Assembly: GCF_014643535.1 (NCBI RefSeq)
Contig: NZ_BMJQ01000002.1
Coordinates: 248,001-312,000, forward strand
DNA from: Aliidongia dinghuensis
GTDB lineage: Bacteria > Pseudomonadota > Alphaproteobacteria > ATCC43930 > CGMCC-115725
Direction of reading: 5' to 3'
Length of the DNA stretch: 64,000 nt
Below are positions 1-64,000 of this stretch, piece by piece. The position numbers and the translations under genes were made by a program. Each line of letters opens with the position of its first letter. Positions within the stretch are counted from its first letter, which is position 1. The notes below the pieces were generated by a model. That model was not told where the DNA came from and did not search any database. It worked only from the letters and a program-made list of their open reading frames with translations.

Positions 1-318
1 GCCGCCGTTGATATATTCGCGGCCGCCCGATTCCTGGCGCATGACCTCGCGGATCCATTTCTCCGGTACGGAGAAACGGGTCGAGGCTTCGTGGATGTAC
101 GGTCCCCACGGGTCGTTCGGCGGCCCGGGCGGCGCGTAATTGGCGGCAGCACTTTGCGGTGCCGCCACCGATACCGGTGCCGTGCTGGCACCCGGCGGCG
201 ATCCCGCGCAGGCCGCGAGGCCCGACAAGAGCACGACGCCGACTGCGGCCCGGCGCACTTCGACCATGCCGCGCATCGGCACGCGGCACATGGTTCCCCT
301 GAACATCATGCGCGTCAT
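1..318 (-). CDS. Lytic transglycosylase-like lipoprotein (3' end outside window)
   Basis: Only the N-terminal half is in the window. The translation starts with a signal peptide ending in a lipobox (LSGLAAC), so the protein is probably a lipoprotein. After a Pro/Ala linker comes IHEASTRFSVPEKWIREVM followed by RQESGG, which matches the start of the SLT/lysozyme-like fold, where the Glu of the RQESGG stretch is the catalytic acid. The expected role is cleavage of peptidoglycan from the periplasmic side. The start at 318 is preceded by a G-rich ribosome site. In-frame ATGs at 309, 306 and 291 are alternatives. The family call rests on a short stretch. Confidence 0.72.
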   Translation of the reverse strand, partial: MTRMMFRGTMCRVPMRGMVEVRRAAVGVVLLSGLAACAGSPPGASTAPVSVAAPQSAAANYAPPGPPNDPWGPYIHEASTRFSVPEKWIREVMRQESGGREYINGG

Positions 319-475
319 CGCCAGATGTCCCCCCAACTGGCTTCGAAGCGCCACGTTAACCATGAAGCGCCGCAAAGAGCAATATTCGTGTAGAGTCGGG
401 GGTTTGGATACCGTCCTTCGAGCGGTATCCAAACATCATCCCCGATGTGGAGAAAGCGCCGTCAGCCGCGCGCCC

Positions 476-1396
476 TCAGTTGCGTGGGGGACGGCGGCCG
501 TGGCGGAACTCGCCGCCGGGCTCGCCGGGCGGCTCGTTCCGATAGCGCTGCATCTGCGGCATGGCGGCGCGGTCGGCGATTGCGTCCTTGCGCTCGAGCG
601 CGATCGTCGTGCGGGCAGCGACGCGCATGAGGTCGGACGCCGCCTGGCGCAACGCCTTGCGCGTCGCCGCGGTCTCCTCGCCGAGCACCTGCTCGAACGC
701 GCTCTGGAACGTGGCGATCGCGGCGTCCGCCTGGGCGCGCAACTCCGCGTCCAGGTTGGCGTTGAGCGCCGTCTTCGGCTCCTGCTCGGCAAAGGGCCGG
801 GGCGGCATCGGCTGCCGCGGCTGGCGCGGCGGCGGCTCGACCGCACGGTTCTCATAGGTGAAGCGGAACGGTGTTGCCGGCTGCGCCTGGGGGGCCGCGG
901 TCGCCGGCGCGGCCGGGGCCTGGGCTGGCGTTGCTGGAGCCGGTGTCGCCGGCGCCACCGGAGCCGGTGCCGCCTGGACAGGTGCAGGCGTCGGAGCAGG
1001 CGTGGGGGCGGGCGCTGGGGCCGGTCGCGGCGGCGCTGCCGACGCCAGGGTCAGGCGCGACGGTTCCCGCCGCGGCGGCACAGTCGCGGCCGGTGCAGTC
1101 TCCGCTGCGGCCGGCGCCGGTGCCACTGCAGGCCGGGCCGCGGGTGCCTCGGCAGGCCGGGCTTTGACCACCGGTGCAGCGGGCTGCGGCGCTGCCGGGG
1201 CAGGGGGTTCCTGGGCAGGCGCTTCTTGTGTGGGGCTGGGCGCTTGCCCCGCCTTGGCTTCGGCGACCTTCTTCAAGATGCCGTAGATCGTGGCCGGGCT
1301 GGTTTCGTAGGTGCGGGCGATATAGGCGACGGATTCGCCATTGTCGCGACGCGCCGCGATGGCGTCCCATTCCGCTGGCGGGATTTTCGAGCTCAT
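476..1396 (-). CDS. Pro/Ala-rich protein with N-terminal HTH-like segment, function unknown
   Basis: 306 residues in three parts. Residues 1-50 (AEWDAIAARRDNGESVAYIA, then RTYETSPATIYGILKK) look like a helix-turn-helix of the resolvase/Hin or homeodomain-like kind. Residues about 55-185 are low-complexity Ala/Pro. The last 120 residues begin with an FRFTYENRAVEPP motif and then form a charged helix (AELRAQADAAIATFQSAFEQ). No catalytic motif is visible. It could be a DNA-binding or nucleoid protein with a flexible linker, but this is inference. The start codon is the only ATG before the HTH. Confidence 0.6.
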   Translation of the reverse strand: MSSKIPPAEWDAIAARRDNGESVAYIARTYETSPATIYGILKKVAEAKAGQAPSPTQEAPAQEPPAPAAPQPAAPVVKARPAEAPAARPAVAPAPAAAETAPAATVPPRREPSRLTLASAAPPRPAPAPAPTPAPTPAPVQAAPAPVAPATPAPATPAQAPAAPATAAPQAQPATPFRFTYENRAVEPPPRQPRQPMPPRPFAEQEPKTALNANLDAELRAQADAAIATFQSAFEQVLGEETAATRKALRQAASDLMRVAARTTIALERKDAIADRAAMPQMQRYRNEPPGEPGGEFRHGRRPPRN

Positions 1397-1548
1397 GGTC
1401 AGGCAGTTCTTCGGAAAATGCGGAAGGCGCCATCCCGTGCGGACGCGCCGGACTCTGTATCTAGGTTCTTAAACCATTGTCGCGCAGATTGCGCCTGGAT
1501 AATCGGGGGCCCGATACGCATTTTCCGCGATGCGGCGGGCTGGGGGTA

Positions 1549-1830
1549 TCAGGCGACGATCGTGACGCCCTTCCAGAAGGCGACGCGGTCCTTGATCTGC
1601 GCCGCCGCCGGCTTCGGGGCCGGATAGTACCAGGCCGCATTCTCGTTGGTCCGGCCGTCGATCGTGAGGTTCAGGTAATGTGCCGTGCCCTTCCAGGGGC
1701 AGACGGTGGTGAGTTCGCTGTCGGTCGTCAGATCGTGCCGCAGCGAACCGGCGGGAAAATAGGCGTTGCCCTCGACCTGCACGATATCGTCGCTCTCAGC
1801 CAGGACCGCACCATTCCAGATCGCCTTCAT
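1549..1830 (-). CDS. DUF427 domain protein
   Basis: 93 residues. MKAIWNGAVLAESDDIVQVE, the central CPWKGTAHYLNL and the AAWYYPAPKPAAAQIKDRVA stretch are characteristic of the DUF427 family of small beta-rich proteins, and the length is that of a single domain. The biochemical role of the family is not established, so none is claimed. It stands alone on the minus strand downstream of the short-chain dehydrogenase and may be co-transcribed with it (gap about 93 bp). Confidence 0.85.
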   Translation of the reverse strand: MKAIWNGAVLAESDDIVQVEGNAYFPAGSLRHDLTTDSELTTVCPWKGTAHYLNLTIDGRTNENAAWYYPAPKPAAAQIKDRVAFWKGVTIVA

Positions 1831-1923
1831 GCCGCCTCTCCTCTGCGCCTCATCCAGATTGGATCCGGCGGCCGGCGGGACAAGCCCGCCGACCGGACAA
1901 GACCGAGTTAGGCGGCCGGTCGA

Positions 1924-2724
1924 TCAGATCGTCGGGTTGCCGCCGCCGTCGACGCGAATGTTGGCGCCGTTGATGAAGCTCGCGAGCGGCGAGACGAGGA
2001 AGGCGACCGCGTAGGCAATGTCGCCCGGGCGGCCCATGCGCGCGGACGGGTTGGGCACGATGTGGGTCGCGACGTTGCGCTCGATCACGTCCCAGTCGTC
2101 GCCCCAATTGTGCTGCTTCGCCCATCCCTGCATCCAGGGCTCGGTCGCGGGCGTGCGGATCAGGCCCGGGCTCACCGAATTGACCGTGATGCCGGTGCCG
2201 GCCAACTCTTTGGCGAGGCTGACCGTCTGATTGACGTTGGCCGCCTTCGTCGCCGTGTAATGCGGATTGGCGTTGCGCGGCGCGTCGGCCACGATCGAGC
2301 CGAGGTTGACGACGCGGCCCCAGCCGCGCTCGCGCATCGCCGGCACGAACGCCTGCACCATGCGCACGACGCTGCCGACATTCTGCTCGTAGAGATCGCG
2401 CCAGAGCTCGGGCGACCCATCGAACCAGCCGGCGAGCGGGGCCGCCCCCGCATTGTTGATCAGGATGTCGACGCCGCCGAAAGCCGCGAGCGCCGCGTGC
2501 ACTACCTGCTCCGCCTCGCCGGGCCGGCTGACGTCGCCGACGGCGCCGGCCGCAATATGCCCGACCTCCTTGATCTCGCCCACGACACGCTCGACCTCGG
2601 CCGCGCGGCGACCCTGCACCACCACCAGGGCGCCCTCGGCCGCCAACAGCTTCGCGATCGCCTCGCCGATGCCGCTCGACGAGCCGGTGACGAGGGCGCG
2701 CTTGCCGGACAATTGCAGATCCAT
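1924..2724 (-). CDS. Short-chain dehydrogenase/reductase (SDR)
   Basis: 266-residue classical SDR. Near the N-terminus is the cofactor motif TGSSSGIG, followed by the NNAG motif, a catalytic Ser (NLGSIVAD) and the YxxxK pair (HYTATKAANV). A C-terminal DGGGNPTI tail resembles the usual DGG ending. It is an NAD(P)H-dependent oxidoreductase of unknown substrate. The start is supported by AGGAGGT about 6 bases upstream. A perfect 17-bp palindrome lies just upstream of the ribosome site, suggesting repression by a dimeric regulator not encoded next to it. Confidence 0.9.
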   Translation of the reverse strand: MDLQLSGKRALVTGSSSGIGEAIAKLLAAEGALVVVQGRRAAEVERVVGEIKEVGHIAAGAVGDVSRPGEAEQVVHAALAAFGGVDILINNAGAAPLAGWFDGSPELWRDLYEQNVGSVVRMVQAFVPAMRERGWGRVVNLGSIVADAPRNANPHYTATKAANVNQTVSLAKELAGTGITVNSVSPGLIRTPATEPWMQGWAKQHNWGDDWDVIERNVATHIVPNPSARMGRPGDIAYAVAFLVSPLASFINGANIRVDGGGNPTI

Positions 2725-2744
2725 GTGAAACCTCCTGGCCTAAA

Positions 2745-2761
2745 ACTTTCATAATGAAAGT
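2745..2761 (-). promoter_or_regulatory. Perfect 17-bp palindrome upstream of the SDR gene, probable operator
   Basis: ACTTTCAT-A-ATGAAAGT: two perfect 8-base arms around a single base, 20 bp upstream of the SDR start and AT-rich against a GC-rich background. The size fits a TetR-, MarR- or HxlR-type dimer. No such regulator is adjacent, so the binding protein is unknown. Confidence 0.55.
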
Positions 2762-2812
2762 AAGTGGCCGAAGCACCCTGTCAAGCAGACGAGCGGTACC
2801 ACGAGGACGGTT

Positions 2813-4699
2813 TCAGATGATCGCGTGGTCGATCAGGTAGCGGATGATGCTGTCCGCCGCCTCGCGCGCGGTCATGATGGAGGTGTTGACCCGGATGTCG
2901 GGCGCCTCCGGCGGTTCGTACGGGCTGTCGATGCCGGTGAAATGGGCGAGCTCGCCGCGCCGCGCCTTCTTGTAGAGGCCCTTCACGTCGCGCGCCTCGG
3001 CGATCTCGAGCGGCGTGTCGACGAAGATCTCGATGAATTCGCCCGGCTCGACGCGCTCGCGCGCCATCTGCCGCTCGGCGCGGAACGGCGAGATGAACGA
3101 GACCATGACGATGAGGCCCGCCTCGACCATCAGCTTGCCGACCTCGGCGACCCGGCGGATGTTCTCGACCCGGTCGGCGTCCGTGAAGCCCAGGTCCTTG
3201 TTCAAGCCGTGGCGCACATTGTCGCCGTCGAGCAGCGCCGTGTGCCGGCCGCGAGCGTAGAGATCCTGCTCGACCAGGTTGGCGATGGTCGACTTGCCGG
3301 CGCCGGAAAGGCCCGTGAACCATAGGATGCAGGGCTTCTGGCCCTTGAGCCGGGCCTGCGCCGTCTTGTCGATGTCGACCGGCTGCCAATGGACGTTCTG
3401 CGCGCGGCGGAGCCCGAAATGCAGCAGGCCCGCGCCGACCGTCTCGTTGGTCATCCGGTCGATCAGGATGAAACCGCCCAGCTCGCGGTTGTCGTCGTAG
3501 GCGTCGAAGGCGATCGGCCGGTCGAGCCCGATGTTGCAGATGCCGATCTCGTTCAAGGCCAGCGACTTCGCTGCCAGGTGTTCGAGCGTGTTGACGTTCA
3601 CCTTGTACTTGGCCGAGGTGATCGTGCATTGCGCGGTGCTGGTGCCGAGCTTCAAGAGATAGGAACGGCCGGGCAGCATCGGCTCCTCGGCCATCCAGAC
3701 GAGCGTCACCTCGAACTGATCGGCCGCCTCGGGCGGACGGGCGGCGTCGGCCAGCACGTCGCCGCGGCTGATGTCGATCTCGTCCGTGAGCGTGAGCGTC
3801 ACCGACTGGCCTTCGACCGCCTCGTCGAGGTCGCCGTCGGCGGTCACGATGCGGGCGACCCGGCTCACGCGGCCGGACGGCACGACGCGGACCGGATCAC
3901 CCGGCCGGATGCGGCCGGAGGCGACGAGGCCGCTGAAACCGCGGAAATCGAGGTTCGGGCGGTTGACCCATTGCACCGGCAGGCGGAACGGCCGGTCCGC
4001 CTTCGCTTCGGGCAGCGCCATCTCGTCGAGATAGGGCATGAGCGCCGGGCCCTGGTACCAGGGCATGCGCGGACTCTGCTCCGTGACATTGTCGCCGGCG
4101 AGCGCCGACAGCGGGATCGCGACGACGTCGTCGAGGCCGATCTGCCGGGCGAAGCTGGTGAAGTCGGCTACGATCCGCTCGTGGACCTCTTGCGAGAAAT
4201 CGACGAGGTCCATCTTGTTGATCGCGAGCACGATCCGGCGGATGCCCAAGAGCGAGACCAGATAGGCATGGCGCCGGGTCTGGGTCAGCACGCCCTTGCG
4301 CGCATCGATCAGGATGACGGCGAGATCGGCGGTCGACGCCCCCGTCACCATGTTGCGCGTGTATTGCTCGTGGCCTGGCGTGTCGGCGACGATGAATTTG
4401 CGCCGCTCGGTCGCGAAGAAGCGGTAGGCGACGTCGATGGTGATGCCCTGCTCGCGCTCGGCCGCGAGCCCGTCGACGAGCAGCGCGAAATCGAGCGCGC
4501 CGCCCTGGGTCCCGACCTTCTTGCTGTCGGCTTCGAGGGCCGCCAGCTGGTCGTCGAACAGCATCTTCGATTCGTAGAGCAGCCGGCCGATCAGCGTCGA
4601 CTTGCCGTCGTCGACGCTGCCGCAGGTGATGAAGCGCAGAAGATCGCGCTGGGGCGTCTGCGCCGGCGTCGGGCTCTGGGGCAGGGCTTCGGGCGCCAT
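2813..4699 (-). CDS. cysNC: Bifunctional sulfate adenylyltransferase subunit 1 / adenylylsulfate kinase
   Basis: 628 residues with two fused enzymes. The N-terminal 430 residues are the CysN GTPase: P-loop GSVDDGKST at about 27-35, [12 protein letters not shown] (G3) and NKMD (G4), then the beta-barrel domains. The C-terminal 190 residues are APS kinase (CysC) with its own P-loop GLSGAGKST and the conserved FISPFRAER loop. With CysD it makes APS from sulfate and ATP using GTP hydrolysis, then phosphorylates APS to PAPS. The ATG overlaps the cysD stop (ATGA). The fusion is the NodQ-like form common in alphaproteobacteria. Confidence 0.97.
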
Positions 4700-5646
4700 C
4701 AGAAATAGCCCTCCTGCTTCTTCTGCTCCATCGACGCGGCGGTGTCCTTGTCGATCATGCGGCCCTGGCGTTCGGAACTGGTCGCGGCCAGCATCTCATC
4801 GATGATCTTGTCGAGCGTGTCGGCTTCGCTCTCGATCGCGCCGGTCAGGGGATAGCAGCCGAGCGTGCGGAAGCGGACCCGGCGCAGCTCGGGCTCCTCG
4901 CCGGGCTCGAGCGGCATGCGGGCGTCGTCGACCATGATCCAGGTGCCGTCGCGGCGCACGACCGGGCGCTCCTTGGCGAAATAGAGCGGCACGATCGGGA
5001 TGTTCTGTTCCTGGATATAGAGCCAGATGTCGAGCTCGGTCCAATTGGACAGCGGGAACACACGGAAGCTTTCGCCCTTGTGCTTGCGCGTGTTGTAGAG
5101 GTGCCAGAGTTCCGGCCGCTGATGCTTCGGGTCCCAGCGATGTTGGGCCGTGCGGAAGCTGAAGACGCGCTCCTTGGCGCGGCTCTTCTCCTCGTCGCGC
5201 CGGGCGCCGCCGAACGCCGCGTCGAAGCGCCCGTGGTCCAGCGCCTGCTTCAGCGCCTCGGTCTTCATGACGTGGGTGTGCCGCTCGGAGCCGTGGGTGA
5301 AGGGGCCGACGCCCTGGGCGAGCCCATCCGGATTGATATGGACGCGCAGGTCGAGCCCGTAGCGTTCCGCGATCTGGTCGCGGAACACGATCATTTCACG
5401 GAATTTCCATGTGGTATCGACATGCAGCAGCGGGAAGGGCGGCTTGCCCGGATAGAACGCTTTCAGGGCCAGGTGCAGCATAACGGCGCTGTCCTTGCCG
5501 ATCGAATAGAGCATCACCGGGTTCTCGGCCTCGGCCACGACCTCCCGCATGATGTGGATGCTTTCCGCCTCCAGCCGCTGCAGGTGCGTAAGGCCGGCGG
5601 CCGGGAGCGTTTGGGCCGGAAGCGTTTGGACGGTAGCGGACTGCAC
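4699..5646 (-). CDS. cysD: Sulfate adenylyltransferase subunit 2
   Basis: 315 residues. The PP-loop type ATP pyrophosphatase motif is visible as [18 protein letters not shown], with the conserved [12 protein letters not shown] and [13 protein letters not shown] regions. CysD catalyses adenylation of sulfate, driven by the GTPase of its partner CysN, which is encoded immediately downstream. Translation starts at a GTG preceded by an AGAGGG ribosome site. A short hairpin lies 20 bp upstream of the start. No cysH or cysI is nearby, so reduction genes lie elsewhere. Confidence 0.97.
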
Positions 5647-5665
5647 CCTCTTTCCCTCTTCAGAT

Positions 5666-5683
5666 CGACGGCTCCAACCGTCG
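5666..5683 (-). other. Small hairpin in the cysD leader
   Basis: CGACGG and CCGTCG flank a 6-base loop, 20 bp upstream of the cysD GTG. It is too short to recognise as a known riboswitch. It could modulate translation or be chance in GC-rich sequence. Confidence 0.25.
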
Positions 5684-5761
5684 GGGCGGGCACCATAAGC
5701 GATAAGCCGCCGTCGATCTGTAATTATTTCGCATGGCCGATATCAATATGTAGAACTTCGG

Positions 5762-6202
5762 TCAGGCGGGCGTCCCCGAGATGTAGTGCTGCAGTTGTTC
5801 GATCATGAAGCTCTGCTCGGAAATGATGTCCTTGACCAGGTCGCCGATCGAGATGAGCCCGACCAGCTTGCCGTTGTCGAGCACGGGCAGATGGCGCAGC
5901 CGGTTCTTGGTCATGAGCGCCATGCATTCTTCGGTGCTGGCCGACGGCGCCACATACATGACGGGGGAGGACATGACGTCCCCGACCGGCGTCTCGCGCG
6001 ACGATCGGCCGGCCAGAATGATCTTCCGGGCATAGTCGCGCTCGGAGACGATGCCGCTGATCGTGTCTCCGTCCATGACGAGCAAGGCCCCGATGTTCTT
6101 CTCCGCCATCAGCGAGATCGCGTCGAACATCGATGTGCTCGGCGACACGTTGTAGACGGTCATGTCGGATTTCGACTGAAGGATATGGGCCACGTTCGTC
6201 AT
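5762..6202 (-). CDS. CBS-domain pair protein
   Basis: 146 residues made almost entirely of two CBS domains, at about 8-62 and 74-130. Typical strands are visible: IGALLVMDGDTISGIVSERD in the first, and LRHLPVLDNGKLVGLISIGD in the second. Such stand-alone pairs bind adenosyl ligands (AMP, ATP, SAM) and sense energy state. No catalytic domain is attached. GGGGAGG precedes the ATG. It lies 115 bp upstream of cysD on the same strand, and a functional link to sulfate activation is not shown. Confidence 0.9.
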   Translation of the reverse strand: MTNVAHILQSKSDMTVYNVSPSTSMFDAISLMAEKNIGALLVMDGDTISGIVSERDYARKIILAGRSSRETPVGDVMSSPVMYVAPSASTEECMALMTKNRLRHLPVLDNGKLVGLISIGDLVKDIISEQSFMIEQLQHYISGTPA

Positions 6203-6393
6203 GGAATGCCTCCCCGATCTGTCGTGCCGCCGCGGCGTTGGAACCGGAATGATACCCGATCAAGCCATTTCTGTTGCAGCACTAGTTCACCACTGATGGC
6301 GCCGCAAAGCATCAGAAGACTTGGGGCCATCCGGGCCGTCGTCGCAAAAGTTGCAGGATTTTGCCGGCGGTTTTGTCTCTGGCGTTTGTGCCT

Positions 6394-6399
6394 TATGAT
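6394..6399 (+). promoter_or_regulatory. Probable -10 box of the toxin-antitoxin operon
   Basis: TATGAT sits 17 bases after TTTTGT (6371-6376), a weak -35. The predicted transcription start near 6406 falls just before the AAGGAG ribosome site of the antitoxin. Called by eye. Confidence 0.4.
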
Positions 6400-6425
6400 C
6401 GTGGCGAGGGATGAAGGAGTATGCG

Positions 6426-6677
6426 ATGAGCCGGGCCAGGGCATCTATAACGGTCCACGCTGAGAAGGAGACGGTCGCGGAAATCGACGCGCTTGCCGCC
6501 GCTACCGATCGTTCGCGCGACGATATCGTGAACCAGGCGCTTCAGCAGTATCTGGAAACCAATGCCTGGCAGGTCGAACGCATCCGGGAAGGCATTGCGG
6601 CTGCGGATGCCGGGCGCGTACGGCCGGCCGATGACGTGTTTGCAAGGATCTCGGCGAAACACGGCTGGTCGCGTTGA
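6426..6677 (+). CDS. Ribbon-helix-helix antitoxin (CopG/ParD-like)
   Basis: 83 residues. MSRARASITVHAEKETVAEI begins a ribbon-helix-helix DNA-binding fold (beta strand RASITVHAE, then two helices including RSRDDIVNQALQQYLE). The C-terminal half (WQVERIREGIAAADAGR) is the kind of segment that wraps the toxin. The start at 6426 is chosen over an in-frame ATG at 6411 because AAGGAG lies 8 bases upstream. The stop overlaps the start of the toxin gene, the usual arrangement for co-translated pairs. Autorepression through the RHH fold is expected. Confidence 0.87.
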   Translation: MSRARASITVHAEKETVAEIDALAAATDRSRDDIVNQALQQYLETNAWQVERIREGIAAADAGRVRPADDVFARISAKHGWSR

Positions 6678-6988
6678 GGCGACTGGTCTTCGCGGAGCCG
6701 GCCGAACGGGATCTCGATGCTATTGTCGACTATGTCGCCGACGAGGATCCGGCGGCGGCAGAGAAGATCTACCGGGCGATCGTTGCCACATCCCGCCATC
6801 TTGCCGGCTTTCCCGACAGCGGCCGTCCGGGGCGCTTACCTGACACCCGCGAGTTTCCGGTCCCCTCCCAGCCCTATCTGATCGTCTATCGGGCGGAGGC
6901 GGAGGTCGTCACGATCCTGGCTGTGTTTCACGGTGCGCGCGATCTTGCCCGAGCCCTTGTCGCGCGACGCAAAGAATTGAAAGAATAG
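6674..6988 (+). CDS. RelE/ParE-family toxin
   Basis: 104 residues starting at TTG, overlapping the antitoxin stop as TTGA. FAEPAERDLDAIVDYVADED is the start of the ParE/RelE fold. The family's conserved regions GFPDSGRPGRLPDTREF and the central strand LIVYRAEAEVVTILAVFHGA are also present. The GR.G..PDTREF pattern is commoner in ParE-type gyrase poisons, but the target cannot be assigned from sequence alone. It forms a two-gene module with the preceding antitoxin. Confidence 0.87.
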   Translation: MRRLVFAEPAERDLDAIVDYVADEDPAAAEKIYRAIVATSRHLAGFPDSGRPGRLPDTREFPVPSQPYLIVYRAEAEVVTILAVFHGARDLARALVARRKELKE

Positions 6989-7050
6989 TCGGGAAGCCTG
7001 AGCCGACTGTTCCGACGAGCAGGCTCGACAAGCAAATTGGAGAAACACGC

Positions 7051-7551
7051 GTGGCCGACGGCAAGACTGCTTACGACTTCAGCTTCCGGACGCTCCAGGG
7101 CGAGCCGTTCGATCTTGTGCGCTTCAGGGGCCGGCCGCTCGTCGTGGTCAATACCGCGTCGAAATGCGGGTTCACGCCGCAATATGCCGGCCTCACCGAA
7201 GTCTGGCGGCGGCACAAGGACCAGGGGCTCGTGATCATCGGCGTGCCATCGAACGATTTCGGAGCCCAAGAGCCGGGCGAGGCCGACGAGATTGCCTCGT
7301 TCTGCGAGATCAATTACGGCGTCGATTTCCCGATGACGGAAAAGGTCCATGTGCGCGGGCCGGCGGCGCATCCGCTGTTCCGCTGGCTCGCGGCCGAGGG
7401 CGGCTTCTTCTCGCGGCCGCGCTGGAACTTCTACAAATACCTGATCGGCCGCGACGGGCGGCTCAAGACCTGGTTCTTGAGCCCGACCAAGCCCGACAGC
7501 GGCCGCTTCGACCGGGCCGTGCGCCGGGTGATCGGCCCGGGCGACGCCTGA
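7051..7551 (+). CDS. Glutathione peroxidase-family thiol peroxidase
   Basis: 166 residues, GTG start. The peroxidatic Cys39 is in NTASKCGFTPQ, Gln73 in NDFGAQEPG and Trp125-Asn126 in WNFYKYLI, giving the family's catalytic tetrad with Cys in place of selenocysteine. Cys85 (SFCEINYGV) is in the usual position for a resolving cysteine, so the enzyme may use thioredoxin rather than glutathione. It reduces hydroperoxides. No signal peptide is visible. It is 62 bp downstream of the toxin gene and is probably independent of it. Confidence 0.93.
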   Translation: MADGKTAYDFSFRTLQGEPFDLVRFRGRPLVVVNTASKCGFTPQYAGLTEVWRRHKDQGLVIIGVPSNDFGAQEPGEADEIASFCEINYGVDFPMTEKVHVRGPAAHPLFRWLAAEGGFFSRPRWNFYKYLIGRDGRLKTWFLSPTKPDSGRFDRAVRRVIGPGDA

Positions 7552-7561
7552 CTCGGCAAGA

Positions 7562-7640
7562 TCAGGCCGTCTTGTCGCCGACCGGTTCGGGGCGGACGTA
7601 GCGCAGCGCCGCTACGGCCACCAGCCGCTTTGATCGGCCG
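7562..7640 (-). pseudogene. Possible 3' remnant of a truncated gene
   Basis: An open frame reads ...VAVAALRYVRPEPVGDKTA then stop, directly below the stop of the HAF-repeat gene. The frame has no start codon in the space available. It looks like the tail of a longer protein cut off by the HAF-containing segment, but 26 codons in GC-rich DNA can be chance. Confidence 0.2.
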
Positions 7641-7649
7641 GCCTCCCGT

Positions 7650-8687
7650 CTATGGCGTCCAGAGAACAGCGTGCTGGGCTCCGCTTGCGGTGCTCGCCAC
7701 GCCTACCACCTCACCGCGGTTGTTGATCCCGAAAGCCTGGCTGAAGCTGCCGCCCGGGAGCGTGCCGAGGTCAGTCATTACCCCATTGTCAAACAAGAAA
7801 GCGTGGAGGGCTCCGCTTGCCGTGTCCGCCTCGCCAACCACTTGGCCGCGCTCGTTAATCCCCAGAGCCTGGCTGAAGCTGCCGCCCGGGAGCGTGCCGA
7901 GGTCAGTCATTATCCCATTGTCAAAGAAGAAAGCGTGCTGAGAGTTCGCGGTGTCCGATACACCCACCACCTGGCCGCGGTTGTTGATCCCGAAAGCCCG
8001 GCTGCTGCTCAAGCTAGCGCCCGAGAGCGTGCCGAGATCGGACATTACTCCATTTTCAAACAGAAAAGCGTGATAGGGTCCGGGCGAGATAATCGCCGAT
8101 CCCACTATTTGGCCGCGGTCGTTAATCCCAAAAGCTGCGCTAAAGGAAGCACCGGGGAGCGAACCGGGAAGCACGGTCACCACCCCGTCTTCATATAGAA
8201 AAGCCGCCGTGAGTGGTCGACCGTGTCTCTCGCCAGTGTAGCCGACGATTTGGCCGCGATTGTTTATGCCGGTAGCAAAAGTGCGAGCATCACCAGGAAT
8301 GATGTCCGTCATCACCCCGTTTTCAAATAGAAAAGCGTCCTGGATTGTGCTGTGGGTATTCGAACTGCCGACCACTTGGCCTGGCTCGTTGATCCCGAAC
8401 GCGGCACTGCTGCCACCGAGCGTGCCGAGGTCGGTCATCACCCCCTTTTCAAACAAGAAGGCATGCGAAACTCCGTTCGCGGTGTCCGCTTGGCCCACCA
8501 CTTGTCCGCGATCGTTGATGCCGGCCGCCTGGCTCGAGGTGCCGCCGAGCGTGCCTAGGTCCTGTATGGCGAAACTTTGGCCGGCGGCAGGATGGAACGC
8601 GGAAAGGGCCAACAGGGCGAAAACCGTCAGCGCGCGGCGGGCGTAGTCGCGCCCCCCGCTCAATCGCTCGCGTGCGTAGGGCATCAT
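7650..8687 (-). CDS. Exported HAF-repeat protein
   Basis: 345 residues: a signal peptide (RRALTVFALLALSAFHPAAG, cleaved before QS) and then seven tandem repeats of about 42 residues. Each repeat follows the pattern DLGTLGG....A.GIN.RGQVVG.....HAFLF.NGVMT. The HAF(L/F)F signature gives the family its name. Seven repeats of this size suggest a seven-bladed beta-propeller (inference). The last three repeats are nearly identical at DNA level, pointing to recent duplication. The protein is likely periplasmic or secreted, with unknown function. The next gene on this strand is far upstream. Confidence 0.85.
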   Translation of the reverse strand: MMPYARERLSGGRDYARRALTVFALLALSAFHPAAGQSFAIQDLGTLGGTSSQAAGINDRGQVVGQADTANGVSHAFLFEKGVMTDLGTLGGSSAAFGINEPGQVVGSSNTHSTIQDAFLFENGVMTDIIPGDARTFATGINNRGQIVGYTGERHGRPLTAAFLYEDGVVTVLPGSLPGASFSAAFGINDRGQIVGSAIISPGPYHAFLFENGVMSDLGTLSGASLSSSRAFGINNRGQVVGVSDTANSQHAFFFDNGIMTDLGTLPGGSFSQALGINERGQVVGEADTASGALHAFLFDNGVMTDLGTLPGGSFSQAFGINNRGEVVGVASTASGAQHAVLWTP

Positions 8688-9238
8688 GAACCCCTTTTCT
8701 AGAGCATGACCTATGTCGAGATCGGCATCGTGGGTGTAAGCGCGACGCTTGCCACGTGCCAGCGGGCGTCTGTCCCGTGGAAAACTGCACCGGCTACATT
8801 TGGATTCAGGTCTGCGCGTTCAGAGTAACTGTAGCAGTAATCGTTACTAGAAATAATCTCAAATAAATTTGTGGAAACAATCAGAAATTGTCCGATGGTG
8901 TACTTATATAATTGGTAGTTACTTCGCGTATATTCAGAGATGTATCGGATATTGTTCACTACCTTGAAGTGCTGTACGTAAGTGTAATTAGTAATTCTGG
9001 TTGTTAATGATAATTTTCAGCAATGATCGCGGGAAGTCGCGGATTTCCGCCGGGACCGCCTGTCGGGCGTGGCGCCCGCGGTTGTGCGCGCGAGGCAGGA
9101 TCGCCGTAACCACCCTGGTCGCGGCCACGCGCGACCTTGCGGTAGCAGGCGGGATCCCCGCGCGGAATCGCCCGGCGTCGCACCAGCTTCCGCCGGTCTA
9201 TCGACTGAGCTTCTGTGCTTCGAAACCGGCGTCCGGCC
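8688..9238. other. AT-rich intergenic stretch without a convincing gene
   Basis: 551 bp between the HAF-repeat gene and the ABC substrate-binding gene. The part from about 8800 to 9025 is strikingly AT-rich compared with the rest of the window. An 82-codon minus-strand frame (8711-8959) has no good ribosome site and no recognisable domain. From about 9030 to 9238 the sequence is GC-rich again and holds a 7-bp-stem hairpin at 9117-9136 (GGTCGCG / CGCGACC). The AT-rich part may contain the HAF promoter or mark foreign DNA. Confidence 0.5.
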
Positions 9239-10324
9239 TCAGGCCTGCACGCCTTCCACGTACCAGTCCTGCTTCTGGAGTTCCTCGTCCGTCGGTTTGG
9301 CGCCGGCCGCAATGCGGGCCTTGCCCTTGTTATCGCTGACCGGTCCGGTGAAGGGATGCAGCGTGCCGGCGACGATGCCGGCCTTGGTCGTGTCCGCCGC
9401 CTTGCGCGCCTCATCGGTGACGCCGGGGCCATAGGCCGCGAGCTGGACGATGCCTTCCTTGAGGCCCTCCCAGACGCTCTGCTCCTTCCAGCTGCCGTCC
9501 ATCGCCGCCTTGGTGCGGGCGATGTAATAGTCGCCCCAGTTGTTGACGATCGCCGACAGCTGGGCATTGGGCCCGAACTGCTTCATGTCGGAATCCTGGC
9601 CGAAGGCATGGACGCCGCGCGCTTCGGCGGTCTGCACGATGGCCGAGCTGTCGGTGTGGGTGCATAGGATGTCGGCGCCCTGGTCGATGAGCGACTTCGC
9701 GGCATCCGCCTCCTTGCCCGGGTCGAACCAGGAATTGACCCAGATGACCTTGACCTTGATCGCCGGGTTGACCTTGCGGGCGGCGAGCGTGAAGGCGTTG
9801 ATGCCCATCACGACCTCGGGGATCGGGAACGAGCCGACGTAGCCCACGATGCCCGATTTCGAGACATGGCCGGCGATCGTGCCGCAGACGGCGCGGCCCT
9901 CGTAGAAGCGGCCGTTGTATTCGGCGACGTTGGGCGCGGTCTTGTAGCCGGTCGCCTGCTCGAACTTCACCGCCGGGAACTGCTTTGCCACCTTGAGCGC
10001 CGAGTTCATGAAGCCGAACGAGGTCGAGAAGATCAGCTGGTTGCCGGCCGAGGCCAGCTGGCGGATGACCCGTTCGGAGTCCGGCCCCTCGGCGACATTC
10101 TCGACGAAGCTCGTCTTCACCTGGTCGCCAAGCTTGGCCTCGACCGCCTTCCTCGCCTGGTCGTGCTGGTAGCTCCAGCCGAAATCGCCGACGGGGCCGA
10201 CATAGAGGAAGCCGACCTGGAACGGCCCGGCGGCGCGTGCCGGCAGGATGCGGGAGGCGAGCGCAGCGCTCCCAAGTGCGGCCGAACCCAGGAGAAAGCG
10301 GCGGCGGTCGACGGTGTTCGGCAT
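9239..10324 (-). CDS. BMP-family ABC transporter substrate-binding protein (nucleoside type)
   Basis: 361 residues. The N-terminus DRRRFLLGSAALGSAALASR is a twin-arginine-like export signal. The mature part has BMP/PnrA-family features: GFLYVGPVGDFGWSYQHDQA near the start, then NQLIFSTSFGFM, and ADILCTHTDSSAIVQTAEA. This family delivers purine nucleosides or related heterocycles to ABC importers. It is the last gene of a four-gene minus-strand operon (ATPase, two permeases, binding protein) and lies 34 bp after the second permease. The ligand is inferred to be a nucleoside or nucleobase from the family and the purine genes downstream. Confidence 0.92.
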   Translation of the reverse strand: MPNTVDRRRFLLGSAALGSAALASRILPARAAGPFQVGFLYVGPVGDFGWSYQHDQARKAVEAKLGDQVKTSFVENVAEGPDSERVIRQLASAGNQLIFSTSFGFMNSALKVAKQFPAVKFEQATGYKTAPNVAEYNGRFYEGRAVCGTIAGHVSKSGIVGYVGSFPIPEVVMGINAFTLAARKVNPAIKVKVIWVNSWFDPGKEADAAKSLIDQGADILCTHTDSSAIVQTAEARGVHAFGQDSDMKQFGPNAQLSAIVNNWGDYYIARTKAAMDGSWKEQSVWEGLKEGIVQLAAYGPGVTDEARKAADTTKAGIVAGTLHPFTGPVSDNKGKARIAAGAKPTDEELQKQDWYVEGVQA

Positions 10325-10358
10325 GGCAGGTCCTTATCGATGGTTCATGATCGATGCT

Positions 10359-11285
10359 TCATGCGGGCGGCCGGAACGGCTTGCCGAGGCAGGCCGGCGG
10401 GCTGAAGCGGCGGCGGAACGGGCCGGAGGAGATCAGGGTCAGGACCAGGATCGTCCCCAGGTACGGCAACATGGAAAGCAATTGCGGCGGGATCGGCAAG
10501 AGGCCGCTGCCCTGCAGGTAGAGCTGCAGTACCGTGACGCCGCCGAAGAGATAGGCGCCGCCCGCCGCCCGCCACGGCCGCCAGGCCGCGAACACGACGA
10601 TGGCGAGCGCAATCCAGCCGCGCCCGGCGGTCATGTTCTCGACCCACATCGGCGTATAGGCGAGCGATAGGTAGGCGCCGCCGAGGCCGGCCATGGCGCC
10701 GCCGAACAGGATCGCCAGGAAGCGGATGCGCAATACCGGATAGCCGATCGAATGGGCCGAGAGATCTGCCTCGCCGACCGCGCGGAGCACGAGGCCCGCC
10801 CGCGTCGATCTCAGGAACCAGGCGACGGCCGCGACCGCGAAGACGGCGAAATAGACGAGCGCGTCCTGCTCGAACAGCTTGCCGAGGATCGGCAAGGTGC
10901 TGAGGCCGGGCAGCATGAGCTTGGGGAGCGCCGGCACCGGCTCGCCGGTAAAGCCGGTGCCGATGAGCGCGCTCAAGCCCGTGCCGAAGATGGTGAGCGC
11001 CAGGCCGGTCGCGACCTGGTTGCTCATGAGCGTCAGCACCAGGAAGCCGAAGACCGCGGCCAGGCCCATGCCGGCCAGAATGGCGGCGAGGAGGGCCAAG
11101 GCGTGGCTGCCGGTCAGCGCCATCGCGGCGAAGCCCGAAACGGCGCCGGTCAGCATCATGCCTTCGACGCCGAGGTTGAGCACGCCGGCGCGCTCGACGA
11201 CCAGTTCGCCGATCGCCGCCAGAAGGAGCGGGGTGGCGGCGGTGAGCGTGGTCGCCAGCAGCGAGACGAGCGTGTCGGGGCTCAT
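10359..11285 (-). CDS. ABC transporter permease (nucleoside-type, second subunit)
   Basis: 308 residues with about eight or nine hydrophobic segments, of the BPD_transp_2 (branched-chain amino acid/sugar/nucleoside) permease class. ERAGVLNLGVEGMMLTGAVS near residue 30 is the hallmark of the YufQ/NupC-type subunit. It overlaps the preceding permease gene by four bases. With that subunit it forms the inner-membrane channel of the BMP-type importer. Confidence 0.92.
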   Translation of the reverse strand: MSPDTLVSLLATTLTAATPLLLAAIGELVVERAGVLNLGVEGMMLTGAVSGFAAMALTGSHALALLAAILAGMGLAAVFGFLVLTLMSNQVATGLALTIFGTGLSALIGTGFTGEPVPALPKLMLPGLSTLPILGKLFEQDALVYFAVFAVAAVAWFLRSTRAGLVLRAVGEADLSAHSIGYPVLRIRFLAILFGGAMAGLGGAYLSLAYTPMWVENMTAGRGWIALAIVVFAAWRPWRAAGGAYLFGGVTVLQLYLQGSGLLPIPPQLLSMLPYLGTILVLTLISSGPFRRRFSPPACLGKPFRPPA

Positions 11286-12354
11286 GCCGCGGCTCCGGCC
11301 GGGCGCACGAGCTTGAGGCGATAGCGCACCAGGAAGTCGGAGGCGAGCAGCACGAACAGCAGCAGGCCTTGCACCACGCCGGTCACCGCCTTGGGCAATC
11401 CCACCAGCACCTGCGCGTTCTCGCCGCCGATGTAGGAGAGGGCGACGACGAGCGCCGCCGGGATGATGCCCAAGGGATGCAGGCGCCCGAGAAACGCAAC
11501 GATGATCGCCGTGAAGCCGTAGCCGGGCGTGATCTCCGGGATGATCTGGCCGATCGGCCCCGCGACCTCGATGAGGCCGGCCAAGCCCGCGAGCCCGCCG
11601 CTGGCAAGCAGCGTCAGCCAGATCGTCCGGTCCGTGCCGAAGCCGGCATAGCGCGCCGCCGCGGGCGAGGCGCCGACCGTGCGGATGCGGAAGCCTGTAA
11701 GCGTCCGGGTCATGACGAACCAGGCGACGAGCGTCAGGCCGAGGGCGATCGCCGTGCCGGTGTGGAGCCGCGTGCCGTCGACGAGGATGCCCAGCGTCTC
11801 GTCGTCGTTGAACAGGCGCGACTGCGGGAAGTTCATGCCCTCGGGATCGCGCCAGGGGCCGTAGACCAGCAGGTTCAGGAACAGCGAGGCGACATAAGTC
11901 AGCATCAGGCTGGTCAGGATCTCGCTGACCGCGAAGCGCACGCGCAGGAAGGCGGGGATCGCGGCCCAGGCCATGCCGCCTGCGATCCCGGCCAGCATCA
12001 TGAGCGGCAGAATCCAGGGGCCCGACAGGTCCCAGCAGGCAAGCGCCACGCCGCCGCCGGCGACGGCGCCCATGATGAGCTGCCCCTCGGCACCGATGTT
12101 GGAGACGCCGGCACGGAACGCGATCGCGAGGCCGGCCGCGATCATGAGCAGGGGTGCTCCCTTCACGCCCAGCTCGGTCAAGCCATTGAGACTCGTGAGC
12201 GGCGAGACGAAGAACGCCATGAAGCTCTGCCCGGCATTATGGCCGAGCGCGGCGAAGAGCGCGGTCGCGATCGCCATGGTGAATGCCAGCGCCAGGAGCG
12301 GTGTCGCGGTCCAGAGCAGGCGCGACGGCTCGGCGCGCGGCTCGACAGAGAGCC

Positions 12355-12358
<4 letters not shown>
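11282..12358 (-). CDS. ABC transporter permease (nucleoside-type, first subunit)
   Basis: 358 residues and strongly hydrophobic. The diagnostic RAGVSNIGAEGQLIMGAVAG lies near residue 85, as in YufP/NupB-type permeases, which are longer than their partner by a N-terminal extension. It overlaps both neighbours (ATPase upstream, second permease downstream), so all are translated from one mRNA. Confidence 0.92.
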
Positions 12359-13896
<1,538 letters not shown>

Positions 13897-13980
13897 CGCA
13901 GCCCCTCGGCATGGCTCGACCTCGACCTCACCCATTCCCCCGCTCTGCCCCCTTCGAACGCGGCGCCATATTGTCATCGT

Positions 13981-13996
13981 CGCAGGATCCATGCCA
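13981..13996 (-). promoter_or_regulatory. Candidate sigma-54 promoter of the nucleoside ABC operon
   Basis: On the minus strand the sequence is TGGCATGGATCCTGCG. The consensus is TGGCACG-N4-TTGCW, and the GG-N10-GC spacing is exact. The predicted start near 13970 leaves a leader of about 74 bases before the ATG at 13896. Twelve of its core bases recur in the promoter candidate before the TonB receptor. No clear NtrC site was found by eye. Confidence 0.55.
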
Positions 13997-14153
13997 GCGG
14001 GGGCATTCGGGCCTGGGCTTGCCTCGCGACCGTCCGATCAGCGCCAATCGTCCTTCCCCTATCGTCATGGCCGGGCTTGACGACGGAGATGACGGAAGGG
14101 TGCCGCTTCTGACTTCAGTACGGGCAGTCTGCCCACTGCGGGTGCCGCAACTC

Positions 14154-14180
14154 CACCCGTTGCCGAATCGGCAACGGGTG
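14154..14180. promoter_or_regulatory. Perfect 13-bp-arm palindrome in the divergent ABC/flavoprotein promoter region
   Basis: Two perfect 13-base arms around a single central A, in a region that feeds both the minus-strand ABC operon and the plus-strand flavoprotein gene. The core GTTGCCG-AAT-CGGCAAC is repeated at the other end of the purine genes with a different 3-base spacer. No T-run follows and no gene ends here, so an operator is more likely than a terminator. Confidence 0.5.
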
Positions 14181-14230
14181 ATGCTTTTCATTTTCATGGA
14201 CGGCAGCGCCCAATCGCGCAGAATGGCGGG

Positions 14231-15709
14231 ATGACGCCTTTCGATGAGACCCGCCCCATGAGCCTCGAAACCCTCGAACGTCGCGTACGGCAGGAACTGG
14301 AGTTCCTTGGCTACCCCTCGCGCGGCTGGGTGCCGGAGACGGTGCGTGCGGGCGAGCCTGTGCCGGACGTGCTGATCGTCGGCGGCGGCCAGGCGGGGCT
14401 GGCCGCCGCCTTCGGCCTGCGCCGCGAACGGATCACCCGGGTCGAGGTGCTGGATGCGAAGCCGGCGGGGCTCGAAGGACCCTGGGTCGATTTCGCCCGC
14501 ATGATCACGCTCCGGACGCCAAAGCACGTGACCGGCCCGGACCTGGGCCTGCCCAGCCTCTCACCGCGCGCCTGGTTCGAGGCGCGCTACGGTGCCGATG
14601 CCTGGGCCAAGCTCGGCAAGATCGACCGGCGCGACTGGCAGGATTATCTCGTCTGGTATCGCCGGGTGCTCGACCTGCCGGTCCGGAACGGCGTGCGCGT
14701 GACGGCGATCCGGCCGGACGGCGACCTGCTCGCCGCCGAGCTCGATACCGGCGAGACCCGCTACGCGCGCCGGATCGTGCTCGCGACCGGCATCGAAGGC
14801 GGCGGGCGCTGGCAGATCCCGTCGTTCGTCTCGGACCACCTGCCGCGGGAGCGCTATGCTCATACCGCCGAGGCGATCGATTTCGCGGCCCTCCGCGGCA
14901 AGCGCGTCGGCGTGCTGGGCGGCGGCGCTTCAGCCTTCGACAATGCGGCGACGGCACTCGAGGCGGGCGCCGCCGCGGTCGACCTCTGCGTCCGGCGGAC
15001 GGAACTGCCGCGGATCAATCCCTATCGCTGGATGGAGAACGCCGGCTATCTCGGCCATTTCGCGGACCTGCCGGACCCGATCCGCTGGCGCATGACGCGC
15101 CGGATCTTCGACATGAACCAGCCGCCGCCGCAGGACACGCTCTGGCGCTGCCAGGTCTTCGACGGGTTCAGGCTCCACACCGGCTGCCCCTGGACCCGCG
15201 TCGAGATGGCGGGCGAGGCGATCCGGGTCGAGACGCCGGACCGGACCTTCACGTTCGATTTCCTCATCATCGGCACGGGCTTCACCGTCGACCTGGCGCT
15301 CAGGCCGGCGCTCAGCGGCCTTGCCCCGCACATCGCGACCTGGGCCGACCGCTATCGGCCGCCCGAGGGCGAGGCACACGCGGCGCTGGCGCAATTCCCG
15401 TACCTGGCGCCGGACTGCTCCTTCACCGCGAAGTTGCCGGGCAGCCATCCGTATCTCGGCCATATCCACGACTTCACTTTCGCTACCATGCCAAGCGTGG
15501 GGCTGGCCGGCGGATCGATCAGCGGGCTCAAGTATGGCGTCCAGCGGCTGGTTGCCGGCATCGCGAAATCGCTGTTCACGGAGGATGCCGAGGCTCATTG
15601 CGCGGCGCTCATGGCCTATGCGGAGCCGGAGCTCATCCATCTCGACGGTCCGCCGCCCGAACTGACGGATACCCGACTGACGGATACCCGACTGGCGGAC
15701 GCCCGATGA
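14231..15709 (+). CDS. FAD/NAD(P)-dependent oxidoreductase, monooxygenase-like
   Basis: 492 residues with two dinucleotide-binding folds: VLIVGGGQAGLAAAFGL (GGGQAG at 51-56) for FAD, and GVLGGGASAFDNAA near residue 230, probably for NADPH. The order and spacing resemble class B flavin monooxygenases or related reductases. It is the first gene of a two-gene unit with a LysR regulator (ATGA overlap) and faces the nucleoside importer. Substrate unknown; a purine-related substrate is inferred from context. The last 15 codons are a threefold repeat (LTDTR-LTDTR-LADAR). An ATG at 14258 is an alternative start. Confidence 0.82.
   Translation: MTPFDETRPMSLETLERRVRQELEFLGYPSRGWVPETVRAGEPVPDVLIVGGGQAGLAAAFGLRRERITRVEVLDAKPAGLEGPWVDFARMITLRTPKHVTGPDLGLPSLSPRAWFEARYGADAWAKLGKIDRRDWQDYLVWYRRVLDLPVRNGVRVTAIRPDGDLLAAELDTGETRYARRIVLATGIEGGGRWQIPSFVSDHLPRERYAHTAEAIDFAALRGKRVGVLGGGASAFDNAATALEAGAAAVDLCVRRTELPRINPYRWMENAGYLGHFADLPDPIRWRMTRRIFDMNQPPPQDTLWRCQVFDGFRLHTGCPWTRVEMAGEAIRVETPDRTFTFDFLIIGTGFTVDLALRPALSGLAPHIATWADRYRPPEGEAHAALAQFPYLAPDCSFTAKLPGSHPYLGHIHDFTFATMPSVGLAGGSISGLKYGVQRLVAGIAKSLFTEDAEAHCAALMAYAEPELIHLDGPPPELTDTRLTDTRLADAR
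15662..15706 (+). repeat. Three 15-bp tandem repeats at a stop/start junction
   Basis: Two exact copies of CTGACGGATACCCGA and one diverged copy (CTGGCGGACGCCCGA) run to the first base of the LysR ATG. They encode the C-terminal LTDTR-LTDTR-LADAR of the flavoprotein. In-frame slippage would change the tail length without losing the reading frame. Confidence 0.85.
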
Positions 15710-16632
15710 AGCGGCCGATCCACTATCGCTCCATGGGCTATTTCGATGCGGTCCGGCGCTACGGCTCGATCCGCGAGGCGGCGCGCCGGCTCGACGTCGC
15801 GGCCTCTGCGGTCAATCGGCAGATCCTGAAGTTCGAGGGCGAGGTCGGCCTGCCGCTGTTCGAGCGGCTGGCGGACGGCATGAAGCTGACGCCGGCCGGC
15901 GAGATCTTCGCGCGCCACGCGATCGCCGTGCTGCAGGACGAGAAGCGCGCCGCGAGCGAACTCGACGCGCTCAAGGGCCTGCGCCGCGGCGAGATCAGCA
16001 TGATCGCGGTCGAGTCGCTCAATGCGGCGTTCCTGCCGGCGCTGATCGAGCGCATGGTCACGAAATACCCGGGCATCGCGCTCAAGGTGCGCACTGCGGG
16101 CTCGAACTCGATCCCGTCGGCCCTCGCCGCCGGCGATGCGGATCTGGGCCTGGCATTCTCGCTTTATCACCACCCGGAACTGACCCAGGTTGCGGTCGGC
16201 CGCTTCCGCCTGGGCGCCGTCATGCGGCCGGACCATGCGCTGGCACGCGAGGCGCAGGTGACCTTTCCTCAGTGCGTGCGCTACCCGCTCGTCCTGCCGA
16301 GCGCCGATCTCTCGATCCATACGCTGCTCGAGCCGCAGCTCAGGCGCTTTCGCGGCAAGCTCGAGACGTTGGTCGAGGCGAGCTCGATCGAGCTGATCAA
16401 GAATCTGACGCTGCGGCTCGGCGCCATCGCGTTCCAGTCGCGCATCGGACTCGAGGCGGAGCTTGCGAGCGGCCGGCTCGTCCACGTGCCGTTGCATGGC
16501 GCCGGCGTGCTCACGACGGAACTGGGTGTATATTTACGCGAGGGACGGGCCTTGCCGGTGGCACTCGATGCCTTTATCGCGCTGGTGCGCGACGAGTTGT
16601 CATTGCTAGAGCGCCAAGATGCCGCGGCGTGA
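15706..16632 (+). CDS. LysR-family transcriptional regulator
   Basis: 308 residues. The N-terminal winged HTH spans about 8-65 (YGSIREAARRLDVAASAVNR, then QILKFEGEVGLPLFERL), followed by a substrate-binding-type effector domain. It overlaps the flavoprotein stop by ATGA, so it is translated in the same unit. It closely resembles the second LysR protein encoded 4 kb away (shared SAVNRQIL, GLRRG and VES elements), suggesting an old duplication. The likely targets are the flanking purine genes, but this is inference. Confidence 0.92.
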   Translation: MKRPIHYRSMGYFDAVRRYGSIREAARRLDVAASAVNRQILKFEGEVGLPLFERLADGMKLTPAGEIFARHAIAVLQDEKRAASELDALKGLRRGEISMIAVESLNAAFLPALIERMVTKYPGIALKVRTAGSNSIPSALAAGDADLGLAFSLYHHPELTQVAVGRFRLGAVMRPDHALAREAQVTFPQCVRYPLVLPSADLSIHTLLEPQLRRFRGKLETLVEASSIELIKNLTLRLGAIAFQSRIGLEAELASGRLVHVPLHGAGVLTTELGVYLREGRALPVALDAFIALVRDELSLLERQDAAA

Positions 16633-16679
16633 CCGTCTAGTGCCTGACTGTCTGATGCCGGGGCGCCCGATGCCCAAAA

Positions 16680-16696
16680 GGCGGGAGAAACCCGCC
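16680..16696 (+). terminator. Hairpin between lysR and amn
   Basis: GGCGGG-AGAAA-CCCGCC forms a 6-bp stem between the LysR stop and the amn ribosome site (AGGAAGGA). A T-rich stretch follows only after the ribosome site. It may partly terminate the lysR message or protect the amn leader. Confidence 0.35.
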
Positions 16697-16717
16697 GAGG
16701 AAGGAAAGTTTTACTGA

Positions 16718-18208
16718 ATGTCGCTCATCGACACGTCCGAACCGCGTCCGGTTCCGACCCGTTTCACCGAAGCGGCCGCGGCTCTCGCCCAGGTCCGCGC
16801 GATCTACGAGGCGCAGTCCGCCTATCTCACACGCCGGTTCGAGGAGTATGTCCAGGGCGCGGACCTGCCGCGCCGGGTCCGCGCGTTCTATCCCTATGTC
16901 GAGATCTCGACCACGAGCCACGCCCGGCTCGACAGCCGCCTCTCCTACGGCTTCGTGCTGGCGCCCGGCACCTATCGCGCGACGCTGACCCGGCCCGACC
17001 TGTTCGGCGACTATTACCTGAAGCAGTTCGAGCTTCTGCTGCAGAACCACAAGGTGCCGCTCGAGGTCGGCCTGTCGAACCGGCCGATCCCGATCCATTT
17101 CGCGCTCGGCGAGAACATGCATCCGGAGGCGAACCTTGATCCCGCGCGGCTCGAGCTGGTCGGCGACTTCTTCGATCTGCCGGAGCTGACCTACGTCGAT
17201 GACGCGGTGCCGAACGGCACCTATTTCCTGCCGACGGCGAACCGCCAGCCGCTGGCCCTGTTCACCGCCGCGCGCGTCGACCTGTCGCTGCAGCGCTTGC
17301 GCCACTATACGGCGACCAATCCCGAGCATTTCCAGCAGTTCGTGCTGTTCACGAACTACCAGTTCTACGTCGACGAGTTCGTGCGGCTCGGCCACGCCAT
17401 GATGCAGGACGGGGCCGGGCACGGCTACACGGCGTTTGTCGAACCCGGCAACCTCACGACGCCGAACCGGGTGCTCGATCCCAAGGCCGAGGCGACCGGC
17501 ACTCGGCCGCCGCGCCAGCCGCAGATGCCGGCTTATCACCTGAAGCGCGCCGACGGCGCCGGCATCACGCTCATCAACATCGGCGTCGGTCCCTCCAACG
17601 CCAAGACGATCACCGACCATGTCGCGGTGCTCCGGCCGCATGCCTGGCTGATGCTGGGCCATTGCGCGGGGCTGAGGGGCTCGCAGAAGCTCGGCGACTA
17701 TGTGCTGGCGCACGCCTATGTGCGCGACGACCATGTGCTGGACGACGCGCTGCCGACCTGGGTCCCGCTGCCGGCACTCGCCGAGGTGCAGCAGGCGCTG
17801 GAGAGCGCCGTTGCCAGCGTCGCCGGCGTCAGCGGCTACGGCCTCAAGTCGTTGATGCAGACCGGCACGGTCGCCACCACCGATGACCGGAACTGGGAGC
17901 TCAAGGACCAGAAGGAGCTGGTCGCCCGTTTCAACCTGTCGCGCGCCATAGCACTCGACATGGAATCGGCGACGATCGCCGCCAACGGCTACCGCTTCCG
18001 CGTGCCCTACGGCACGCTGCTCTGCATCTCGGACAAGCCGATGCACGGCAACCTGAAGCTGCCTGGCATGGCCGACCGGTTCTACCGGGAGCGAGTCGAC
18101 CAGCACCTGAGGATCGGCGTGCTGGCCATGGAGATGCTGCGCAACGAATGGCTGGAGCGGCTGCATAGCCGCAAGCTCAGAAGCTTCGCGGAGACGGCAT
18201 TCCGATGA
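16718..18208 (+). CDS. amn: AMP nucleosidase
   Basis: 496 residues, the length of E. coli Amn. The N-terminal domain (FYPYVEISTTSHARLDSRLS YGF) is followed by the phosphorylase-like catalytic domain with NIGVGPSNAKTITDHVAVLR, GHCAGLRGSQKLGDYVLAHA and the late region ALDMESATIAANGYRFRVPY. It hydrolyses AMP to adenine and ribose 5-phosphate. The next gene, adenine deaminase, overlaps by four bases, so the two make a short AMP-to-hypoxanthine route. AGGAAGGA precedes the ATG. Confidence 0.95.
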   Translation: MSLIDTSEPRPVPTRFTEAAAALAQVRAIYEAQSAYLTRRFEEYVQGADLPRRVRAFYPYVEISTTSHARLDSRLSYGFVLAPGTYRATLTRPDLFGDYYLKQFELLLQNHKVPLEVGLSNRPIPIHFALGENMHPEANLDPARLELVGDFFDLPELTYVDDAVPNGTYFLPTANRQPLALFTAARVDLSLQRLRHYTATNPEHFQQFVLFTNYQFYVDEFVRLGHAMMQDGAGHGYTAFVEPGNLTTPNRVLDPKAEATGTRPPRQPQMPAYHLKRADGAGITLINIGVGPSNAKTITDHVAVLRPHAWLMLGHCAGLRGSQKLGDYVLAHAYVRDDHVLDDALPTWVPLPALAEVQQALESAVASVAGVSGYGLKSLMQTGTVATTDDRNWELKDQKELVARFNLSRAIALDMESATIAANGYRFRVPYGTLLCISDKPMHGNLKLPGMADRFYRERVDQHLRIGVLAMEMLRNEWLERLHSRKLRSFAETAFR

Positions 18209-19923
18209 CGCTCGGCCGCGACGACCTGAAACGGCGGATCGACCAGGCGCGGGGGAGCCGCGAGGCCGACCTCGTCGTCAAGAACACGCGCATGCTCGAC
18301 ATGGCGACGGGCGAGATCGTGCGCACCGACATCGCCGTGTGCGGCGATGTCATCGTCGGTACTTATGATCTCGACTATCGGGGCCGGCAGGAGATCGACG
18401 GCAGCCGATATTTCGCCGTGCCCGGCTTCATCGATACCCACGTCCATCCGGAATCGACGCTGGTGCTGCCCGACCAGTTCGACCGGCTGCTCTTGGGCCG
18501 CGGCACGACGACGGCGATTGCCGACCCGCACGAGATCGCGAACGTGCTGGGCACACCGGGCCTCGAGTATTTCATTGCGGCTGCCGGCGTGCTCGCCATG
18601 GACTTGCGCATCAACCTCGCCTCCTGCGTGCCGGCGACGCCGCTCGAGACCTCGGGCGCCCGGCTCGACGCGGCGGCGCTCGTAGCCCTCCGCGGCCGGC
18701 CGCAAGTGCTGGGCCTCGCCGAGTTCATGAATTTTCCGGGCGTGCTCGCCAAGACCGACGAGGTGCTGGACAAGCTGGTCGCGTTCCAGGACGGCCATAT
18801 CGACGGCCATGCGCCGCTCTTGGGCGGCCGCGACCTCAACGCCTATCTTTCCTGCGGCATCCGCAACTGCCACGAATCGACCAGCCTGGCCGAGGCGGGC
18901 GAGAAGCTCCGCAAGGGCATGCAGGTGCTGATCCGCGACGGCAGCGTCACGCGCGACGTCCATGCGCTGGCGCCGCTCATCGACATCACCCACTCGCCGT
19001 TCCTGGGCTTCTGCACCGACGACCGCACACCGCTGCACATCGTCGAGGACGGCCATCTCGACCATCTGATCCGCACGGCGATCGCCAAGGGCCGGCCGGC
19101 CCACGCGGTCTATCGGGCGGCGACCTGGTCGGCGGCGAACCATTTCGGGCTCAAGGATCGCGGCATCCTGGCACCCGGGCGGCTCGCCGACATCGTGCTG
19201 CTCGACGATCTCGACAGCTGCGCGGTCGCCCGGGTCATCCGTGCCGGCCGGCCGGTCGGGCCGGAGACCTTCGCGGGCCGCCGGCTGCCGCCGGCCGTCG
19301 GATACGGCTCGGTCAAGCGCGCGCCGGTGAGTGCCACCGATTTCGCGGTGCCGTGCGGGGGGCCGACCGGCCCGGTCATCGGGCTTAGGGTCAACCAGAT
19401 CGTGACTGACGCGCTGACGCTCGCGCTGCCTTATCGCGCGGGGGAGCGACATCCGGACCCGGCGCAGGACGTCGCCAAGGTCGCAGTGCTGGAGCGGCAT
19501 GGCCGGAACGGCAATATCGGCCGCGGCTTCGTCAAGGGGTTCGGCCTCACGGGCGGCGCGCTCGCCTCGTCGATCGGCCATGACGCGCACAACATCATCA
19601 CGGTCGGGCTCGACGACGCCGACATGGCGCTCGCGGTCAACCGGCTGATCGAACTGCAGGGCGGCTTTGTTGCGGTGCGCGATGGCCGCGTGCTGGCCGA
19701 GCTGGCGCTGCCGGTCGCAGGCCTCATGAGCGACCAGTCGGCCGAAGATGTGGAGGCGGATCTCCGCCATCTGCGTGCCGCCGTGCGCGACCTCGGCTGC
19801 CAACTCGCCGAGCCGTTCGTCCAGATGGCGTTCCTGCCGCTGTCGGTCATCCCGCACCTGAAGATCACCGACCACGGCCTGATCGACGTCGATCGCTTCC
19901 AGGTGATCGGGCTCGACGGTTAG
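18205..19923 (+). CDS. ade: Adenine deaminase
   Basis: 572 residues of the amidohydrolase superfamily, at the family's usual length of about 570-590. The metal-binding HVHPESTL is near residue 79, and the adenine deaminase C-terminal domain shows GGALASSIGHDAHNI. It converts adenine to hypoxanthine, the product needed by xanthine dehydrogenase encoded downstream. It starts within the amn stop (ATGA). A convergent lysR ends 4 bp beyond its stop. Confidence 0.95.
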   Translation: MTLGRDDLKRRIDQARGSREADLVVKNTRMLDMATGEIVRTDIAVCGDVIVGTYDLDYRGRQEIDGSRYFAVPGFIDTHVHPESTLVLPDQFDRLLLGRGTTTAIADPHEIANVLGTPGLEYFIAAAGVLAMDLRINLASCVPATPLETSGARLDAAALVALRGRPQVLGLAEFMNFPGVLAKTDEVLDKLVAFQDGHIDGHAPLLGGRDLNAYLSCGIRNCHESTSLAEAGEKLRKGMQVLIRDGSVTRDVHALAPLIDITHSPFLGFCTDDRTPLHIVEDGHLDHLIRTAIAKGRPAHAVYRAATWSAANHFGLKDRGILAPGRLADIVLLDDLDSCAVARVIRAGRPVGPETFAGRRLPPAVGYGSVKRAPVSATDFAVPCGGPTGPVIGLRVNQIVTDALTLALPYRAGERHPDPAQDVAKVAVLERHGRNGNIGRGFVKGFGLTGGALASSIGHDAHNIITVGLDDADMALAVNRLIELQGGFVAVRDGRVLAELALPVAGLMSDQSAEDVEADLRHLRAAVRDLGCQLAEPFVQMAFLPLSVIPHLKITDHGLIDVDRFQVIGLDG

Positions 19924-19927
19924 GGCG

Positions 19928-20908
19928 TCACGCCTGGGGCAGCAGCTCGCCCAGCACCTGGCGGCTCACGTCGAAGAAGATCGCCGGGGCGAGCCGCAGC
20001 GTCGGATCGGTGCGGGTGACGAGCGCCAGCCGGTCGGCCGGCAGGCCGGCGGCGGCGAGCGGGATGAAGATCAGGCTGCCGTCGGCCAGCTGGCGGGCGA
20101 TGCCGAAGCGTGTCTGGAACGCGACGAACTGGCCCTGCAGCGCCAGCGAGGTCATGAAGCGCAGCAGGTTGGCCTCGACGAAGCTGCGCGGCGCCAGGCC
20201 GTTGGCGGCGAAGGCGCTTTCGAGCGCGTCGCGGATCGACAGGCCCTTGGCCGGCAGCACCAGCGGATAATCGAGACAGTCGGCGAGCGCCAGCTGCGGG
20301 CGGGCGGCCAGCGGATGGTCGCGCGCCACGACCGCGCCGATCGCCAGGTCGCGGGCGAAGGCGACGCTCAGATGCGCCTGTTTCGGTGGATTGAACGTGA
20401 AGCCGATCTCGACGTCGCCGCGCGCGACCAGATCGGTTACCCGGCTCGAGGATTCGACCGTGACCGCGACATGGATCAGCGGGAAGCGCCGGGCAAATTC
20501 GGCGACGACCGCCGGCAGGAGGTCGCTCGCGATGCTCTCGACGGAGGCGACGCGCACCAGCCCGCGGCGCAGGCCCTGGATCGCGTCCATGTCGGCGGCG
20601 GTCGCCTCCAGGTCGCCCAAGGTCATGCGCGCGTGGCGCGCCAGCACCTCGCCCATCGGCAGGAGGCGCAGCGTCCGGCCCTGCCGCTCGAACAGCGGGC
20701 CGCCGATCGTCTCCTCCAGCTGCAGGATCTGCCGGTTGACCGCGGATGAGGCGATGTTGAGCTGGCGGGCGGCGGCGCGGATCGACAGCGTCTCGCACAC
20801 GGCCGCGAAATAATAGAGCGCCGGCCCATAGAGTGCCCGCGCCAGCTGATCGCGCGTCAGCGCGGGCTTGCGCGGGGAAGGGCGGGGGCGGTTGATTTCC
20901 GAGGTCAT
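19928..20908 (-). CDS. LysR-family transcriptional regulator (second copy)
   Basis: 326 residues. The HTH lies near residues 38-95 (LSIRAAARQLNIASSAVNRQ, then ILQLEETIGGPLFERQG) and is followed by an effector domain. It is transcribed divergently from puuE and the urate/xanthine genes, the classic position for a LysR activator of that operon. Its sequence is clearly related to the other LysR protein of this region. A basic, Pro-rich N-terminal 25 residues precede the HTH. An ATG a little further in could be the true start. Confidence 0.92.
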   Translation of the reverse strand: MTSEINRPRPSPRKPALTRDQLARALYGPALYYFAAVCETLSIRAAARQLNIASSAVNRQILQLEETIGGPLFERQGRTLRLLPMGEVLARHARMTLGDLEATAADMDAIQGLRRGLVRVASVESIASDLLPAVVAEFARRFPLIHVAVTVESSSRVTDLVARGDVEIGFTFNPPKQAHLSVAFARDLAIGAVVARDHPLAARPQLALADCLDYPLVLPAKGLSIRDALESAFAANGLAPRSFVEANLLRFMTSLALQGQFVAFQTRFGIARQLADGSLIFIPLAAAGLPADRLALVTRTDPTLRLAPAIFFDVSRQVLGELLPQA

Positions 20909-21095
20909 GCAGCAAGGGTACTGCCAATGCTCTCTCTTTGACAGCGACGGCTTGTAATTGATGCCATTTTGCGCTCGCGCCGCTCGCCAAATACTGCTTG
21001 TCGCTCGTGCGTTCCGGGCCGACGCTTGAGGAAATGGGCGACTCTGTCCGATGGGGATTTATGCAGCAGTTTTCAGGAGCTCGGGGGTGCGGCCG
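20909..21095. promoter_or_regulatory. Divergent promoter region between lysR and puuE
   Basis: 187 bp that must hold the promoters of both the minus-strand LysR gene and the plus-strand catabolic operon. AT-rich stretches near 20950-20975 and 20990-21000 are candidate LysR or RNA polymerase contact sites. No unambiguous -35/-10 pair or T-N11-A dyad was picked out by eye. Confidence 0.35.
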
Positions 21096-22007
21096 ATGAG
21101 CGGCGACTACCCGCGCGATCTCGTCGGCTACGGCGCCAACCCGCCCGATCCGCGCTGGCCGAACGGTGCGCGGGTGGCCGTGCAGATCGTCATGAACTAC
21201 GAGGAAGGCGGCGAAGCTTCGATCCTGCACGGCGACGCCCATGCCGAGACCTACCTGCAGGAGGTGGTCGGCGCGCCGGCGATCCAGGGCGCACGCAACC
21301 TGCAGGTCGAATCGATCTACGAATACGGCAGCCGTGCCGGCTTCTGGCGGCTGATGCGGCTGTTCCAGGAATTCGACGTGCCGGTCACCGTGTTCGCGGT
21401 CGCCATGGCGCTCGAACGCCATCCGGACGCGGCTGCCGCGATCCTCGCGGCCGACCACGAAATCGCGAGCCATGGCTGGCGCTGGATCGACTACCAGCAT
21501 GTGCCGGAAGAGATCGAGCGCGAGCATATCCGCCTCGCGGTCGAGACGCTGACCCGGCTCGCAGGCGCGGCGCCCCTCGGCTGGTACACCGGCCGGCTCA
21601 GCCCCAACACCCGTCGGCTGGTGGTCGAGCACGGCGGTTTCCTCTACGACGCCGATGCCTATAACGACGATCTGCCTTACTGGGTCGTCGAGGCCGGCCG
21701 GCCGCATCTGGTCGTGCCCTATACGCTCGATGTCAACGACATGAAGTTCGGCACGGCCCAGGGCTTCAACCAGGGCCAGGATTTCTTCACCTACGCCCGC
21801 GACGCGTTCGACGCGCTCTATGCCGAAGGCGGGCGGATGATGTCGGTCGGCCTCCACACAAGGCTCATCGGCCGGCCGGGCCGCATCCAGGGCCTGCGCC
21901 GGTTCCTGCAACATGTCCGCGCCCACAAGGACGTCTGGGTGTGCCGGCGGGTCGACATCGCGCGGCACTGGATCGCCGAGCATCCTTATGCGGAGGCGGC
22001 ACCATGA
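21096..22007 (+). CDS. puuE: Allantoinase PuuE, polysaccharide-deacetylase type
   Basis: 303 residues of the NodB/polysaccharide deacetylase fold. Family features include DLVGYGANPPDPRWPNGARV at the start, NYEEGGEASILHGD, and EIASHGWRWIDYQ carrying the metal His. This subgroup hydrolyses allantoin to allantoate and is unrelated to the amidohydrolase allantoinases. The start at 21096 is preferred over 21051 because a G-rich ribosome site (CGGGGG) precedes it and MSGDYPRD is the family N-terminus. First gene of a seven-gene overlapping operon. Confidence 0.93.
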   Translation: MSGDYPRDLVGYGANPPDPRWPNGARVAVQIVMNYEEGGEASILHGDAHAETYLQEVVGAPAIQGARNLQVESIYEYGSRAGFWRLMRLFQEFDVPVTVFAVAMALERHPDAAAAILAADHEIASHGWRWIDYQHVPEEIEREHIRLAVETLTRLAGAAPLGWYTGRLSPNTRRLVVEHGGFLYDADAYNDDLPYWVVEAGRPHLVVPYTLDVNDMKFGTAQGFNQGQDFFTYARDAFDALYAEGGRMMSVGLHTRLIGRPGRIQGLRRFLQHVRAHKDVWVCRRVDIARHWIAEHPYAEAAP

Positions 22008-22516
22008 ATTTCGACGCGCTCCCGCGGGCGGAGTTCCTGGACCGGCTCGGCGGCATTTTCGAGCATTCGCCCTGGGTCGCCGAGGCGGTCGTAGACCGGC
22101 GGCCGTTCGGCAGCCTGGACGGGCTGCACCGCGCCATGGTCGCAGCCGTCATGGCGGCCGAGCCCGCCCAGCAATTGGCGCTGATCGAGGCCCATCCGGA
22201 ACTGGCCGGCAAGCTCGCCCGCTCGGGCGGCCTCACGGCGGCCTCGGCCGGTGAGCAGGCGAGCCTCGGCCTCGATCGGCTCGACCAGGCGGAGGTCGCC
22301 CGGTTCGACCAGGCGAACGCCCGCTATCGCGCGCGCTTCGGCTTCCCGTTCATCATCGCGGTCAAGGCGCAGCGCGACCGGCGGGTGATCCTGGGCGCGC
22401 TCGAAACCCGCGCCGAGCATGACCGGGCAACCGAGATCGCGACCGCGCTCGCCGAGGTCGCCAAGATCGCACGGTTCCGGCTGGAAGCGCTGGCCGAATC
22501 GGGAGCGGCGTCATGA
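22004..22516 (+). CDS. uraD: OHCU decarboxylase
   Basis: 170 residues. Signature stretches are the ALIEAHPELAGKLA motif with the catalytic His, and FDQANARYRARFGFPFIIAV near residue 115. It converts 2-oxo-4-hydroxy-4-carboxy-5-ureidoimidazoline to S-allantoin, the last step of urate breakdown to allantoin. It overlaps puuE upstream and uraH downstream (ATGA each). UraD and UraH together with no uricase nearby are discussed in the findings. Confidence 0.95.
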   Translation: MNFDALPRAEFLDRLGGIFEHSPWVAEAVVDRRPFGSLDGLHRAMVAAVMAAEPAQQLALIEAHPELAGKLARSGGLTAASAGEQASLGLDRLDQAEVARFDQANARYRARFGFPFIIAVKAQRDRRVILGALETRAEHDRATEIATALAEVAKIARFRLEALAESGAAS

Positions 22517-22869
22517 GCAGCGGACGCCTCACCATCCATGCGCTCGACACCAGCCTCGGCCGGCCGGCGGCGGGCCTGGTCTATCAACTGTTCCGTCTCG
22601 ACGGGCCGGAGCGGACCTGGCTGGCGAGCGGCCGGACCAACGCGGACGGCCGCGGCGACGGGGCGCTGCTTGCCGGCGCCGACCTGGTGCCCGGTCTCTA
22701 CGAGATCCTGTTCGAGGCCGGCGCCTATCAGAAGGCGAACGGCATGGCGGCAGACGCGCTGTTCTACGACCAAGTGCCGATCCGCTTCCGTGTCGGCGAC
22801 CCCGCGCAGAACTATCACGTGCCGCTGATCCTGGCGCGCTACGGCTACACGACCTACCGGGGCAGCTGA
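22513..22869 (+). CDS. uraH: 5-hydroxyisourate hydrolase (transthyretin-like)
   Basis: 118 residues. The N-terminal strand LTIHALDTSLGRPAAGL carries the catalytic His, and the protein ends in YRGS, the C-terminal tetrapeptide that defines hydroxyisourate hydrolases as against true transthyretins. It hydrolyses 5-hydroxyisourate, the product of urate oxidation, to OHCU for UraD. ATGA overlap with uraD, one-base overlap with xdhA. Confidence 0.97.
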   Translation: MSSGRLTIHALDTSLGRPAAGLVYQLFRLDGPERTWLASGRTNADGRGDGALLAGADLVPGLYEILFEAGAYQKANGMAADALFYDQVPIRFRVGDPAQNYHVPLILARYGYTTYRGS

Positions 22870-24320
22870 TGGATCGGATCCGCTTCCTCATCGACGGCAC
22901 GGTCCGGACCTTGGGCGGCTTCGACCCGACGCTGACTGTGCTCGACTATCTGCGCGGCCTCGAACGGCGCTCAGGCACCAAGGAGGGCTGCGCCGAGGGC
23001 GATTGCGGCGCCTGCACCGTCGTGCTGGGCGAGCCCGTTGACGGCACCGTGCGCTATCGGGCGGTCAATGCCTGCATCCTGTTCATGGGTGCCGTCGACG
23101 GCAAAGAGCTGGTGACGGTCGAGAGCCTGGCCACCGCCGATGGCCCGGCCCATCCGGTCCAGCAGGCGCTGGTCGACTGCCACGGCTCGCAATGCGGCTT
23201 CTGTACGCCCGGCTTCGTCATGGCGCTCTATGCGTTGTGGCGCCAAGGTGGCCGGCCCACGCGGGCCGAGATCGAGGAGGCGCTCGCCGGCAATCTCTGT
23301 CGCTGTACCGGCTACCGGCCGATCGTGGCCGCCGCCGAGCGCGCCTGCGCCGCGGCCGACCGGTGCGAGCCCCGGCCGGTCGCGAGCGTGGCACAGCTGG
23401 CGGCGCTCGAGCCCGCCGAGACGCTTGCGATCGAGCAGGACGGCCGCCGCTTCTTGGCACCCACCGACCTCAATGCGCTCGCGGAGCTCGTGCTGGCCCA
23501 TCCAGATGCGACCTTGCTTGCCGGCGGCACCGATGTCGGTTTGTGGGTGACGAAGCAACTGCGCCGGCTCGACACCGTGATCTACCTGGGCCGGGTCGCG
23601 GGGCTCGCGGACATCGCGGTCGATGCCGCCGGCATCACGATCGGCGCGGCCGCGACCTATACCGACGCGATGCCGATCTTGACGCAGCGCCATCCAGAAA
23701 TGGATGGGCTGCTGCGCCGGCTCGGCTCGACCCAGGTGCGCAATGCCGGCACGATCGGCGGCAATATCGCCAACGGCTCGCCGATCGGCGACAGCCTGCC
23801 GGCCCTGATCGCGCTCGGCGCCGTCCTGGTGCTGCGCCGGGGCTCGGTCGAGCGGGAATTGCCGATCGAGGATTTCTTCTTGGGATATCGCCAGACGGCG
23901 CTGGCCGCGGGCGAGTTCCTGGCGCGCATCCGCGTGCCAGGTGCGGGACCCACGACCCGGTTCCGCGCCTACAAGATCTCGAAACGGTTCGACCAGGATA
24001 TCTCGGCCGTATGCGGCGGCTTCGCGGTGACGCTCGACGACGGCCGCGTCGCCGACATCCGGCTCGCGTTCGGCGGTATGGCGGCCGTCCCGGCACGCGC
24101 GCGGCAGGCGGAGCAGGCGCTCCTCGGCCAACCCTGGACCGAGGCGGCCGTTGCGGCGGCGCTGCCGGCGCTGGCGCTCGATTTCTCACCGCTCAGCGAC
24201 ATGCGGGCGAGCGCCGACTATCGAGCCCGTGTTGCGGCGAACCTGTTGCGCAAGTTCCAGCTCGAGACGAGCGGTACCGGATCGATCGATGTGCTGGCGC
24301 TCGCGGAGGCCCAGCCATGA
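22869..24320 (+). CDS. xdhA: Xanthine dehydrogenase small subunit (2Fe-2S and FAD)
   Basis: 483 residues. Two [2Fe-2S] clusters are fully present: Cys41, Cys46, Cys49 and Cys69 for the plant-type cluster, and Cys109, Cys112, Cys144 and Cys146 for the second. The FAD domain shows LLAGGTDVGLWV and NAGTIGGNIANGSPIGD. Electrons from the molybdenum subunit pass through the clusters to FAD and NAD. Start and stop overlap the neighbours. No export signal, so cytoplasmic. Confidence 0.96.
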   Translation: MDRIRFLIDGTVRTLGGFDPTLTVLDYLRGLERRSGTKEGCAEGDCGACTVVLGEPVDGTVRYRAVNACILFMGAVDGKELVTVESLATADGPAHPVQQALVDCHGSQCGFCTPGFVMALYALWRQGGRPTRAEIEEALAGNLCRCTGYRPIVAAAERACAAADRCEPRPVASVAQLAALEPAETLAIEQDGRRFLAPTDLNALAELVLAHPDATLLAGGTDVGLWVTKQLRRLDTVIYLGRVAGLADIAVDAAGITIGAAATYTDAMPILTQRHPEMDGLLRRLGSTQVRNAGTIGGNIANGSPIGDSLPALIALGAVLVLRRGSVERELPIEDFFLGYRQTALAAGEFLARIRVPGAGPTTRFRAYKISKRFDQDISAVCGGFAVTLDDGRVADIRLAFGGMAAVPARARQAEQALLGQPWTEAAVAAALPALALDFSPLSDMRASADYRARVAANLLRKFQLETSGTGSIDVLALAEAQP

Positions 24321-26638
24321 GTGCCATCCCCGAGACCGTTCATCGCCCGGTCGCCCACGACAGCGCCGACAAGCATGTGCGCGGCACGGCGCGCTACGTC
24401 GACGATCTGCCGGAGCCGCGCGACCTGCTCCATGCCGCGATCGGCCTCAGCACGCGCGCCCATGCCCGCATCCTGGGGCTCAACCTCGATGCAGTCCGCG
24501 CCGCGCCCGGCGTTGTCGCGGTCATGGCTGCGGAAGACTTGCCGGCGTCGAACGACATCGGCCCGGTGCTGCCGGGCGACCCGGTGTTCGCCGATGGGCT
24601 CGTCGAATATCACGGCCAGTCGATCTTCGCGGTCGCGGCCGAGAGCGTCTTTGAGGCCCGCCGCGCCGCCCGGCTCGCGCGCGTCGATTACGAGGACCTG
24701 CCGGCAGCGCTGACGGTTGAGGCGGCCCTTGCGGCAGGCAGCTTTGTGCTGCCGACCAGGGTGCTGCGGCGCGGCGATGCGGCGGCGGCGCTCGCCCAGG
24801 CGCCACATCGCTTGAGCGGCCGCTTCGCGGTCGGCGGCCAGGATCATTTCTATCTGGAAGGCCAGGTCGCGATGGCCGTGCCGGGCGAGGACGGCGACAT
24901 GCTGGTGCTGAGCTCGACCCAGCATCCGACCGAGGTGCAGCACCTGGTCGCGAAGGTGCTGGGCCTGCCGGACCACGCGGTCACGACCGAGGTCCGGCGC
25001 ATGGGCGGCGGCTTCGGCGGCAAGGAGACCCAGGCCGCGATTGTCGCCTGCGTCGCGGCCTTGCTGGCGCGCAAGACCGGCCGGCCGGTCAAGCTCAGGC
25101 TCGACCGCGACGACGACATGGAGCTGACCGGCAAGCGGCACGATTTCCTGATCGACTATGACGTGGGCTTCGCGGACGACGGCCGGATCGACGGCGTCGA
25201 ATTCACGCTCGCGTCCCGCTGCGGCATGTCGCCGGACCTGTCGGGCTCGATCAACGACCGCGCCATGTTCCACGCCGACAATTGCTACTTCCTGGAGCAT
25301 GTCACGATCACGTCCCACCGCTGCAAGACGCACACGGTGTCGAATACAGCGTTCCGCGGCTTCGGCGGGCCGCAGGGCATGATGGCGATCGAGTATGTCA
25401 TGGACGAGATCGCCCGCCACCTGGGCCTCGACCCGCTAGCGGTGCGCCGGCGCAATTTCTATGGCACGACCGACCGCAACGTGACGCCCTACGGCATGGT
25501 GGTCGAGGACAACATCATTCCGGACCTGGTTGCGGAACTGGTGGCGAGCGCCGATTACGATGCCCGGCGGGCCGCGGTCGATGCGTTCAACCGGTCGAGC
25601 CGCTGGCTCAAGAAAGGCCTGGCGCTGACGCCGGTGAAGTTCGGCATCTCGTTCACGGCGAAGCACCTCAACCAGGCGGGCGCGCTCGTCCATGTCTATA
25701 CCGACGGCAGCGTGCTCTTGAACCACGGCGGCACCGAGATGGGGCAGGGCCTCTACATCAAGGTCGCCCAGGTCGTGGCCGAGACGCTGGGCGTGCCGCT
25801 CGAGCGGGTGAAGCTGACCGCGACCTCGACCGGCAAGGTGCCGAACACCTCGCCGACGGCAGCCTCGTCCGGCGCCGACCTCAACGGCAAGGCGGCGGAG
25901 GCCGCGGCGCTGACAATCAGGGACCGGATGGCCGAAGTCGCGGCCCAGCGCTTCGGCGTGCCGGCGGAAGAGATCACGTTCCGCGAGGGCCGGGTCAGCG
26001 GTGGCGGGCAGAGCATCAGCTTCGCAGAACTGGCAAAGGCGGCCCATCTGGCGCGGGTCCAGCTGTCGTCGACCGGCTTCTACCGGACGCCGCGGCTCGA
26101 CTGGAACGAAGCGACGCATCAGGGCCGGCCGTTCTTCTATTTCGCCTATGGCGCTGCGGTTGCCGAGGTGGCGATCGACGTGCTGACCGGTGAATCAAAG
26201 GTGCTGCGCGCCGATCTGCTGCACGACTGCGGCCGTTCGCTCAATCCGGCGATCGATCTGGGCCAGGTCGAGGGCGGCTTCATCCAGGGCATGGGGTGGC
26301 TTACGACCGAGGAGCTTGCGTGGGACGCGCAAGGCCGGCTCACGACCCATGCCCCGTCGACCTACAAGATCCCGACCGCGTCCGATGCGCCGCGCGACTT
26401 CCGCGTGGCGCTCTATCGCGGCGACAACCGGGAAGACGCGATCTATCGCTCCAAGGCGGTCGGCGAGCCGCCGCTCATGCTCGGCATCGCGGTGTTCCAG
26501 GCCCTCAAGGACGCGGTCGCGGCGGCGGTCGGGCCGGGTGTCTCGCCCCGTTTCGATGCGCCCGCGACGCCAGAGCGCGTGCTGCTCGCGATCGAGCATG
26601 TCCATGCGGCGGCGGTTGAACCGGTGGCGGCGAAATGA
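24317..26638 (+). CDS. xdhB: Xanthine dehydrogenase molybdenum subunit
   Basis: 773 residues. Molybdopterin-binding motifs in order are GQDHFYLEGQVA, MGGGFGGKE, NTAFRGFGGPQG and GGTEMGQGLYIKVAQV. The catalytic Glu lies in SKAVGEPPLMLG near the C-terminus. It oxidises hypoxanthine to xanthine and xanthine to urate. The active site needs a sulfido ligand on Mo, which explains xdhC and perhaps the cysteine desulfurase downstream. ATGA overlaps on both sides. Confidence 0.96.
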   Translation: MSAIPETVHRPVAHDSADKHVRGTARYVDDLPEPRDLLHAAIGLSTRAHARILGLNLDAVRAAPGVVAVMAAEDLPASNDIGPVLPGDPVFADGLVEYHGQSIFAVAAESVFEARRAARLARVDYEDLPAALTVEAALAAGSFVLPTRVLRRGDAAAALAQAPHRLSGRFAVGGQDHFYLEGQVAMAVPGEDGDMLVLSSTQHPTEVQHLVAKVLGLPDHAVTTEVRRMGGGFGGKETQAAIVACVAALLARKTGRPVKLRLDRDDDMELTGKRHDFLIDYDVGFADDGRIDGVEFTLASRCGMSPDLSGSINDRAMFHADNCYFLEHVTITSHRCKTHTVSNTAFRGFGGPQGMMAIEYVMDEIARHLGLDPLAVRRRNFYGTTDRNVTPYGMVVEDNIIPDLVAELVASADYDARRAAVDAFNRSSRWLKKGLALTPVKFGISFTAKHLNQAGALVHVYTDGSVLLNHGGTEMGQGLYIKVAQVVAETLGVPLERVKLTATSTGKVPNTSPTAASSGADLNGKAAEAAALTIRDRMAEVAAQRFGVPAEEITFREGRVSGGGQSISFAELAKAAHLARVQLSSTGFYRTPRLDWNEATHQGRPFFYFAYGAAVAEVAIDVLTGESKVLRADLLHDCGRSLNPAIDLGQVEGGFIQGMGWLTTEELAWDAQGRLTTHAPSTYKIPTASDAPRDFRVALYRGDNREDAIYRSKAVGEPPLMLGIAVFQALKDAVAAAVGPGVSPRFDAPATPERVLLAIEHVHAAAVEPVAAK

Positions 26639-27468
26639 CCGACTGGATCGACGCGCTTGCCCGTCTCAAGACCCGACGCGAGTCGGCGGTGCTGGTGACC
26701 GTCGTCACGGCCAACGGTTCGACGCCGCGCGAGGCCGGCTGCAAGATGGTGGTCACGGCTGACGGGCTCTATGGCACGATCGGCGGCGGCCATCTCGAAT
26801 TCCGCGCGCTCGAGATCGCCCGCGCGCTGCTGGCGGATCCGACCGTCGGCAGTGCTGGCCCGGTGCTCAAGGAATTCCCGCTCGGGCCGGCGCTCGGTCA
26901 ATGCTGCGGCGGGGCGGCGGGCCTGCTGTTCGAGCCGGTGCTGCCGCCCGGGCTCGTGGTGGCGCTGTTCGGCGCCGGCCATGTCGGTCGCGCGCTCGCC
27001 CATGTGCTGGGCACCCTGCCGTGCCGCGTTCTCTGGATCGACCCGCGCGCGGCCGAATTCCCGCCTGACGTGCCCGGCAATGTCGAGATGCTGGTCTCGG
27101 CGCTCCCGGTCCATGAGGTCGAGCGGCTGCCGGCCGGCGCCCAAGTGCTGATCATGACCCACAGCCACCAGCTCGACCTCGAGCTGGTCGACGCGGCGTT
27201 GAAGCGGACCGATTTCGCGACGGTCGGGCTGATCGGTTCGGCTACGAAACGAGCCCGCTTCGTCAAGCGGCTGGCGCTGCGCGGCCATGGGCTCGACACG
27301 ATCCGCCGGCTCGTCTGCCCGATCGGCGTGCCGGGCGCCGGCGGCAAGCATCCGGCGGAAATCGCCATCGCGGTCGCAGCGCAGATCCTGCAGACCGATC
27401 AGGCCGTCCGGCTGGCGCCGGCGGAAAAGGGCGCCGCAACGGCGTCGAACGGAGGAATATTCGGGTGA
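26635..27468 (+). CDS. xdhC: Xanthine dehydrogenase accessory protein XdhC
   Basis: 277 residues. The N-terminal XdhC domain has NGSTPREAGCKMVVTADGLY and GTIGGGHLEF. The C-terminal Rossmann domain has VALFGAGHVGRALAHVL, LIGSATKRARF and GVPGAGGKHPAEIAIAVAAQ. XdhC binds molybdenum cofactor, holds it for sulfuration and passes it to the apo-dehydrogenase. It overlaps both xdhB and guaD. Confidence 0.96.
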   Translation: MTDWIDALARLKTRRESAVLVTVVTANGSTPREAGCKMVVTADGLYGTIGGGHLEFRALEIARALLADPTVGSAGPVLKEFPLGPALGQCCGGAAGLLFEPVLPPGLVVALFGAGHVGRALAHVLGTLPCRVLWIDPRAAEFPPDVPGNVEMLVSALPVHEVERLPAGAQVLIMTHSHQLDLELVDAALKRTDFATVGLIGSATKRARFVKRLALRGHGLDTIRRLVCPIGVPGAGGKHPAEIAIAVAAQILQTDQAVRLAPAEKGAATASNGGIFG

Positions 27469-27935
27469 GTGCGGAAATCTTCATGCGCCGGGCCATAGCA
27501 CTCTCGGTCGAGCAGGTTCGTGCCGGCGTGGGCGGCCCGTTCGGCGCGGTCATCGTCAAGGACGGCCGCATCATCGCCGAGGGCGCCAATCGCGTGACCT
27601 CGTCGCACGACCCGACCGCCCATGCCGAGATCGTGGCGATCCGCAACGCCTGCGCGGCGCTGCATGATTTCAACCTTGCCGGCTGCGAGATCTATACGAG
27701 CTGCGAGCCGTGCCCGATGTGCCTGGCGGCGATCTATTGGGCCCGGCTCGACCGCATCCATTACGGCAACGGCCGTGCCGATGCGGCGCGGATCGGCTTC
27801 GACGACGCGTTCCTCTATGACGAGATCGCGCAGCCGCTGGGCGCGCGCCGGATCCCGACGGTCCAGCTCTTGCCCGACGAGGCCGAGGCCGCCTTCGCGG
27901 CCTGGTCGGCCAAGGCGGACAAGATCCCCTACTAG
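27465..27935 (+). CDS. guaD: Guanine deaminase (cytidine deaminase-like fold)
   Basis: 156 residues of the CDA/ADAT fold. Zinc ligands are His53 in HAE and Cys83/Cys86 in PCPMC, with Glu55 as the proton shuttle. The stretch NRVTSSHDPTAHAEIVAIRN matches the GuaD branch rather than tRNA deaminases. It converts guanine to xanthine, feeding the dehydrogenase encoded before it. GTG start overlaps the xdhC stop (GTGA). A general nucleoside deaminase role is the main alternative. Confidence 0.88.
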   Translation: MSAEIFMRRAIALSVEQVRAGVGGPFGAVIVKDGRIIAEGANRVTSSHDPTAHAEIVAIRNACAALHDFNLAGCEIYTSCEPCPMCLAAIYWARLDRIHYGNGRADAARIGFDDAFLYDEIAQPLGARRIPTVQLLPDEAEAAFAAWSAKADKIPY

Positions 27936-27948
27936 CAGGTCCAAGGCG

Positions 27949-29100
27949 ATGTCCGGAGCGACGACGCCGGTCTATCTCGACTATCCGGCGACTACGCCGT
28001 GCGATCCGCGCGTGGTCGACGCCATGCTGCCGTTTTTTTCGGCAACGGCCGCCAATCCGCACAACCGGAACCATGCGCCCGGCCGGGCTGCGGCGGCGGC
28101 GATCGAGCGAGCCCGGGCCGAGGTGGCGGCGCTGATCGCGGCCCGCCCGGCGGAGATCCTGTTCACCTCGGGGGCGACCGAGGCGAACAATCTGGCGCTC
28201 AAGGGCGTCGCCCGGGCGCGCGCCGCGCGCGGCCGGCACATCGTCACCGTCGCGACCGAGCATGCCTCGGTGCTGGAGCCGCTGGAGGCACTCGCCCGCG
28301 AGGGCTGGTCCGTCACCGTGCTGCCGGTCGACGCCGGCGGCCGCGTCGACCCCGACCGGCTCGCCCGCGAGCTCCGCCCCGATACGGTGCTGGTCTCGGT
28401 CATGGCGGTGAACAACGAGATCGGCGTGATCCAGCCGCTTGGTCCAATCGGCACGCTGTGCCGGGCGCGCGGCATCCTCTTCCACAGCGATGCGGCCCAG
28501 GCGGCGGGGCGCATGCCGCTCGACGTGGACGCGCTTGAGCTCGATCTCGCGAGCGTGAGCGCCCACAAGCTCTATGGCCCGCCGGGCGTGGGCGCGCTCT
28601 ATGTCCGCTCGGCGACGGCAAGCGACCTCAAGCCGCTCATGGAGGGCGGCGGGCAGGAGCGGGGCTTGAGGCCCGGCACGCTGCCGACGCCCTTGATCGT
28701 CGGCTTCGGCCAGGCAGCCGCGCTTGCCGCGGCGGCGCTGCCGACGGAGACGGCGGAGGTCGGCCGCTTGACCCAGCGGCTCTGGCAGGGGCTGAGCCGG
28801 GCCGTGCCCGGCTTGCGCCGCAACGGCGATCCGGCACATGTGGCCCCAGGCCTGCTCAGCCTGACCTTTCCGGGCATCGACGCGACGGAGCTCATGGAGG
28901 CGCTGCCCGAGCTGGCGCTGTCGAGCGGGGCAGCCTGCCAGGCCGAGTCGGGGCTGCCGTCGCCGGTCCTGACGGCGCTCGGCCTCGATCCCGTCGCGGC
29001 GCAGGCGACGCTCAGGCTCGGGCTCGGCCGGTTCACGACCGGGGCCGAAATCGACCGCGCCGTTGCGGCGATTGCGCGGGCGGCCGCGGCGCTGGCCTGA
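27949..29100 (+). CDS. Cysteine desulfurase family protein (NifS-like)
   Basis: 383 residues, PLP-dependent class V. VYLDYPATTPCDPRVVDAML starts the fold. The cofactor Lys is in SAHKLYGPPGVGALY and the persulfide Cys is in SSGAACQAESGLPSPVL. It lies 13 bp after guaD in the xanthine dehydrogenase operon. A comparable pair is known from Rhodobacter capsulatus, where NifS4 works with XdhC to sulfurate the molybdenum cofactor, so this copy is probably dedicated to Mo-sulfido formation rather than general Fe-S assembly. That dedication is inference. Confidence 0.85.
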   Translation: MSGATTPVYLDYPATTPCDPRVVDAMLPFFSATAANPHNRNHAPGRAAAAAIERARAEVAALIAARPAEILFTSGATEANNLALKGVARARAARGRHIVTVATEHASVLEPLEALAREGWSVTVLPVDAGGRVDPDRLARELRPDTVLVSVMAVNNEIGVIQPLGPIGTLCRARGILFHSDAAQAAGRMPLDVDALELDLASVSAHKLYGPPGVGALYVRSATASDLKPLMEGGGQERGLRPGTLPTPLIVGFGQAAALAAAALPTETAEVGRLTQRLWQGLSRAVPGLRRNGDPAHVAPGLLSLTFPGIDATELMEALPELALSSGAACQAESGLPSPVLTALGLDPVAAQATLRLGLGRFTTGAEIDRAVAAIARAAAALA

Positions 29101-29112
29101 ACGGTCGCGTGC

Positions 29113-29142
29113 CCGTTCCGGCTTCCGCTGTTGCCGGAACGG
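29113..29142 (+). terminator. Hairpin downstream of the purine catabolic operon
   Basis: A 10-bp GC-rich stem (left arm ending CGTTCCGGC, right arm starting GCCGGAACG) with a 10-base loop lies 13 bp after the cysteine desulfurase stop. No T-run follows, so it may be a weak or factor-dependent terminator. It overlaps a second possible fold, the palindrome described next. Confidence 0.45.
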
Positions 29143-29146
29143 CAAC
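29130..29146. promoter_or_regulatory. GTTGCCG-N3-CGGCAAC palindrome, second copy
   Basis: GTTGCCG-GAA-CGGCAAC, the same arms and spacing as the core of the palindrome at 14159-14175. One copy lies at each end of the purine region. It could be a shared operator, or part of the terminator hairpin it overlaps. Confidence 0.35.
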
Positions 29147-29631
29147 GCGGCCCGATTGGGGCAGATCGGCGGGCAGCCTGCCGTTGAATTGACCAAGCGC
29201 GAATAGTGGGGCGGCACCGGGCGCAAAGATCCGCCAATCGTTGCCGAAACGCGTACGGCGTCGCACCCGATCGGGCAGGGCGTCGGACGGCCGCCCCTGA
29301 CCGGAATCGCTCAAGTCTGCTGCGACTTTGGCGCGACTGTGGTGCGCCGGTTACAGGGGGATGACGGCATCGCGGCGCGGGTTCATTCCGGCTCGCCGTC
29401 TGGCACGGATCCTGCTACCGATTTGTGAACGTTGCGATGAAACAAAAAAACTGTCGGGGTGGTTACTGCGCGTCGCGCAGTTCTGGGAAATGAAGGGTCG
29501 AGAAAACGGGCAGTGAAAGCTGCGCTTTGGGGAAATTGCTGAAATTGGCGAAGTGCTGCGGTCTTGCGATCCGGAGAGGTCGGGGGCCCGTGCTGCGCGC
29601 TGCTTGAATATTCAAAGACGGGGGACTGGTG
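29147..29631 (+). other. Leader and promoter region of the TonB receptor
   Basis: About 485 bp without a gene. It holds a sigma-54-type promoter (29401-29416) and three palindromes: ACTGCGC-GTC-GCGCAGT at 29465-29481, a perfect 12-mer TTGAATATTCAA at 29604-29615 next to the ribosome site, and part of the terminator upstream. A 62-codon frame at 29328-29516 has no recognisable domain and was not called. The predicted leader is about 200 bases. Confidence 0.45.
29401..29416 (+). promoter_or_regulatory. Candidate sigma-54 promoter of the TonB receptor gene
   Basis: TGGCACGGATCCTGCT matches all seven bases of the -24 element TGGCACG, then N4, then CTGC for TTGC, with exact GG-N10-GC spacing. The predicted start is near 29427, about 205 bases before the ATG. 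The -24 to -12 sequence differs from the ABC-operon candidate at one position only. Confidence 0.6.
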
Positions 29632-31959
29632 ATGAGGGGTTTTAGGCACGGGCCGGCGACGGTCCGCTGGACGGGGCTGCTGAGCGCCTGCAGCGTGTCG
29701 GCCCTGGCGCTGGCAGCTGGGCTGTCGGGGGTTGTGGGACTGGCGGGCACGGCACGGGCGCAGGATGCGACGGCTCAGGCCGGGACACAGGCGGGTGCGC
29801 AGGCGGCTGCCCCGGCGCTCGAGCAGATCGTCGTGACCGCTCAGCACAAGCCGGAATATGAGAAGGACGTGCCGCTGGCGGTGACGTCGCTCGATGCGCA
29901 GACGGTCGACAACTTGACGTCGAGCGGCGACGATATCCGTTTCCTCGCCGCCCGCGTGCCCAGCCTTAACGTCGAATCCTCGTTCGGCCGAACCTATCCG
30001 CGCTTCTATATCCGCGGCCTCGGCAATCCGGACTTCACCTACAACGCGCAGCAGCCGGTCTCGGTCGTCAGCGACGACGTGGTGCTGGAAAACCCGATCC
30101 TGAAGGCGTTCCCGGTGTTCGACGTGCAGGACGTCGAAGTGCTGCGCGGGCCGCAGGGCACGCTGTTCGGTCGCAACACGCCGGCCGGCGTGGTCAAGAT
30201 CGACACGAGGAAGCCGAACGACGATTACAGCGGCTATGTTGACCTCAGCTACGGCAACTGGAACACGGTCAATTTCAGTGGTGCCGTCGGCGGCGCCATC
30301 GTGCCGAACATCCTCGACTTCCGCGCCTCCGTGCTCGAAGAGCGGCGCGACGACTGGGTGCACAACGTCAATCCGAACACGCCCTATCACCGGGATCTCG
30401 AGGGCTATACCGATACGGCGGCCCGGCTGCAGCTGCTCTACAAGCCGACCGACACGCTCGACGCGCTCCTCGAAGTGGACGGCCGCGCGCTCGACGGCAC
30501 GGCCCGCCTGTTCCGCGCCAATATCATCCAGCCCGGCACCAACAAGCTGGTCGACGGCTTCCGCGTCGACCGGGTCGATTTCGACGGCGACAACTACCAG
30601 AACCTCGGCACCTGGGGCACGCACCTCACTGTCAACAACGACTTCGGCCCGGTGACACTGACCTCGGTCAGCGCCTATGAGCACGGCAGCGTGCGGAGCC
30701 GCGGCGACATCGACGGCGGCAATTTCAGCGCGGCCGTCGGCTCGCCGTTCCTCAGCCCCGGCTCGAACCTCTTCTCGGACGAGACGAGCGATTCCATTCC
30801 GGGTCTCGACCAGTTCACCCAGGAAGTACGCCTGCAGACGAACGGCGACGGTCCGTTCTTCAACCAGGGTGGCTTCTTCTATTTCCACGAATATCTCCGG
30901 GTCGATTCGTTCTCCTACAATACCGATGGCTCGACCGCGGTCTCGATGAACCAGACCCAGGGCACCGAGTCGTTCGGCGTGTTCGACTCCGCGACCTACA
31001 AGGTCACGGACGACCTGAAGCTCGGCGCCGGCATCCGTTTCAGCACGGATTCCAAGGACTACAACGTCGGCTGCTTCATCGGTTGCTTCAATCCGCTGAA
31101 GCCGACGCTCCATACCAACAGCTCCGACACGACGTTCGACCTGAGTGCGACCTATTCGGTCACGCCCGACATGAACGTCTACGGCCGGATCGCGACCGGC
31201 TATCTGGCGCCGGCGCTCGATGGCCGCAATGTGGAGTTCGACGGTTTCTCCGGCCCGGCGCCGCTCTCGGTCGCCAAGGCCGAGACCACGACCTCCTATG
31301 AAATCGGCCTCAAGTCGAACCTGCTCCAGCACCGGGCGAACCTGAACCTGACCGCCTATGCCTGGAACACGGACAACCTGCAGCTTGCCGCGATCGGCGG
31401 TTCGACCCAGGGCACCAACCTCCTGAACGCCAAGAGCGCCATCGGCGAGGGCTTCGAGGCCGAGTTCGAGTTCAAGCCGACCGAGCAGTGGCTCTTGACC
31501 GCGAGCGGCAGCTACAACTTCACGCAGATCCAGGATTCGAGCCTGGAGGTCTCACCCTGCAGCGCCTGCACGGTCACGAGCCCCATCGATCCGGTGACCG
31601 GCAACGTCAAGATCAACCACAACCCGCTGCCCAACGCGCCGCGCTGGGTGCTGGATGGCACGGCGCGCTACAGCATCCCGTTGAACCGGAACAACGAGGT
31701 CTATGTGCTGACCGACTGGTCCTATCGCAGCACGGAGAATTTCTTCCTCTACCAGTCGAAGGAATTCACCGGCCAGTCGCTGCTCCTGGGCGGCCTGCGC
31801 GTCGGCTATGTCGATCGCGATCGCGGGCTCGAGTTCGCGGCCTACGTGCACAACATCCTCGACAATGTGAAGGTCACGGGCGCCATCGACTTCGACAACC
31901 TGACCGGTTTCGTCAACGATCCGCGGACTTACGGCGTCGAGGTTCGTTACCGCTTCTGA
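29632..31959 (+). CDS. TonB-dependent outer-membrane receptor
   Basis: 775 residues. A long signal peptide ends at ...AGTARAQD. The plug begins at LEQIVVTAQHKPEYEKDVPL and contains VEVLRGPQGTLFGRNTPAGV. The barrel ends in VRYRF with the terminal Phe expected for an outer-membrane protein. It imports a substrate using TonB energy. The ligand is unknown, but its place between purine catabolic genes and an exported nucleoside hydrolase suggests nucleosides or nucleic-acid fragments (inference). ATG 29632 is chosen because GGGGGA lies 7-12 bases upstream; a GTG precedes it directly. Confidence 0.92.
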   Translation: MRGFRHGPATVRWTGLLSACSVSALALAAGLSGVVGLAGTARAQDATAQAGTQAGAQAAAPALEQIVVTAQHKPEYEKDVPLAVTSLDAQTVDNLTSSGDDIRFLAARVPSLNVESSFGRTYPRFYIRGLGNPDFTYNAQQPVSVVSDDVVLENPILKAFPVFDVQDVEVLRGPQGTLFGRNTPAGVVKIDTRKPNDDYSGYVDLSYGNWNTVNFSGAVGGAIVPNILDFRASVLEERRDDWVHNVNPNTPYHRDLEGYTDTAARLQLLYKPTDTLDALLEVDGRALDGTARLFRANIIQPGTNKLVDGFRVDRVDFDGDNYQNLGTWGTHLTVNNDFGPVTLTSVSAYEHGSVRSRGDIDGGNFSAAVGSPFLSPGSNLFSDETSDSIPGLDQFTQEVRLQTNGDGPFFNQGGFFYFHEYLRVDSFSYNTDGSTAVSMNQTQGTESFGVFDSATYKVTDDLKLGAGIRFSTDSKDYNVGCFIGCFNPLKPTLHTNSSDTTFDLSATYSVTPDMNVYGRIATGYLAPALDGRNVEFDGFSGPAPLSVAKAETTTSYEIGLKSNLLQHRANLNLTAYAWNTDNLQLAAIGGSTQGTNLLNAKSAIGEGFEAEFEFKPTEQWLLTASGSYNFTQIQDSSLEVSPCSACTVTSPIDPVTGNVKINHNPLPNAPRWVLDGTARYSIPLNRNNEVYVLTDWSYRSTENFFLYQSKEFTGQSLLLGGLRVGYVDRDRGLEFAAYVHNILDNVKVTGAIDFDNLTGFVNDPRTYGVEVRYRF

Positions 31960-31976
31960 TTGCGGGTGCGGCAGTG

Positions 31977-32004
31977 GGGTTCGAGCCCGAGGCGGCTCGA
32001 ACCC
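31977..32004 (+). terminator. Perfect 11-bp-stem hairpin between the TonB receptor and nucleoside hydrolase genes
   Basis: GGGTTCGAGCC and GGCTCGAACCC flank a 6-base loop, 17 bp after the receptor stop. No T-run follows. It could reduce read-through, or stabilise the 3' end of the receptor message so that the two genes are expressed at different levels. Confidence 0.55.
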
Positions 32005-32038
32005 TACGCGCCGCTGCCATTCGAGAGCTAGAGACATC

Positions 32039-33142
32039 ATGAGGTTCTTTGCGCGGCGGACGGCGCTTGCCTTCCTTGCCTTGTCGTTCGTCAGCATGGG
32101 GCTCGTCGGTCTGGTGCCGGCCCGGGCCGACCAGCCGATGCTCGTCATCCACGACAATGATTTCGTGGGGCCGGGCGGTCCAGACATCCAGCCGGCCGTC
32201 ATGCTGCTCGGCAACCCGGCGGTCCGGGTGCTGGGCTTCACGGTCGTGAGCGGCGACGGCTGGGAGCCCGAGGAGACGGCGCATCTGCTGCGCTTTCTCG
32301 AGATCGCCAAGCGCACCGACATTCCGGTCGTGCAAGGCGCGGTGTTTCCGCTGGTCAATTCGGTCGAACGCATGCGCGCCTGGGAACAGGCCTACGGCAA
32401 AATCCCGTGGAAAGGCGCCTGGAACGACCCGAAGCCGGGCGAGAATTTCCATCCGGACGATCCCTATCTCGTCCCGGACAATCCGTCGGGCAATCCCACG
32501 ACCAAGCCGGCCCCCGGCACGGCCGCCGAGTTCCTGATCCAGCAGGTGCGTGAACACCCGCACCAGGTCACGATCCTCGAGAGTGGGCCGCTCACCAACT
32601 TGGCGCTCGCGATCCGGCTCGATCCGGAATTCGCCTCGCTCGCCAAGGAGCTGGTGTTCATGGGCGGCCTCGTCGGCAACAACCCGCTGCAGGTGACCGG
32701 TGACGCCGACTTCTATTCCGACTTCAACATCCTGTTCGACCCCGAGGCGGCCCATATCGTGCTGACGGCGCCCTGGGCGAAGATCGTGTCGGTCGGCAAT
32801 GTCACGAACCAGACCATGATGACGCCGGAACTCACACAGCGCATGGCCGCGGTCAAGACACCGGTGACCGAGTTCCTGGCGAAATATGCGCAGAAGCTGC
32901 CGATGTGGGACGAGCTCACGGCCGCCGTCACGGTCGACCCGAGCCTCGTGACCAAGACGGTCGACGCCTACATGGACATCGACCTCGAGCACGGCATGCA
33001 TTACGGCCAAGCCCATGTCTGGCCCGAGGCGACCCGGCCGCACCAGGGCGAGCGCAAGGTCACGATCGTCGAGAGCGTCGATTTCGACCGCTTCTACGAC
33101 GCCTTCGTCAAGGCGGCGCAGTTTCCGGTGAAGGGGAAGTAG
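32039..33142 (+). CDS. Exported nucleoside hydrolase-family protein
   Basis: 367 residues with a Sec signal (SFVSMGLVGLVPARA, cleaved before DQ). The fold resembles inosine-uridine preferring nucleoside hydrolases: VIHDNDFVGPGGPDIQPAVM, ILESGPLTNLALAIRLDPEF, ELVFMGGLVGNN and FNILFDPEAAHIVL. The usual DxDxxxDD calcium/catalytic motif is changed to DND...PDIQ with an insertion, so activity may differ from classical enzymes. It would cleave nucleosides to base and ribose in the periplasm. It follows the TonB receptor by 79 bp and probably belongs to the same import system. Confidence 0.85.
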   Translation: MRFFARRTALAFLALSFVSMGLVGLVPARADQPMLVIHDNDFVGPGGPDIQPAVMLLGNPAVRVLGFTVVSGDGWEPEETAHLLRFLEIAKRTDIPVVQGAVFPLVNSVERMRAWEQAYGKIPWKGAWNDPKPGENFHPDDPYLVPDNPSGNPTTKPAPGTAAEFLIQQVREHPHQVTILESGPLTNLALAIRLDPEFASLAKELVFMGGLVGNNPLQVTGDADFYSDFNILFDPEAAHIVLTAPWAKIVSVGNVTNQTMMTPELTQRMAAVKTPVTEFLAKYAQKLPMWDELTAAVTVDPSLVTKTVDAYMDIDLEHGMHYGQAHVWPEATRPHQGERKVTIVESVDFDRFYDAFVKAAQFPVKGK

Positions 33143-33155
33143 GGGGCGCTCATGT

Positions 33156-33183
33156 CCCCTCGCCCGCGAGAGCGGGAGAGGGG
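33156..33183. repeat. Intergenic hairpin repeat (CCCCTC...GAGGGG type)
   Basis: A 12-bp stem with one mismatch and a GAGA loop, starting 13 bp after the nucleoside hydrolase stop. Elements of the form CCCCTC.CCCGC-GAGA-GCGGGAGAGGGG are common between genes in GC-rich proteobacteria. It may act as a terminator or be a REP-like repeat. Confidence 0.5.
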
Positions 33184-33325
33184 ACTCCGCCCGGCATCCC
33201 TGATCTTTCGCACCGACGCGCGACGGGCGGCACTTGCCCTGTGTCCTCGCCGAATGCTCTGATGCCGCGCCGGCATCGCCGGTCGAGAGTCGGGGGGCGA
33301 GGGTCGAGATGGAGCGTCGTGGCCG

Positions 33326-34672
33326 ATGAGACTCAGACTGGTTTTATCGGCCGTGGCAGCCCTTTGCGCCGTCGTGGGATGCCCGTCGTGGGCCGCGCCG
33401 TCGGAAGCTGTCCAGGCGGAGCTGCCGATCCTGTTCGTCCACGGCAACGGCGACAGCGCGGCGCTCTGGGAGACCGACATCTGGCGCTTCGAGAGCAACG
33501 GCTATGACCCGGCGCTCCTGAGTGCCATCGACTTCCCGCACCCGACGGCCAGGGCGGCTGAAGACGTGCCGGAGCCCAATCGCAGCAGCGTGGCGGACGA
33601 GCGCACGGCGCTCGCGGCGGCAGTCGACCGGGTGCTGGCGGAAACCGGCCGCTCGAAGCTCGTGCTCGTCGGCTCGTCGCGCGGCGGCTATCCGATCCGC
33701 GACTATATCCGCCATGATCGCGGCCGCGCGACCGTGGCGCTCGCGATCCTGGGCGGCACGCCCAACCACGGCGTCTTCGCCCTGCCGTTCTACAAGCGGT
33801 CCAACGAATTCAACGGCGACGGCCCGTTTCTGGAAGGGCTCAACCAACCGGCCGAGACCGATCCGGGCGTGCATTTCATGACGTTGCGCAGCGACCGTAA
33901 CGACAAGTTCGCGCAGCCGACCGGCCGCTACATCGGCTTTCCCTATGTGCCGACCTTCATCGGCCACGATGGGCCGGCGCTGGCCGGGGCGGACAATATT
34001 GTGCTGCCGGGCCTCGATCATCGCGAGGTCGCCTTCCATCGTCTGGCGTTCCGCGAAATCTATTGCGTCGTCGCCGGGCACGAACCCACGACGCTCGATC
34101 CCGTGCCGATCGACCATCCGGTGCTCGACGGCATGGTGAGCGGCTTCGAGAACGGCGCACCGACGAACCTGCCGCTTGGCGAGGCCACGGTCACGGTCTA
34201 CGCCGTCGATCCCAAAACTGGCCTTCGCCTCGGCGCGCCCGTCTGGCAGCAGACGACCGGCGCCGACGGACATTGGGGCCCGTTCACCGCCGACGGCACG
34301 GTCTATTACGAGTTCGTCGTAACGGCGCCCGGCTATCCGACGACCCATATCTTCCGCACGCCGTTCCCGCGCTCGTTCCGCTATCTGGACCTGCGCCTCG
34401 CCCCGGTCGATCCGGCCTATGCCAAGGCCGGCGCCATCGTGACGCTCACCCGCCCGCGCGGCTATCTGGCACATGGCCGCGACCGGTTCACGATCGACGG
34501 CACGGAGCCGCCGGGGGTGGAAAGCGGCGTGCCGGCGGTCGACAGCGTGACGCGCGCCTTCGAAGCCGGGCCGGCGCGCTCGGTGCCGGTCACCTTGAAC
34601 GGCGAGCACCTGACGGTGCGCACCTTCCCGCTTGGCGAGGGCCATGTCGTGTTCGCCGAATTCCACTATTGA
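33326..34672 (+). CDS. Exported alpha/beta hydrolase with C-terminal beta-sandwich domain
   Basis: 448 residues. The N-terminus is an export signal that could be cut after SWA or, less likely, lipidated at VVGC. LPILFVHGNGDSAALWETDI is the oxyanion region, and the nucleophile Ser lies in VGSSRGGYPIRDYI. The C-terminal third (LGEATVTVYAVDPKTGLRLG, then the PGYPTTHIF stretch) resembles a carboxypeptidase regulatory-like beta-sandwich. Esterase or lipase activity is likely but the substrate is unknown. It follows the exported nucleoside hydrolase, so a role in freeing or processing an imported compound is possible. Confidence 0.8.
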   Translation: MRLRLVLSAVAALCAVVGCPSWAAPSEAVQAELPILFVHGNGDSAALWETDIWRFESNGYDPALLSAIDFPHPTARAAEDVPEPNRSSVADERTALAAAVDRVLAETGRSKLVLVGSSRGGYPIRDYIRHDRGRATVALAILGGTPNHGVFALPFYKRSNEFNGDGPFLEGLNQPAETDPGVHFMTLRSDRNDKFAQPTGRYIGFPYVPTFIGHDGPALAGADNIVLPGLDHREVAFHRLAFREIYCVVAGHEPTTLDPVPIDHPVLDGMVSGFENGAPTNLPLGEATVTVYAVDPKTGLRLGAPVWQQTTGADGHWGPFTADGTVYYEFVVTAPGYPTTHIFRTPFPRSFRYLDLRLAPVDPAYAKAGAIVTLTRPRGYLAHGRDRFTIDGTEPPGVESGVPAVDSVTRAFEAGPARSVPVTLNGEHLTVRTFPLGEGHVVFAEFHY

Positions 34673-34766
34673 GAGGGTGGGGCGGAAGCCCGATTGGCAA
34701 CGGCTGGGTTCGACCCATACTTGCCCAGGCAAGCCCCCGTCCGCCTTTTTAGAAGCGGCCAAAGCT

Positions 34767-35093
34767 ATGACGATCGAGGACACCGATAAAATCGATTTTG
34801 TGACCATCAGCGATGGTGGTGAAGCCCTGCTGACGATCAGCGATCATCTCTCCTGGGACGATCAGAGCAGACACCTGCTGTTATTGCAGGAAAAGCTCAA
34901 CGCCTATCTTCGGTTCACAGAAAGTGGTGAACTTGGGCGGAAATTTCCTGAGACAATCGAGTGTCCGATAGTTTTCAATATAGTAGCAAAGTTTGAGCCT
35001 TCCGACGTCGCTAATGCGTTTCTCGCCAAGGCGAAAGAAGCGATAGATGCTGCCGGGTTCGATTTACGATTGACCGTCAGGCGATCCCATTGA
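34767..35093 (+). CDS. Small protein of the DUF6572 type
   Basis: 108 residues. VTISDGGEALLTISDHLSWD followed by HLLLLQEKLNAYLRFTESGE matches the DUF6572 pattern as I remember it. The region is less GC-rich than its neighbours, with codons such as ATA and TTA that are rare in this window, so recent transfer is possible. Members are often found near secretion or immunity genes, but nothing of that kind is adjacent here. No function is claimed. Confidence 0.7.
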   Translation: MTIEDTDKIDFVTISDGGEALLTISDHLSWDDQSRHLLLLQEKLNAYLRFTESGELGRKFPETIECPIVFNIVAKFEPSDVANAFLAKAKEAIDAAGFDLRLTVRRSH

Positions 35094-35194
35094 ATTGACG
35101 CAACGTCCGCTTTGGCTTGGCTGTTGCCACAACCGGACTGACCGGAATCCACCCATCCCAGTCCCCGCTGATTACGTCTCCAACCAGCCGGCTC

Positions 35195-35872
35195 CTACTC
35201 CGGCTGGTCTGGCCAGCGGACCTGCTTCAGGCACCAGAGCATGGCCTGCTGTTTGGTGATGCGGCCGGCATGATCCATGTCGAGCCGGGCGAAGCGCCGT
35301 GCCGACTGGTCCATGAAGTCCTTCTTGGTCACCTGGAAGCGCAGGCTCGTGTCGGCCGACATCACGAGGTCCGGCTCGGCGCGCAGGTCGGAGCCGCCCT
35401 GAACGAGGTCGCTCAGCGATCTCGCCTTCTTGCCGCCGCCGAAGATGTCGGCGTCGGCGACTTGCACCGGGCGCGCCTCGCTGCCGTCGCCGCCGCCGGT
35501 CCGGTTGCTGAGAGGCTTCAACGGCTGGTGCCCCTGGAAGCCCGCGCGATATTGCGCGAGCGTGCCGGGCGTGATGATGCCGTCGTGGTTCAGGTCCATG
35601 CGGCTGAACTGTGCCTCGGCATCCGCCATGAACTCGGCGCGGTCGATGACGCCGTCGTGCTTCGTATCGATCCGGTCGAACCAGGTGGCCAGGATCGGCG
35701 GGCAGCCGGGCGAATCGAAGCCCTGCAGCGGCGGCGTCGGCAGCGGTTCGCCGTTGGGCGTGGTGACGGCGATGGTATAGGGCTGGTGCGCCGCGTCGCC
35801 ATTGCAGGCGGCGAGGCCCAGGACGAGGGCGAGAGCCACGATCGGGCGACGGAAGCGGTGGGCGGGGATCAT
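35195..35872 (-). CDS. EF-hand lipoprotein
   Basis: 225 residues with a lipoprotein signal (ALVLGLAACN, lipobox LAAC). Calcium-binding loops are visible as DTKHDGVIDRAEF and DLNHDGIITPGTL. A third, weaker one is DMDHAGRITKQQA, where the fifth ligand is changed. The middle (TGGGDGSEARPVQ) is a flexible linker. It is likely a periplasmic or outer-membrane calcium-binding protein. A single-gene unit by spacing (41 bp after the nitronate monooxygenase gene stop on the same strand, which is transcribed first). Confidence 0.87.
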   Translation of the reverse strand: MIPAHRFRRPIVALALVLGLAACNGDAAHQPYTIAVTTPNGEPLPTPPLQGFDSPGCPPILATWFDRIDTKHDGVIDRAEFMADAEAQFSRMDLNHDGIITPGTLAQYRAGFQGHQPLKPLSNRTGGGDGSEARPVQVADADIFGGGKKARSLSDLVQGGSDLRAEPDLVMSADTSLRFQVTKKDFMDQSARRFARLDMDHAGRITKQQAMLWCLKQVRWPDQPE

Positions 35873-35913
35873 CGGGCGGGTCTCTCAACGTATCTCATGT
35901 CATTCAGCCGCGA

Positions 35914-36891
35914 TTATTCAGCCGCTCGGGCTGCCGGCAGCAGGCGCGCCTGTGCCGCGGCATATTCCTGCTTCAGCCGGTCGACGAGCTGGCCGGCGCC
36001 GATCACGGACTTGACGGCCCCGATGCCCTGGCCCGAGCCCCAGATGTCGCGCCAGGCCTTGGATTTGGCGCTGCCGCCGCTGAAGTTCATCTTGGTCGGG
36101 TCGGACACTGGCAGGTTGTCCGGGTCGAGGCCGGCCTGGACGATCGAGGCCTTGAGATAGTTGCCGTGCACGCCGGTGAACAGGTTCGTATAGACGATAT
36201 CGTCGGCCCGGCCGTCGACGATCGCCTGCTTGTAGGCCCCGGGCGCGTTCGCCTCGGCAGTCGCGATGAAGGCGGAGCCGACATAGGCAAGGTCGGCACC
36301 CATCGCCTGGGCCGCCAGCACCGCGCCGCCGTTGGCGATGGCGCCCGACAGCACGAGGGGGCCTCCGAACCATTCGCGGATTTCCTGGATGAGCGCGAAG
36401 GGCGAGAGCGTGCCGGCGTGCCCGCCGGCGCCCGACGCGACCGCGATCAGGCCGTCGGCCCCCTTCTCGATCGCCTTGCGGGCGAATTTGTCGTTGATGA
36501 CATCGTGCAGCACGATGCCGCCATAGGAATGGACCGCCTGGTTCACGTCTTCGCGGGCACCCAGCGACGTGATGACGATCGGCACCTTGTACTTGACGCA
36601 GAGTTCGAGGTCGTGCTCGAGCCGGTCGTTCGACTTGTGGACGATCTGGTTGACCGCGAACGGTGCCGCCGGCCGGTCCGGATGTGCCGCGTCGTGCGCC
36701 GCGAGCTCGCGCGTGATGCGCTCGAGCCATTCCTCCAGCACCTCGGCCGGCCGCGCGTTCAGCGCCGGGAAGCTGCCGACCACGCCCGCCTTGCACTGGG
36801 CGATGACCAGGTCGGGGCAGGAGATGATGAACAGCGGCGACGCGATGACCGGCAGTTGCAGACGATCGCGCAGGATGGCGGGCAGGCTCAT
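35914..36891 (-). CDS. Nitronate monooxygenase (2-nitropropane dioxygenase family)
   Basis: 325 residues, FMN-dependent TIM barrel. Family features are LQLPVIASPLFIISCPDLVI at the N-terminus, ADGLIAVASGAGGHAGTLSP (flavin phosphate region with GGHAG), and ALILQAMGADLAYVG-like AAQAMGADLAYVGSAFIAT. It oxidises alkyl nitronates such as propionate 3-nitronate, or serves as an FMN enoyl-type reductase in related members. It is transcribed away from the cobalamin riboswitch. Confidence 0.92.
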   Translation of the reverse strand: MSLPAILRDRLQLPVIASPLFIISCPDLVIAQCKAGVVGSFPALNARPAEVLEEWLERITRELAAHDAAHPDRPAAPFAVNQIVHKSNDRLEHDLELCVKYKVPIVITSLGAREDVNQAVHSYGGIVLHDVINDKFARKAIEKGADGLIAVASGAGGHAGTLSPFALIQEIREWFGGPLVLSGAIANGGAVLAAQAMGADLAYVGSAFIATAEANAPGAYKQAIVDGRADDIVYTNLFTGVHGNYLKASIVQAGLDPDNLPVSDPTKMNFSGGSAKSKAWRDIWGSGQGIGAVKSVIGAGQLVDRLKQEYAAAQARLLPAARAAE

Positions 36892-37024
36892 GGTGTCTCC
36901 TCGGGCTCGGCGCTTCCAGCACCCTTCTTGCCCGGCACCTTGCCGCCGGGCGGAGCCGGGCGCAACCGTCCTGCTGTCACGGGGCCGGTGTAACGGGGCT
37001 CTTCCCCCCGGCGGGCGGCTCGCC

Positions 37025-37030
37025 TAGTAT
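37025..37030 (+). promoter_or_regulatory. Possible -10 box ahead of the cobalamin riboswitch
   Basis: TAGTAT lies about 7 bases before the first riboswitch stem, so the predicted transcript would begin with the aptamer. The -35 (CTTCCC, 37001-37006) is poor. Confidence 0.35.
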
Positions 37031-37034
37031 GCGG

Positions 37035-37222
37035 CCTCCGACGGTTCCCCTCGGGGATCAAAAGGGAACGCGGGCCCGACGTCCTGACGGACGTTCGTAA
37101 GCCGCGGCTGCCCCCGCAACTGTAAGCGACGAGCCAGCATCGACGATGCGCCACTGGGCCTCGAAGGCCCGGGAAGGCCGATGCGACGGCGCCGACCCGC
37201 GAGCCAGGAGACCTGCCGTCGG
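37035..37222 (+). ncRNA. Cobalamin riboswitch
   Basis: All conserved blocks of the adenosylcobalamin aptamer are present in order: GGTTCCC...GGGGATCAAAAGGGAA near 37043, GCTGCCCCCGCAACTGTAAG at 37107-37126, GCCACTGGG...GGGAAGGC near 37147-37179, and the B12 box AGCCAGGAGACCTGCCG at 37202-37218. It lies about 110 bp upstream of cobW and should turn the cobW-cobN-cobO-cobL-cobE-cobM operon down when cobalamin is plentiful. The expression platform is not obvious. A GC-rich hairpin near the GTG of cobW could block translation. Confidence 0.95.
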
Positions 37223-37330
37223 AACGCGCCAAAGCGGCAACGACGGGCGGGGTGCACCGGCGGGATGGTCTCGGGACTTGAGCGGGATCGGCCTTTTGCA
37301 CGCGATGGCGAACGGTGGAGTTCGACGAGC

Positions 37331-38377
37331 GTGGCCCAACCTTCAAATTCCCTCGGCAAGATACCCGCGACCATCGTCACCGGCTTCCTCGGTGCCGGCA
37401 AGACGACGCTCATCCGCCACCTGATCGCCCATGCCGGCGGCCGGCGGCTGGCGCTCATCGTCAACGAGTTCGGCGAGCTCGGCTTCGACGGCGAGCTCCT
37501 GAAGGGCTGCGCCAGCGAGACCTGCCGGGCAGAGGACATCGTCGAGCTCGCGAACGGCTGCATCTGCTGCACCGTCGCCGACGATTTCCTGCCGACCATG
37601 GAGGCGCTGCTCGCCCGGCCGGACCGGCCCGACCACATCATCATCGAGACCTCGGGCCTGGCGCTGCCGAAGCCGTTGGTCCAGGCGTTCGACTGGCCGT
37701 CGGTGCGCACGCGCGTCACGGTCGATGGCGTCGTCGCCGTGATCGATGCGGACGCGACCGCGGCCGGCCGTTTCGCAACCGACCCCGAGCTGCTGGCGGC
37801 CCAGCGCGCGGCCGATCCCAATTTCGAGCACGATGCGCCGCTCGAAGAGCTGTTCCACGACCAGCTCGCCTGCGCCGACCTGGTCGTGCTCACCAAGACC
37901 GACTTGATCGACGCGGCACGGATCGCCGCGGCCGAGGCTGAGGTCGCACGCTTCACCCGCCCGGGCGTCAAGACCGTGCGCGCCAGCTTCGGCGAGCTGC
38001 CGGCTGCGGTGCTCCTGGGCCTGGGCGCGGCCGCGGAGGACGACATCGCCGGCCGCAAGTCGGTCCATGACGATGAGGGCGAACACGACCACGACGATTT
38101 CGACAGTTTCTGGCTCGAAATCCCGGCGGCCGCCTCGACCGCGGCGCTGGTCGACCGGCTGAAGGCGGTCGCCGGCCGGCACGACATCCTGCGCATCAAG
38201 GGATTCGCGGCGATTGCCGGCAAGCCGATGCGGCTCGTGGTCCAGGGAGTCGGCGAACGGTTCGGCCATTATTTCGACCGTGCCTGGGCCGCGGGCGAGG
38301 CGCCGGTCGGCCGCCTGGTCGTGATCGGCCTCAAAGGGCTCGATCAGGCCGCCATCCGCGCAGAACTGGCGGCCTGA
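37331..38377 (+). CDS. cobW: CobW-family GTPase metallochaperone
   Basis: 348 residues. P-loop GFLGAGKT at 18-25, the metal-binding GCICC (residues 76-80) and LTKTDLID for guanine recognition are present. A His/Asp-rich stretch near 240 (HDDEGEHDHDDF) fits cobalt binding. Within cobalamin operons CobW is thought to deliver cobalt to the CobN chelatase encoded next. The GTG at 37331 is preferred because GGTGGAG precedes it and the length is then typical. An in-frame ATG at 37265 is an alternative. Controlled by the riboswitch upstream. Confidence 0.92.
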   Translation: MAQPSNSLGKIPATIVTGFLGAGKTTLIRHLIAHAGGRRLALIVNEFGELGFDGELLKGCASETCRAEDIVELANGCICCTVADDFLPTMEALLARPDRPDHIIIETSGLALPKPLVQAFDWPSVRTRVTVDGVVAVIDADATAAGRFATDPELLAAQRAADPNFEHDAPLEELFHDQLACADLVVLTKTDLIDAARIAAAEAEVARFTRPGVKTVRASFGELPAAVLLGLGAAAEDDIAGRKSVHDDEGEHDHDDFDSFWLEIPAAASTAALVDRLKAVAGRHDILRIKGFAAIAGKPMRLVVQGVGERFGHYFDRAWAAGEAPVGRLVVIGLKGLDQAAIRAELAA

Positions 38378-41300
38378 TGCATCTGCTGAAGGCGACACCG
38401 GGACGGGTCGAGGCGGCTGGCGAGGCCGTCCGGCTCGCCCAGTCGCCGGGCGACATCGTCTTCCTGTCGGCGGCGGATACGGAGCTTGCGGCGCTGGCCG
38501 TCGCGCGCGCCGCGTGCCCCGACGATTACCCGAGCCTGCGTGTGGCGAGCCTGCTGCAGCTTGGCCATCCGATGACGGTCGATCTCTATCTGGACGAGGT
38601 GATTGCGCGCGCCAAGCTGGTCGTCGTGCGCGTGATCGGCGGCATGGGCTACTGGTCCTACGGCGTCGAGCGCATCGCCGCGTCGGGTGTGCCGTGCGCC
38701 TTCCTGCCCGGCGACGAACGGCCGGACGACGACCTGATGGCAGCCTCGACCGTCGACCGGGCGGCGGTCGTGCGGCTCTGGCGCTATTGCCTCGAGGGTG
38801 GCCCCGCCAACATGCGCGCGCTGCTCGACCAGGCGGCGGCGCTTCTGGGGCATCTGGTCGAGCCGGCGCCGCCGGTGCCGCTGCCGCGCGCCGGCTTCTA
38901 TCGGCCGGGCGAGGGCGCGGTGCCGCTCGACCGGCTCGATCCGGGCACGCGGCCGGTCGTGCCGGTCGTGTTCTACCGCGCGCTCTTGCAGGCGGGCGAC
39001 CTGGCACCGGTCGACGCGCTGGTCGAAGCGCTCGAAGCCCACGGCCTTGCGGCCCTGCCGATCCATGTCGCGAGCTTGAAGGACCCGGTCTCGGCGGCAG
39101 TCTTGACGCAGACACTCACGCGCCATCCGCCGGACGTAATCCTGAACCTGACCGGCTTCGCCGTCTCGACCCAGGGGGGCGATGGGGCGGACAATCCGTT
39201 CGCCGCGGCCGACTGCCCGGTGTTGCAGGTGATCCTGGCCGGCCAGGACGAGGAAACCTGGCGCAGCGGCCAGGCCGGCCTCACGGCGCGCGACCTCGCC
39301 ATGAACGTGGCGCTGCCCGAGATCGACGGCCGGATCATCACCCGCGCGATCTCGTTCAAGTCGGCCGGCGACGTCGATCCGCTGGTCGACAGCGCGCTCG
39401 TCCGGCATCGCCCGGTCGCCGACCGGGTCGCATTCGTCGCGGAGACGGCGGCCCGCTGGGTGCGACTCCGGCGCACAACGGCGGCGGATCGGTGTATCGG
39501 CCTCGTCATCGCCTCCTATCCTGGTCAGGACGGCCGCATCGGCTGCGGCGTCGGGCTCGACACGCCGGCGTCGGCGATCGGCATCCTGCGCCGGCTCGCC
39601 GACGAGGGCTACGCGACCGGCTCCGGCTTCGACGACGGCGACCGGCTGATGCGGGATTTGGCCGGCGCCGCAGAGCCTTATCCGGTCGCGGATTATGAGC
39701 GCTTCTTTGCGACCCTGCCGGCGCCGGTGCGGGCGGCGGTCGAGGCGCGCTGGGGGGCCGCGGCCGAGGACCCGGGCGTCCGCGACGGCGCCTTCCGCCT
39801 CAAGATCCTGCGCGCCGGAAATATCGCGGTCTTGGTGCAGCCAAGCCGCGGGCCGGGCTTGGATCCGCGCCAGGCGCACCACGACCTGGCGCTGGTGCCG
39901 CCGCACTTCTATCTCGCGACCTATGCCTGGCTCCGGCGCGCGTTCGACGCCCATGCGATCATCCATCTGGGCAAGCACGGCACGCTCGAATGGCTACCGG
40001 GCAAGGCGGTCGCTTTGTCCGAGCAATGCCTGCCGGAGGTCGTGCTCGGGCCGATGCCGCATCTCTATCCGTTCATCGTCAACGATCCCGGCGAGGGCAG
40101 CCAGGCGAAGCGTCGCGTCCAGGCCGTGATCGTCGACCATCTGACACCGCCTTTGACCCGGGCCGAGGCCTACGGCCCTCTGGCCGAGCTCGAACGGCTG
40201 GTCGACGAATATTACGAGGCGGCGGGCGTCGATCCGCGCCGGCTCGCGCTGCTCCGCGACGCCATCCTCGACCTCGCAGCCCGGACCGGGCTTGACCGCG
40301 ACTGCGGCATCGAAGCGGGTGAGACGTCCGACTCGGCGCTCGCCAAGCTCGACAATCATCTCTGCGAGTTGAAGGAACTGCAGATCCGCGACGGGCTGCA
40401 TGTGTTCGGGCAGTCGCCCGCGGGCGACCAGCTCCTGGACCTGCTCGTGGCCCTGACCCGGCAGCCGCGCGGGGCGGGCGAGGGCGGCGACGCCTCGCTG
40501 ACGCGGGCGCTGGCGCAGGATCTGGCGCTCGAGTTCGATCCGCTGACAGCCGAGCTCGGCCAGCCCTGGACGGGGCCGCGCCCGGCGGCGCTCGTCGGGT
40601 CTGACGCCTGGCGCACCGCGGGGGACACGGTCGAGCGGCTCGAACTTCTGGCGCGCGCGCTCGTCGGCGGGCGCCCGTGCGATCCGGCCTGGGCGTGCAC
40701 GCGCGCCGTGCTCGATGCGATCGAGCAACGCCTTCGCCCCGCGGTCGAAGGCTGCGCCGTCCATGAGTTCGACGGTCTCGTGAAGGGGCTCGCCGGCCGC
40801 TTCGTGCCATCCGGTCCCGCGGGCGCGCCGACGCGGGGGCGGCTCGACGTACTGCCCACGGGCCGCAATTTCCATGCCCTCGACAGCCGGGCCGTGCCGA
40901 CGCCGACCGCCTGGCACCTCGGCTGGCGCGCGGCCGGCCTCATCGTCGACCGCTATCGCCAGGACGAGGGCGACTGGCCCCGGCGCATGGCGATCACCGC
41001 CTGGGGGACCGCCAACATGCGCACGGGCGGCGACGACCTAGCCCAGGCGCTGGCGCTCATGGGCGTGAAGCCGACCTGGGATGGCCCGTCCAACCGCGTG
41101 ACCGGGTTCGAGATCCTGCCGTCGTCGATCCTCGACCGGCCGCGCGTCGACGTGACGCTGCGCATCTCCGGCTTCTTCCGCGACGCCTTCCCGACCCAGG
41201 TGGCGCTGTTCGACGCGGCGGCGCGCGCCGTGGCGTCGCTCGACGAGCCGGAGGACGTGAACCCGCTCGCTGCCCGCGTGCGCGGCGAGGCGGCGGCGCT

Positions 41301-42033
41301 CGAGGCGGCCGGAGTCGAGCCCGCGCGCGCCCGGCTCCAGGCCGGCGCCCGCGTGTTCGGTGCGGCACCCGGCCGCTACGGCAGCGGGCTCGAGGCGCTG
41401 CTGACCGATCCGGAAGCCGCGATCGACCCGGCCGAGGCCTATCTTGCGGCCGGCGGCTTCGCTTACGGCGCGGGGCTCGCGGGCGAGGCGCTGCACGATC
41501 GCTTCGTCGATCGCCTCGCGGCGGTCGAGGCAGTCGTGCAGAACCAGGACAATCGCGAGCACGACCTGCTCGACAGCGATGCCTATTGGGGCTTCGAGGG
41601 CGGGCTCGCCGCGACAGTGACGCAGCTCCGCGGCCGGGCGCCAGCGATGTTCCATGCGGATACCGCCAATCCGGAGCATCCGCGCATCCGCACGCTCGCG
41701 GAAGAAATGGCGCGCGTCGTGCGCGGCCGCGCCGCCAACCCGAAATGGCTCGCTGGCGTCATGCGCCACGGCCATAAGGGGGCGGCCGAGATCGCGGCCA
41801 CCGTCGACTATCTCGCCGCCTTCGCCGACCTGGTGCCGGTCGTTTCGCCGCAGCATTTCGAGGCGATCTACGACGCCTATGTCGCGGACGACACGGTTCG
41901 CCATTTCCTCATCACCCGCAACCCGGCGGCCGCTCGCGCCGTCGGGCAGCGCTTGGCCCAGATGATCGCGGCCGGCCGCTGGCAGCCGCGCCACAACCGG
42001 GCGCACGATCTTTTGCAGGAGCTCCAGGCATGA
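38377..42033 (+). CDS. cobN: Cobaltochelatase large subunit CobN
   Basis: 1218 residues, the normal size of CobN and clearly related to magnesium chelatase H. Typical regions include IGGMGYWSYGVERI near 88, LGKHGTLEWLPGKAVALSEQ near 530 and GYPLPTGRN-like VLPTGRNFHALDSRAVPT. It inserts cobalt into hydrogenobyrinate a,c-diamide in the late-insertion (aerobic) pathway, with CobS and CobT, which are not in the window. One-base overlap with cobW and ATGA overlap with cobO. Confidence 0.97.
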   Translation: MHLLKATPGRVEAAGEAVRLAQSPGDIVFLSAADTELAALAVARAACPDDYPSLRVASLLQLGHPMTVDLYLDEVIARAKLVVVRVIGGMGYWSYGVERIAASGVPCAFLPGDERPDDDLMAASTVDRAAVVRLWRYCLEGGPANMRALLDQAAALLGHLVEPAPPVPLPRAGFYRPGEGAVPLDRLDPGTRPVVPVVFYRALLQAGDLAPVDALVEALEAHGLAALPIHVASLKDPVSAAVLTQTLTRHPPDVILNLTGFAVSTQGGDGADNPFAAADCPVLQVILAGQDEETWRSGQAGLTARDLAMNVALPEIDGRIITRAISFKSAGDVDPLVDSALVRHRPVADRVAFVAETAARWVRLRRTTAADRCIGLVIASYPGQDGRIGCGVGLDTPASAIGILRRLADEGYATGSGFDDGDRLMRDLAGAAEPYPVADYERFFATLPAPVRAAVEARWGAAAEDPGVRDGAFRLKILRAGNIAVLVQPSRGPGLDPRQAHHDLALVPPHFYLATYAWLRRAFDAHAIIHLGKHGTLEWLPGKAVALSEQCLPEVVLGPMPHLYPFIVNDPGEGSQAKRRVQAVIVDHLTPPLTRAEAYGPLAELERLVDEYYEAAGVDPRRLALLRDAILDLAARTGLDRDCGIEAGETSDSALAKLDNHLCELKELQIRDGLHVFGQSPAGDQLLDLLVALTRQPRGAGEGGDASLTRALAQDLALEFDPLTAELGQPWTGPRPAALVGSDAWRTAGDTVERLELLARALVGGRPCDPAWACTRAVLDAIEQRLRPAVEGCAVHEFDGLVKGLAGRFVPSGPAGAPTRGRLDVLPTGRNFHALDSRAVPTPTAWHLGWRAAGLIVDRYRQDEGDWPRRMAITAWGTANMRTGGDDLAQALALMGVKPTWDGPSNRVTGFEILPSSILDRPRVDVTLRISGFFRDAFPTQVALFDAAARAVASLDEPEDVNPLAARVRGEAAALEAAGVEPARARLQAGARVFGAAPGRYGSGLEALLTDPEAAIDPAEAYLAAGGFAYGAGLAGEALHDRFVDRLAAVEAVVQNQDNREHDLLDSDAYWGFEGGLAATVTQLRGRAPAMFHADTANPEHPRIRTLAEEMARVVRGRAANPKWLAGVMRHGHKGAAEIAATVDYLAAFADLVPVVSPQHFEAIYDAYVADDTVRHFLITRNPAAARAVGQRLAQMIAAGRWQPRHNRAHDLLQELQA

Positions 42034-42653
42034 CCGAGACACCCGAGGACTTCGCCCGCGCCGACGAGAAGTCGAAGAAGCGCAAGGAAGCGCGCGACAA
42101 GATCATGGCGACCAAGACAGAGACCAAGGGCCTCTTGATGGTCCATACCGGCAAGGGTAAGGGCAAGTCGACCGCCGCGTTCGGCGTCGCGTTCCGCGCC
42201 TTGGGCCACGGCATGCGCGTCGGCATCGTGCAGTTCGTCAAGGGCAAGTGGGAATCGGGCGAGCGCGCCGCCTTCGCCAAGTTCGGCGACCAGGTGACGA
42301 TCCATGCCCATGGCGAGGGCTTCACCTGGGAGACGCAAAACCGCGCGCTCGACATCGCGAGCGCCCGCGCCGCCTGGGATCTGGCGGTCGGCATGATCGA
42401 AGCGGCGCGGAACGAGGGCGCCTACGACCTGCTCGTCTTCGACGAGCTCAATATCGCACTGCGCTATGACCATCTGCCGGTCGACGAGATCGTGTCCGTG
42501 CTGCAGGGCCGGCCGGAAGGCCTCCACATCATCGTTACCGGCCGCAACGCCAAGCCGGAGCTGATCGAAGCGGCCGACCTCGTGACCGAGATGGAGGCGG
42601 TGAAGCACCCGTTCGCCGCCGGCATCAAGGCGCAGAAGGGCATCGAGTTTTGA
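42030..42653 (+). CDS. cobO: Cob(I)yrinic acid a,c-diamide adenosyltransferase
   Basis: 207 residues of the BtuR/CobA(Salmonella)/CobO family. P-loop TGKGKGKST lies at 40-48, with the motif KGKWESGERAAF and the ending [20 protein letters not shown]. It adds the adenosyl group to cob(I)yrinate diamide. The charged N-terminal 30 residues match longer CobO forms. Overlaps cobN and cobL by four bases each. Confidence 0.97.
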   Translation: MTETPEDFARADEKSKKRKEARDKIMATKTETKGLLMVHTGKGKGKSTAAFGVAFRALGHGMRVGIVQFVKGKWESGERAAFAKFGDQVTIHAHGEGFTWETQNRALDIASARAAWDLAVGMIEAARNEGAYDLLVFDELNIALRYDHLPVDEIVSVLQGRPEGLHIIVTGRNAKPELIEAADLVTEMEAVKHPFAAGIKAQKGIEF

Positions 42654-43843
42654 CGCACTGGCTCACCATCGTCGGCATCGGCGAGGACGGCGAGCTTGGC
42701 GCCGAGGCACGGGCGGCGGTTGCCCACGCCGACCTGCTCATCGGCGGCGCGCGCCATCTGGCGCTCGTGCGGGAAAGCCAGGCGGAGCGCCGTGCCTGGC
42801 CGTCGCCCATGATGCCGCTGGTCGACGAGATCCTGGCGGGTCTGCGCGACCGCAAGGTCGTCGTGCTGGCGAGCGGCGACCCGATGCTGCACGGCGTCGG
42901 CGCCACCTTCGCAGCCCGGCTCGCGCCCGGCGAGTATCGCGTGATCCCGCAGGTCTCGGCCTTCAGCCTGGCCTGCGCTCGGCTCGGCTGGCCCCAGGCC
43001 GAGGTGACGCTCATCTCGGCCGTCGGCAAGCCGCTCGACCTGATGCGCGTCGCGGTTCAGCCGGGGCGACGTCTTACGATTTATGGCGCCCAGGCGGCCG
43101 CGGTCGCGGCGTTGTTGACGGACATGGGCTATGGCGGCAGCGGCGTCACGGTGCTGGAGCATCTGGGCGGCCCAGCCGAGGCGCGGCGCGACGGCATCGC
43201 GCGGTGCTGGGATCATCCCGCCGGGGCCGATCTCGCGGTGGTCGCGGTCACCTGCCTCGCCGATGCCGAAACCCGGCCGCTCGCGACCCTCGCCGGGTTG
43301 CCCGACGAGGCCTATGACAGCGACGGCCAGATGACGAAGCGCGAGGTGCGCGCCGCGACGCTCGCGCGCCTCGTGCCGCTGCCGGGCCAGCTCTTGTGGG
43401 ACCTGGGCGCCGGTACGGGGACGATCGGCATCGAATGGTCGCGCGCGCATCCGTCCTGTCGGGTGATCGCGGTCGAGCGCCGGCCGGACCGGGCCCAGCG
43501 CATCGCCGCCAACGCTCGGGCGCTGGGCGTGCCGGGCCTGCGGGTCGTTGAGGGTGAATTGCCGGCGGCGCTCGATGGGCTGCCGGTGCCGGACGCGATC
43601 TTCATCGGTGGCGGCATCGGCACCGACGGATTGGCCGAGCGCTGCTGGGCCGCGCTCAAGCCCGGCGGCCGGCTCGTCGCCAATGTCGTCACGATCGAGG
43701 GCGAGGCGACGCTTGCCCAGTGGCATGCCCGACTGGGCGGCGAGCTCGTGCGCATCGCCGTGTCGCGCGCCCGGCCGATCGGCGGTCTGCTCGGCTGGAA
43801 GAGCCTGGCGCCGGTCACGCAATGGGCGGCCATCAAGCCATGA
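42650..43843 (+). CDS. cobL: Precorrin-6Y C5,15-methyltransferase (decarboxylating)
   Basis: 397 residues combining a CbiE-type methylase ([32 protein letters not shown]) and a CbiT-type Rossmann methylase ([20 protein letters not shown]) in one chain. It methylates precorrin-6Y at C5 and C15 and removes the C12 acetate carboxyl. Translation starts at TTG overlapping the cobO stop, an unusual start kept by the overlap. Confidence 0.95.
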
Positions 43844-44202
43844 CCGTCCGGCGCGCCATCGGCATCGGTGCTGCCTCGGCGGCCCGGCTCGAGGATGTGC
43901 TGGTGCTTGTCCGCACGACCGTCGGCCGGTTCGACGGCGTCTGCCTCGCGACGATCGACCGGCGTGCGGATCTGGCTGCGGCTGTTGCCAAGGCGCTCGA
44001 TCTGGAGCTGCGTCTGTTCTCAGCCGAGGAACTGGCCGCCGTTCCGGGCACTGTCACGCCCTCGTCCCGGTCGGCTGCCGCGGTCGGCAGCGCCAGCGTC
44101 GCGGAGGCGGCAGCCCTGGCGGCGCTCGGCCCGGGCGCGCGGCTCGTCCAGCCACGCCGGACCGGCATTCTCTGTACCTGTGCGCTCGCGGAGCTCCCAT
44201 GA
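43840..44202 (+). CDS. cobE: CobE / CbiG C-terminal-domain protein
   Basis: 120 residues. [39 protein letters not shown] and the region [20 protein letters not shown] are typical of the CbiG C-terminal domain/CobE family. CobE is needed for aerobic corrin synthesis but its reaction is not settled. In this cluster it may assist the C1 step, where CbiD rather than CobF is present. Overlaps both neighbours by ATGA. Confidence 0.9.
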
Positions 44203-44954
44203 CCGTCCATTTCATCGGCGCCGGCCCCGGCGCCGCCGATCTCCTGACCCTGCGCGGGCGCGACCTGATCGCCGCCTCGCCGGTCTGCCTCTATGCGGGT
44301 TCGCTGGTGCCGCCGGGCGTGCTCGCCCATGCGCCAGCGGGGGCTCGGATCGTCGATACGGCCGAGATGCATCTGGACGAGATCATCGCCGAGATCGCCG
44401 CGGCGCATGAACAAGGTCTCGACGTGGCGCGGCTTCACTCGGGCGATCTCTCGGTCTGGAGCGCCATGGCCGAGCAGATGCGGCGGCTGGACGAACTCGG
44501 CATCCCTTACGACGTGACGCCGGGCGTGCCGTCCTTCGCCGCCGCTGCCGCGGCCTTGGGCCAGGAGCTGACCCTGCCCGAGGTGGCGCAGACCCTGATC
44601 CTCACCCGCACCGCGACGCGCTCGACCGCCATGCCGCCGGGCGAGGATCTGAAGAGCCTGGGTGCGACCGGCGCCACGCTCGCGATCCATCTCTCGATCA
44701 TGAACCTGGCACGCGTCGTGGCCGACCTGACGCCGCTCTATGGCACTGATTGCCCGGTCGCGGTCGTGTTCCGCGCGAGCTGGCCCGACGAGCGGGTGCT
44801 GCGCGGCACGCTCGCGACGATCGAGGGCGTGGTCAAGGAAGCCGGCATCGACCGCACGGCACTGATCCTGGTCGGCCGCGGCCTCGGCCGACCCAGCTTC
44901 GGGACGAGCCATCTCTACTCGGCCGACCGCGAACGGCCGCGGCGCAGGACGTGA
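44199..44954 (+). CDS. cobM: Precorrin-4 C11-methyltransferase
   Basis: 251 residues of the tetrapyrrole methylase family. [54 protein letters not shown] and [11 protein letters not shown] are diagnostic of CobM/CbiF. It transfers a methyl group from SAM to C11. It is the last gene of the riboswitch operon and ends 100 bp from the convergent cbiD. Confidence 0.96.
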
Positions 44955-44975
44955 CAGGCACCCGTCGCTCGCTCT

Positions 44976-45040
44976 GGATCCCCGCCTTCGCGGGGATGAC
45001 GATCGATATTGGCCGTCGTTCCCGCGTAGGCGGGAATCCA
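44976..45040. repeat. Paired REP-like inverted repeats between cobM and cbiD
   Basis: Two hairpins, ATCCCCGC-CTTC-GCGGGGAT (44978-44997) and TTCCCGC-GTAG-GCGGGAA (45019-45036), carry matching outer bases (CTGGAT and ATCCAG), so the whole is also an inverted repeat. It lies between convergent genes and could serve as a bidirectional terminator. The form resembles widespread REP/BIME elements. Confidence 0.7.
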
Positions 45041-45055
45041 GGGCAAGCGAAGGTT

Positions 45056-46165
45056 CTATCCCGCCCGCCCGACCGGATTGCCCTCGCGATCGACCACCAG
45101 CACGTCGACCGCGACCGGAGCGCCGGCGAGGGTTGCGAGCGCGGTCGCGCGGGCGCGGGCGGCGATGGCGTCGGCCAAGGGCAGGCCGGCCGCTTGTGCC
45201 AGGCGCAGCGCGGCGAGGCCGGTGTTGGCGGCGGCGATGTCCGCGACGAGCGTCGGCGCGGCACCGATCTCCGCCGCGACGGTCGCGAGCCAGCCGAGAT
45301 CGACCTGGGACCGGCCGGAATGCAGGTCGAGATGGCCCTGAGCGAGCTTCGTCAGCTTGGCGAAGCCGCCGGCGATGGTGAGCCGCGGCACCGGATGGCG
45401 CTTCAGGTACTTGAGCAGGCCGCCGGCAAAGTCGCCCATGTCGAGGAGTGCGCCCTCCTCGAGCCCGTAGAGCTTCATGACCGCCGCCTCGGAGGTCGCG
45501 CCGGTGGCGCCCGCGACGTGGGTTACGCCCGTGGCACGCGCGACATCGATGCCGCGATGGATCGAATGGATCCAGGCAGCGCAGGAATAGGGCACGACCA
45601 CGCCGGTCGTGCCGAGGATCGAGAGCCCGCCCAGAATGCCGAGCCGGGGGTTCCAGGTCCTGGCGGCGATCGCCTCGCCGCCCGGGATCGAGATCTCGAC
45701 CACCAGGTCGCCGGTATCGCCCAGCGACGCCGCGATCTCGGCTACGGCGGCGCGCATCATCTGGCGCGGCACCGGGTTGATCGCGGGCTCGCCGACCGGC
45801 AGCGGCAGGCCGGGCTTCGTCACCGTGCCGACGCCGGGGCCGGCGCGGAACGTGACGCCGCTGCCGGGCGGCCCGCGCCGGACGGTCGAGAGCACGAGCG
45901 CGCCATGGGTCACGTCCGGGTCGTCGCCGGCGTCCTTGACGATGCCGGCGGTGGCGCTGTCGCCGTCGTGGCTCTCCTTGGCAAGCGCGAAGCTCGGCCG
46001 CTCGCCGCCGGGCAGCAGGATCTCGACCGGATCGAGGAACCTGCCGGTGATGAGCGCCGCATAGGCCGACTTGGTCGCGGCCGTGGCGCAGGCGCCCGTC
46101 GTCCAGCCGCGGCGCAGCGGCGCGCCTTCGGGGGGCAGGGTATCGTCGGCGTTGTCGTCGCTCAT
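45056..46165 (-). CDS. cbiD: Cobalt-precorrin-5B C1-methyltransferase CbiD
   Basis: 369 residues. LRRGWTTGACATAATKSAYA is the family's N-terminal signature, with ISIPGGEAIAARTWNPRLGI and LGTTGVVVPYS also present. CbiD does the C1 methylation in the cobalt-early (anaerobic) pathway. Here it occurs with CobN, CobG and CobL of the oxygen-dependent route, and no CobF is seen. The start at 46165 is chosen because MSDDNAD leads into the conserved part; the longer upstream reading has no family similarity. It begins 14 bp from the divergent cobK. Confidence 0.94.
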   Translation of the reverse strand: MSDDNADDTLPPEGAPLRRGWTTGACATAATKSAYAALITGRFLDPVEILLPGGERPSFALAKESHDGDSATAGIVKDAGDDPDVTHGALVLSTVRRGPPGSGVTFRAGPGVGTVTKPGLPLPVGEPAINPVPRQMMRAAVAEIAASLGDTGDLVVEISIPGGEAIAARTWNPRLGILGGLSILGTTGVVVPYSCAAWIHSIHRGIDVARATGVTHVAGATGATSEAAVMKLYGLEEGALLDMGDFAGGLLKYLKRHPVPRLTIAGGFAKLTKLAQGHLDLHSGRSQVDLGWLATVAAEIGAAPTLVADIAAANTGLAALRLAQAAGLPLADAIAARARATALATLAGAPVAVDVLVVDREGNPVGRAG

Positions 46166-46179
46166 GGCGCGCCCGCCCG

Positions 46180-46917
46180 ATGAAACGGCGGCTGCTGATC
46201 CTGGGCGGCACCGGCGAGGCGGCAATGCTCGCCCGCCATCTCACCGGCCGAGCCGATCTCGACATCGTCTCGTCGCTCGCCGGCCGGGTCGCCGCCCCCA
46301 GCCTGCCCACGGGCGCCGTGCGCGTCGGCGGCTTTGGCGGCGTCGATGGGCTTGCGGCCTATCTCAAGGCTGAGCGCATTGATGCAGTCGTCGATGCGAC
46401 CCATCCGTTCGCGGCGCGTATGAGCTGGAACGCCGCCGAAGCCTGCCGGCGCGTGCGCGTGCCGCTCTTGACCTTCGTGCGTCCCGCCTGGCAACCGCAG
46501 GCGAACGATCGCTGGCTGCCGGTCGCCGACATAGCGGCGGCGGCTTCGCTCTGCCGCGGCCGTGTGTTCCTGACGGTCGGCCGGCAGGAACTGGCGCCGT
46601 TCGCCGCCGTGGACGCCTGGTTCCTGATCCGCACGATCGACCCGCCCGACGGGCCGTTGCCGACCCGGCACGCGCTGCTGCTGGCGCGCGGGCCGTTCGC
46701 GCTCGCGGACGAGATCGATCTTATGCGCGTCCACGCGATCGATCTCGTCGTCTCGAAGAACAGCGGCGGCCCCGCGACTTATGCCAAGATCGCGGCGGCG
46801 CGCGCGCTCGGTCTGCCGGTGGTGATGGTCGAGCGGCCGGCCCGCCCGGCGACCGACGAGGCCGGCAGCCTGGAGGCGGTCGTGGCCTGGCTCGACCGGC
46901 CGCATCACACCCCGTAG
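46180..46917 (+). CDS. cobK: Precorrin-6A reductase
   Basis: 245 residues. RRLLILGGTGEAAMLARHL is the CobK/CbiJ N-terminus, followed by AVVDATHPFAARMS, FLTVGRQELAPF and VVSKNSGGPATYAKIAAA. It reduces precorrin-6A to 6B with NADPH. It is divergent from cbiD with only 14 bp between start codons. Its end overlaps the end of the convergent cobIJ by 13 bp. Confidence 0.95.
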   Translation: MKRRLLILGGTGEAAMLARHLTGRADLDIVSSLAGRVAAPSLPTGAVRVGGFGGVDGLAAYLKAERIDAVVDATHPFAARMSWNAAEACRRVRVPLLTFVRPAWQPQANDRWLPVADIAAAASLCRGRVFLTVGRQELAPFAAVDAWFLIRTIDPPDGPLPTRHALLLARGPFALADEIDLMRVHAIDLVVSKNSGGPATYAKIAAARALGLPVVMVERPARPATDEAGSLEAVVAWLDRPHHTP

Positions 46918-48431
46918 CGCCGCGGCGTATAGACCAGCGGCCGCCCCTCGACGCCGGCAAGCCGGCGGGTCTGGGAATTGCCGATCAGCAGGATCGTCCG
47001 CATGTCGACCTCAGCCGGGTCGAGCCCCTTGAGGTCGGTCACCGTGATCCGCTCGCCGGCGCCGCCGACGTCGCGTGCAACGATGACGGGTGTCTCGGGC
47101 GCGCGATGGCGCAGCAGCACCGAGCGCGCCTCGCCCAGCTGCCACTGCCGTTCCGACGAGATCGGATTGTAGAGTGCCAGCGCGAAATCGGCGCGTGCCG
47201 CGGCGTCCAGCCGCTCGACGATGGTCGGCCAGGGCTTCAGGCGATCCGACAGCGAGATGACGCAGAAATCATGGCCCAAGGGGGCGCCGACCCGGGCTGC
47301 CGCCGCCTGCATGGCCGAGATGCCGGGCACGATGCGGATGTCGAGCGCGCGCCAGGTCGCGGGCCCGGCCTCCACCTGCTCCAGCACCGCGCTCGCCATG
47401 GCGAAGATGCCCGGGTCGCCCGACGAGACGACGCAGACCCGCCGGCCGGCCGTGGCGAGTTCCAGCGCATGCCGGGCCCGTGCTGCCTCGACCCGATTGT
47501 CGGAGCCGTGGCGGATCTGGCCCGGCTGCGGCGGCACCCGGTCGAGATAGGGCTGGTAGCCGACGAGATCGGTCGCGTCGGCCAGGGCCTCGCGCGCCTC
47601 AGGCGACAGCCATTCCGGCGCACCGGGGCCGAGGCCCAGCACGATCAGTTGGCCGGCGGCGCCGGGGGCGCATTTCACCGGCACGACCTCGGCCCCTGGC
47701 ACCAGCACCAGCGAGAAATAGGGCACCTGCGCCGGGTCGACTTCGTGGAGCGGCACGATCCGCTCGGCCGCCATGGTCGCGCGCTCGATATAGAGTGCCC
47801 TGTCCGCGGCGCCGGCAGTTTCGATGGCGCGGCGCACCTTCGCGAAATTGCGGCCGAGCTTCATGATCGCAGCGGCCTGGCCGTGGGCGAGGCGCCGGGC
47901 AAGCTCGGCCTCGGGCAGCGTCCCGGGCAGGATCGCGAGTTCCGTGTCGCGCCGGACGAGCGGCCGGCCGAGCCGGGCGGCCCCAGCCATGATCGAGGGC
48001 ACGCCCGGCACGACCTCCGTCTCGTAATGCTGCGCCAGCCGGTCGTGCAGATACATGTAGCTGCCGTAAAAGAACGGATCGCCCTCGCACAGCACGGCAA
48101 CATTGCGGCCGGCATCGAGCTCGGCTGCGACCGTGCGCGCCGCCTCGTCATAGAACTCAGCGATGGCGCCGTCGTAGCCATCCGGATGGTCGGTCGTCTC
48201 GGTCGTCAGCGGATAGATGAGCGTGAGCTCGCGCTGGCCGCGGGTGAGCTCGCCCGCGACGATGGCGCGCGCGTTGCTGCGGCCGTGGCGCGCGGCCAGG
48301 TAGGCCACGACATCGGCGCTCTGGATGACCTTGAGCGCCTTGACCGTGATCAGGTCCGGGTCGCCCGGGCCGACGCCGACGCCGTAGAGCCGTCCGGGGC
48401 GGATGGGGCCGGGGTGGACGGGGCCGGTCAT
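46905..48431 (-). CDS. cobIJ: Fused precorrin-2 C20- and precorrin-3B C17-methyltransferase
   Basis: 508 residues joining two tetrapyrrole methylases. Residues 1-245 are CobI (RLYGVGVGPGDPDLITVKAL; ALCEGDPFFYGSYMYL-like VLCEGDPFFYGSYMYLHDRL; VPGVPSIMAGAARLG). Residues about 262-508 are CobJ (LIVLGLGPGAPEWLSPEARE; VSSGDPGIFAMASAV; IVPGISAMQAAAARVGAPLG). Single-chain CobIJ is also known from mycobacteria. It begins inside the cobH stop (ATGA) and is last in the minus-strand trio cobG-cobH-cobIJ. Confidence 0.95.
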   Translation of the reverse strand: MTGPVHPGPIRPGRLYGVGVGPGDPDLITVKALKVIQSADVVAYLAARHGRSNARAIVAGELTRGQRELTLIYPLTTETTDHPDGYDGAIAEFYDEAARTVAAELDAGRNVAVLCEGDPFFYGSYMYLHDRLAQHYETEVVPGVPSIMAGAARLGRPLVRRDTELAILPGTLPEAELARRLAHGQAAAIMKLGRNFAKVRRAIETAGAADRALYIERATMAAERIVPLHEVDPAQVPYFSLVLVPGAEVVPVKCAPGAAGQLIVLGLGPGAPEWLSPEAREALADATDLVGYQPYLDRVPPQPGQIRHGSDNRVEAARARHALELATAGRRVCVVSSGDPGIFAMASAVLEQVEAGPATWRALDIRIVPGISAMQAAAARVGAPLGHDFCVISLSDRLKPWPTIVERLDAAARADFALALYNPISSERQWQLGEARSVLLRHRAPETPVIVARDVGGAGERITVTDLKGLDPAEVDMRTILLIGNSQTRRLAGVEGRPLVYTPRRYGV

Positions 48432-49066
48432 TCCGCCTCGCTCGCGAGCGCGTTGACGGCGGCCGAGGTGATGGCACTGCCGCCGCGCCGGCCGAGGATG
48501 GTGATGAACGGCACGCCGCGGCTGTCGGCCTGGAGCGCCGCCTTCGACTCGGCGGCGCCGACGAAGCCCACGGGCAGGCCCAGGATCAGCGCCGGCCTCG
48601 GCGCCCCGGCATCGATCATGTCGAGCAGATGGAAGAGCGCCGTCGGCGCATTGCCGATCGCGACGACAGCGCCTTGCAGCCGGTCGCGCCAGAGTTCGAG
48701 TGCTGCGGCGCTGCGCGTGGTCGCGAGCTTCGCCGCCAGATCCGGCACCTCCGGCGCGTTCAGCGTGCAGATCACCTCGTTCTGGGCGGGCAGGCGCGCG
48801 CGCGTGATGCCGGCCGCGACCATGGCGGCATCGCACAGGATCGGCGCGCCGGCGAGCAGTGCCGCGCGTCCGGCCTCGGCGGCACCCGGTGCGGCGGCGA
48901 GATCGCGCGGCAGGTCGGTCATGCCGCACGCATGGATCATGCGCACCACCGTGCGCGCGAGGTCGGGCGAGAGGCCGGAGAGATCGGCCTCGGCCCGGAT
49001 GATGGCGAAGGACCGGCGGTAGATCTCGGCGCCGTCGGTCAGGTAGTCGCGGGAATCCAAGGTCAC
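48428..49066 (-). CDS. cobH: Precorrin-8X methylmutase
   Basis: 212 residues. YLTDGAEIYRRSFAIIRAEA is the N-terminal signature. The catalytic His is in MIHACGMTD, and the later region ALILGLPVGFVGAAESKAAL is typical. It moves the C11 methyl to C12 to give hydrogenobyrinate. The GTG start lies within the cobG stop (GTGA). Confidence 0.96.
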   Translation of the reverse strand: MTLDSRDYLTDGAEIYRRSFAIIRAEADLSGLSPDLARTVVRMIHACGMTDLPRDLAAAPGAAEAGRAALLAGAPILCDAAMVAAGITRARLPAQNEVICTLNAPEVPDLAAKLATTRSAAALELWRDRLQGAVVAIGNAPTALFHLLDMIDAGAPRPALILGLPVGFVGAAESKAALQADSRGVPFITILGRRGGSAITSAAVNALASEAE

Positions 49067-50358
49067 GGCGTTTGAAGCGCTTTCGTGCGGTAGGCGGTGC
49101 GGGCGGCGGCGAGCGCCTCGTCCGGCGCGAGGCCAGTCAGGGCGACAACGCCGTCGAATAGCACATCATAGCCGTTTTGGGTCGCAATCAGATCGACCAC
49201 GGCTGGCCCGCGCATGGCGCAGCGCTTGGCGCAGCCGGCGACATGCATCGCCCAGCCGGCAGTCGGGGCGGTGCTGGCGACGCTCTCGGCGAACCGGCGC
49301 GCATCGTGGCGCACGTCGCCGAGCGCTGCGGCACAGCCCGCACTGCCGGCGCAGGCGGCGAGGCCGGCGAAGCCGTCGCGGCCGTCGAGTGATAGGCCAA
49401 GGGAGGCGAGCGTCGCCGTGAGCGCGGGCAGGTCCCCGGCCGCAACGCCGCGCAGCGCGAGATTGCGCCAGGGCGTGAGCCGCATGTCGAAGCCGAACTG
49501 CCGGGCGGCATCCGCGAGCGCCAAAGCCTGCGCGCTGGAGAGGCGGCCCAACGGCACGACCGGCAGCAGCGTGCCGGCGACGATGCCGAAGCCGGGTGCT
49601 GATTGACGCGGTGCCGGCACGGAACAGGATTTCGCCGCCAGGCCGGTGCGGAATTCGTCATAGGCCGCCGGCACCCGGCCGATCGACCGCCCGCGCGCCG
49701 GCAGATCATGGCTCTGCGCCACCACGAGGGTCGCATGTGCCGCGCGGATCAGCAGCGCTACCGCCGCGTCGGGTGCCGTGCCGAGGCCGGTCGGCTGCCC
49801 GGCAAGGCTCAGGTGCAGCCGGTCGGGCGCCACGGCCGTCAGCGTCAGGTCGGCGCCGCCCGGATCGAAGCCGAGCCCGCCGCCGTCGAGCGTGAAGGCG
49901 AATTTCGCGGGCAGTTGCGCGAGCGCGGCGTCGGCAATCAGCGCCCGGTCCAGCGCTTGGGCGAGCCCCGTCAGGTCGATGTGCTCGTCCGGATCAACGC
50001 CGGCGAACGGGCTCACCAGGATGTTGCGGATGCGCTCGTGGCTCGCCGAGGGCAGCAGCCCGGCGCGCGCGAGTCCCTCAGTCATCGGTTTGAGCTGCGC
50101 CGGCCCGATCCCGCGCAGCTGGATGTTGGCGCGCGCAGTCAGGTCCAGGTGCCCGTCGCCGTGGCGGGCGGCAAGCTCGGCGATCGCTGCGAGCGTCGCG
50201 GGCGGCAGCACGCCGCCGGGCAGGCGCAGGCGCATCAGCATGCCGTCCTTCGCCGGCACCGCATGGAGGATGCCCGGGCAGAAGTCGGTGAGCGCCTGGG
50301 GATCGCCGGCGGCGGGCTCGCGGTGAGGCAAGGGGCGCGTCATGGTGCGCTCGATCAT
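49063..50358 (-). CDS. cobG: Precorrin-3B synthase
   Basis: 431 residues of the nitrite/sulfite reductase-like class. LPGGVLPPATLAAIAELAAR and LTARANIQLRGI belong to the ferredoxin-like half-domain. The [4Fe-4S] Cys residues are in LAACAGSAGCAAALGD and HVAGCAKRCAMRGP. CobG uses oxygen to hydroxylate C20 and form the lactone, so its presence marks the oxygen-dependent pathway. The start at 50358 has a GGGGCGAG site; ATG 50343 is also possible. It is divergent from cobB. Confidence 0.9.
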   Translation of the reverse strand: MIERTMTRPLPHREPAAGDPQALTDFCPGILHAVPAKDGMLMRLRLPGGVLPPATLAAIAELAARHGDGHLDLTARANIQLRGIGPAQLKPMTEGLARAGLLPSASHERIRNILVSPFAGVDPDEHIDLTGLAQALDRALIADAALAQLPAKFAFTLDGGGLGFDPGGADLTLTAVAPDRLHLSLAGQPTGLGTAPDAAVALLIRAAHATLVVAQSHDLPARGRSIGRVPAAYDEFRTGLAAKSCSVPAPRQSAPGFGIVAGTLLPVVPLGRLSSAQALALADAARQFGFDMRLTPWRNLALRGVAAGDLPALTATLASLGLSLDGRDGFAGLAACAGSAGCAAALGDVRHDARRFAESVASTAPTAGWAMHVAGCAKRCAMRGPAVVDLIATQNGYDVLFDGVVALTGLAPDEALAAARTAYRTKALQTP

Positions 50359-50374
50359 ACGGGCTCGCCCCAAT

Positions 50375-50413
50375 GGCGCAACGATGGTGGCGCAACGATG
50401 GCGGCGCAATGAT
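50375..50413. repeat. Three 14-bp-spaced direct repeats in the cobG/cobB promoter region
   Basis: GGCGCAACGAT at 50375 and 50389 and GGCGCAATGAT at 50403 recur every 14 bp between the divergent starts of cobG and cobB. They look like iteron-style binding sites or a small slippage expansion. The regulator is unknown. Confidence 0.5.
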
Positions 50414-50481
50414 CGCGCGACGCTCCGAGCGCCGTCGTTTCCCGTCGCCATCGGCCGATCGCTCGACTAGGGTCGGCCATC

Positions 50482-51768
50482 ATGACCCGCGCCCTCGTCA
50501 TCGCCGCTCCCGCGTCCGGCTCCGGCAAGACCATGGTGACGCTCGGCCTGCTCAGGGCGTTCCGCCGCCGCGGCGTCGCCGTCGGCTCGGCCAAGGTCGG
50601 GCCGGACTATATCGACCCGGCGTTCCATGCCGCGGCGAGCGGCCGGCCGTGCCGCAATCTCGATCCCTGGGCGATGCGACCGGAGACGTTGCGCCATGCG
50701 CTGGCATGCGCGGCCGAGGGCACCGACCTGCTGCTGGTCGAGGGCGTCATGGGCCTGTTCGACGGGGCGGCCGATGGCGGCGGCTCGACCGCCGACCTGG
50801 CGGCGCTCACCGGGCTGCCGGTGGCGCTGGTGCTCGACGTGCGCGGCCAGACCGTCTCGGCAGCGGCGACCGCCCAGGGCTTCGCGCGGTTTCGCGACGA
50901 CGTGACGGTCGCGGCCGCGATCCTCAACCGGGTCGGCTCGGCCCGGCACGCCGACCTCATTCGCCCGGCGTTCGACCAACTCGGCCTGCCCGTGCTGGGG
51001 GCACTTGCCCGCGCCGACGGCATCGCCGTGCCGTCGCGTCATCTGGGGCTGGTCCAGGCGGGCGAGCAGGCCGATCTCGAAGGCTTCCTCGAGCGCGCGG
51101 CCGACCTGCTCGAGGGGGCGATCGATCTCGACCGGCTCGCCGCCTGCGCCCGGCCGATCGCGCCCGGCGGTGCCGCGGCCGTGGCGTTGCCGCCGCTGGG
51201 CAGACGGATCGCTGTTGCGCGCGACATCGCCTTTGCCTTTGCCTATCCGCATGTGCTCGACGGCTGGCGCGCTGCGGGGGTCGAACTCGACTTCTTCTCG
51301 CCGCTCGCCGACGAGGCGCCGCCGGGCGACGCCGACGCGGTCTATCTGCCGGGCGGCTATCCGGAGCTGCACGCCGGCCGGCTCGCTGCCGCCGCGGAAT
51401 TCCGGCGCGGCATGCTGGCCGCCGCGGCGCGCGGTGCCGCGATTTATGGCGAGTGCGGCGGCTACATGGCCTTGGGCGACGGCCTCATCGATGGCGACGG
51501 CGTGCGCCATGCCATGCTCGGGCTGCTGCCGGTCGAGACCTCGTTCGCGGTGCCGCGCCGGCAATTGGGTTATCGCCGCATCATGGCTGCGGCCGAAACG
51601 CCGCTTGGGCCGGCGGGCCGCTGCTTTCGTGGGCACGAGTTCCACTTCGCGCGCGAGACCGGCCGGGGCGCCGTGCCCACCCTGTTCGAGACCGAGGGCC
51701 ATGGTGCCTACGGTGCGCTACTGGGGCGCGTGTTCGGCTCCTTCCTGCACCTGATCGACCAGGCCTGA
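50482..51768 (+). CDS. cobB: Cobyrinate / hydrogenobyrinate a,c-diamide synthase
   Basis: 428 residues. The N-terminal P-loop-like ATPase domain starts IAAPASGSGKTMVTLGLLRA. The C-terminal class I glutamine amidotransferase domain has AIYGECGGYMALGDGL with the nucleophile Cys and a conserved GHEFHFAR. It amidates the a and c side chains using glutamine and ATP, giving the substrate of CobN. It stands alone on the plus strand, with nasT starting 37 bp after its stop. Confidence 0.95.
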   Translation: MTRALVIAAPASGSGKTMVTLGLLRAFRRRGVAVGSAKVGPDYIDPAFHAAASGRPCRNLDPWAMRPETLRHALACAAEGTDLLLVEGVMGLFDGAADGGGSTADLAALTGLPVALVLDVRGQTVSAAATAQGFARFRDDVTVAAAILNRVGSARHADLIRPAFDQLGLPVLGALARADGIAVPSRHLGLVQAGEQADLEGFLERAADLLEGAIDLDRLAACARPIAPGGAAAVALPPLGRRIAVARDIAFAFAYPHVLDGWRAAGVELDFFSPLADEAPPGDADAVYLPGGYPELHAGRLAAAAEFRRGMLAAAARGAAIYGECGGYMALGDGLIDGDGVRHAMLGLLPVETSFAVPRRQLGYRRIMAAAETPLGPAGRCFRGHEFHFARETGRGAVPTLFETEGHGAYGALLGRVFGSFLHLIDQA

Positions 51769-51776
51769 AACCCGAC

Positions 51777-51792
51777 TGGTCTGCCTTTTGCA
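51777..51792 (+). promoter_or_regulatory. Possible sigma-54 promoter of nasT-nasS
   Basis: TGGTCTGCCTTTTGCA has GG-N10-GC spacing and a perfect TTGCA, but only four of the seven -24 bases. The predicted start near 51803 is only about 3 bases before the ATG, which would give a nearly leaderless message. The 14 bases TTTGCAGTGCAGCA recur almost exactly in the narK promoter. Confidence 0.35.
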
Positions 51793-51805
51793 GTGCAGCA
51801 AGGGC

Positions 51806-52408
51806 ATGAGGGTCCTGCTCGCCGACGCCAATCTCGATCGCGCCGCTTCCGTTGCCGACCATCTGGCCGGCTCCGGCGCGGTCGACGTGCTGCGTCTCGA
51901 TGCCGGCGAAAGCCTGGCCCAGGCGGTGGCCCGGCACCGGCCGGACGTGGTGATTGTCGACATGGCGCGGCCCGACCGCGACCAGCTCGATTCGATCCGC
52001 GAGGTCGCCTCGCGCCATCCGAGCCCGATCGTGCTGTTCGTCGATCGCAACGATCCCGCCTTCATGGAGGCAGCGATCGAGGCCGGCGTCAGTTCCTACA
52101 ATGTCGTCGGCACGGCGCTGCCGGACGTGAAGCCGATCGTCGAGGCGGCGGTCGTGATGTTCCGCCGCTACCGGCAGGTCGAGGAAGAACTCAGGAAAGC
52201 CGAGGCCTCGCTCAAGGAACGGGTGCTGATCGACCGCGCCAAGGCCAAGCTCATGCAGGAGCGGCGGCTGAGCGAGCCCGACGCCTATGGCTGGCTCCGC
52301 CGCCAGGCGATGGACCGCGGCCGGCGTATTGCCGACATCGCGGCGGACGTGCTCGACGGCAGCCTCGCCCCGACCAAGGAAAGGAGAGGAGCCAATGGCG
52401 CCCGCTGA
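51806..52408 (+). CDS. nasT: ANTAR-domain response regulator NasT
   Basis: 200 residues. The N-terminal receiver-like domain is about 1-120, with Asp53 in VVIVDMARP. A coiled-coil helix follows, and the ANTAR domain at about 130-190 reads ERVLIDRAKAKLMQERRLSE and AYGWLRRQAMDRGRRIADIA. ANTAR proteins bind paired RNA hairpins and allow transcription past a leader terminator. NasT is held inactive by NasS until nitrate is present. The likely target is the narK leader 3.6 kb away. ATG 51806 begins the family N-terminus MRVLLAD; a TTG at 51788 is less likely. Confidence 0.94.
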   Translation: MRVLLADANLDRAASVADHLAGSGAVDVLRLDAGESLAQAVARHRPDVVIVDMARPDRDQLDSIREVASRHPSPIVLFVDRNDPAFMEAAIEAGVSSYNVVGTALPDVKPIVEAAVVMFRRYRQVEEELRKAEASLKERVLIDRAKAKLMQERRLSEPDAYGWLRRQAMDRGRRIADIAADVLDGSLAPTKERRGANGAR

Positions 52409-53459
52409 GCGCATCCGTATCGGCCTGGTGCGGCTGACCGACATGGCACCGGCCTTCGTGGCCGAGGCCAAGGGGTTCTTCGTGGCCGAAGGGGTCGAGG
52501 CGGAGCTGTCGATCGAGCCGTCCTGGGCCAATATCGCCGACAAGCTCACCTATCGGGCACTCGACGCCGCGGTCATGCTGCCGCCGCTCGCCTTCGCCGT
52601 GGCGCTGGGCCTGCGCGGCGCCGGGGCACCCTTGTTCGTGCCGCTGTCGATCAGCCAGAACGGCAACGCCTTCACCGTGTCGCCGGCGCTCGCCGCGGCG
52701 ATCGGGCCGGGTCCGGCGGATGCGGCGTCGCTCGGGCACCGGCTCGCCGATGTCGTCCGGGTGCGGGGGGCGGGCGCTGCGCGCCTGCGCTTTGCCGTTG
52801 TCCATGCCTATTCCTCGCACGACCTGCTGCTGCGCTACTGGCTGGCCGCGTCGGGCCTCGATCCGGCGGAGGCGGTCGAGCTGGTCGCCGTGCCGCCGGT
52901 CGACATGGTCGCAGCGCTTGCGGCGGGCGAGATCGATGGGTTCTGCGCTGGCGCGCCCTGGGGCGCCGTCGCGACCGCCGAGGGCGTCGGTCGCACGATC
53001 CTGCGCAGCTCGGCGATCTGGCGGAACCACCCGGAGAAGTGCCTCGGTGTCACGACCGATTGGGCTGAGCGCCATCCGGCGGGCCTGGCCGCCGTGCTGC
53101 GTGCGCTCATCCGCGCCCAGCGCTTCTGCGACGTGCCAGCCAATGCCGACGAGGTCGCGCTGATGCTGGCGGCACCCGGACGGATGGGTGTGCCGGCCGC
53201 GGCACTTCAAGCCTCTCTGCCGGGCGCGGCACCGGGTGGCGGCGTCGATGTCTCGCGCTTCTTCGCCGGCGGAGCGGCCGCCCCGCGCCTCAGCCATGCC
53301 GCTTGGTTCCTCGACCAGATGGCGCGCTGGGGTCGGTTCGGCGCGGAGGTCGACCGGGCCGCCGTCGCGCGCGCCGTCTATCGGCCGGACCTCTACGAAC
53401 GGGCGGCGGGCGAACCGGTCGAGCTGGCCGTGCCCGACCGGCTGTTCGACCAGCCGTGA
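52395..53459 (+). CDS. nasS: Nitrate/nitrite sensor protein NasS
   Basis: 354 residues of the NrtA/CmpA substrate-binding family, but with no signal peptide, as expected of cytoplasmic NasS. IRIGLVRLTDMAPAFVAEAK opens the fold, and FCAGAPWGAVATAEGVGRTI and WRNHPEKCLGVTTDWAERHP are typical of nitrate-binding members. It binds nitrate and releases NasT. The start has AAGGAGAGGA before it and overlaps nasT by 14 bp. Confidence 0.94.
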   Translation: MAPAERIRIGLVRLTDMAPAFVAEAKGFFVAEGVEAELSIEPSWANIADKLTYRALDAAVMLPPLAFAVALGLRGAGAPLFVPLSISQNGNAFTVSPALAAAIGPGPADAASLGHRLADVVRVRGAGAARLRFAVVHAYSSHDLLLRYWLAASGLDPAEAVELVAVPPVDMVAALAAGEIDGFCAGAPWGAVATAEGVGRTILRSSAIWRNHPEKCLGVTTDWAERHPAGLAAVLRALIRAQRFCDVPANADEVALMLAAPGRMGVPAAALQASLPGAAPGGGVDVSRFFAGGAAAPRLSHAAWFLDQMARWGRFGAEVDRAAVARAVYRPDLYERAAGEPVELAVPDRLFDQP

Positions 53460-53460
53460 G

Positions 53461-55182
53461 TCAGCGAAGGCGCAGCGCCGCCAGAAGCAGCAGGAACAGC
53501 ACCGCCGAGACTGCCTGCCAGACGCGGACCGGGTTGCGCTCGTAGAGCGAGCGGCGGCGCGGCGTGGGCGGGCGCTGGCGGCCCTGGCCCTGCTCCAATT
53601 CGAGGGCGAGTTCGAGTGCGTCGCTGAGGCGCTGCGCTGGATCGACCGCGAGGCAGCGGGCCAGAAGCTCGTCGAGCCAGGGCGGCAGGTCCGGGCGATG
53701 GCGTGCCAGCGGCTGCGGCCGGCCGAAGCGCGGATGGGAAAACGGCTCGATCTCGCCATAGGGATAGGCGCCGCCGCTGAACAGCCGGTAGATCGTGACG
53801 CCCAAGGCGAAGAGATCGCTCCGCTCGCTGCCGACGCTGCCAGCGAACTGCTCGGGAGCCATGTAGCTGGCCGTGCCCGGGATGTCAGCGGTTGGAAAGT
53901 CAGGCAGATGCGGCAGGTAGGCGACGCCGAGATCGATCAGCTTGAGCCCGCCGCTTGGTTCCAGGATGACGTTGTCCGGCTTGATGTCGCGATGGACGAT
54001 GCCGGCACGGTGCAAGGCGGCCACCGCCTTGGCGAGCTTGCTGGCGATGGCGAGCCCCTCGCCGAGGCCGATCGCGGGCAGGCGGGCAAGCCGACGCTCC
54101 AGGCTCTCGCCATCATAGAACGGCATGACCGAATAGAGCCGGGTCCGGCGGTCGGGCGGCGGCTCGATCACTTCGCCGACCCAGGGGCTGCGGACCCGGG
54201 CCGCGACCCAGGTCTCGCGCAGGAAGGCGAGCCGGAACGAGGCGTCCTCGGCAATGCGCGGCTTCGGGAACTTGAGGGCGACCGGCCGGCCATCCGTCTC
54301 GTCGACCGAGCGGAAGAGGCGGCTGTACCGGCCGTCGGCGAGCACGGTGCCGATCGTGTAGCCGTCGATCCGCTCGCCCGGGCGTGGCGGGTCCAGGATC
54401 GGCAGGGCGGCGATCGCCAGCTCCAGCTCCGTCGTGTCGGCCGGCGGCAGCGCCAGGATCTCGAGTACGATGGCGCTGGCATTGTCCTGCGAGCCGGCGG
54501 CGAGTGCGGCTGCGACCAGCGCATCGGCCGCGGCGTCGGGTGTCGCCGCCGCGGCCAGGATCTCGGCGATGTGCCGGTCGTCGAGGCTGCCATGGACGCC
54601 GTCGGTCGCGATCAGGTAGCGGTCGTCGGCGCGCGCGGTCTCGACGGCATAGTCGGCGCGCACGCCCTCTTCACCGCCGACCGAGCGCAGCAGTACATGC
54701 TGCTGGTCGGGCCGGGGCGAGACATGATCGACCGTGAGGCGGGCGAGCCGCCCGGTGCGCAGCCGGTAGATCCGCGTGTCGCCGAGGGAGAGCCGGTGGA
54801 CCTGGCGGCCACGCAGGATGAGTACGGCGAGCGTCGTGCCCATGGCGTCGAGCGCCGGATCGCTCCGGCCCTGGGCATGAATCCAGCGATTGACCGCGTC
54901 GAGCGCCACGGCGGCGGCACGCCGCACGCCCAGCGTCTCGCTCTGGCCCAGATAGCCGTCGACGAAACCGCGCACCGCGAGCTCGGCCGCGACATGGCCG
55001 GCCTCGGCGCCGCCGATGCCGTCGGCCAAGGCGGCGAGTGCCCCCAGCCGCGCCCGCTGGTCCCGGTCGCCCAGCCAGATGCCGCCCCAATCCTCATTGC
55101 GCACCCGCCGTCCGCAGGCACTGGCGAAACCGGCCCGGAGGTCGAGCACGGCGCGTGGTGTGTCTAGAACGATCTGGCTCAT
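53461..55182 (-). CDS. PP2C phosphatase - Ser/Thr kinase fusion, tail-anchored
   Basis: 573 residues. Residues about 1-235 are a PP2C-type phosphatase (RVRNEDWGGIW; LADGIGGAEAG; GDTRIYRLR; ATDGVHGSL; GSQDNASAIVLEI). Residues about 265-530 are a Hanks kinase with HRDIKPDN near 396, DLG in place of DFG near 416 and GTASYMAPEQF. A hydrophobic segment near the C-terminus (VWQAVSAVLFLLLLAALRL) should anchor it with both enzymes in the cytoplasm. It lies between nasS and narK on the opposite strand. As I recall, similar proteins sit next to nitrate genes in pseudomonads. Substrates unknown. The ATG at 55182 begins the family-like part. Confidence 0.92.
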   Translation of the reverse strand: MSQIVLDTPRAVLDLRAGFASACGRRVRNEDWGGIWLGDRDQRARLGALAALADGIGGAEAGHVAAELAVRGFVDGYLGQSETLGVRRAAAVALDAVNRWIHAQGRSDPALDAMGTTLAVLILRGRQVHRLSLGDTRIYRLRTGRLARLTVDHVSPRPDQQHVLLRSVGGEEGVRADYAVETARADDRYLIATDGVHGSLDDRHIAEILAAAATPDAAADALVAAALAAGSQDNASAIVLEILALPPADTTELELAIAALPILDPPRPGERIDGYTIGTVLADGRYSRLFRSVDETDGRPVALKFPKPRIAEDASFRLAFLRETWVAARVRSPWVGEVIEPPPDRRTRLYSVMPFYDGESLERRLARLPAIGLGEGLAIASKLAKAVAALHRAGIVHRDIKPDNVILEPSGGLKLIDLGVAYLPHLPDFPTADIPGTASYMAPEQFAGSVGSERSDLFALGVTIYRLFSGGAYPYGEIEPFSHPRFGRPQPLARHRPDLPPWLDELLARCLAVDPAQRLSDALELALELEQGQGRQRPPTPRRRSLYERNPVRVWQAVSAVLFLLLLAALRLR

Positions 55183-55275
55183 CCCCCTGTGCCATGCACG
55201 CGGCGTTCCCGTCGATCGGCGAGAACACCCCCCGGTTCGGTCATGGCCGGGCTGAATACGAATGTGCTTATATTT

Positions 55276-55288
55276 TAATCGTTTGATT
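55276..55288 (+). promoter_or_regulatory. IHF consensus site upstream of the narK promoter
   Basis: TAATCGTTTGATT is a perfect match to YAANNNNTTGATW, inside an AT-rich island at about 55268-55318 in otherwise GC-rich DNA. It is about 90-100 bp upstream of the sigma-54 element, a usual place for the DNA bend that brings an enhancer-bound activator such as NtrC to the polymerase. Confidence 0.55.
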
Positions 55289-55363
55289 TTAGCTTGATCG
55301 ACGATGCTCATTTTTTGACCAGCTGTACTGCGACGCAGCGAGGGAATTGCTCGCCTTCTGTGT

Positions 55364-55379
55364 TGGCCCGCTCTTTGCA
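55364..55379 (+). promoter_or_regulatory. Sigma-54 promoter of the nitrate assimilation operon
   Basis: TGGCCCGCTCTTTGCA differs from TGGCACG-N4-TTGCA at one base only and has exact GG-N10-GC spacing. The predicted transcript starts near 55390, leaving a leader of about 180 bases before the narK GTG. The leader carries two ANTAR-type hairpins. Confidence 0.75.
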
Positions 55380-55427
55380 GTGCAACATGGTGCCTGGTGA
55401 CGGCGCCTTTGCGCTCCCGGGCCGGAC

Positions 55428-55551
55428 GACCCTCAACGGCGAGGCCGTCTCGATTATCGGAACCCGGGCATCTGGCCGGTCAAGTTCCGCTTCCGCTTCA
55501 GCGGTGGATCAACGGCGATCCATCACCGGACGGATGGGCCTCAAGCCCATC
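55428..55551 (+). ncRNA. ANTAR-type RNA leader with two AACGGC hexaloop hairpins and a downstream hairpin
   Basis: Hairpin 1 (55428-55449): GAC-CCTC, loop AACGGC, GAGG, a 2-base bulge, then GTC. Hairpin 2 (55503-55524): an 8-bp stem with one G.U pair and the identical hexaloop AACGGC. Both loops have A at position 1 and G at position 4, the pattern bound by ANTAR domains. A third hairpin (55533-55551, GATGGGC / GCCCATC) follows. Its left arm region can pair instead with the right arm of hairpin 2 (CCATC with GATGG), giving a switch. There is no T-run after it, so termination may be factor-dependent or the effect translational. The 53-base gap between hairpins 1 and 2 is long. Confidence 0.72.
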
Positions 55552-55571
55552 GGTTCCGCCGGGAGAGTGCC

Positions 55572-56783
55572 GTGAAGACCAGTTTCCTCAAGGCCGGCCA
55601 CACGCCGTCGCTCATTGCCGCGTTCCTCTATTTCGACGTCAGCTTCATGGTCTGGGTGCTGATGGGGCCGCTCGCCGTGCAGATGGCGAAGGACCTGCAC
55701 CTCGACGCGGCTGAGAAGGGCCTGATGGTCGCGACCCCGGTGCTGGCCGGCGCCGTGCTGCGCGTCGTGAACGGTGTCGCGGTCGACTATCTGAAGCCGA
55801 AGCTCACCGGCCTCATCTGCCAGGCGATCGTCATCGCCGGGCTGCTCGCCGCCTGGTATTTCGGCATCCACAGCTACGGCCAGACCATGCTGGTCGGCAT
55901 CGTGCTGGGCCTGGCCGGCGCCTCCTTCGCGGTGGCACTGCCGCTGGCGTCGCGCTGGTATCCGCCGGAGCACCAGGGCATGGCGCTCGGCATCGCCGGT
56001 GCGGGGAACTCGGGCACGGTGTTCGCGGCCCTGTTCGCGCCCAGCCTCGCCGTTGCCTTCGGCTGGACCAATGTGTTCGGCCTGGTCGCGATCCCGCTCG
56101 CGATCGTGCTGGTGGCCTATTCCGTGCTCGCGAAGGATAGCCCGGAATGCCCGCCGCCGAAGTCGCTCGCTGCCTACTTCTCGGTGCTGAAGATCGGCGA
56201 CGCCTGGTGGTTCATGTTCTTCTACAGCGTCACGTTTGGCGGCTTCGTCGGCCTCGCTTCCTCGCTCAGCATCTATTTCAACGACCAGTACGGGCTCACG
56301 CCGGTCACCGCCGGCTATTGCACGGCGGCCTGCGTGTTCGCCGGCTCGCTGGTCCGGCCGATCGGCGGCGCCGTCGCCGACCGGATCGGCGGCATCCGGG
56401 CGCTCTCGGTCATGTACATGGTCGCGACATCCGCCTTCGCCGTCGTCAGCTTCGGCCTGCCGGCGGCCTGGATGGCGCTCGGCGTCTTCGTGCTCGGCAT
56501 GCTGGCGCTCGGCATGGGCAACGGGGCGGTGTTCCAGCTGGTGCCGCAGCGCTTCCGGCGCGAGATCGGCGTCATGACCGGCATCGTCGGCATGACCGGC
56601 GGCCTCGGCGGCTTCTATCTCGCGTCCAGCCTCGGCTACTCGAAGCAGCTGACCGGCAGCTACCAGACCGGCTTCCTGGTGTTCGCGGGCCTGGCGTTCG
56701 TCGCGCTTCTCGGCCTGACCGGCGTCAAGCGGCGGTGGCGGACGACCTGGGGTGCCGCCGGCCTCAGCGCCGCACGCGTCTAA
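55572..56783 (+). CDS. narK: Nitrate/nitrite transporter, MFS
   Basis: 403 residues with about 12 membrane segments. MFS nitrate porter features include FDVSFMVWVLMGPLAVQMAK near the N-terminus and GAGNSGTVFAALFAPSLA, a nitrate-signature-like glycine-rich helix in TM5. A second one, GMTGGLGGFYLASSLG, is in TM11. Imports nitrate for assimilation. The start is GTG, preceded by GGGAG. First gene of narK-nirB-nirD-nasC. Confidence 0.95.
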   Translation: MKTSFLKAGHTPSLIAAFLYFDVSFMVWVLMGPLAVQMAKDLHLDAAEKGLMVATPVLAGAVLRVVNGVAVDYLKPKLTGLICQAIVIAGLLAAWYFGIHSYGQTMLVGIVLGLAGASFAVALPLASRWYPPEHQGMALGIAGAGNSGTVFAALFAPSLAVAFGWTNVFGLVAIPLAIVLVAYSVLAKDSPECPPPKSLAAYFSVLKIGDAWWFMFFYSVTFGGFVGLASSLSIYFNDQYGLTPVTAGYCTAACVFAGSLVRPIGGAVADRIGGIRALSVMYMVATSAFAVVSFGLPAAWMALGVFVLGMLALGMGNGAVFQLVPQRFRREIGVMTGIVGMTGGLGGFYLASSLGYSKQLTGSYQTGFLVFAGLAFVALLGLTGVKRRWRTTWGAAGLSAARV

Positions 56784-56804
56784 TTCAACAACGAGGGCTC
56801 CATC

Positions 56805-59267
56805 ATGAATATGCTGACCCCCCGCAAGCAGCGCCTGATCGTTGTTGGCAATGGCATGGCCGGGATGCGCACGGTCGAGGAAATCCTGGCGCGCGCCCCC
56901 GGCCGGTTCGAGATCACCGTGTTCGGCGCCGAGCCGCACGTGAACTACAACCGCATCATGCTGTCGCCGGTGCTGGCCGGTGAGAAATGCTTCGACGACA
57001 TCGTCATCAACGACCGCGCCTGGTACGACGCGAACGACATCGAGCTGATCGCCGGCGAGAAGATCGTCGCCGTCGACCGCGAGGCGCGCCAGGTGACGGG
57101 CGAGAACGGCTCGGTCCGGCCCTATGACGTCCTGCTGATCGCAACCGGCTCGAACCCGTTCATCATCCCGGTGCCGGGCGCCGGCCTGCCCGGCGTCGTG
57201 ACGTTCCGCGACATGGCCGACGTCGACGCCATGCTGGCCGCGGCCAAGACGCACCGCCATGCGGTCGTGATCGGCGGCGGCCTCCTGGGCCTCGAGGCGG
57301 CGAACGGCCTCGCGATCAACGGCATGGACGTGACCGTCATCCATCTGATGCCGACGCTCATGGAGCGGCAGCTCGACCAGGCGGCGGGCGCGTTGCTCGC
57401 GAGCGATCTCGAGCGGCGCGGCATCAAGGTCATGACCTCGGCCAACACCAAGGCGCTCCTGGGCGACGATCGCGTGCGCGCCGTGCAGCTCTCGGACGGC
57501 ACCGAGGTTCCGGCTGATCTCGTCGTCATGGCGGTCGGCATCCGGCCGAACAGTGCACTGGGGCGGGACATCGGGCTTGAGACCAAGCGCGGCATCCTGG
57601 TCGACGACGGCATGGTGACGTCCGATCCGGCGATCTACGCCATCGGCGAATGCGTCGAGCACCGCGGCGAGACCTACGGGCTGGTGGCGCCACTCTGGGA
57701 CATGGCCAAAGTCTGCGCCGACCGTATCACCGCCACGGCGGGGAGCCTGTACGAGGGCACCGTCACCGGCACGCGGCTCAAGGTGACCGGCATCGACATG
57801 TTCTCGGCCGGCGACATCCTGGGCGACGCCGAGAGCGAGGACATCGTGCTGCGCGACGCCTCGCGCGGCGTCTACAAGCGGCTGATCCTGAAGGGTGACC
57901 GGATCGCCGGCATCGTGCTCTACGGTGATGCGAGCGAAGGCAACTGGTACTTCCAGCTGCTGAAGGACGGAACACAGGTCGGCGCCATGCGCGACAACCT
58001 GATCTTCGGCCAGGCTTTCGCACTCGGCGGCGGGGCGCAGGTCGACCCGCTGGCGGCGGTCGCGGCCATGGCCGACGACGCCGAGGTCTGCGGCTGCAAC
58101 GGCGTGTGCAAGGGCAAGATCACTGCCGCCATCGCCGAAAAGGGGCTCGACAGCCTCGACGCGGTGCGCGCCCACACCAAGGCTTCGGCGTCGTGCGGCA
58201 GCTGCACGCCGATGGTCGAGCAGATCCTGGCCCTCTCGCTCGGCGGGGCGTACCAGAAACCGGTCGCCAAGCCGATGTGCAAATGCACGTCCCATCCGCA
58301 CGAGGAGGTGCGGGCGCGCATCGTCTCCGACGGCCTGAAGTCGATCCCCGCGGTGATGCGCGCGCTCGGCTGGACCACGCCCGACGGCTGCTCGTCGTGC
58401 CGGCCGGCGCTCAATTTCTACCTGCTCGCGGCCTGGCCCGGCGAATATGTCGACGACGCCCAGTCGCGCTTCATCAACGAGCGGGCGCACGCCAACATCC
58501 AGAAGGACGGCACCTTCTCGGTCGTCCCCCGCATGTGGGGCGGCGTCACCAATTCGCGCGAGCTCCGCGCCATCGCCGACGTGGTCGACAAGTACGACAT
58601 TCCCGAGGTCAAGGTGACCGGCGGCCAGCGCATCGACCTCTTGGGCGTGAGGAAAGAGCAGCTGCCGGACGTCTGGCGTGACTTGAACGCCGCCGGCATG
58701 GTCTCGGGCCACGCCTATGGCAAGGCGCTCCGCACGGTCAAGACCTGCGTCGGCTCCGAATGGTGCCGGTTCGGCACGCAGGATTCGACCGGCATGGGCA
58801 TAGCACTCGAGCGCATGACCTGGGGCTCGATGCATCCGCATAAGGTCAAGCTCGCGGTCTCCGGCTGTCCGCGCAATTGCGCCGAAGCGACCATCAAGGA
58901 CTTCGGCGTGATCGCGGTCGACAGCGGCTGGGAACTGCACATCGGCGGCAACGGCGGCATCAAGCTCAGGGGCACCGATTTCCTCTGCAAGGTCGCGACC
59001 GAGGCCGAAGTCCTGGAATATTGCGCGGCCTTCCTCGAGCTCTATCGCCAGGAAGCGCGCTATCTCGAGCGCACGGCGCCCTGGGTCGAGCGAGTCGGGC
59101 TCGACTACGTGAAGAGCCGCATCGTCGAGGACGTCGAGGGCCGCAAGGCGCTCTACGAGCGCTTCCTCTATGCCCAGCAGTTCGCCCAGGTCGATCCCTG
59201 GGCCGAGCGGGTCGCGGAGGATGCGGCCCAGCGGCACGAGTTCCGTCCTCTGGCGCTGGTGGAGTAG
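56805..59267 (+). CDS. nirB: Assimilatory nitrite reductase large subunit
   Basis: 820 residues. An N-terminal FAD domain (VVGNGMAGMRTVEEIL) is followed by an NAD-binding domain (VVIGGGLLGLEAANGL). A BFD-type [2Fe-2S] domain follows with CGCNGVCKGK and CGSCTPMVEQ. The siroheme/[4Fe-4S] domain has TCVGSEWCRFGTQDS and SGCPRNCAEATIKDFG. It reduces nitrite to ammonium in the cytoplasm with NirD. It needs siroheme; no cysG/cobA is in the window. 21 bp after narK. Confidence 0.97.
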   Translation: MNMLTPRKQRLIVVGNGMAGMRTVEEILARAPGRFEITVFGAEPHVNYNRIMLSPVLAGEKCFDDIVINDRAWYDANDIELIAGEKIVAVDREARQVTGENGSVRPYDVLLIATGSNPFIIPVPGAGLPGVVTFRDMADVDAMLAAAKTHRHAVVIGGGLLGLEAANGLAINGMDVTVIHLMPTLMERQLDQAAGALLASDLERRGIKVMTSANTKALLGDDRVRAVQLSDGTEVPADLVVMAVGIRPNSALGRDIGLETKRGILVDDGMVTSDPAIYAIGECVEHRGETYGLVAPLWDMAKVCADRITATAGSLYEGTVTGTRLKVTGIDMFSAGDILGDAESEDIVLRDASRGVYKRLILKGDRIAGIVLYGDASEGNWYFQLLKDGTQVGAMRDNLIFGQAFALGGGAQVDPLAAVAAMADDAEVCGCNGVCKGKITAAIAEKGLDSLDAVRAHTKASASCGSCTPMVEQILALSLGGAYQKPVAKPMCKCTSHPHEEVRARIVSDGLKSIPAVMRALGWTTPDGCSSCRPALNFYLLAAWPGEYVDDAQSRFINERAHANIQKDGTFSVVPRMWGGVTNSRELRAIADVVDKYDIPEVKVTGGQRIDLLGVRKEQLPDVWRDLNAAGMVSGHAYGKALRTVKTCVGSEWCRFGTQDSTGMGIALERMTWGSMHPHKVKLAVSGCPRNCAEATIKDFGVIAVDSGWELHIGGNGGIKLRGTDFLCKVATEAEVLEYCAAFLELYRQEARYLERTAPWVERVGLDYVKSRIVEDVEGRKALYERFLYAQQFAQVDPWAERVAEDAAQRHEFRPLALVE

Positions 59268-59272
59268 GCCTG

Positions 59273-59617
59273 ATGTCCGCAGTTCCCGCGCTTGAATGGA
59301 TGGATGGCTGGGTCGATGTCGGCACGGTCGCCGACATCCCGCGGCTGGGCGCCCGGGTCGTGGCAAGCGCCATCGGCAATATCGCACTGTTCCGTACCGC
59401 CGAGGACGAGATCTTCGCGCTTGAGGACCGCTGCCCGCACAAGGGCGGGCCGCTGTCCCAGGGCATCGTGCACGGCAAGGGCGTCAGCTGCCCGCTGCAC
59501 AATTGGGTGATCGAGCTCGAGACCGGCGAGGCTTGCGCGCCGGATCACGGCTGTACGCGCACGATCGATGTTCTGCGCCAGGGCGAGCGCATCCTGCTCC
59601 GGGTCCCGCGCCCGTGA
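59273..59617 (+). CDS. nirD: Nitrite reductase small subunit (Rieske-like)
   Basis: 114 residues with intact Rieske ligands Cys54 and His56 (RCPHKGG) and Cys73 and His76 (CPLH). Some NirD proteins lack these residues, so this copy may carry a real [2Fe-2S] cluster. It partners NirB. It starts 5 bp after nirB and its stop overlaps the nasC start (GTGA). Confidence 0.95.
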   Translation: MSAVPALEWMDGWVDVGTVADIPRLGARVVASAIGNIALFRTAEDEIFALEDRCPHKGGPLSQGIVHGKGVSCPLHNWVIELETGEACAPDHGCTRTIDVLRQGERILLRVPRP

Positions 59618-62304
59618 GGGAAATCCCGGGCGGAATCCGCTCGACCTGTCCCTACTGCGGCGTCGGTTGCGGCATTGTCGCGACCGAAACCGCGGACGGC
59701 TGGCAGGTGAAGGGCGATCCGGACCATCCGGCGAATTTCGGCCGGCTCTGCTCGAAGGGGTCGGCGCTCGCCGACACCCTGATCGACAGCGGCCGGCTGA
59801 CCCGCCCGCTGGTCGACGGCCAGCCCGCAAGCTGGGATGCGGCGCTCGATCTGGTGGCCGACCGTTTCGCCCGCACCATCGCCGAGCATGGGCCGGATGC
59901 GGTCGCCTTCTACGTCTCGGGCCAGTGCCTGACCGAGGATTATTACGTCGCCAACAAGCTGATGAAGGGCTTCATCGGCAGCGGCAACATCGACACGAAC
60001 TCGCGCCTCTGCATGGCCTCGTCGGTCGCGGGGCACAACCGCGCGTTCGGCGGCGATGTGGTGCCGGGTTGCTACCAGGACCTGGAAGAGGCCGATCTCG
60101 TGGTGCTGGTCGGCAGCAATCTTGCCTGGTGCCATCCTGTGCTGTTCCAGCGCCTCACGGCGGCGCGCGGGCAGCGGGGCACGAAGGTCGTCGTGATCGA
60201 TCCGCGCCGGACGGCCAGCTGCGAGATTGCCGACTTGCACCTGGCGCTCGCGCCCGGCAGCGATGTGGCGCTGTTCCAAGGGCTGCTCGCCCATCTGGCG
60301 ATGGACGGGCGGGTTGCGACCGAGTGGGTCCAGGCGCATGCGAGCGGGATCGAGGCGGCCTTGGTCGCGGCCGCCATGGATGCCGGGCGGGTCGCCGACA
60401 TCACCGGCCTCGAGCCCGGTGAGATTCAGGCGTTCTATCGTCTGTTCGCCGAGATCGAGCGGACCGTCACGGTCTATTCCCAGGGCGTCAACCAGTCGTC
60501 GGCCGGCACGGACAAGGTCAACGCCATCGTCAATTGCCACCTGGCGACTGCGCGCATCGGCCGGCCGGGCATGGGGCCGTTTTCGGTCACGGGCCAGCCG
60601 AACGCCATGGGCGGGCGTGAGGTTGGCGGCCTCGCCAACCAGCTGGCCGCCCACATGAGCTTCGCTGATCCCGCGGCGATCGAGCGGGTCGGCCGTTTCT
60701 GGGGCGCGCCCAATATCGCGACCAAGCCGGGCATGAAGGCGGTCGAGCTGTTCGAGGCCGTGGCCGACGGCCGCGTCAAGGCGCTCTGGATCATGGCGAC
60801 CAATCCGGCCGTGAGCCTGCCGCGCGCCGACCGGGTGCGCGACGCGCTCGCCCGCTGCCCGTTCGTGGTCGTCAGCGACTGCTGGCCGACCGATACGACG
60901 CGCTATGCCCATGTCACCCTGCCGGCCGCCGGCTGGGGCGAGAAGGACGGCACCGTCACCAATTCCGAACGGCGCATCTCGCGCCAGCGGCCGTTCCGCT
61001 TGGCCCCGGGCGAGGCCCGGCCCGACTGGTGGATGTTGGCCGAGGTGGGCAAGCGGCTGGGCCGCCATCTCTCCCATTCCTCCGCCGAGACGTGGGCACA
61101 CGCCTTCACCTACGACGGACCCGCCGCGATCTTCCGCGAGCATGCGGCACTCTCGGGCTTCGAGAACGGCGGCACGCGCGGCTTCGACATCGGGGGCCTG
61201 GCCGAGCTTTCGGATGCGACCTATGACGCGCTCGAGCCGGTACATTGGCCGGTGCCGGCCTCGGGGCCGGCCGGCGGGCGCCTGTTCGCGGACGGCGGCT
61301 TCTTCACGCCCGACCGCAAGGCGCGCTTCGTCGCCGTGCGCTATCGCCCGCCCGTCGCGGCAGCGACGGAGGCGTTTCCCTTCCTGCTCAACACTGGCCG
61401 CATCCGCGACCAGTGGCACACCATGACCCGGACGGGCCTCGTGCCGCGGCTGATGAGCCATCGGGACGAGCCGCGTCTGGCGCTCCATCCGGACGACGCG
61501 CGCCGTCTCGGTGTCGACGCCGGCGACCTTGTCCGCGTCACGACGGCCGAGGGCACGGCCATGTTCAAGGCGGAGCCGAGTGCCGAGCAGCGCCCGGGCG
61601 AATTGTTCGCGGCGATGCATTGGACCGACGATTTCACCGCGTCAGGCCCGGCGGATCGGCTGGTGCAGGGGGCGACCGACCCGGTGTCGGGCCAGCCAGA
61701 ACTGAAGGCGACGGCCGCGGCCGTCGAGAAGGTGCGGGCGCGCTGGCGTGGCCTGCTCGTCCGACGGGCGGGCGGCGCTCTGCCACGCGACTTCTATTGG
61801 GCGCGCGTGCCGGTCGAGCGCGGCCAGGCCTATGAACTCGCCGGCTGGGACGCCTTGCCGGACGGGGCGGCACTCGAGGCCTTCGCCGCAGCACTTCTGG
61901 CGGCGCCAGTTGGGGCGGAGCGGCTCGAAGCGGTCGACGCGCGGCGCGGCACCTATCGTTACGCGCTCCTGGTCGAGGGGCGGCTCGAGGCTTGGCTGAT
62001 CCTGTCTGAGGCCGAGGGGGCGGTCGTGCCAGCCCGCAGCCTGGTCGCGGCCCAACTGGGCGAACGCGTGCCCGACGGCTCGCGCGTCGGCGTGCTCGCC
62101 GGTGCCGCACGCAATGCGCCGTCGGTCGGCCGGATCGTCTGCTCCTGCTTCGCCGTCGGCATCGACACGCTGCGCCGGGCGATCGCGGCCGACGGTCTCG
62201 CCTCGGTCGCCGAGATCGGTGCCGCCCTCAAGGCCGGGACTAATTGCGGCTCGTGCATCCCCGAACTGAAAGGCCTGCTGGAGGCGACCGAAGCCGTCGC
62301 CTGA
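59614..62304 (+). CDS. nasC: Assimilatory nitrate reductase catalytic subunit with C-terminal BFD domain
   Basis: 896 residues. [4Fe-4S] ligands are Cys12, Cys15, Cys19 and Cys46. The molybdopterin oxidoreductase core follows (NSRLCMASSVAGHNRAFGGD with the Cys that can bind Mo; QSSAGTDKVNAIVNCHLATA; GWGEKDGTVTNSERRISRQR). A molybdopterin dinucleotide-binding domain comes next. A C-terminal [2Fe-2S] BFD domain (CSCFAVG near 844, CGSC near 878) resembles the Klebsiella NasA form. It reduces nitrate to nitrite. GTG start overlapping nirD; no separate electron-transfer subunit is encoded next to it. Confidence 0.95.
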   Translation: MREIPGGIRSTCPYCGVGCGIVATETADGWQVKGDPDHPANFGRLCSKGSALADTLIDSGRLTRPLVDGQPASWDAALDLVADRFARTIAEHGPDAVAFYVSGQCLTEDYYVANKLMKGFIGSGNIDTNSRLCMASSVAGHNRAFGGDVVPGCYQDLEEADLVVLVGSNLAWCHPVLFQRLTAARGQRGTKVVVIDPRRTASCEIADLHLALAPGSDVALFQGLLAHLAMDGRVATEWVQAHASGIEAALVAAAMDAGRVADITGLEPGEIQAFYRLFAEIERTVTVYSQGVNQSSAGTDKVNAIVNCHLATARIGRPGMGPFSVTGQPNAMGGREVGGLANQLAAHMSFADPAAIERVGRFWGAPNIATKPGMKAVELFEAVADGRVKALWIMATNPAVSLPRADRVRDALARCPFVVVSDCWPTDTTRYAHVTLPAAGWGEKDGTVTNSERRISRQRPFRLAPGEARPDWWMLAEVGKRLGRHLSHSSAETWAHAFTYDGPAAIFREHAALSGFENGGTRGFDIGGLAELSDATYDALEPVHWPVPASGPAGGRLFADGGFFTPDRKARFVAVRYRPPVAAATEAFPFLLNTGRIRDQWHTMTRTGLVPRLMSHRDEPRLALHPDDARRLGVDAGDLVRVTTAEGTAMFKAEPSAEQRPGELFAAMHWTDDFTASGPADRLVQGATDPVSGQPELKATAAAVEKVRARWRGLLVRRAGGALPRDFYWARVPVERGQAYELAGWDALPDGAALEAFAAALLAAPVGAERLEAVDARRGTYRYALLVEGRLEAWLILSEAEGAVVPARSLVAAQLGERVPDGSRVGVLAGAARNAPSVGRIVCSCFAVGIDTLRRAIAADGLASVAEIGAALKAGTNCGSCIPELKGLLEATEAVA

Positions 62305-62340
62305 AGCGGTTCTTGCGATCCCGGCGGGCGGCCCGGTAGG

Positions 62341-62361
62341 ATTGTTCCGGTGCTGAACGAT
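62341..62361. promoter_or_regulatory. Inverted repeat ahead of the marR gene, probable operator
   Basis: ATTGTTC-N7-GAACGAT: seven-base arms with six matches, 11 bp before the ATG and overlapping a possible -10 (TAGGAT, 62337-62342). MarR proteins often repress their own gene through such sites. Confidence 0.45.
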
Positions 62362-62372
62362 CAGGACGATCC

Positions 62373-62912
62373 ATGACGGAAGCGGTGCGCAAGGCGGCGA
62401 AGGCGGCGGCAACGCCCACGGTAACGTCCAGGGCGGAGTCCTTGGCCGCGGCGGAGCTATTCCAGCTGACCCCAGCGGACGTCGATCTCGACATCCTGCC
62501 CGAACTGCTTGGCTATCAGCTGCGCCGGGCCCAGGTGCGCGTGTTCAACTCGTTCCTGAAGCGGCTCGAAGAGCTCGACGTGTCGCCGGGCGAGTTCGGC
62601 CTCCTGGTGCTGATCGGCGCCAATCCCGGGCTGAACCAGAACGCGCTCGCCAAGGCGATCGGCAGCAACCGCTCGCTGCTGGTGCCGATGCTCGACAAGC
62701 TCGAGGCGCGCGGCCTGGTCGTGCGCGAGAAATCGGCGGCCGACCGGCGCTCGCACGCGGTCGTGCCGAGCCGGGCCGGCCAGGTGCTGATCGCGCGGCT
62801 GAAGGGCGTGGTGCGCGACCATGAACGGCAGGTGACGACCCCGCTCAGCGAGGAGGAACGGCAGACGCTGCTGCGCCTCCTGTGCCGGCTGAACGGGCAA
62901 GAGGCGGAATAG
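62373..62912 (+). CDS. MarR-family transcriptional regulator
   Basis: 179 residues. A 45-residue N-terminal extension precedes the winged-helix domain (LDILPELLGYQLRRAQVRVF; GLNQNALAKAIGSNRSLLVP; EKSAADRRSHAVVPSRAGQ with the wing Asp-Arg). It ends with a dimerisation helix. Such regulators often respond to aromatic acids. A dioxygenase-like gene follows by 12 bp and is the likely target, together with its own promoter. Confidence 0.93.
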   Translation: MTEAVRKAAKAAATPTVTSRAESLAAAELFQLTPADVDLDILPELLGYQLRRAQVRVFNSFLKRLEELDVSPGEFGLLVLIGANPGLNQNALAKAIGSNRSLLVPMLDKLEARGLVVREKSAADRRSHAVVPSRAGQVLIARLKGVVRDHERQVTTPLSEEERQTLLRLLCRLNGQEAE

Positions 62913-62924
62913 GGCGCGCGCCCC

Positions 62925-63761
62925 ATGGCTCGCCCCGTGGCCCGCTCCCTGGAGGGTCGCCTGCTCGCGAGCGTGGTGACGCCCCACAGTCCGAAGCTGG
63001 TCGATCCGGCCGATGTGCCGCTCTATGCCCGCGGCATCCGCGCCGGGGCAGAGGCGCTCGGCGCCGCGGTGCGCGCGCTCGGGCCCGATCTGCTGGTCGT
63101 CGAGAGTTCCCATTGGGCGTCGCCGTTCCTGTGGTTCGTCGGCGCCGATCCGCAGCATCGCGGCGTCTGCCGCGATCCCGATGCAAGCCGGACCCTCGAC
63201 CTGCCCTATGACCGGCCAGGCGATCCACCCTTCGCGGCGGCACTCGTCGACGGTTTGCGGGGTGCCGGCATGCCCGTGTCGTCGACGACCGATCTCGCCT
63301 GGGACTATGGCAGTGCCGTGCCGCTGCACCTCATCGACCCCGAGAACCGGCTGCCGGCCGTGCTCGTCAGCACCTGCCTCCTGGGCTCGCTCGACGACGG
63401 GCTCCGGCTCGGCCGCCTCGTCCGGCAGACGGCCGAGACGCTCGGCCGGCGCGCCGTGTTCGTCGCCAGCACCGCCTTCGCCGCCCGCATGGTGCGCGGG
63501 CCGCGCGCCTGGTCACCCGAGGCGGCGCTCGCCGTCGATCAGGAGTTCTTGAGGCTCGTGCTCAACGGCGACATCGCGGCCGCCAAGGCGGCGCTGCCGG
63601 CCTATGCCGAGGCCTCCGGCGTCGAGATGGGCGGCCGCCCGCTCGCCGCCTTCCTGGGTGCGCTCGACGAGACGGCGGAGCGCTATCGTGGCGAGCGGTT
63701 CGGCGAATACGGCGCCATTGCCGGCAGCGGGCACGTCTCGATCGCGGTGCTGCCGCAATAG
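62925..63761 (+). CDS. Extradiol (LigB-class III) dioxygenase family protein
   Basis: 278 residues. LLASVVTPHSPKLVDPADVP carries the first metal His, ESSHWASPFLWFV a second, and the C-terminal part (GEYGAIAGSGHVSIAVLP) resembles LigB-class ends. These non-haem Fe(II) enzymes open catechol-type rings, but some members are MEMO-like or have other roles. The substrate is unknown. Co-transcribed with marR, which suggests control by an aromatic compound (inference). Confidence 0.8.
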   Translation: MARPVARSLEGRLLASVVTPHSPKLVDPADVPLYARGIRAGAEALGAAVRALGPDLLVVESSHWASPFLWFVGADPQHRGVCRDPDASRTLDLPYDRPGDPPFAAALVDGLRGAGMPVSSTTDLAWDYGSAVPLHLIDPENRLPAVLVSTCLLGSLDDGLRLGRLVRQTAETLGRRAVFVASTAFAARMVRGPRAWSPEAALAVDQEFLRLVLNGDIAAAKAALPAYAEASGVEMGGRPLAAFLGALDETAERYRGERFGEYGAIAGSGHVSIAVLPQ

Positions 63762-63768
63762 CTGCTGC

Positions 63769-64000
63769 CTAGTCGATCGATGGATTGCTGCACAGCATGA
63801 GCGGGATCCGCGACTCGCATTCCTCGCAGGAATGGGCGGCGTAGATGAACTCCCCCGACTCGCCGCGCCACCGGTTGATGCGCGATTTGGCCTCTTTCTC
63901 CCGGCCGCTCGGCAGGGTGACGGTTTCCACGACCGGCACGGCCTCTTCGTAGAGCGTGATCGACTTGTAGCGGTATTTGACGCGCGCCGCTCTCCTCAGT
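63769..64000 (-). CDS. Unknown Cys-rich C-terminal fragment (5' end outside window)
   Basis: The last 76 codons of a minus-strand gene reach the window edge. The fragment reads VKYRYKSITLYEEAVPVVET, then a basic stretch, then FIYAAHSCEECESRIPLMLC, and ends in NPSID. The C-x2-C plus a third Cys suggests a metal site. It overlaps nothing and converges with the dioxygenase gene (7 bp gap). I do not recognise the family. Confidence 0.6.
   Translation of the reverse strand, partial: LRRAARVKYRYKSITLYEEAVPVVETVTLPSGREKEAKSRINRWRGESGEFIYAAHSCEECESRIPLMLCSNPSID

Follow-up and report, generated by a model that had tools for sequence, protein, structure and literature searches.

The closest described systems are given here as in the accessible portions of the papers cited. 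SELEX with NasR selects A at loop position 1, G at position 4 and a closing C-G pair (PMC7496416). The Paracoccus nasA leader is shifted in vitro by nitrate-activated NasS-NasT, with NasT in the shifted band (PMC3795266), and a Paracoccus mutant in the leader hairpin does not grow on nitrate (PMC5424462). For EutV systems, a linker of 14 nt instead of 5-12 nt drastically lowers induction (PMC3369931); an EutV leader with its linker extended by 20 nt shows no antitermination in vitro, and the EutV dimer has been proposed to occupy one hexaloop at a time, moving from P1 to P2 (PMC8934654). In the ANTAR model based on EutV, a dimer has to move from P1 to a P2 close by, and this P2 also forms part of a terminator. 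Bradyrhizobium has a NasT leader at nosR and predicted NasT hairpins at narK (PMC6759348). NalA, the leader of nirBD-PA1779-cobA in P. aeruginosa, which has a sigma-54 promoter, is described in PMC3973561 citing Romeo et al. 2012.

The leader of narK was analysed in a stretch of 64,000 nucleotides of the Aliidongia dinghuensis genome (the window; coordinates count from its first base). It is very probably a NasT-bound 5' leader of a nitrate assimilation operon, started by sigma-54, in which NasT freed by nitrate would act on two hairpins (P1 and P2) and so permit operon expression. Control by sigma-54 plus NasT is already known; new here are the spacing of the hairpins and the missing T-run terminator. 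In the accessible parts of the literature searched, mostly papers available without subscription, no account was found of NasT leaders that combine wide spacing with the lack of a terminator. The features are as follows.

51806-52408, plus strand: NasT, with receiver and ANTAR domains (Pfam Response_reg; ANTAR, 64.5 bits).
52395-53459, plus strand: nitrate sensor of the NasS type (Pfam NMT1_2, 256 bits).
55364-55379, plus strand: sigma-54 promoter with -24 and -12 boxes, element TGGCCCGCTCTTTGCA.
55424-55450, plus strand: ANTAR hairpin P1, loop AACGGC at 55435-55440, C-G closing pair, -10.3 kcal/mol when constrained.
55458-55489, plus strand: linker hairpin CGGAAC...GTTCCG, predicted in two folds and absent from a third.
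55503-55524, plus strand: ANTAR hairpin P2, loop AACGGC at 55511-55516, C-G closing pair, -11.8 kcal/mol when constrained.
55533-55551, plus strand: GC hairpin past P2, a candidate attenuator, arms GATGGGC and GCCCATC around CTCAA, without a T-run.
55560-55566, plus strand: likely Shine-Dalgarno sequence CGGGAGA (best duplex with the anti-Shine-Dalgarno, -7.4 kcal/mol, at -12).
55572-56783, plus strand: narK (MFS_1), GTG start, first gene of narK-nirB-nirD-nasC.

In the operon narK is followed by nirB, nirD (identified by eye from its open reading frame) and a molybdopterin reductase gene; narK homologues in alpha- and betaproteobacteria are about 69-78% identical. The sigma-54 consensus is TGGCAC-N5-TTGC, from which the narK promoter element differs by one mismatch (TGGCCC), with correct spacing. 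A sigma-54 promoter before narK had been claimed in the preliminary description, and it was borne out: the only match to TGGCMCGNNNNTTGCW in the 64-kb window is this element, against 0.01 expected. The sequence TGGCCCGC of the window promoter is also present in L158 (the same leader as L124) and L168. Genome-wide, the combination of a sigma-54 element with CAAYGGC 40-70 nt behind it was matched once, at the narK leader, and not at all in the control. Transcripts from sigma-54 promoters start about 12 bases past the -12 box; counted by this rule, the predicted narK leader is about 182 nt long. NtrC sites have the simple consensus TGCACC-N4-7-GGTGCA. Upstream of narK its best match was 8 of 12 positions, equalled in 159 of 200 shuffles. 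The divergent neighbour of narK encodes a PP2C phosphatase-kinase fusion (53461-55182, minus strand), and a PP2C phosphatase-kinase neighbour is annotated in Azospirillum thermophilum too (L168, 3874-5586).

NasT and NasS are encoded upstream, as had been stated. PF03861 has one match in the whole genome at E <= 0.001, in NasT, 3.6 kb upstream of the narK leader; as the sole ANTAR domain detected in the genome, NasT is the likely partner of the hairpins. The gene order is nasT-nasS, and the receiver-ANTAR protein adjoins an NrtA-like protein, as in NasS-NasT systems; we take the latter to be NasS from its position and family. With EutV chain 6wsh_A as reference and residue numbering matched by hand (offset 2), 7 of 11 RNA-contact residues of EutV are identical in NasT (R142, K149, E160, Y164, R168, M172 and R177); K147 is replaced by R, and K143, N173 and R175 differ. 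The genes beside NasT-NasS at 49063-51768 are presumably for cobalamin synthesis, and a cobalamin riboswitch (110.9 bits) lies at 37025-37234 on the plus strand.

The two ANTAR-type hairpins with the same AACGGC loop, also part of the preliminary description, were confirmed. Both read C-AACGGC-G, with A at position 1, G at position 4 and the closing C-G pair. They are separated by 52 nt, and their loops by 76 nt. Two A1/G4 hexaloop hairpins at -9 kcal/mol or below arose in 11 of 2000 dinucleotide shuffles of the 182-nt leader; the two loops were identical in none of the 2000, and in none did both hairpins combine an A at position 2 with closure by C-G. At -10.3 kcal/mol or below, such a pair arose in 1 of 2000 shuffles of a second set. 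Closely paired CAACGGCG (20-50 nt apart) gave 2 chance-like matches genome-wide, against 1 in the control.

A third hairpin had been described whose pairing with P2 would form a switch. The hairpin is present; the switch is not supported. Cross-pairing of CCATC with GATGG is possible, at -25.0 kcal/mol against -33.6 for P2 plus the third hairpin, and is thus costlier by about 8.6 kcal/mol. The 3' arm of P2 re-pairs downstream with a probability of 0.35 (0.37 in shuffles) and the longest T-run from P2 to the narK start is 2, so that P2 does not behave in the window as mutually exclusive with a terminator. A long-range pairing of CGGAACC with GGTTCCG (55458 with 55552) is just 2.0 kcal/mol worse than the free fold. 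Pairing of the Shine-Dalgarno sequence with the 5' end of the leader appeared in one fold and was absent from another with other ends; because the two disagree, it was given no weight.

Leaders of narK were collected from named genomes, from relatives found by genome search and from plasmid loci. The 89 leaders counted were 80 named-genome loci, the window and 8 relatives, and close relatives among them are not independent. A sigma-54 match within 330 nt was found for 43; the other 46 were dropped from the count. An AA-loop hairpin closed by C-G was present in 19 of the 25 sigma-54 leaders of at least 115 nt (a cut chosen after the distances were seen), where 0.35 were expected from shuffles, and two or more such hairpins in 9 of the 25 (0.0 expected). 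With 19 observed against 0.35, length alone does not explain the hairpins of the longer leaders. No such hairpin was found in the 18 narK leaders with a promoter within 110 nt of the start. Among the six exceptions in the longer class, L108, L121, L122 and L132 have an AG-loop and L114 an AC-loop at the same place, and L135 has no hexaloop hairpin at the corresponding place.

In narK leaders of Rhodocyclales and other betaproteobacteria (e.g. L078, L083, L095, L097, L123 and L128), the distance from the sigma-54 promoter to narK is either some 56-91 or some 139-148 nt. Their hexaloop hairpins are confined to the longer leaders, which mostly have a small hairpin before the start, without a T-run. 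The switch module of betaproteobacterial narK leaders looks as if gained or lost as a unit.

An alignment of narK leaders had been proposed as a check on the hairpins, and in it the stems of P1 and P2 covary across 13 leaders. These wide leaders, with outer hairpins at least 45 nt apart, were aligned on the loops without gaps: the window, L153, L155, L158, L160, L162, L085, L088, L147, L164, L173, L174 and L061. P1 is weak in L160 (-4.6), L173 and L174 are close relatives, no sigma-54 match reached the cut-off in L155, L173 or L174, and the first gene of L061 is only 25% identical to NarK. Left outside the set were L168 (30 nt apart), L175 (one hairpin), L131 (46 nt) and the ambiguous L169, and also L072, L076, L090, L135/L159, L154, L157 and L161, which lack a promoter-linked, C-G-closed AA-loop hairpin. 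In P1 and in P2 alike 86.8% of cells are paired, a share biased by the picking of leaders for having hairpins; two-sided changes, which are less biased, numbered 29 in P1 (10.7 shuffled) and 10 in P2 (3.1 shuffled). The covariation score was 0.817 for P1 (0.245 shuffled; slid partners at most 0.231) and 0.476 for P2 (0.312 shuffled; slid partners at most 0.229), and the 5' arm of P2 is also conserved in sequence. The C-AAnG-G loops are invariant in all 13; the scan required A1 and G4, not A2 or the C-G pair. Both hairpins are under selection in the leaders described, at distances far above the EutV limits.

A class-wide pattern search over 385 genomes matched at 47 places in 39 of them and, by our own reading of the table, at 13 in the control; most of these matches seem to be due to chance or to a single conserved coding sequence. 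Ten loci were examined (L181, L182, L186, L188, L189, L193, L195, L197, L202 and L206), and a downstream AA-loop hairpin was present in four: L182 (narK), L181, L186 and L195. By eye, the genes at L181 (genome G387) and L186 (G302) are NrtA-like and that at L195 encodes another transporter. In L181 and L186 a sigma-54 promoter is followed by hexaloop motifs spaced 38 and 24 nt and, beyond them, by a T-run, much as in the textbook form.

That form is taken by six alphaproteobacterial narK leaders (four from Sphingomonadales, one from Shinella and one from genome G054). Their P2 3' arm is the 5' arm of a strong terminator hairpin, and a T-run of 5-6 stands behind it. Re-pairing of the P2 arm averages 0.89 in these six against 0.60 in shuffles, with P2 positions set by eye (for L170, -85 was used and the loop is at -83). 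The 13 wide alphaproteobacterial leaders, the window included, have 45-76 nt between their outer loops and a longest T-run of 1-4 from P2 to the start; their P2 arm re-pairs at 0.64 against 0.57 shuffled, little above chance. Neighbouring hexaloops are 45-76 nt apart in 11 of the 13, the 76 nt of the window being the largest such distance in the sample; a third A1/G4 hairpin lies between the outer two in L085 and L088 (Nitrospirillum amazonense). The linkers are slightly more stably folded than their shuffles (mean z -0.95; window -1.02). Past P2, all 13 fold better than the average of their shuffles (mean z -1.9; window -1.58), and some structure is therefore kept there.

The preliminary description had singled out the long gap and the absent T-run as unusual. 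Both are real, and both recur in other narK leaders. Neighbouring loops in terminator leaders are 19 nt apart in L166, 35 in L171 and L176, 36 and 48 in L156, 38 and 56 in L172, and 71 in L170, or 32 and 39 there if an AG-loop hairpin in between is counted. In 15 of 16 betaproteobacterial leaders whose hairpins are single or in tight tandem, the longest T-run is 1-3 (5 in the other, L117), which rules out a missing terminator as a mark of wide leaders only. Paracoccus sp. AK26 (L165), Azospirillum (L168) and L131 lack a T-run as well. Long spacing and a missing T-run do not mark one clade.

In the mechanism proposed, the sigma-54 promoter would start the leader RNA, presumably under nitrogen limitation, and nitrate would free NasT from NasS, as is known in Paracoccus. 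NasT would then engage the hexaloop of P1 first and that of P2, 76 nt away, afterwards; the linker hairpin may bring the two closer. NasT on P1 and P2 would let expression of narK-nirB-nirD-nasC proceed. We infer both the binding of NasT to the narK leader and its response to nitrate. Against this mechanism speak the EutV limits on linker length, the missing T-run terminator behind P2, the lack of competition between P2 and the next hairpin, the search for an NtrC site, in which nothing exceeded shuffles, and narK of Bradyrhizobium, which has predicted NasT hairpins and yet unexpectedly rises in a nasT mutant under denitrification. The AND gate of nitrogen limitation and nitrate that had been suggested for this leader is plausible by the precedent of Klebsiella nasF/NasR and P. 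aeruginosa NalA.

A short linker of 5-12 nt, as in eut leaders, was not found in the window, where it is 52 nt. Under the EutV limits a 52-nt gap should therefore fail, unless NasT behaves differently or folding shortens the linker. The short-linker limit was established for EutV and not for NasT, and several other narK leaders, with or without terminators, exceed it. There are three possibilities: the linker hairpin could close the gap, NasT could tolerate it, or the two hairpins could serve a process other than a race against a T-run terminator. With wide spacing in 11 of 13 and no T-run above 4 in any of the 13, the wide leaders are a natural test of the relay model. Tentatively, and as something possible rather than probable, many narK leaders, including that of the window, may be NasT switches without an intrinsic T-run terminator, working partly across a long folded linker, in which a hand-over from P1 to P2 (in some leaders perhaps by way of a middle hexaloop) would relieve Rho-dependent termination or a translational block. 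If true, such switching would be a second way for an ANTAR protein to turn genes on. As the relieved step, we consider some other form of premature termination (dependent on Rho, or located at the hairpin past P2) somewhat more likely than translational control; non-standard termination is favoured because there is no T-run and no overlap of P2 with a terminator.

Ordinary NasT antitermination, in which hairpin 55533-55551 would terminate without a T-run and NasT on P2 would block that termination, is unlikely for the window, where P2 and this hairpin form together, cross-pairing has to pay its 8.6 kcal/mol and the longest T-run is 2. It gains from the six alphaproteobacterial leaders with textbook overlap and a T-run of 5-6, and from the 15 of 16 tight betaproteobacterial leaders without such a run; weak T-tracts may accordingly be normal in such GC-rich genomes. 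That T-runs are missing beyond the wide leaders, and that long spacing occurs with terminators, lowers the novel, terminator-free reading and raises this one.

We also think it improbable that control is translational, the hairpin past P2 masking the ribosome-binding region of narK and NasT on P1 and P2 altering access to it. The wide leaders have no long T-run, in several of them the end of the hairpin past P2 is no more than about 30 nt from the start codon, and in L155 and L162 the P2 3' arm re-pairs downstream above all 60 shuffles; translational control by ANTAR RNAs is reported from actinobacteria (PMC8164766), where those near start codons repress. Against this, P2 is 116-160 nt from the start in L088, L158 and L160, and forcing P1 and P2 to form, a static and therefore weak test, made the Shine-Dalgarno sequence more accessible in just two of the 13 leaders (L155 and L061), left its accessibility about unchanged in 9 (0.20 to 0.16 in the window) and lowered it in L085 and L147. 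Release of the Shine-Dalgarno sequence by P1 and P2 is thus unsupported. That P1 and P2 are evolutionary leftovers or have another binding partner, with narK controlled at the promoter only, is very unlikely in view of the two-sided covariation of both stems and the invariant loops, even though the 18 hairpin-free leaders with a start-proximal sigma-54 promoter mean that the operon can do without the switch and narK of Bradyrhizobium rises in a nasT mutant under denitrification (PMC6759348, accessible part).

An Rfam search of the whole window at the gathering score found the cobalamin riboswitch alone, and eleven narK loci searched in the same way gave no match in the leader. Part of RF03032 (narK RNA) is matched by P2 at 13.9 bits, far under its gathering score of 43.2. 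Over 146 relatives, RF03032 gave weak matches in 22 genomes, none above the cut-off, of which L029 and L030 alone were inspected. Its consensus begins GGCAC-N5-TTGC and has the loop AACGGC at position 38 and, outside the annotated structure, a second hairpin CGAC-AAAGAC-GUCG with its loop at position 62. The consensus of RF00625 (P11), filed in Rfam as type Gene, includes GGCAC-N5-TGC and three hexaloops (at 65, 88 and 106), of which the third overlaps the terminal hairpin. Judged by their consensus sequences, which join a sigma-54 promoter to two or three ANTAR hexaloop hairpins, narK RNA and P11 both resemble NasT leaders. The comparison of narK leaders would offer a function for both families. 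A P11-like stretch lies between nasT and nasS in L097 (7670-7809; 31.8 bits, gathering score 70), and L029 1501-1563 is listed with the narK RNA/P11 observation.

Compared with known systems, narK RNA shares with the window the sigma-54 element, the AACGGC hairpin and a second hexaloop hairpin, but its loops are 24 nt apart and not 76. The P11 consensus, which we presume may be the same RNA as NalA, likewise has hexaloop hairpins with one hairpin between the outer two; 41 nt separate its outer loops and an A1/G4 loop sits on its middle hairpin, whereas in the window the distance is 76 nt and the middle hairpin has no such loop. As far as the accessible descriptions of the next three systems go, NalA resembles the window in its sigma-54 promoter, its nitrate assimilation operon and its leader-based control (antitermination in NalA), and differs in having a terminator where the window lacks one with a T-run. 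The nasA leader of Paracoccus denitrificans has NasS-NasT and leader hairpins before nitrate assimilation genes in common with it; the operon layout is different, and hairpin HII is described as attenuating and not as a second NasT site. The EutV antiterminator of Enterococcus eut leaders also places A1/G4 hexaloops on two hairpins, but there the linker is 5-12 nt and P2 overlaps an intrinsic terminator, neither of which is true of the window.
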